15,547 bases of DNA from Candidatus Nealsonbacteria bacterium RIFCSPHIGHO2_02_FULL_43_13 (GTDB taxonomy: Bacteria > Patescibacteriota > Minisyncoccia > Minisyncoccales > MHMH01): NCBI GenBank assembly GCA_001819295.1, contig MHMD01000019.1, forward strand, positions 1 through 15,547, given 5' to 3'. Below the pieces are notes generated by a model. It was not told where the DNA came from. It was given only the letters and a program-made list of their open reading frames with translations, and searched no databases. How positions within the stretch are numbered: the stretch's first letter is position 1; the number at the start of each line of letters is the position of its first letter. Positions 1 through 15,547 of this stretch are shown piece after piece. The position numbers and the translations under genes are program-made.

Positions 1-147
1 ATTGAAAACATTACTGATTAACTTGAAAAAATCGCAAAAGCTGCACGATTCTTCTCCGGCTCCCCCGCAAGGAACGAGACCAGCGGCTTGAGCCTGGGCC
101 GCGGCTAAAAATAAAAAGAGAAAAACTGCCAAAATTATTTTTTTCAT
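1..147 (-). CDS. Secreted small pilin-like (VirB2/TrbC-type) protein, N-terminal part
   Basis: This gene was read directly from the minus strand and runs off the left edge, so only the first 49 residues are visible. It starts MKKIILAVFL, continues with a hydrophobic core and an AAAQAQAA stretch that fits a signal peptidase I site, and then gives a mature start of GLVPCGGAGEESCSFCDFF. A short secreted or membrane protein with a Leu-Val-Pro-Cys-Gly start and a Cys-x-x-Cys pair is a common CPR gene type, often annotated as pilin-like or T4SS VirB2-like; that link comes from recall of the family. An AGGA sits just before the ATG and a perfect TATAAT lies 14 bases upstream of it. The C-terminal membrane helices expected for such a protein lie outside the window. 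The existence of the gene is fairly sure; the pilin role is a guess. Confidence 0.65.
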   Translation of the reverse strand, partial: MKKIILAVFLFLFLAAAQAQAAGLVPCGGAGEESCSFCDFFKLISNVFN

Positions 148-160
148 ATTCCTAGTTTCG

Positions 161-166
161 ATTATA
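161..166 (-). promoter_or_regulatory. -10 box for the pilin-like gene
   Basis: The minus strand reads TATAAT, ending 14 bases before the ATG at 147. The -35 region is a T-rich run without a recognisable TTGACA, so this is a -10-dominated promoter candidate. It leaves a short leader containing an AGGA Shine-Dalgarno-like sequence. Confidence 0.45.
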
Positions 167-175
167 CATTATCTA

Positions 176-372
176 AAAAAAAAGAAAAGCCCGTCCTGAG
201 CTACGTCGAAAGGTGCCCCAGCCGCGTCTGGAACCTCATCTCCAGAGGGGAATTTGAGCCCTTTTGTGTTTTTGGGGCGAGGCATCCTAGTCGGCCGCCA
301 AGTCTGACTTGGCAAGCCTCCCGCCCTTGGCGAGGCTCGCTCTCTAGGCGGCGCCTCTTGGCGGGGGTTATA
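176..372. repeat. GC-rich palindrome cluster in intergenic DNA
   Basis: This gene-free stretch between two minus-strand genes is GC-rich, while both flanks are AT-rich. It holds several short palindromes: GCCAAGTC at 297-304 faces GACTTGGC at 306-313, AGGC/GCCT surround GGC near 346-356, and GCCT...AGGC pairs lie near 316-337. A CCTGAGCTACGTCGAAAGG-type motif lies at 195-213. Similar hairpin words occur at 3781-3815 and 5497-5520, which suggests a dispersed intergenic repeat family. No open reading frame or promoter is convincing here, and no function can be assigned from this copy alone. Confidence 0.5.
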
Positions 373-387
373 TTCGTGATTTTAGCA

Positions 388-750
388 CTAATTAAATTTC
401 TTAGAAATTCTCCAAAAATAAACTAAAAATAGAATTTCGACGGCGACCGATACGAGTTGTATGGTATCTGTGCCGTGAGACGTCAGAAAATAATAAATTG
501 GTCCGAAAAGAGCGAAAATAGCTATCGCGGTGTACCCATAAAGCCCCCATTTCTTCATTTTACGAAGGCCGAAAGACGTAGTGATAAGACCAACAGCGAT
601 AATCAATTGGAGCATCCCCAGAAAAGTGCTGATTATCAAATACGGCAATGCCATAATCAAAGATCCGATTCCTCCAATCAGCAAAAGAATCGATATATTC
701 TTAACCGGCGACAAAAACGATGATTTTTCTAAATTTGTTCCTATTTCCAT
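388..750 (-). CDS. Small four-helix integral membrane protein, unknown function
   Basis: This encodes a 120-residue protein starting MEIGTNLEKSSFLSPVKNIS. Four hydrophobic segments can be seen: about 20-36 (ISILLLIGG...), 38-58, 68-85 (after the basic turn LRKMKKWGLYGY) and 98-113. It ends in RISKKFN. The hydrophobic hairpin joined by a basic Gly-Leu-Arg-Lys-Met-Lys-Lys-Trp turn resembles small DUF2127-like or multipass proteins common in CPR genomes, but the family is not certain. An upstream ATG at 849 would add 33 residues overlapping the neighbouring gene. The ATG at 750 is preferred because it leaves a normal gap and the extra residues look like shadow sequence. No Shine-Dalgarno sequence precedes the start. 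It may be cotranscribed with the gene at 794-1453. Confidence 0.7.
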   Translation of the reverse strand: MEIGTNLEKSSFLSPVKNISILLLIGGIGSLIMALPYLIISTFLGMLQLIIAVGLITTSFGLRKMKKWGLYGYTAIAIFALFGPIYYFLTSHGTDTIQLVSVAVEILFLVYFWRISKKFN

Positions 751-793
751 AATTTTAGATTTGTTAAATTTATTAAATCGACCTTTATTTATA

Positions 794-1453
794 TTATTCC
801 AAAAACCTAAAAGTAGAAAGTATTTCTTCAAAAATACCCAATGCTTCATTTGTATCTACGGTATTAAATTCTCCTCCAAAGTTTATCAAATATTTATCCT
901 TATTAATCATAAAATCTCCACATCCAAAAACGACGCCCTCCCCTGATTCTAAATATGCTGAGACTCTTGTGTTTTTAGTACATTTCTCTGAGATATAATC
1001 ATTGCAATATCCTGCGGGGAGAACTTTATATAAAATTTTGAATGGTTTATTGTCTATCATAATGTTTTTTTCAGAGATATTAATTTTATTCACCACATCA
1101 TAAAACCTACCGCTAAAGGTAAAATCATCAGCCATACCACATCCGCCCCCTGTTATAATTGGATTTAAAATAACCTGTAGCCCAGAATTATCTTTTTTAA
1201 TTTCAAACGCTCTATCAATAACTCCCGAAGTATTATCTTCAATTAAATTAAAATCCGATGGATATTTAAGTAAGATTTTAAATATATCTGATGTATATTC
1301 TTTCCAATCGATGGTTTCGTCTTCAATTACCTCCTCTCCGGGCACTATTTTCTCTTCTGACACCCTAAAATACTGCCAAGCGAAAATTCCTCCACCAATT
1401 AAAATAACCAAAATAATTACAATCCAAATTTTAGAAAAAGATTGATTTCGCAT
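794..1453 (-). CDS. Membrane-anchored extracytoplasmic protein, unknown function
   Basis: This encodes 219 residues. A basic N-terminus (MRNQSFSKIW) precedes one long hydrophobic segment at about 10-27 (IVIILVILIGGGIFAW), followed by an acidic linker (EEKIVPGEEVIEDE). The rest is a soluble mixed alpha/beta domain with a W-K-E-Y-T...F-K-I-L-L-K-Y-P-S-D-F opening. Small anchored CPR proteins that start W..Y....F.F.YP usually carry PsbP-like or lipoprotein-like folds, so that is the best fold guess. Several cysteines (GGGCGM, GYCNDY, EKCTKN, FGCGDF) could form disulfides outside the cell. The start at 1453 is backed by an AAGG a few bases upstream on the minus strand. The next gene on this strand starts 43 bases downstream. 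Substrate or partner cannot be inferred. Confidence 0.75.
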   Translation of the reverse strand: MRNQSFSKIWIVIILVILIGGGIFAWQYFRVSEEKIVPGEEVIEDETIDWKEYTSDIFKILLKYPSDFNLIEDNTSGVIDRAFEIKKDNSGLQVILNPIITGGGCGMADDFTFSGRFYDVVNKINISEKNIMIDNKPFKILYKVLPAGYCNDYISEKCTKNTRVSAYLESGEGVVFGCGDFMINKDKYLINFGGEFNTVDTNEALGIFEEILSTFRFLE

Positions 1454-1494
1454 GGTACCTTTATGTTGACTAATCTTTCTTCATTCTGACAGAA

Positions 1495-1640
1495 AATTGC
1501 TTCTTTGGCAACGGCGGCTTTTGCGAAGCCAAAGTTACCAACAGTTTACCAACTGGGGGTCTGGACTCCCGGGCGGGGTTGCTTGCCCTGAAAGAGTTGA
1601 AGGGCGGCATCATCCCCTTGAAAGGTCGAGTCCCAGGTGA
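1495..1640. other. Structured intergenic stretch with nested inverted repeats
   Basis: This gene-free region is unusually rich in pairing. CTTTGGC (1503-1509) faces GCCAAAG (1528-1534). CAGTT (1542-1546) faces AACTG (1551-1555) across a TACC loop, and TTACCAAC is repeated directly around it. Then a nested set appears: GGACTC (1563-1568) with GAGTCC (1628-1633), GGGG (1575-1578) with CCCC (1614-1617), and GCCCT (1585-1589) with AGGGC (1601-1605) around an 11-base loop. It could be a structured RNA, a mobile-element relic or a recombination site. No promoter or ORF makes one of these more likely. Confidence 0.35.
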
Positions 1641-1658
1641 AAAATTCTTTGAGAAAAT

Positions 1659-1679
1659 AAAAAAACGCCGAAGATGGCG
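1659..1679 (-). terminator. Rho-independent terminator of the coiled-coil gene
   Basis: The minus strand reads CGCC-ATCTTC-GGCG followed by seven T residues (plus-strand 1666-1679 stem, 1659-1665 A run). It lies about 30 bases past the stop of the minus-strand gene at 1710-1964. The stem is short but GC-only and the T tract is strong. Confidence 0.65.
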
Positions 1680-1709
1680 ATAATAATAAACGTAAAGATG
1701 TTAAAAGAC

Positions 1710-1964
1710 TTATCTCTTCGATTTTGCTTCAAGCATGCCGACTCGTTTTTCGAGAATAACGAATTCTTCGCGGGAAACCTTCTGTTTTAAGTCGTTCTTG
1801 ATGGTTTCAATATCAAGTTTTATTATTTCAAGCGTTTCAGTATTACCGGACACTTGCTCGGCAATAACCTGTATTTTATCTTCCAACTTTTCGGCCACGA
1901 CGTCAAAGTGCCGATTGGTTTCTTCCTTATATTCATTTAAAATTTGTTTGATATCTTCGGCCAT
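1710..1964 (-). CDS. Short coiled-coil protein, unknown function
   Basis: This encodes 84 residues, strongly charged and free of membrane segments, beginning MAEDIKQILNEYKEET. Hydrophobic residues recur at heptad spacing through VVAEKLEDKIQVIAEQV, IIKLDIETIKNDL and FVILEKRVGMLEAKSKR. The protein is thus predicted to be almost wholly a parallel or antiparallel coiled coil. Proteins of this size and style are frequent CPR hypotheticals; no enzymatic motif is visible. The gene has its own sigma70-type promoter (1977-2004) and terminator (1659-1679), so it is a stand-alone transcript. The leader is only a few bases long and has no Shine-Dalgarno sequence, so translation may be near-leaderless. 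Confidence 0.7.
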   Translation of the reverse strand: MAEDIKQILNEYKEETNRHFDVVAEKLEDKIQVIAEQVSGNTETLEIIKLDIETIKNDLKQKVSREEFVILEKRVGMLEAKSKR

Positions 1965-1976
1965 ATCTGTATCATT

Positions 1977-2004
1977 ATTTTATCAATTCAATAAATCGTG
2001 TCAA
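1977..2004 (-). promoter_or_regulatory. Sigma70-type promoter of the coiled-coil gene
   Basis: The minus strand carries a perfect -35 TTGACA (1999-2004), a 16-base spacer and a -10 TAAAAT (1977-1982), ending 12 bases before the ATG at 1964. This predicts a leader of only about 5 bases. Confidence 0.7.
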
Positions 2005-2024
2005 CTATCCGCTTACGATGTCTG

Positions 2025-2064
2025 GATATCCGATTTCCAGATAGATGTTCGGAAATTGGATATC
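2025..2064. repeat. Imperfect 14-bp inverted repeat
   Basis: GATATCCGATTTCC (2025-2038) pairs with GGAAATTGGATATC (2051-2064) across a 12-base loop, with one G-T wobble. It lies between the coiled-coil gene promoter and the tRNA-Arg terminator. It resembles in size and wording the perfect hairpin at 2255-2298 on the other side of tRNA-Arg, and the two may belong to one repeat family. Confidence 0.6.
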
Positions 2065-2066
2065 AT

Positions 2067-2090
2067 AAAAACGAGATCAGAAGCGTCTCG
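2067..2090 (-). terminator. Terminator downstream of tRNA-Arg
   Basis: On the minus strand CGAGA (2090-2086 side as TCTCG on plus) pairs with TCTCG across a nine-base loop and is followed by five T residues (plus-strand A run 2067-2071). It begins 24 bases after the tRNA 3' end, which is the expected place for a tRNA terminator. The stem is only 5 bp. Confidence 0.5.
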
Positions 2091-2114
2091 GTCACCCGAC
2101 TTAGCATGTGCTTG

Positions 2115-2186
2115 TGCCCTCGCCAAGATTCGAACTTGGACTACGACGTTCGAAGCGTCGCGTGATATCCATTTCACTACGAGGGC
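2115..2186 (-). tRNA. tRNA-Arg (anticodon TCG)
   Basis: This folds as a complete 72-base cloverleaf on the minus strand. The acceptor stem is GCCCTCG/CGAGGGC with discriminator A, the D stem GTGA/TCAC and the anticodon stem CGACG/CGTCG. The loop CTTCGAA gives anticodon TCG. The variable region is TAGT, and the T arm is CCAAG-TTCGAAT-CTTGG. The bases after the discriminator read CAA, so CCA is not encoded and must be added by an enzyme, whose gene is next door. A promoter (2195-2222) and a short terminator (2067-2090) flank it. Anticodon TCG, rather than the usual bacterial ACG that is edited to ICG, reads CGA directly. Confidence 0.95.
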
Positions 2187-2194
2187 GCACTTAG

Positions 2195-2222
2195 ATTATA
2201 TCAAAAATTTGGAAAAAATCAA
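2195..2222 (-). promoter_or_regulatory. Promoter of tRNA-Arg
   Basis: The minus strand has -35 TTGATT (2217-2222), a 16-base spacer and a perfect -10 TATAAT (2195-2200). The -10 ends eight bases before the mature tRNA 5' end, so transcription would start at or next to it. It overlaps the divergent cca promoter. Confidence 0.7.
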
Positions 2223-2237
2223 ATCTTAAGATATGAT
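2209..2237 (+). promoter_or_regulatory. Promoter of cca, divergent from tRNA-Arg
   Basis: TTGGAA (2209-2214), a 17-base spacer and TATGAT (2232-2237) form a sigma70-like promoter pointing at cca. The -10 covers an in-frame upstream ATG at 2233, which rules that codon out as the start if this promoter is used. It supports translation from 2308. It overlaps the tRNA-Arg promoter on the other strand. Confidence 0.6.
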
Positions 2238-2254
2238 AAATCAACGGATATTTG

Positions 2255-2298
2255 GGGTTTCCGAAATCCACCTTAATTTTGGAGGATTTCGGAAACCC
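2255..2298 (+). promoter_or_regulatory. Perfect 15-bp hairpin in the cca 5' leader
   Basis: GGGTTTCCGAAATCC (2255-2269) and GGATTTCGGAAACCC (2284-2298) are exact reverse complements around a 14-base loop. The hairpin would fill most of the untranslated leader and ends nine bases before the cca ATG. The only GGAGG in the leader (2281-2285) sits partly in the loop and partly in the stem. There is no T run after it, so it is not a standard terminator. Either a regulatory RNA structure or an inserted palindromic repeat would fit. Confidence 0.65.
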
Positions 2299-2307
2299 AG
2301 AAATCGT

Positions 2308-3753
2308 ATGGAGATTCCCAAAGAAATAAAAACTATCATCAGTAAACTGAAAAAGCGTGGCTTTGAAGCTTATGTGGTGGGCGGTTGCGTTCGCGATATT
2401 TTGAGAGGTATCGTCCCCCACGACTGGGACGTAGCTACCAACGCCAAACCGGAAGAAATTCAGAAGATTTTTCCCAAGAATTTTTACGAAAATAAGTTTC
2501 TCACTGTGGCCGTGCAGACTGGGAGTAAAACTCCTGCGACTAAAGAAGTGGAGATTACCACTTATCGTTCGGAGTCAAAATATACGGATAAGCGCCATCC
2601 GGATGAAGTTAAATACGCCAAAACCATTCAGGAAGACTTAGCCCGCCGCGACTTCACCATTAATGCCATTGCTTTGGACGACGACAAGACGATTGATCCG
2701 TTTTCAGGCCAGAAAGACTTAAAAGATAAGATTATCAGGGCGGTGGGCGTTGCTCAAGACCGATTCGCCGAAGACGCCCTAAGAATGATGAGGGCGGTAA
2801 GGCTTGCAACTGCGCTTGATTTTACTATCGAGGAGAAAACGGCTATTGCTATAAAAAAGAACGCTTCGTTGCTGAAGGTCATCTCTAAAGAAAGAATTAG
2901 GGACGAATTGGTCAAAATTATCATAGCTGCCAAGGCGGCCCAGGGCATTGAGATGCTAAGGGAATTGGGTCTTTTGAAATATGTCATACCCGAGCTCGAA
3001 GAAGGTTATCAGGTGACGCAGAATAAGCACCACGTTTACGAATGCTATGAGCACGCTCTTTTTTCTTTGAAATACGCCGCCCAGCAAGGTTTTAATATTT
3101 ATGTCCGAATGGCTGCCTTGCTGCACGACATCGGCAAGCCTAAATCCAAAAAAGGCGAGGGTGAGAACGCCACTTTTTACAACCATGAAATGATCGGCGC
3201 TAAAATGACGGATCAGCTTTTAACCCGTTTAAGATTTTCCCAGAAAGACGTTGAGAAAATCACCAAGCTTGTCAGATACCATCTATTCTATTATAATGTT
3301 GACGAGGTGACGGAAAGCTCGGTTAGACGCTTGGTCAGACAGGTGGGGCCGGAAGACATGGCAGAGCTTTTGCAGGTAAGAATGTGCGACCGGATTGGTT
3401 CGGGAGTACCCAAGGCCGAGCCCTACAAATTGCGACATTTGAAATACGTCATTGATAAAGTGTCGCAAGACCCGATTTCAGTTAGAATGCTAAAGGTGAC
3501 AGGCAACGACGTCATGAAAGAATTGGACATTTTACCCGGACCTAAAATTGGACATTATTTGGACATTTTATTGGGAAATGTCCTAAATGACCCGAAAAAG
3601 AACAAAAAAGAGCTTTTAATCAAGGAAATTGCGACATTGGGCAAATTAACTGAAAAGGAGTTGAGTGTTTTGGCCCAGAAAGCCAAAAAAGAGCGGGAAA
3701 AAGTGGTCGTCAAACAAGACGAGATGACTAAGCAAAAATACTGGGTAAGTTAA
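2308..3753 (+). CDS. cca: CCA tRNA nucleotidyltransferase with HD domain
   Basis: This enzyme adds or repairs the 3' CCA of tRNAs using CTP and ATP. From the ATG at 2308 it has 481 residues. The nucleotidyltransferase head shows GGCVRD (25-30), the metal-binding HDWDVAT with D39 and D41 (38-44), and RRDFTINA (113-120). RFAEDALRMMRAVRLA (152-167) opens the helical neck. A second module carries an HD phosphohydrolase signature: H249, LLHDIGKP with H273-D274, then YNHE around 291-294. An in-frame ATG at 2233 lies inside the promoter -10 and its 25 codons cross the leader hairpin, so 2308 is the better start. The C-terminal tail after about 450 is lysine-rich. All three tRNAs in the window lack encoded CCA, which fits the assignment. 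tRNA-Pro begins 61 bases after the stop, with no promoter seen between them. Confidence 0.93.
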   Translation: MEIPKEIKTIISKLKKRGFEAYVVGGCVRDILRGIVPHDWDVATNAKPEEIQKIFPKNFYENKFLTVAVQTGSKTPATKEVEITTYRSESKYTDKRHPDEVKYAKTIQEDLARRDFTINAIALDDDKTIDPFSGQKDLKDKIIRAVGVAQDRFAEDALRMMRAVRLATALDFTIEEKTAIAIKKNASLLKVISKERIRDELVKIIIAAKAAQGIEMLRELGLLKYVIPELEEGYQVTQNKHHVYECYEHALFSLKYAAQQGFNIYVRMAALLHDIGKPKSKKGEGENATFYNHEMIGAKMTDQLLTRLRFSQKDVEKITKLVRYHLFYYNVDEVTESSVRRLVRQVGPEDMAELLQVRMCDRIGSGVPKAEPYKLRHLKYVIDKVSQDPISVRMLKVTGNDVMKELDILPGPKIGHYLDILLGNVLNDPKKNKKELLIKEIATLGKLTEKELSVLAQKAKKEREKVVVKQDEMTKQKYWVS

Positions 3754-3780
3754 AAGATTTCACATGAAACACGGGCCTTT

Positions 3781-3815
3781 GCCTCGCCAAAGCGAGGCTC
3801 TGGCCTCGCGAAGGC
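3781..3815 (+). repeat. GC-rich hairpins before tRNA-Pro
   Basis: GCCTCGC (3781-3787) and GCGAGGC (3792-3798) form a perfect 7-bp hairpin with a CAAA loop. A second, weaker GCCT-CGCGA-AGGC hairpin (3803-3815) reaches the first base of tRNA-Pro. The repeated GGCCTCGC wording resembles the palindrome cluster at 176-372. The hairpins may guide 5' processing of the tRNA from a cca transcript or be dispersed repeats. Confidence 0.5.
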
Positions 3816-3885
3816 GGGGTGTAGTGTAACGGTAGCACGAGTCCTTCGGGAGGATTTAGTTGGAGTTCGAATCTCCACACCCCGA
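3815..3885 (+). tRNA. tRNA-Pro (anticodon CGG)
   Basis: This folds as a 71-base cloverleaf. The acceptor stem is CGGGGTG/CACCCCG with discriminator A, the D stem GTGT/GCAC and the anticodon stem AGTCC/GGATT. The loop TTCGGGA gives anticodon CGG followed by G37. The T arm is TGGAG-TTCGAAT-CTCCA. The C1-G72 pair and G37 are typical of bacterial tRNA-Pro. The following bases are CAA, so CCA is not encoded. No promoter is visible between cca and this gene, so cotranscription with cca is likely. A protein gene starts only seven bases after the 3' end. Confidence 0.95.
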
Positions 3886-3892
3886 CAAACAT

Positions 3893-4696
3893 ATGCAACA
3901 AGAAAAAGGACAGATCGAGATCTTGCTTTTAATTTTAGGCATCATTGGCGTTCTTATTTTCACCGGTTTTTTCAAAAGTAAAGGAAATTCTGAGGTTAAG
4001 CCTGCGGTGCCTTCTTATCAAAAAGAGAACGTTGCCCCTTCCCATGGATTAAAACCATCGGAGCCTAGCCCTGTTCCCGTCTCAGACGGTATTGCACCTT
4101 ATCGTTTTAATCCTGCTCCAATCGAGGGCTTGCCCTCAAATACGCGACAGACGGTTATCAGTTTAGGAACCAACGAAAAAGCTATTTGTAAGTATAGTTC
4201 GATTTCAGGGGTAAGTTATGATGCGATGCAATATACCCTGTCTAACAGTGCTGACGGCACCCTTCATTATGCTTCGATTACCGCTTTGAATGAAGGCACG
4301 GCTTATAATTATTACGTTAAATGCCTCGATCAATCCGGCAATAAAAATACCAATGATTTCGTGATTGCTTTTTGGGTTGACTTCCCCGCCGATTTTACTC
4401 CCCCTGTTTTGAGCAACGCCTATCCGTCGGGCGATTCTTTGCCCGTAGGCAGTTTTACCATAATAGGCGTCAGCACTAACGAACCAGCTTCTTGCCGCTA
4501 TTCCTGGGCTCAAGGCACGGCTTATGATTCGATGAGCGATAGCCTTTCGCCTGCTGATGGAACAAGGCGATATCATACTGCGACGATTACCGGTTTGGTC
4601 GCTGGCAAGGCCTATGATTATTTTGTCCGTTGCAAGGATTTGAGCGGCAATGTTAATATGGGCGACGTTAAAATTAACTTTAATCTTACGCCATGA
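3893..4696 (+). CDS. Membrane-anchored protein with two Cys-paired FN3-like repeats
   Basis: This encodes 267 residues from the ATG at 3893; an upstream TTG in the same frame lies inside tRNA-Pro and was rejected. One membrane segment (about 8-26, IEILLLILGIIGVLIFTGF) is followed by a Pro/Ser-rich spacer (about 35-80). Two beta-type repeats follow at about 86-164 and 188-265. Each runs S.GTNE/VSTNEPA - C(K/R)YS - Y(D)AM/SM - ADGT..Y..SIT.L..G.AY.Y.V(K/R)C.D.SGN. The cysteines pair up as C99/C144 and C201/C247, probably disulfides. The fold looks like fibronectin III, as in many CPR surface proteins, so a surface or adhesion role is plausible but unproven. No Shine-Dalgarno sequence exists because tRNA-Pro occupies that space. 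The stop overlaps the next start as ATGA. Confidence 0.82.
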   Translation: MQQEKGQIEILLLILGIIGVLIFTGFFKSKGNSEVKPAVPSYQKENVAPSHGLKPSEPSPVPVSDGIAPYRFNPAPIEGLPSNTRQTVISLGTNEKAICKYSSISGVSYDAMQYTLSNSADGTLHYASITALNEGTAYNYYVKCLDQSGNKNTNDFVIAFWVDFPADFTPPVLSNAYPSGDSLPVGSFTIIGVSTNEPASCRYSWAQGTAYDSMSDSLSPADGTRRYHTATITGLVAGKAYDYFVRCKDLSGNVNMGDVKINFNLTP

Positions 4697-5169
4697 AACA
4701 AAATCAACAATTTCAACATCTTAAAGCTATTGAGTATGGCATTAATAAACACTTGTTTATTATTTGCGCCATTGTGACGATTATCGTGATGGCCATGACG
4801 TTGATCGATTTTTTCACTCGAGGCAACCTTTTTACGGTTCAAATAGCGCCTTTTTATCTTGGCGTTTTGTTGATTTATTCCCTGCATAAAGAGATTGTCC
4901 GGTGGCTGGGGCAAAGGAGCGTAGAGCGGCAGGGAGAACTGTTTGTTTATATTTGGATCGGCTTGACCACGGCTCTTTATGTTATTAACTTTGCGACCAA
5001 AAACTACTTTAGCGTAACGGCCGAAGGCCTTTCGATCAATACCCTTCAAAGCACCATGGTGCTCGCCTTGGAAGTTTTGGCTATTTTTATCTTTACCAGA
5101 TTTCTCAAAATTCTGAAGATTTCTCTGGCTAAGAAGCATTTTTTAAAAAAGATTAAAGATAATAATTAA
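4693..5169 (+). CDS. Four-helix integral membrane protein, unknown function
   Basis: This encodes 158 residues with four hydrophobic segments: about 19-40 (HLFIICAIVTIIVMAMTLIDFF), 51-67 (IAPFYLGVLLIYSLHKE), 86-103 (LFVYIWIGLTTALYVINF) and 122-140 (MVLALEVLAIFIFTRFL). Both ends are basic and probably cytosolic, ending KKHFLKKIKDNN. I recognise no enzymatic or transport motif. The start overlaps the preceding stop by four bases (ATGA), so it is translationally coupled to the anchored repeat protein. The two may act together at the membrane, but that rests only on the overlap. Confidence 0.72.
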   Translation: MKQNQQFQHLKAIEYGINKHLFIICAIVTIIVMAMTLIDFFTRGNLFTVQIAPFYLGVLLIYSLHKEIVRWLGQRSVERQGELFVYIWIGLTTALYVINFATKNYFSVTAEGLSINTLQSTMVLALEVLAIFIFTRFLKILKISLAKKHFLKKIKDNN

Positions 5170-5174
5170 GAGCC

Positions 5175-5477
5175 GTGAGAATTACTTTTCAATCCCAGGA
5201 AAATATCCAGAATATTATGCGGCACTGCGGTTATTTTTTTATTAAGCAGGAGCAAAACGAATTGGCTTTTGTCCGGCCGCTTTCCTCCGCAGGTTCCGGC
5301 TACCCCAGATTTCACATCTATGTTAATATGGAAAAGTTTCCACATGAAACCCAGATAAATCTACACCTCGATCAGAAAAAGCCGGTTTATCGCGGGACCA
5401 CCGCCCATTCGGGCGAATACGAGGGAGAGATTGTGGAAAAAGAAACGAAGAGGATAAAACAAATACTGGGCCTGTAG
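5175..5477 (+). CDS. Conserved CPR-type hypothetical protein
   Basis: This encodes 100 residues if translation starts at GTG 5175; an internal ATG (residue 14, I-M-R-H-C-G-Y) is the alternative. Recognisable features are RHCGYFF, FVRPLS, YPRFHIYV, HLDQKKP and AHSGEYEGEIVEKE. From memory this arrangement matches a short hypothetical protein that recurs in Parcubacteria-like genomes, usually near housekeeping genes. It has no membrane segment and no known catalytic motif. The conserved His, Asp and Glu residues could suggest nucleic-acid or metal binding, but nothing proves it. It follows the membrane protein by five bases and probably shares its transcript. Its stop codon lies inside the broken tRNA-Ala-like sequence that begins at 5468. 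Confidence 0.75.
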   Translation: MRITFQSQENIQNIMRHCGYFFIKQEQNELAFVRPLSSAGSGYPRFHIYVNMEKFPHETQINLHLDQKKPVYRGTTAHSGEYEGEIVEKETKRIKQILGL

Positions 5478-5535
5478 TAAAATGGCATTACGCGGCCCTC
5501 CTTCGCTAAAGCTACGAAGGGTAAAACATTCGCAC
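5468..5535 (+). pseudogene. tRNA-Ala-like relic interrupted by a hairpin
   Basis: Bases 5468-5496 match the 5' half of the intact tRNA-Ala at 5564 at 24 of 29 positions, from the acceptor strand through the D arm into the anticodon stem. About 30 inserted bases follow, holding the palindrome CCTTCG...CGAAGG. Then CATTCGCA at 5528-5535 repeats the tRNA-Ala anticodon loop. No T arm or 3' acceptor strand follows. Two of the five differences exchange a T-G pair for A-T in the D stem, so pairing is kept. This looks like a decayed tRNA copy rather than chance similarity. Confidence 0.6.
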
Positions 5536-5563
5536 CGTGCCCTGCCGTAGCTAAATTTTTCAT

Positions 5564-5634
5564 GGGCTTGTAGTATAGTGGTAGTACGCGGCATTCGCAT
5601 TGCCGAGACGCGGGTTCGACTCCCGCCGAGTCCA
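5564..5634 (+). tRNA. tRNA-Ala (anticodon CGC)
   Basis: This folds as a 71-base cloverleaf. The acceptor stem is GGGCTTG/CGAGTCC with discriminator A, the D stem GTAT/GTAC and the anticodon stem CGGCA/TGCCG. The loop TTCGCAT gives anticodon CGC. The T arm is GCGGG-TTCGACT-CCCGC. The acceptor contains a G3-T70 wobble, the main identity element for alanyl-tRNA synthetase, which confirms alanine. CCA is not encoded: the next bases are CTA. No clear promoter lies just upstream, so it may be read from the preceding genes. The restriction endonuclease ATG lies five bases past its 3' end. Confidence 0.95.
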
Positions 5635-5639
5635 CTAGA

Positions 5640-6599
5640 ATGAATTTACAGAAAGTTAGTGAATTACCTTCTAAAGTAGCCATGTATAAATACCATCACC
5701 CAAAGCCAATAATAATAAAACTTACCGACGAACTTGGTTTTCAGTTGAGACGGAAAGCGGCAGAGTATATTATAGCTAACCAAAACCGAACAGGTGCAGA
5801 AAGGGGGAGCTCCGAAGAACAAGGTTTTGGCGCGCTCGCGGAGATGGTCATCCGTAATGGACTTGGAATGCCTAAAATTAACCCTAAAGATCATCCGCTT
5901 GGTTACGATATACTGTTGCCGTCCGGTGTAAAATTGGATGTGAAATGCCGTGGTGGCGCGTTACCATTCAAAGAAGAATATGAAAGCAATGATGGTATTG
6001 TGCGAGAAGCGAAGCATAATTTCTTTGCGCGTCAGATCCATGATCAAGATTTGGACGCCGATATCTATCTGATGACGCACCTTGAAACACCGAGCAATCG
6101 AGCTCTTCCTGGTACTACGCGGCAGAGAAAGTGGATACTTTATATCTGCGGCTGGGTATCAAAAGAACGAGTTGCCCGCGAGGGCGTTTACTTGCCTCGG
6201 GGTTCTCTTACTGAACAAGGACGAACTTGGTTTACATATCGTGGGCAGGAAATAGAGTTCTATAATCGTAATCTTAACGGGATAGAGGAGGTGAAAGACT
6301 TATTGGATATTGAGGCACTGGACGTTAAGAAGGATAAAAATTTGAAAGGCAATTTAAATCTAACCTCTGTCGATGCGGTGAGGATTGCCTATGATCTTAT
6401 CGGTCGTGGCGTGCTCGCCGAGAAGCATCTAACTTTTATTAAAAAAGAGACCGGTCTTAAGAAAATCGTAAAGCCGATATTACACTCAAATCAGTATTTC
6501 CATCTTTTGCGGTGGCTTAAAGAAAAGGGTGTTTTAACCAACAGCGAGATGGAAAAAGCGCGCAAAATTCTAAAAGAGGAGCTGTATAGCGGAATTTAA
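5640..6599 (+). CDS. Type II restriction endonuclease, PD-(D/E)xK fold (putative)
   Basis: This encodes 319 residues. The core fits a PD-(D/E)xK nuclease: a helix with E68 (GFGALAEMVIRN), then HPLGYDILLPSGVKLDVKCR with D90 and D100-V101-K102 as likely metal-binding and catalytic residues. It is followed by strands such as WILYICGWV (165-173) and by FYNRNL. Residues from about 240 form a helical C-terminal domain, perhaps for DNA contacts. The convergent methyltransferase gene overlaps its last four bases, the classic partner arrangement, so the pair is probably a type II R-M system. The start is uncertain: ATG 5640 lies five bases after tRNA-Ala and has no Shine-Dalgarno sequence, and ATG 5682 (MYKYHHPKP) is an alternative. 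The target sequence cannot be inferred. Confidence 0.78.
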   Translation: MNLQKVSELPSKVAMYKYHHPKPIIIKLTDELGFQLRRKAAEYIIANQNRTGAERGSSEEQGFGALAEMVIRNGLGMPKINPKDHPLGYDILLPSGVKLDVKCRGGALPFKEEYESNDGIVREAKHNFFARQIHDQDLDADIYLMTHLETPSNRALPGTTRQRKWILYICGWVSKERVAREGVYLPRGSLTEQGRTWFTYRGQEIEFYNRNLNGIEEVKDLLDIEALDVKKDKNLKGNLNLTSVDAVRIAYDLIGRGVLAEKHLTFIKKETGLKKIVKPILHSNQYFHLLRWLKEKGVLTNSEMEKARKILKEELYSGI

Positions 6600-7693
6600 A
6601 ATAATTTACTACTAATAGCCCGATATTGCGATTCCGCTTCCTTAATGCGCTGTTTACAAACCTCAATATAGTCCACCTTATTTTTTTTGAACAGATAAAC
6701 TTCTTGGTTTTTCTCAATTCCGATAAATTTTCTCCCCTCTAAAACGGCAGAAACCAAAAAGCTCCCACTACCACAGGTGTTGTCCAGAATTATATCTCCG
6801 GGTTTGGTGAATGTTTTTATTAAATACCTGCCCAGTTCTACGGGTTTCTGCGTAGGATGGTAGACGGGACCCTCGCTTTCAGCAGTTTTAAAATAAACCA
6901 CGTCTGTTGGATAGCGTTCCCCATTACTCTTTACTTCCACGGTTTTAAAATCTCCATAGCTTCCAGTTAATTGATCTTTACGGAAACCTTTATTATACGG
7001 CTCTCCGAGAGTCATTTGAGGCATATACTCTGGTTGTTGTTTGTAGAAGATAAGTACATCTTCGTGTTTTCTTAATGGTTGTTTTTTAGCATTTAAGAAG
7101 TTAGTTGGTTTAGATTTTACCCAAACAATCTTGTATTTAAATAATTTTGGATTAGAGGTTATTAAATTAGCAGAGAAAAGTCCTTGTCCCGTAAGAGCAA
7201 CGACTCCCTTGTCTTTAATAATTCTCTCGTAGTGTCGCCACAATCGATCAAGAGGAATCACGCTGTCCCACTGATTCTGGGTAGTGCCATACGGTAGATC
7301 GCACAAAATCATATCTATGGATTTAGGAAGGATGTCTTCCATTGTCTCTAAACAATCTCCCTCCATGACTTGATTTATAAAGTGGGAGATTGCCTTTTCA
7401 GTGCTCTTTACCGTTTTGGCTTTTAGTTTTTCTTCTTCTACGCCGAGATTTTTGCGTAAATACCGAAGACAATAAGTGTTTACCGCCAAACACTCTTCCC
7501 GTGCCCTCCGTTCAAGCTCAATATATGAATCAGTACCGAATAGGTCTCGTAATTCATTACTGCCAAGGTTAGCTATACTCTTATATAAATCCTTGTTTCT
7601 ATCGCCAAAAGCCAAAATCAAAGCCTTGGTTTTTGGGTTGACCTCCTTGTAGTCGGGGAAGTAGATTGCCTTAAAGACCTGGTTGCTGGGCAT
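6596..7693 (-). CDS. Site-specific DNA methyltransferase, beta-class N6-adenine/N4-cytosine
   Basis: This encodes 365 residues. The catalytic motif IV is DLPYGT (132-137), followed by TQNQWD. KHEDVLIFYK lies at 209-218, motif X HPTQKPVEL at 279-287, and the S-adenosylmethionine loop DNTCGSGSF at 304-312. Catalytic motif before SAM motif is the beta order of the N6_N4_Mtase family. The DLPY tetrapeptide means an exocyclic amino group is the target, adenine or cytosine. About 105 residues precede the catalytic core, longer than in a minimal family member, with no domain I recognise. It protects host DNA from the convergent nuclease. The promoter at 7700-7727 leaves almost no leader, so translation is probably leaderless. 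Confidence 0.9.
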   Translation of the reverse strand: MPSNQVFKAIYFPDYKEVNPKTKALILAFGDRNKDLYKSIANLGSNELRDLFGTDSYIELERRAREECLAVNTYCLRYLRKNLGVEEEKLKAKTVKSTEKAISHFINQVMEGDCLETMEDILPKSIDMILCDLPYGTTQNQWDSVIPLDRLWRHYERIIKDKGVVALTGQGLFSANLITSNPKLFKYKIVWVKSKPTNFLNAKKQPLRKHEDVLIFYKQQPEYMPQMTLGEPYNKGFRKDQLTGSYGDFKTVEVKSNGERYPTDVVYFKTAESEGPVYHPTQKPVELGRYLIKTFTKPGDIILDNTCGSGSFLVSAVLEGRKFIGIEKNQEVYLFKKNKVDYIEVCKQRIKEAESQYRAISSKLF

Positions 7694-7699
7694 ATCTAT

Positions 7700-7727
7700 A
7701 TTATACTATGATACCCTTATCAATCAA
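7700..7727 (-). promoter_or_regulatory. Promoter of the methyltransferase, leaderless layout
   Basis: The minus strand has -35 TTGATT (7722-7727), a 16-base spacer and a perfect -10 TATAAT (7700-7705). Only six bases separate the -10 from the ATG at 7693, so the transcript should start at or beside the start codon. Confidence 0.7.
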
Positions 7728-7807
7728 AGTTATTTTATCCACAGAGGACAAGTTTAGCCTCAAATAAAAAATCTCCAGCCAATTAAGAGCCTTTTCGACA
7801 CAAGGGC

Positions 7808-7835
7808 TTGACAGTCGTTTTCAAAATGTTAAACT
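7808..7835 (+). promoter_or_regulatory. Promoter of the nusA-hppA unit
   Basis: A perfect -35 TTGACA (7808-7813) is followed by a 16-base spacer and TAAACT (7830-7835). The predicted start near 7842 gives a leader of about 70 bases before nusA, holding a short ORF and a terminator-like hairpin. Confidence 0.6.
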
Positions 7836-7857
7836 TAAATTAGTTGGAAGGAGATGA

Positions 7858-7896
7858 ATGAAACCTTTGTCCGTTGGAAGCGGACATTTTATTTAA
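7858..7896 (+). CDS. Possible 12-residue leader peptide before nusA
   Basis: A strong Shine-Dalgarno sequence AAGGAG (7848-7853) is followed by ATG 7858 and a 12-codon frame, MKPLSVGSGHFI, ending at TAA 7894-7896. An alternative ATG at 7854 opens a 20-codon frame whose TGA overlaps the nusA ATG as ATGA, but it lies directly against the Shine-Dalgarno sequence. nusA itself has no Shine-Dalgarno sequence. The frame runs through a terminator-like hairpin, so ribosome position could affect transcript elongation. Codons such as a run of one amino acid, which mark classical attenuators, are absent. Confidence 0.35.
   Translation: MKPLSVGSGHFI
7868..7894 (+). terminator. Terminator-like attenuator hairpin in the nusA leader
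   Basis: TGTCCG (7868-7873) pairs perfectly with CGGACA (7881-7886) across a 7-base loop and is followed directly by TTTTATTT (7887-7894). There is no plus-strand gene upstream that it could serve, and it lies between the promoter and nusA. It is therefore read as conditional termination in the leader, possibly sensed by NusA itself. Confidence 0.55.
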
Positions 7897-7912
7897 AAAA
7901 TAACAAATTATT

Positions 7913-9082
7913 ATGATGGATTTAAAAAACTTCATGTCGGCCATCGCCCAAATCGCCGAAGAAAAAGGCATCCCTAAAGAAAAAGTCATTGAAACCATTG
8001 AAATGGCCATTGCCGCCGCCTATAAAAAGGATTACGGCAAAAAGGGCCAAATCACCAAAGCCAAGCTCGACCTGGAGACTGGCGAGCTTAAGTTTTGGCA
8101 GGTGAAACAGGCGGTGGACAAGGATATGATTTATTCTGAAGAAGAACTTGCTCAATTAAAAGAAGAAAAGCCTGAAGAAGAAAAAAAGATTCGTTTCAAT
8201 CCCGAAAAGCACGTGATGATTAATGAAGCCAAAAAAACGAATCCTAAAATCAAAGTCGGCGAGGATTTGGAGATTCCGCTGGAAGAACAAGGAGACTATG
8301 GCCGGATCGCCGCGCAAACTGCTAAGCAAGTCATTTTACAGCGGATTCGCGAAGCGGAAAGAAACGTTATTCTTGATGAATACAAAACCAAAGAGGGCGA
8401 GATTATCTCAGGTATTGTCCAGCGCGTTGAAGGCAGGACAGCGTTTTTAGATATCGGGAAAATTCTCGGAATTCTTCCCAGGGAAGAGCAAGTGCCCAAT
8501 GAGTTTTACCGTCCGGGGCAAAGGCTGAAAGTTTTCGTTTTAAAAGTGGAAGACACCCCGAAGGGTCCGGCAGTTTTTCTTTCCCGGGCCTATCCCAAAT
8601 TAATCTCCAAACTTTTTGAACTGGAGGTTCCCGAGGTTTCTTCGGGGGCGGTGGTGATTAAATCAGTGGCCAGAGAAGCGGGTTCCCGCTCTAAAATCGC
8701 CGTGGCCTCAACTGTTGAGGGCGTCGACCCTATTGGCAGTATGGTTGGCCAGCGCGGTACCAGAGTGACGGCGGTGATTAACGAGCTTGGCGGGGAAAAG
8801 ATTGATATTATCGAATGGTCCGAAGAAGCAGAAAAATATCTGGCCAATTCCCTGTCGCCGGCTAAAGTTGTTGAAGTAAGAATTTTGCCGAAAAACAAGG
8901 CCTTGGTGGTGGTGCCCGAAGATCAGCTTTCTTTAGCTATTGGCAAAGATGGTCAGAATGTCAGGTTGGCGGCGAAATTAACCGGCTGGAAAATCGATGT
9001 CAGATCTCCGGAGAATGTTGATGAAGACGTAACCAAGAAAAAATCAACTAAAAAATTAAAAACAGAAACTAACTTAAATTAA
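7913..9082 (+). CDS. nusA: Transcription termination/antitermination factor NusA
   Basis: NusA binds RNA polymerase and nascent RNA and modulates pausing, termination and antitermination. The 389-residue protein shows the full family order. The N-terminal polymerase-binding domain spans about 1-155, with a charged stretch at 76-95. The S1 domain spans about 161-226 ([20 protein letters not shown]). KH1 carries GSMVGQRG (275-282) and KH2 carries AIGKDGQN (342-349), and a lysine-rich tail follows. It lacks the C-terminal acidic repeats of E. coli NusA, as most bacterial versions do. The start could be either of two adjacent ATGs (7913, 7916); neither has a Shine-Dalgarno sequence. hppA starts one base after the stop. 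The leader with a hairpin and T run suggests autoregulation, as known for nusA operons elsewhere. Confidence 0.95.
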
Positions 9083-9083
9083 T

Positions 9084-11066
9084 ATGTTATATTTACCTCT
9101 TATCGTTGCTCTTTTTGCTTTAGTCTTTGCCGGATTTTTAATTAAAAAAATCCAGCGAGCTCCCGCAGGCTCTGGCAAAATGATTGCTATAGCCAACTAT
9201 ATTAAAGAAGGCGCCGTTTCTTATCTAAAGAGGCAGTTTAAAACCGTCGGCTTGGTGGCTATTTTTTTATTCTTTGTTTTATGGCTGCTTTTAGGAATCA
9301 AAACCGGGTTAGGGTTCTTAGTCGGCGCTTTTTTCTCGGGGTTAGCCGGTTTTATCGGCATGATGATTTCCACCAAAGCCAACGTTAGGGTGGCGGAAGC
9401 TGCCAAAGGCGGTTTGGCCGCAGCTTTAAAACTATCTTTTCAAGGAGGTTCCGTTACCGGATTTCTCGTAGTAGGTCTGGGCCTTTTAGCGGTTACCGGT
9501 TTTTATTTGATTACCAATGATTTAAAGTCATTGATCGCCTTGGGTTTTGGCGCTTCTTTAATCTCGGTTTTTGCGAGATTGGGCGGCGGTATTTATACCA
9601 AGGCCGCTGATGTGGGAGCGGATTTGGTCGGTAAAATTGAAAAAGGCATTCCGGAAGACGATCCGCGCAACCCGGCCGTGATTGCCGATCAGGTGGGCGA
9701 CAATGTGGGCGACTGCGCCGGTATGGCGGCAGATTTATTTGAAACTTATGTGGTTACTTTGATCGCGGCAATGATGCTGGGAGCTTTAATTTTCCCCGGC
9801 CAATTAATTGCGGTAACCCTCCCGCTTTATTTAGGGGCGGTGGCTATTTTGGCCTCGATTTTAGGGAGTTTTTTCGTTAAACTTAGTAAAAATAAAAATA
9901 TCATGGGCGCTCTTTATAAGGGAATTTTCGGTTCGGCGGTTTTGGCGGGGATTGGTTTTCTCTGGATTGTCAAAAACGCAGCGCCAACTCTAAACTTTTC
10001 TTTCTGGCAACTTTACACGCCGACTTTAATGGGATTGTTTGTCGCCGGAGGCATGTTTTTAATTACCGATTATTATACTTCTAAAAAATATAAACCCGTT
10101 CAATCAATCGCTAATGCTTCGCAAACCGGCCACGCCACTAACATCATTACCGGTTTGGCTATCGGCATGAGATCCACGGCCTGGCCGATTTTAGTGATTG
10201 CTTTAGGAATTTTAATCAGCTTTTGGTCGGCCGGTCTTTATGGGATTGCAATTGCGGCGACGGCCATGCTTTCTTTGGCAGGCATTATCGTAGCTATCGA
10301 TGCTTACGGACCGATTACCGACAACGCGGGCGGGATTGCCGAAATGTCCGGCTTAGACGAAGGGATCAGAAAAGTCACCGATGCTTTGGATGCGGTTGGC
10401 AATACGACGAAAGCCGTAACTAAAGGTTATGCTATCGCTTCAGCCGGATTGGCAGCTCTGGTGCTTTTTACTTCTTATGTCCAAGAATTGGCCGGGCTGG
10501 GCGGCGGTTTTAATTTTCGCTTAGATGATCCGAAACTCTTAGTGGGACTTCTCATCGGCGGGCTTTTGCCCTATCTTTTTGCTTCTTATGCCATGTCCGC
10601 CGTAGGCAAAGCGGCTTCGGGCGTGGTTTCGGAAGTGAGGCGCCAGTTTAGAGAAATTAAGGGTTTGATGGAAGGCGCGGCTAAGCCCGAATACGGCAAA
10701 TGCGTTGATATTGTGACGAAGTCCGCCCTCAAAGAAATGATTTTGCCGGCCATTATTCCGGTAGCGGCGCCGATTTTAGTCGGCTTTATCCTTGGGGCGG
10801 AAGCTCTAGGAGGGCTTCTCATCGGCAGTATTGTTACCGGGATTTTTGTGGCAATTTCTATGACTTCGGGCGGAGCGGCTTGGGATAATGCGAAAAAATA
10901 CATTGAAGACGGCAATTTGGGCGGCAAGGGAAGTTTGGCTCACCAGGCAGCCGTAACCGGCGACACGGTGGGGGATCCGTATAAAGATACGGCCGGTCCC
11001 GCCATTAATCCCATGATTAAAGTCTTGAATATCGTCGCTTTGCTGATCGTCGCTTATTTAGTATAA
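9084..11066 (+). CDS. hppA: Membrane-bound proton-pumping pyrophosphatase, K+-independent type
   Basis: This integral membrane enzyme hydrolyses pyrophosphate and pumps protons outward. It has 660 residues, normal for the family, with about 16 hydrophobic helices. Substrate-site signatures are intact: DVGADLVGK (177-184), [20 protein letters not shown] (191-210), [10 protein letters not shown] (211-220), [11 protein letters not shown] (413-423), [14 protein letters not shown] (595-608) and [15 protein letters not shown] (626-640). In [10 protein letters not shown] (439-448) the key position is Lys443 with Thr446, the signature of potassium-independent enzymes, which are known as proton pumps. 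It lies one base after nusA, so expression is tied to that gene. It ends at a shared bidirectional terminator. In a small fermentative cell it could recover energy from biosynthetic pyrophosphate; that is inference. Confidence 0.96.
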
Positions 11067-11099
11067 AAAACAGCCTTGTTTTTTGAACAACGCTGTTTT
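11067..11099. terminator. Bidirectional terminator between hppA and the convergent gene
   Basis: AAAACAGC (11067-11074) pairs with GCTGTTTT (11092-11099). After one mismatch TTGTT (11076-11080) pairs with AACAA (11086-11090) across a 5-base loop. The A and T flanks give a T run in both directions. It starts right after the hppA stop and overlaps the stop codon of the minus-strand gene. Confidence 0.75.
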
Positions 11100-11601
11100 A
11101 GAAGAGTTGTAAAAAGAAATCGCGCCCTTCATAGATTGCGTAACAGAAAATCACATTTCGGAATATGTTGCCCAAGATTAATACAAGAAAACCGTATTTT
11201 ATCCTTCTTAGATTGGTAATAATAATCACAATCGTCGGCAGGATGGGTATGAAAGGGACAAACCCCCAGGCGAGTATCTGCCAATCTTTTTGAGGAATTA
11301 ACCATTTTCTTGTTTTTTTTATCCAGTCGTATCTGCGGCCATCTGATTGAGGGATGCGATTGATTCGTCGCCACTGATTATGCAGTTTTTCAATCATCGG
11401 CCGTTCGATAATCCCTCGGTTGACTACCCAGTTTTTAAGCCATTCCACCCCGAAATACGTTAAACTTAAACTGATTGAAGTTAAAATTACGACATAGGCG
11501 ATAGTTTGCCAAATTGGCACTCCGGCCTTGGCCCACAGCCCTACAGTGATGGCGGGGTTCGGCCACATTGTGAAAAAACCCAAAATTTGTTCCCAGGACA
11601 T
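11098..11601 (-). CDS. Integral membrane protein, unknown function
   Basis: This encodes 167 residues with hydrophobic segments at about 14-24, 30-50 (IWQTIAYVVILTSISLSLTYFGVEWL), 109-127 (ILAWGFVPFIPILPTIVIIIT) and 132-157 (KYGFLVLILGNIFRNVIFCYAIY). A soluble basic loop lies between (GIIERPMIEKLHNQWRRINR). The ending, with P-F-I-P and a G-N-I-F-R-N motif inside a helix, loosely recalls the C-terminus of small-export or DedA-like proteins, but I cannot assign a family. The start is backed by a full AAGGAGG seven bases upstream and by a good promoter (11642-11670). Strong translation signals are unusual in this window. Confidence 0.8.
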   Translation of the reverse strand: MSWEQILGFFTMWPNPAITVGLWAKAGVPIWQTIAYVVILTSISLSLTYFGVEWLKNWVVNRGIIERPMIEKLHNQWRRINRIPQSDGRRYDWIKKTRKWLIPQKDWQILAWGFVPFIPILPTIVIIITNLRRIKYGFLVLILGNIFRNVIFCYAIYEGRDFFLQLF

Positions 11602-11641
11602 ATTCGCCTCCTTAAAAAGTTTTTAACGAACCGCAAAGATT

Positions 11642-11670
11642 ATTTTAAGCTATTTATTAAAAAAAATCAA
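11642..11670 (-). promoter_or_regulatory. Promoter of the minus-strand membrane protein, overlapping the tig start
   Basis: The minus strand carries -35 TTGATT (11665-11670), a 17-base spacer and -10 TAAAAT (11642-11647), with AAGGAGG downstream in the leader. The -35 includes the first base of the tig ATG (11670). Polymerase binding here and tig transcription could therefore interfere. Confidence 0.65.
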
Positions 11671-12539
11671 TGAAAACTGAAATTCAAAAATCAGCCAAAT
11701 CGCAAGTTGAAATCAAATGCGAAGTTTCAGCCGAAGAATTCCAAATCTTTAGGGAGAGGGCCGTCTTAAAGTTAGGCGAGAATGTCGAGGTCGAGGGTTT
11801 CCGCAAAGGCAAGGCGCCCAAAGAAATGATCGAAAAAATGCTCGGACAAGAAGTCATTTTAAAAGAAGCCTCCCAAGAATGCGTCAGAGATAATTACCTC
11901 AAAGTTGTGAAAGAGCAGAATCTGGAACCGCTGGGCCAGCCCGAGATCAGCATTTTAAAAATGGCCCTAAATAATCCTTTTGAGTTTAAGGCAACCGTTG
12001 CTGTTTTACCGGCAATCACTATTGCTGATTATAAGGAAATTGCTTCTAAAATTAAAAAACGAGAGGTTAAAGTAACCGAAGAAGAAATTGAAAAATTAAG
12101 GCAGGAAAAAGAGAGGCAAGAACGCGAAAAATTGAGACAGGAAATTTTAAGTAAAATCGCTGACGCCTCTAAGATGGCAATCCCGGAAGTTTTGATTGAT
12201 TCGGAGAAAAACCGGATGATGACGACCATTAAAGAGCAAGTTCCGCAAATGCTCGGCATCGGATTTGAAGAATATTTGAAAAAGATCAATAAAACCGAGC
12301 AAGAAATCTTCGTCTCTTTTGAGCCAGAAGCTCAAAAGAGGATCAAAAATTCGCTGGTTTTACGAGAAATCCAAAAAAGGGAAAAATTCGATATTTCTGA
12401 AAAAGAATTAACAGACGAGATGATTGAGGTTGCCAAACACAATCCCAATCTTGATAAAAATCAATTGAGAGATTATACTGAAAGTGTCTTGAATAATGAG
12501 AAAACTTTCGAGTATCTCGAAGGACTCTTAAAACAATGA
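11670..12539 (+). CDS. tig: Trigger factor lacking the PPIase domain
   Basis: Trigger factor binds near the ribosome exit tunnel and shields nascent chains. The ribosome-binding N-domain is present, with the GFRKGKAP signature at 43-50 and the typical [12 protein letters not shown]....Y (103-121). The chain then passes through a charged helix (136-165) straight into the C-terminal chaperone arms ([14 protein letters not shown]...). At 289 residues it is about 140 shorter than a standard trigger factor. The FKBP-type prolyl isomerase domain, normally in between, is absent. EKLRQE occurs twice (141-146, 153-158) near the junction. Such short forms are known in reduced genomes. No Shine-Dalgarno sequence is seen. 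Its stop overlaps the clpP start by four bases, the usual tig-clpP pairing. Confidence 0.92.
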
Positions 12540-13120
12540 ATTTAATTCCAACCGTCATCGAAAAATCGCAATATGGGGAGAGAGCTTATGACATTTACTC
12601 TCGTCTCTTGAAAGAGCGCATCATTTTTTTAGCCGGTCCCATTAACGACGCGGTGGCCAATTCCATTATCGCTCAAATGCTGTTTTTGGCTTCGCAGGAT
12701 CCCAAAAAAGACATCCAACTATATATTAATACGCCGGGCGGGTCGGTTACGGCCGGCATGGCGATCTACGACACCATGCAGTATGTGAAACCTGCGGTTT
12801 CTACGGTCTGCGTGGGCATGGCCGCTTCGATGGGCGCCACGCTATTGGCCGCCGGAGAGAAGGGCAAGAGGTTTGCCCTGCCCAATTCCGAAATCTTGCT
12901 TCATCAGGTTATGGGCGAAGCCGGAGGCCAGGCCGTGGAAATTGAGATTACCGCCAGGCAGATTTTAAAAATAAAAGATAAATTAAACAAGATTTTGGCC
13001 AAACACACGGGGCAGTCTTTGGTAAAAGTGGAAAAGGACACGGATCGCGATTTTTACTTAACGGCCCAGGAAGCCAAAGAATACGGCATCATCGACGAAG
13101 TGATTAAAACCAAGGCGTAA
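12536..13120 (+). CDS. clpP: ATP-dependent Clp protease proteolytic subunit ClpP
   Basis: ClpP is the serine protease barrel that degrades proteins fed by a Clp ATPase. The 194-residue length is normal. The N-terminal loop [28 protein letters not shown] fits the family, as do [18 protein letters not shown] and the catalytic triad: Ser98 in GMAASMG, His123 in LLHQVMG and Asp172 in DTDRDFYL. No propeptide extension is seen. It overlaps tig by four bases (ATGA), so the two are translationally coupled. The unfoldase partner clpX, often next in line, is not here; the following gene is an AbiE-like cassette with its own promoter candidate. Confidence 0.97.
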
Positions 13121-13150
13121 GACTCCCCTTTTTATGGTCGAAAAGTATGA

Positions 13151-13156
13151 TAAAAT
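13151..13156 (+). promoter_or_regulatory. -10 box of the AbiE-like operon, leaderless layout
   Basis: TAAAAT lies six bases before the ATG at 13163, with an overlapping TATGAT at 13146-13151. A weak T-rich -35 region (about 13129-13134) precedes it. The spacing puts the transcription start at or next to the start codon, as in the methyltransferase promoter. Confidence 0.45.
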
Positions 13157-13162
13157 TAAGTC

Positions 13163-13465
13163 ATGAATAATTTACCCCTGTTTCTCAAAAAATATTTTTG
13201 GGACGTAGATTTTTTAAAACTAAATAGGAATTCCCATTCCCAATTCATCATTGAGAGGGTTTTAGAATACGGAGACGAAAGGGCGGTAAAATGGCTATTT
13301 AAATATTTTAAAAAATCCGAACTCAAAGAGGCGCTTGAAAAAAAGAGAAATATATCGCCCTTAAGCGCCAATTATTGGGGGTTGATATTGGACGTTCCTA
13401 AGAATAAAATTTTATGTTTACGGAATCAATCTCAAAACAAACTGCAGAAAACCTGGCTTTATTAG
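13163..13465 (+). CDS. Putative antitoxin of an AbiE-like pair (DUF6922-like)
   Basis: This encodes 100 residues opening MNNLPLFLKKYFWDVDFLKL, with IIERVLEYGDERAVKWLFKYF in the middle and LSANYWGLILDV near the end. From memory this layout (P-L-F-L-K-K-Y-F-W-D-V-D-F...E-Y-G-D) matches small proteins, sometimes called DUF6922, encoded before AbiEii-type nucleotidyltransferases. It is much shorter than the classical winged-helix AbiEi antitoxin, so DNA binding is not assured. Its reading frame overlaps the next gene by 52 bases, a strong sign of coupled expression. The start lies six bases after a TAAAAT box, so the message is probably leaderless. Confidence 0.7.
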   Translation: MNNLPLFLKKYFWDVDFLKLNRNSHSQFIIERVLEYGDERAVKWLFKYFKKSELKEALEKKRNISPLSANYWGLILDVPKNKILCLRNQSQNKLQKTWLY

Positions 13466-14031
13466 GAAAATCAAAGATGCTCGGCGACGCTTATTTGGCC
13501 GGGGGGACTGCGCTCGCTTTGCAAATAGGCCACCGCATTTCTTACGACCTTGATTTTTTTACCTCCCAAAAATTTAAAGCCCAAATTTTCCTTAAGGAAA
13601 TGAGCGGGTTTAAATTATACCGGCACGAACGGGTGGCGTGGGGAACAATCTTGGGCAGGCTGGGGAAGGTTAAATTCAGTTTATTTTATTATCCTTACCC
13701 TCTTTTAAAAAAAACAATTAGTTTTCAGAATATTAACATCGCCAGCATAACCGATATTGCGGCGATGAAAATAGCGGCCATCAGCGAAAGAGGGACAAAA
13801 AGGGATTTTATAGATTTATATTTTATTCTCCAAAAAATTACCCTCGCTCGAGCGTTTAATTTTTATGATAGAAAGTATCAAAAACTCTCTTCTAATTTAG
13901 TTCATATTAAAAAAAGCTTGGTTTATTTTGATGACGCTGAAAACGACCCGATGCCCAAAATGATAATCCCCATTTCTTGGGGAAAAGTGAAATTTTTTTT
14001 TGAAGGAGAAATCAAGAGGTTCTCCTCCTAG
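13414..14031 (+). CDS. AbiEii/AbiGii-type nucleotidyltransferase toxin
   Basis: This encodes 205 residues. The nucleotidyltransferase core shows LAGGTALALQIGHRISYDLDFF, with the GGT loop at 30-32 and the metal pair D45-x-D47. IASITDIAAMKIAAISERGTKRDFIDLYFIL follows (about 110-140), the family's typical second block. Members of this family act as toxins in type IV-like AbiE systems, where they modify nucleic acids, in some relatives tRNA ends. This is known for the family and only inferred here. The start at 13414 overlaps the antitoxin gene; a later ATG at 13477 would cut into the conserved region preceding GGT and is less likely. A terminator follows at 14057-14078. Confidence 0.85.
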   Translation: MFTESISKQTAENLALLGKSKMLGDAYLAGGTALALQIGHRISYDLDFFTSQKFKAQIFLKEMSGFKLYRHERVAWGTILGRLGKVKFSLFYYPYPLLKKTISFQNINIASITDIAAMKIAAISERGTKRDFIDLYFILQKITLARAFNFYDRKYQKLSSNLVHIKKSLVYFDDAENDPMPKMIIPISWGKVKFFFEGEIKRFSS

Positions 14032-14056
14032 TCTGCGCTTAGCTCGGCACAACCAG

Positions 14057-14078
14057 CCCCGCCTGAAGCGGGGGTTTT
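14057..14078 (+). terminator. Terminator of the AbiE-like operon
   Basis: CCCCGC (14057-14062) pairs with GCGGGG (14068-14073) across a CTGAA loop and is followed by G and TTTT, then CGTTTTT. It lies 26 bases past the nucleotidyltransferase stop and isolates it from the next gene. Confidence 0.85.
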
Positions 14079-14090
14079 CGTTTTTCGGGT

Positions 14091-14118
14091 TTGACTTTTT
14101 ATTTAAATGGTGTATGGT
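14091..14118 (+). promoter_or_regulatory. Promoter of the lipoprotein gene
   Basis: TTGACT (14091-14096), a 16-base spacer and TATGGT (14113-14118) precede a strong AAGGAGG (14137-14143) seven bases before the ATG at 14151. The gene thus has complete classical initiation signals. Confidence 0.65.
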
Positions 14119-14150
14119 CAAGCTAGAAAACTGAAAAAGGAGGTTACTCG

Positions 14151-14795
14151 ATGAGGAAACTATGGAGTGCAATAATTCTGGTGGCGGCGTTGTTTGTGTT
14201 GCCGATCTTGTCCGGATGTGGCGGCTCCGGAACGCAAATCGCTGAAAAGGATCAGCGGATTACGAAGCTGGAGGGCCAGGCCAGGGAAAGCAGTTTGCAA
14301 ATTGCCGAGAAGGATCAGCAAATTGCAAAACTGGAGGCGCAGATTGGGTCGGGGAATTCGCAGGTTGCCGAAAAGGATCAGCAAATTGCGGGGCTGAAAA
14401 CCCAGATTGTTGAAAAAGACGGGAAGATCGCCGGTTTACAAGCAGAGCTGGCAAAAGCGTCCAGAAATCCGACAGCCGCTGAAGTTACGCTTTTTCTGGC
14501 TAACGACTTGACGGATAGGGCGTTCGCATCCTTTCAATATAGCCACTTGGAAGCCGTCCATCAGGTCGTCAAGAATGCCGGGAGCAAGGGGCTTAAGGCA
14601 TTCACGGTGACGGCAATGGTGGCAAGCAATACCGCTTTGTACTTTGCCGGATTTAAGACCAGCGATAAGGGGGTAGTTTATATTCTGACTTCCATAGATA
14701 GGGAGGTCAAATTAGTGGAGGGGGAGGACTACTACAAGGCGAATGGCTTTTCTGGAGGACCCGCCACCATTCTGAAAATTTTCGCATTCGAATAA
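14151..14795 (+). CDS. Putative lipoprotein with tandem coiled-coil repeats, unknown function
   Basis: This encodes 214 residues. The basic start MRKLW and a hydrophobic stretch lead to a lipobox L20-S21-G22-C23, so Cys23 should be lipidated and the protein tethered outside the membrane. Residues 29-105 are a coiled coil built of a repeated AEKDQ(Q/R)I(A/T)(K/G)L(E/K) unit. At DNA level copies begin at 14241, 14304 and 14367, 63 bases (three heptads) apart, with a diverged fourth at 14409. The C-terminal globular part (about 110-214) matches no family I know. Codons are richer in G and C than in the flanking genes and the gene has a full Shine-Dalgarno sequence, promoter and terminator, which may mean transfer. 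It resembles small spacer-type lipoproteins only in its anchor and coil. Confidence 0.75.
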   Translation: MRKLWSAIILVAALFVLPILSGCGGSGTQIAEKDQRITKLEGQARESSLQIAEKDQQIAKLEAQIGSGNSQVAEKDQQIAGLKTQIVEKDGKIAGLQAELAKASRNPTAAEVTLFLANDLTDRAFASFQYSHLEAVHQVVKNAGSKGLKAFTVTAMVASNTALYFAGFKTSDKGVVYILTSIDREVKLVEGEDYYKANGFSGGPATILKIFAFE

Positions 14796-14807
14796 GAGGC
14801 GTTAAGA

Positions 14808-14838
14808 AAAGGGGGCTTTTATAAATAAAGCCCCCTTT
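14808..14838. terminator. Strong terminator after the lipoprotein gene
   Basis: A 12-bp perfect stem, AAAGGGGGCTTT with AAAGCCCCCTTT, closes a 7-base loop (14820-14826). It is followed by a T-rich stretch on the plus strand. It separates the lipoprotein gene from the YcaO gene. Confidence 0.85.
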
Positions 14839-14842
14839 AAAT

Positions 14843-14871
14843 TTGATTATTTTTTGCGTTATAGCTAAGTT
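14843..14871 (+). promoter_or_regulatory. Weak promoter candidate for the YcaO gene
   Basis: TTGATT (14843-14848), a 17-base spacer and TAAGTT (14866-14871) can be aligned. The -10 keeps only three consensus bases. It sits six bases before the ATG, again the leaderless spacing. The strong terminator just upstream means some promoter is needed here. Confidence 0.3.
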
Positions 14872-14877
14872 AAATAT

Positions 14878-15547
14878 ATGAGCGTAGAATACAAGTCCGT
14901 CAACCGAAGTTGGCAGCATTTTGGAGATATTGCCAAAGAAGAGGAATCAAAAATCAAAAAATATCCGTCTATTTTTTTATTATACGATTCAATTTCCCAA
15001 AAAATTTATGCCGAGGCGCTGAAACTTATCGAAAAACTGATTGGAACGCGACTTTATAGTTCCGTTGAAGAAGAGCCATGGTCGGGTTTTGCCCCGCGGA
15101 CAAAAATAATAGCCTTAAATCTCATTAAGAAAAAGATTATCAAAAGAATCACCAAAATACCCAGGCGTTATCATGACGAGCCAAAAATTATTCAGTACCA
15201 GACCGAAACGCCGACCAGTTATCCCGATATTTCTGCTTACTCCGACGGCCGGGGGTCTTTTTCAAAATTCGGCGGCGGAGCCGATTTAAACGAGGAAAGA
15301 GCTTTTATGAAAGCAGTCGGCGAGGGAGTGGAAAGACTTTGCCTTTGCACCTACAAGGAAAAAGATTGCTTACTCTCTACCTACAAAGAAATTTCAAAAA
15401 AAGCCGTTAACCCGCTTTCTTTCGCCGGTATTTCAGAGTTACAACGCCAATCGATCAATGGTTTAAAAATAGACGAGAGATCGGTTTTCCGGTGGGTTCA
15501 GGGGCGTTCGCTTATTGATGGGAAAAAATTTTTTATCCCAGCCCAGT
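14878..15547 (+). CDS. YcaO-domain protein, N-terminal part (cut by window end)
   Basis: YcaO enzymes use ATP to activate peptide backbone amides, giving azolines, thioamides or amidines in peptides, or to modify proteins such as ribosomal S12. The frame is open for 223 codons to the window edge. Residues 1-110 form a leading region (KYPSIFLLYDSIS..., EPWSGFAPRTK) that I cannot assign. The YcaO core starts near 120: AYSDGRGSFSKFGGGADLNE, then ERAFMKAVGEGVERLCL (140-156), matching the conserved helix with E149 and E152. FRWVQGRSLIDGKKFFIPAQ (204-223) matches the usual Trp-x-x-Gly-x-Ser-Leu...Val-Pro-Ala strand. The ATP-binding C-terminal half is outside the window. No Shine-Dalgarno sequence is seen. 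A thiazole/oxazole peptide cluster beyond the edge is possible but unproven. Confidence 0.85.
   Translation, partial: MSVEYKSVNRSWQHFGDIAKEEESKIKKYPSIFLLYDSISQKIYAEALKLIEKLIGTRLYSSVEEEPWSGFAPRTKIIALNLIKKKIIKRITKIPRRYHDEPKIIQYQTETPTSYPDISAYSDGRGSFSKFGGGADLNEERAFMKAVGEGVERLCLCTYKEKDCLLSTYKEISKKAVNPLSFAGISELQRQSINGLKIDERSVFRWVQGRSLIDGKKFFIPAQ

Follow-up and report, generated by a model that had tools for sequence, protein, structure and literature searches.

The YcaO-SagB locus

The window, a stretch of 15,547 nucleotides of a Candidatus Nealsonbacteria genome, ends inside a gene for which a YcaO core had been proposed. The open reading frame (ORF 14878-15546) reaches the window end without a stop codon; in agreement with this proposal, it scores 39.1 bits against PF02624 (cut-off 25.7). 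The contig (G000:C19, length 58,293 bases), part of an assembly that totals 524,307 bases at 92.4% completeness, extends past the window, whose last base is the last one before a run of 8 N (assembly gap, 15548-15555) inside the YcaO gene. The frame stays open across the gap and yields a protein of 516 aa, in which the three gap residues are unread; a gap-free database protein, P0002 (8 member sequences), is 99% identical. The full protein scored 245.5 bits against TIGR03604 (SagD family; curated cut-off 219.25; residues 137-515) and 190.3 bits against PF02624.

Table 1. Features of the YcaO-SagB locus (contig numbering)
Feature	Position	Position in L002	Strand	Remarks
Intrinsic-terminator-like hairpin	14808..14838	L002:309-339	+	12-pair stem, 6 G-C; tail AAATTTGATT
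YcaO (SagD-family) gene, in-window part	14878..15547		+	whole gene 14878-16428 (L002:379-1929), 516 aa
Predicted N-terminal helical hairpin of YcaO, residues 8-57	14899..15048		+	outside the YcaO fold; AF2 helices 11-28 and 32-55
SagB-type dehydrogenase, 249 aa	16440-17189	L002:1941-2690	+	11 bases downstream of YcaO
Promoter-like site TTGACA-18-TATAAT	17201-17230	L002:2702-2731	+	12/12 positions; sole such site in 7.3 kb
125-aa protein, hydrophobic N-terminus	17249-17626	L002:2750-3127	+	after promoter-like site
Candidate precursor, 148 aa, 20 Cys	17629-18075	L002:3130-3576	+	membrane helix, linker, VFAQ, core
639-aa surface-type protein	18083-20002	L002:3584-5503	+	PF25788, 32.5 bits (cut-off 27.4)

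A terminator-like hairpin downstream of the gene at 14151-14795, which it would close, separates the cluster from its left flank. The original prediction placed a strong terminator here; the hairpin pattern is present, but it is weak taken alone, with 12 sites found over the region against 10.0 expected. As to the partners predicted on the right, a SagB-type dehydrogenase (TIGR03605, 153.2 bits; cut-off 78.4), with PDB matches including McbC and SagB-type proteins, and a short Cys-rich ORF were found, whereas no ThiF/E1-like protein scored above cut-off (see below) and a scan of 9 proteins in the vicinity of the YcaO gene showed no TfuA. The Cys-rich ORF of 148 aa begins 440 bases past the end of the SagB gene; 2 bases separate it from the 125-aa gene before it and 7 bases from the 639-aa gene behind it. 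The site upstream of these three genes is promoter-like in that it matches the consensus, which is suggestive rather than proof.

Sequence and predicted fold of the YcaO protein

Judged by its sequence, the window YcaO is of the SagD-family, azoline-forming type. The GEGVER motif (residues 148-153) and FRWVQGRSL (near 204-212) are found as previously described. Residues E149, E152, R153, E262, E265 and R266 of the Glu-x-x-Glu-Arg motifs, which we take to be the Glu-rich ATP/Mg motifs, are kept in 34/34 aligned sequences; the loss of ATP-binding Glu residues, named beforehand as a ground for refutation, is thus absent. PLPHP at 510-514, shared with P0002, represents the C-terminal PxPxP motif of azoline-forming YcaOs, whose last two Pro are present in 34/34 family members and whose first Pro in 6/34.

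The AF2 model of the protein (mean pLDDT 90.9 overall) resembles LynD and McbD from residue 70 onward, and the 14 YcaO-type rows of its fold list begin at residues 66-72, one at 83. The leading region, originally put at about 110 residues, is therefore longer by sequence (Pfam match from 136) and shorter by fold (YcaO matches from about 70). Its N-terminal part is modelled as a helical hairpin (Table 1).

We give very little credence to a thioamide- or amidine-forming enzyme, or to one acting on a housekeeping protein, as found in methanogens or E. coli. The methanogen model TIGR03266 (methan_mark_1) also matches, with 83.1 bits, and CPR YcaOs are interpreted as thioamidation enzymes in the accessible part of PMC12153355. 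This score, however, is far under the cut-off of 365 and under the 245.5 bits of the SagD model, the S12-type YcaO model gives 13.8 (cut-off 700), and the protein has the PxPxP C-terminus. To our knowledge, an adjacent SagB has no role in thioamidation, which also counts against this idea.

Putative membrane-leader precursors beside long YcaO proteins

The small ORFs recognised next to short YcaOs (about 410-440 aa) have soluble leaders and are in most cases situated immediately upstream (L014-L017, L022, L171-L173 and others); several short-YcaO loci had no recognised small precursor ORF. In the precursor type of long-YcaO loci (about 465-535 aa), a membrane helix is joined by a linker, with an AxAD site (AxADVP-like) at its end, to a Gly/Ser/Cys core of greater variability than the leader. 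In 25 aligned leaders, the A of this site is present in 25/25 and the D in 24/25, the exception being the window ORF with Q.

A first filter based on Cys counts only had missed many membrane-leader ORFs and listed many chance out-of-frame ORFs. A rule derived from this same first set of loci (a helix, a site in which Q may replace D, and a core with at least 2 Cys, at most 1.5 kb from YcaO) matched at 14/31 long-YcaO loci, 0/26 short and 0/55 non-CPR loci, and twice elsewhere in about 1.13 Mb. A looser version had caught a pilin-like ORF (L017:771-1190), which was rejected. Rule and leader profile were then frozen and new genomes were taken, giving 23 stretches, or 18 after removal of 5 duplicates. 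The rule matched near YcaO in 6 of them and farther off in 1; by rule or profile (E<=0.01), 10/18 loci have a member (L216, L218, L220, L225, L226, L229, L231, L233, L234 and L236), those of L229 and L234 lying beyond 1.5 kb of YcaO and that of L218 being a 263-aa protein. The 8 loci without a member include L215, truncated by a contig end, and L217 and L230 with weak matches (E 0.018 and 0.072). At these thresholds, 17/31 long-YcaO loci of the first set have no member, which, like the 8 new loci without one, counts against the pathway proposed below. So does the low Cys content of some cores, 0-2 Cys in 5 of 18 membrane-leader ORFs.

Membrane-leader precursors are thus associated with long YcaOs. 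In a quick tree of 63 YcaO rows, the labels membrane (21 rows) and soluble (16 rows) require 2 changes among labelled rows, or 9 changes for membrane if the 26 unlabelled rows are counted as not membrane; L129, L019 and L126 are labelled membrane because a neighbour of 469-499 aa carries the leader. The median N-terminal extension is 72 residues for membrane against 7.5 for soluble rows (p 8.6e-5, uncorrected for kinship). L009 and L179, the two soluble rows whose extension is long, form a separate branch, and one member adjoins a short YcaO frame (L140).

Charges favour an N-in/core-out orientation in 17/18 membrane-leader ORFs. The distance from helix to site is 2-28 residues, which in most cases exceeds the norm for signal peptidase I; a signal peptidase I gene is present in the genome. 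From 2,209 candidates, a database search with the leader profile returned 14 proteins at E<=0.1, all of them lacking Pfam domains. By sequence, 5 of these are ORFs already in the analysed set and 9 are new; 5/14 carry an organism name, all from CPR (Moranbacteria, two Parcubacteria, Paceibacterota and Sungbacteria), and are annotated as 'hypothetical protein'. Eight of the proteins share a common leader (mean identity 0.78), followed by cores 32-47 long whose identity of 0.48 is inflated by Gly. For 5/5 membrane-leader ORFs scanned, no NCBIfam model scored above cut-off, and our searches of open-licence papers turned up neither LAP precursors with membrane leaders nor a precursor type tied to long YcaOs.

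Membrane leaders of the same kind also occur on longer proteins of 263-539 aa (L129:4093-5505, L019:11041-12540, L126:9214-10623, L217:7203-8822 and L218:5051-5842), in L217 weakly (E 0.018). Those of L217 and L218 have a Gly/Cys-rich stretch between leader and remainder; those of L129, L217 and L218 have no Pfam match. Two other YcaO neighbours, L230:4418-5407 and L092:5640-6611, contain long Ser/Tyr/Gln repeats, following AHADVP in L230, and are perhaps Ser-rich substrates.

A candidate precursor in the window locus

We consider a linear azol(in)e-peptide (LAP) pathway the probable function of the locus, one in which YcaO and SagB act on the membrane-anchored 148-aa ORF with no recognisable E1-like or RRE partner. 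Going by the enzyme families, the YcaO would use ATP to cyclise Cys (perhaps also Ser/Thr) of the core to azolines, which SagB would oxidise to azoles. The N-terminal helix of the precursor would stay N-in in the membrane, and its modified core would therefore end up outside, where it might be displayed or freed near the VFAQ/AxAD site.

The 148-aa ORF, most likely the substrate of the YcaO, is also the weakest link: it fits the membrane-leader type by architecture, weakly by profile. Its core follows a leader-like part, and VFAQ stands in place of AxAD, so that the ORF passes the rule only because Q may stand for D. Left out of the leader profile, it scored E 0.74 (rank 28 of 8,367 ORFs); other members left out do no better (L023, E 19; L125, E 29; L133, E 13; L057, not found). 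The leader profile is therefore weak, and the ORF is assigned by its architecture and position. With the ORF as query, a homologue search returned a strain variant alone, P0092, which is identical over the first 119 residues and 18 residues shorter in a GDCGG-type repeat.

The main competing reading, which we regard as rather unlikely, has an ordinary LAP pathway act on a different short peptide that went unrecognised or is encoded elsewhere; the Cys-rich ORF would then be unrelated to it, a metal-binding or disulfide-rich surface protein sharing an operon with the 639-aa protein. Lying 1.2 kb from YcaO behind a promoter-like site of its own and flanked by two membrane/surface genes, the ORF may indeed belong to another unit, and its weak profile score points the same way. 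Sampling 59 kb of the genome gave a second small ORF that is nearly as Cys-rich (L145:2355-2582, 10 Cys in 75 aa). Yet no other of the 191 ORFs sampled reaches the Cys share of the 148-aa ORF (13.5%; next, 13.3%), and from 1.5 kb before to 3.5 kb after YcaO there is no other Cys-rich ORF (28-330 aa, at least 6 Cys per 40 residues), a scan that does not exclude peptides poorer in Cys. A further argument against an unrelated ORF comes from the YcaO tree, in which the window protein clusters with L124, L013 and L021 (support 92, not starred): membrane-leader ORFs lie 29 bases (L013) and 28 bases (L124) from YcaO, the L124 one having a poor core with a single Cys; in L021, the third nearest row, none was seen.

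The apparently missing scaffold

In TOMM synthetases, the leader-binding part is the C protein (E1-like, RRE), according to the portions available of PMC4603692 and PMC10634744; in micrococcin synthesis, the latter portion states, no thiazole is made without the scaffold. In the 524-kb assembly (about 92% complete) we found no match to TIGR03882 (E1-like) or PF05402 (RRE, a PqqD-like wHTH). The best ThiF match scored 17.7 bits (cut-off 28.1) over 36 residues only; this fragment (C22:494-601), covering 36/238 model positions, was rejected as a partner. A C protein fused to the YcaO was not seen among its profile matches or in its fold list, and an RRE is missing from the fold list, which does not exclude one. 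A partner could be missing because of the incompleteness of the genome.

As to what takes its place, the weakest step of our proposal is that the additional N-terminal helical hairpin modelled for the YcaO may recognise the leader in place of an E1-like/RRE partner. A bolder extension, which we regard as possible but doubtful, is a distinct LAP system of CPR bacteria of this class without an E1/RRE scaffold, in which a hairpin-bearing YcaO reads a membrane-inserted leader and an azole-rich core, which some loci would fuse to an additional domain, is shown on the outer face of the epibiont for contact with hosts or competitors. If true, a YcaO acting on a membrane-inserted leader without E1-like/RRE partner would alter the view of leader recognition in azole peptides, and a likely substrate anchored in the membrane by its own N-terminus hints at surface display of a chemically modified peptide by this tiny, probably host-dependent bacterium. 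The YcaO-SagB-precursor set is short enough for expression in E. coli and would thereby make testable one route of contact between host-dependent CPR cells and their hosts or rivals, a subject on which little is settled.

Distribution among CPR and other genomes

The distribution of the YcaO family is patchy. The A1 profile matched in 8/247 genomes of the order, 29/383 of the class and 13/379 of the phylum (own genome counted each time), and in 37/397 genomes of another order of the same class. TIGR03604 matches were found in 5/196 relatives, above cut-off in the own genome only. A scan of named genomes had its best 80 of 459 matches in CPR, DPANN archaea, cyanobacteria, Nitrospinota and others. 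Loci were sampled as 23 stretches for 31 places, 8 for 15 (own among both), 3 for 12 and 20 for 42, being the stronger ones, mostly with frames of about 500 aa; in the set of 42, G1109, G1097 and G1349 were not sampled though they score above some sampled places. Duplicates were omitted (L123=L013, L128=L019, L169=L015, L214=L023, L219=L070, L221=L027, L222=L057 and L228=L083).

Such patchiness would suit a YcaO-SagB pair that is a remnant without product in this strain. Both frames are intact bar the assembly gap, however, the motifs are kept and the gap-free P0002 exists, and we think a remnant most improbable.

SagB lies within 300 bp of YcaO in 40/49 CPR/DPANN loci counted (12 others omitted), and most YcaOs around the window protein in the tree have an adjacent SagB. 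The non-biosynthetic placement that the original prediction had named as refutation was accordingly not seen, and with SagB adjoining, the biosynthetic YcaO that it proposed for a reduced, CPR-like genome is supported. That such biosynthesis would be notable is less the case: LAP clusters in CPR are of an already known kind, the part available of PMC7298704 (Sharrar 2020) reporting 110 in 93 CPR genomes as well as the Microgenomates_ANG_785 cluster, and that of PMC12153355 likewise giving RiPP clusters as present in CPR and DPANN.

Comparison with known systems

By every sequence criterion tested except the C protein, the locus appears to be a LAP-type cluster; what seems new is the precursor type and the missing scaffold. 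Like the clusters of PMC7298704, as far as its available text goes, it combines a CPR host, a YcaO with a nitroreductase-type dehydrogenase (89/110 there) and a short precursor alongside. In the cluster drawn there, unlike the window locus, a peptidase and a precursor of 84 aa adjoin YcaO, and the same portion of text mentions no membrane leader, AxAD site or link to YcaO length. With the streptolysin S and microcin B17 synthetases (SagBCD, McbBCD) the locus shares the B dehydrogenase and the D YcaO, with the fold of McbD, but no C protein (E1-like, RRE) was found. It shares the lack of a recognisable C protein with YcaOs described in PMC4603692, whose accessible part still counts such clusters as TOMMs when a precursor is present; it differs from them in having SagB and a Cys/Gly/Ser-rich membrane-leader candidate substrate.

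A Cys-rich core is shared with heterocycloanthracin/sonorensin-type precursors (TIGR03601), whereas the window-type leader has a membrane helix; TIGR03601 matched weakly, below cut-off, a soluble-leader ORF (L016) and a cyanobacterial ORF (L029). Bufferins are Cys-rich RiPPs with Sec signal peptides that are modified by MNIO enzymes rather than YcaO/SagB; an export-type N-terminus on a Cys-rich peptide is common to them and the window ORF, while the modifying enzymes differ.

Other genes near YcaO

In soluble-leader clusters, an M16-type peptidase, likely a leader peptidase, follows SagB (L016:6430-7701 by Pfam; L017:5618-6874, L172:7687-8976 and L173:2885-4159 by eye). In the DPANN archaea L059, L062 and L085, YcaO-SagB clusters have a related further neighbour, in L085 a predicted Zn protease (DUF2268). 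Neighbour cluster 9 was dropped as C39-like peptidase, its L050 member having only TPR repeats above the Pfam cut-off, and a 543-aa neighbour in L070 combines a phosphoribosyltransferase with a beta-propeller (Pfam). One genome has two facing YcaO-SagB pairs (L131, G457:C4), one of them with a membrane-leader ORF. At cyanobacterial loci, e.g. L029:6110-6469, ORFs of 106-125 aa with alike leaders and CGGC-type repeats lie upstream of YcaO-SagB in most, but not all cases.

Within the window, an AbiEii-type nucleotidyltransferase (13414-14031; PF08843, 54.2 bits) follows a short ORF (13163-13465), likely as a type IV toxin-antitoxin pair; AbiEii-like genes are seen by eye near YcaO in L173 and L175, too. 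A 319-aa ORF (5640-6599) and a convergent one (6596-7693, minus strand), DNA methyltransferase-like by eye with the motif LPYG, are possibly a restriction-modification pair.
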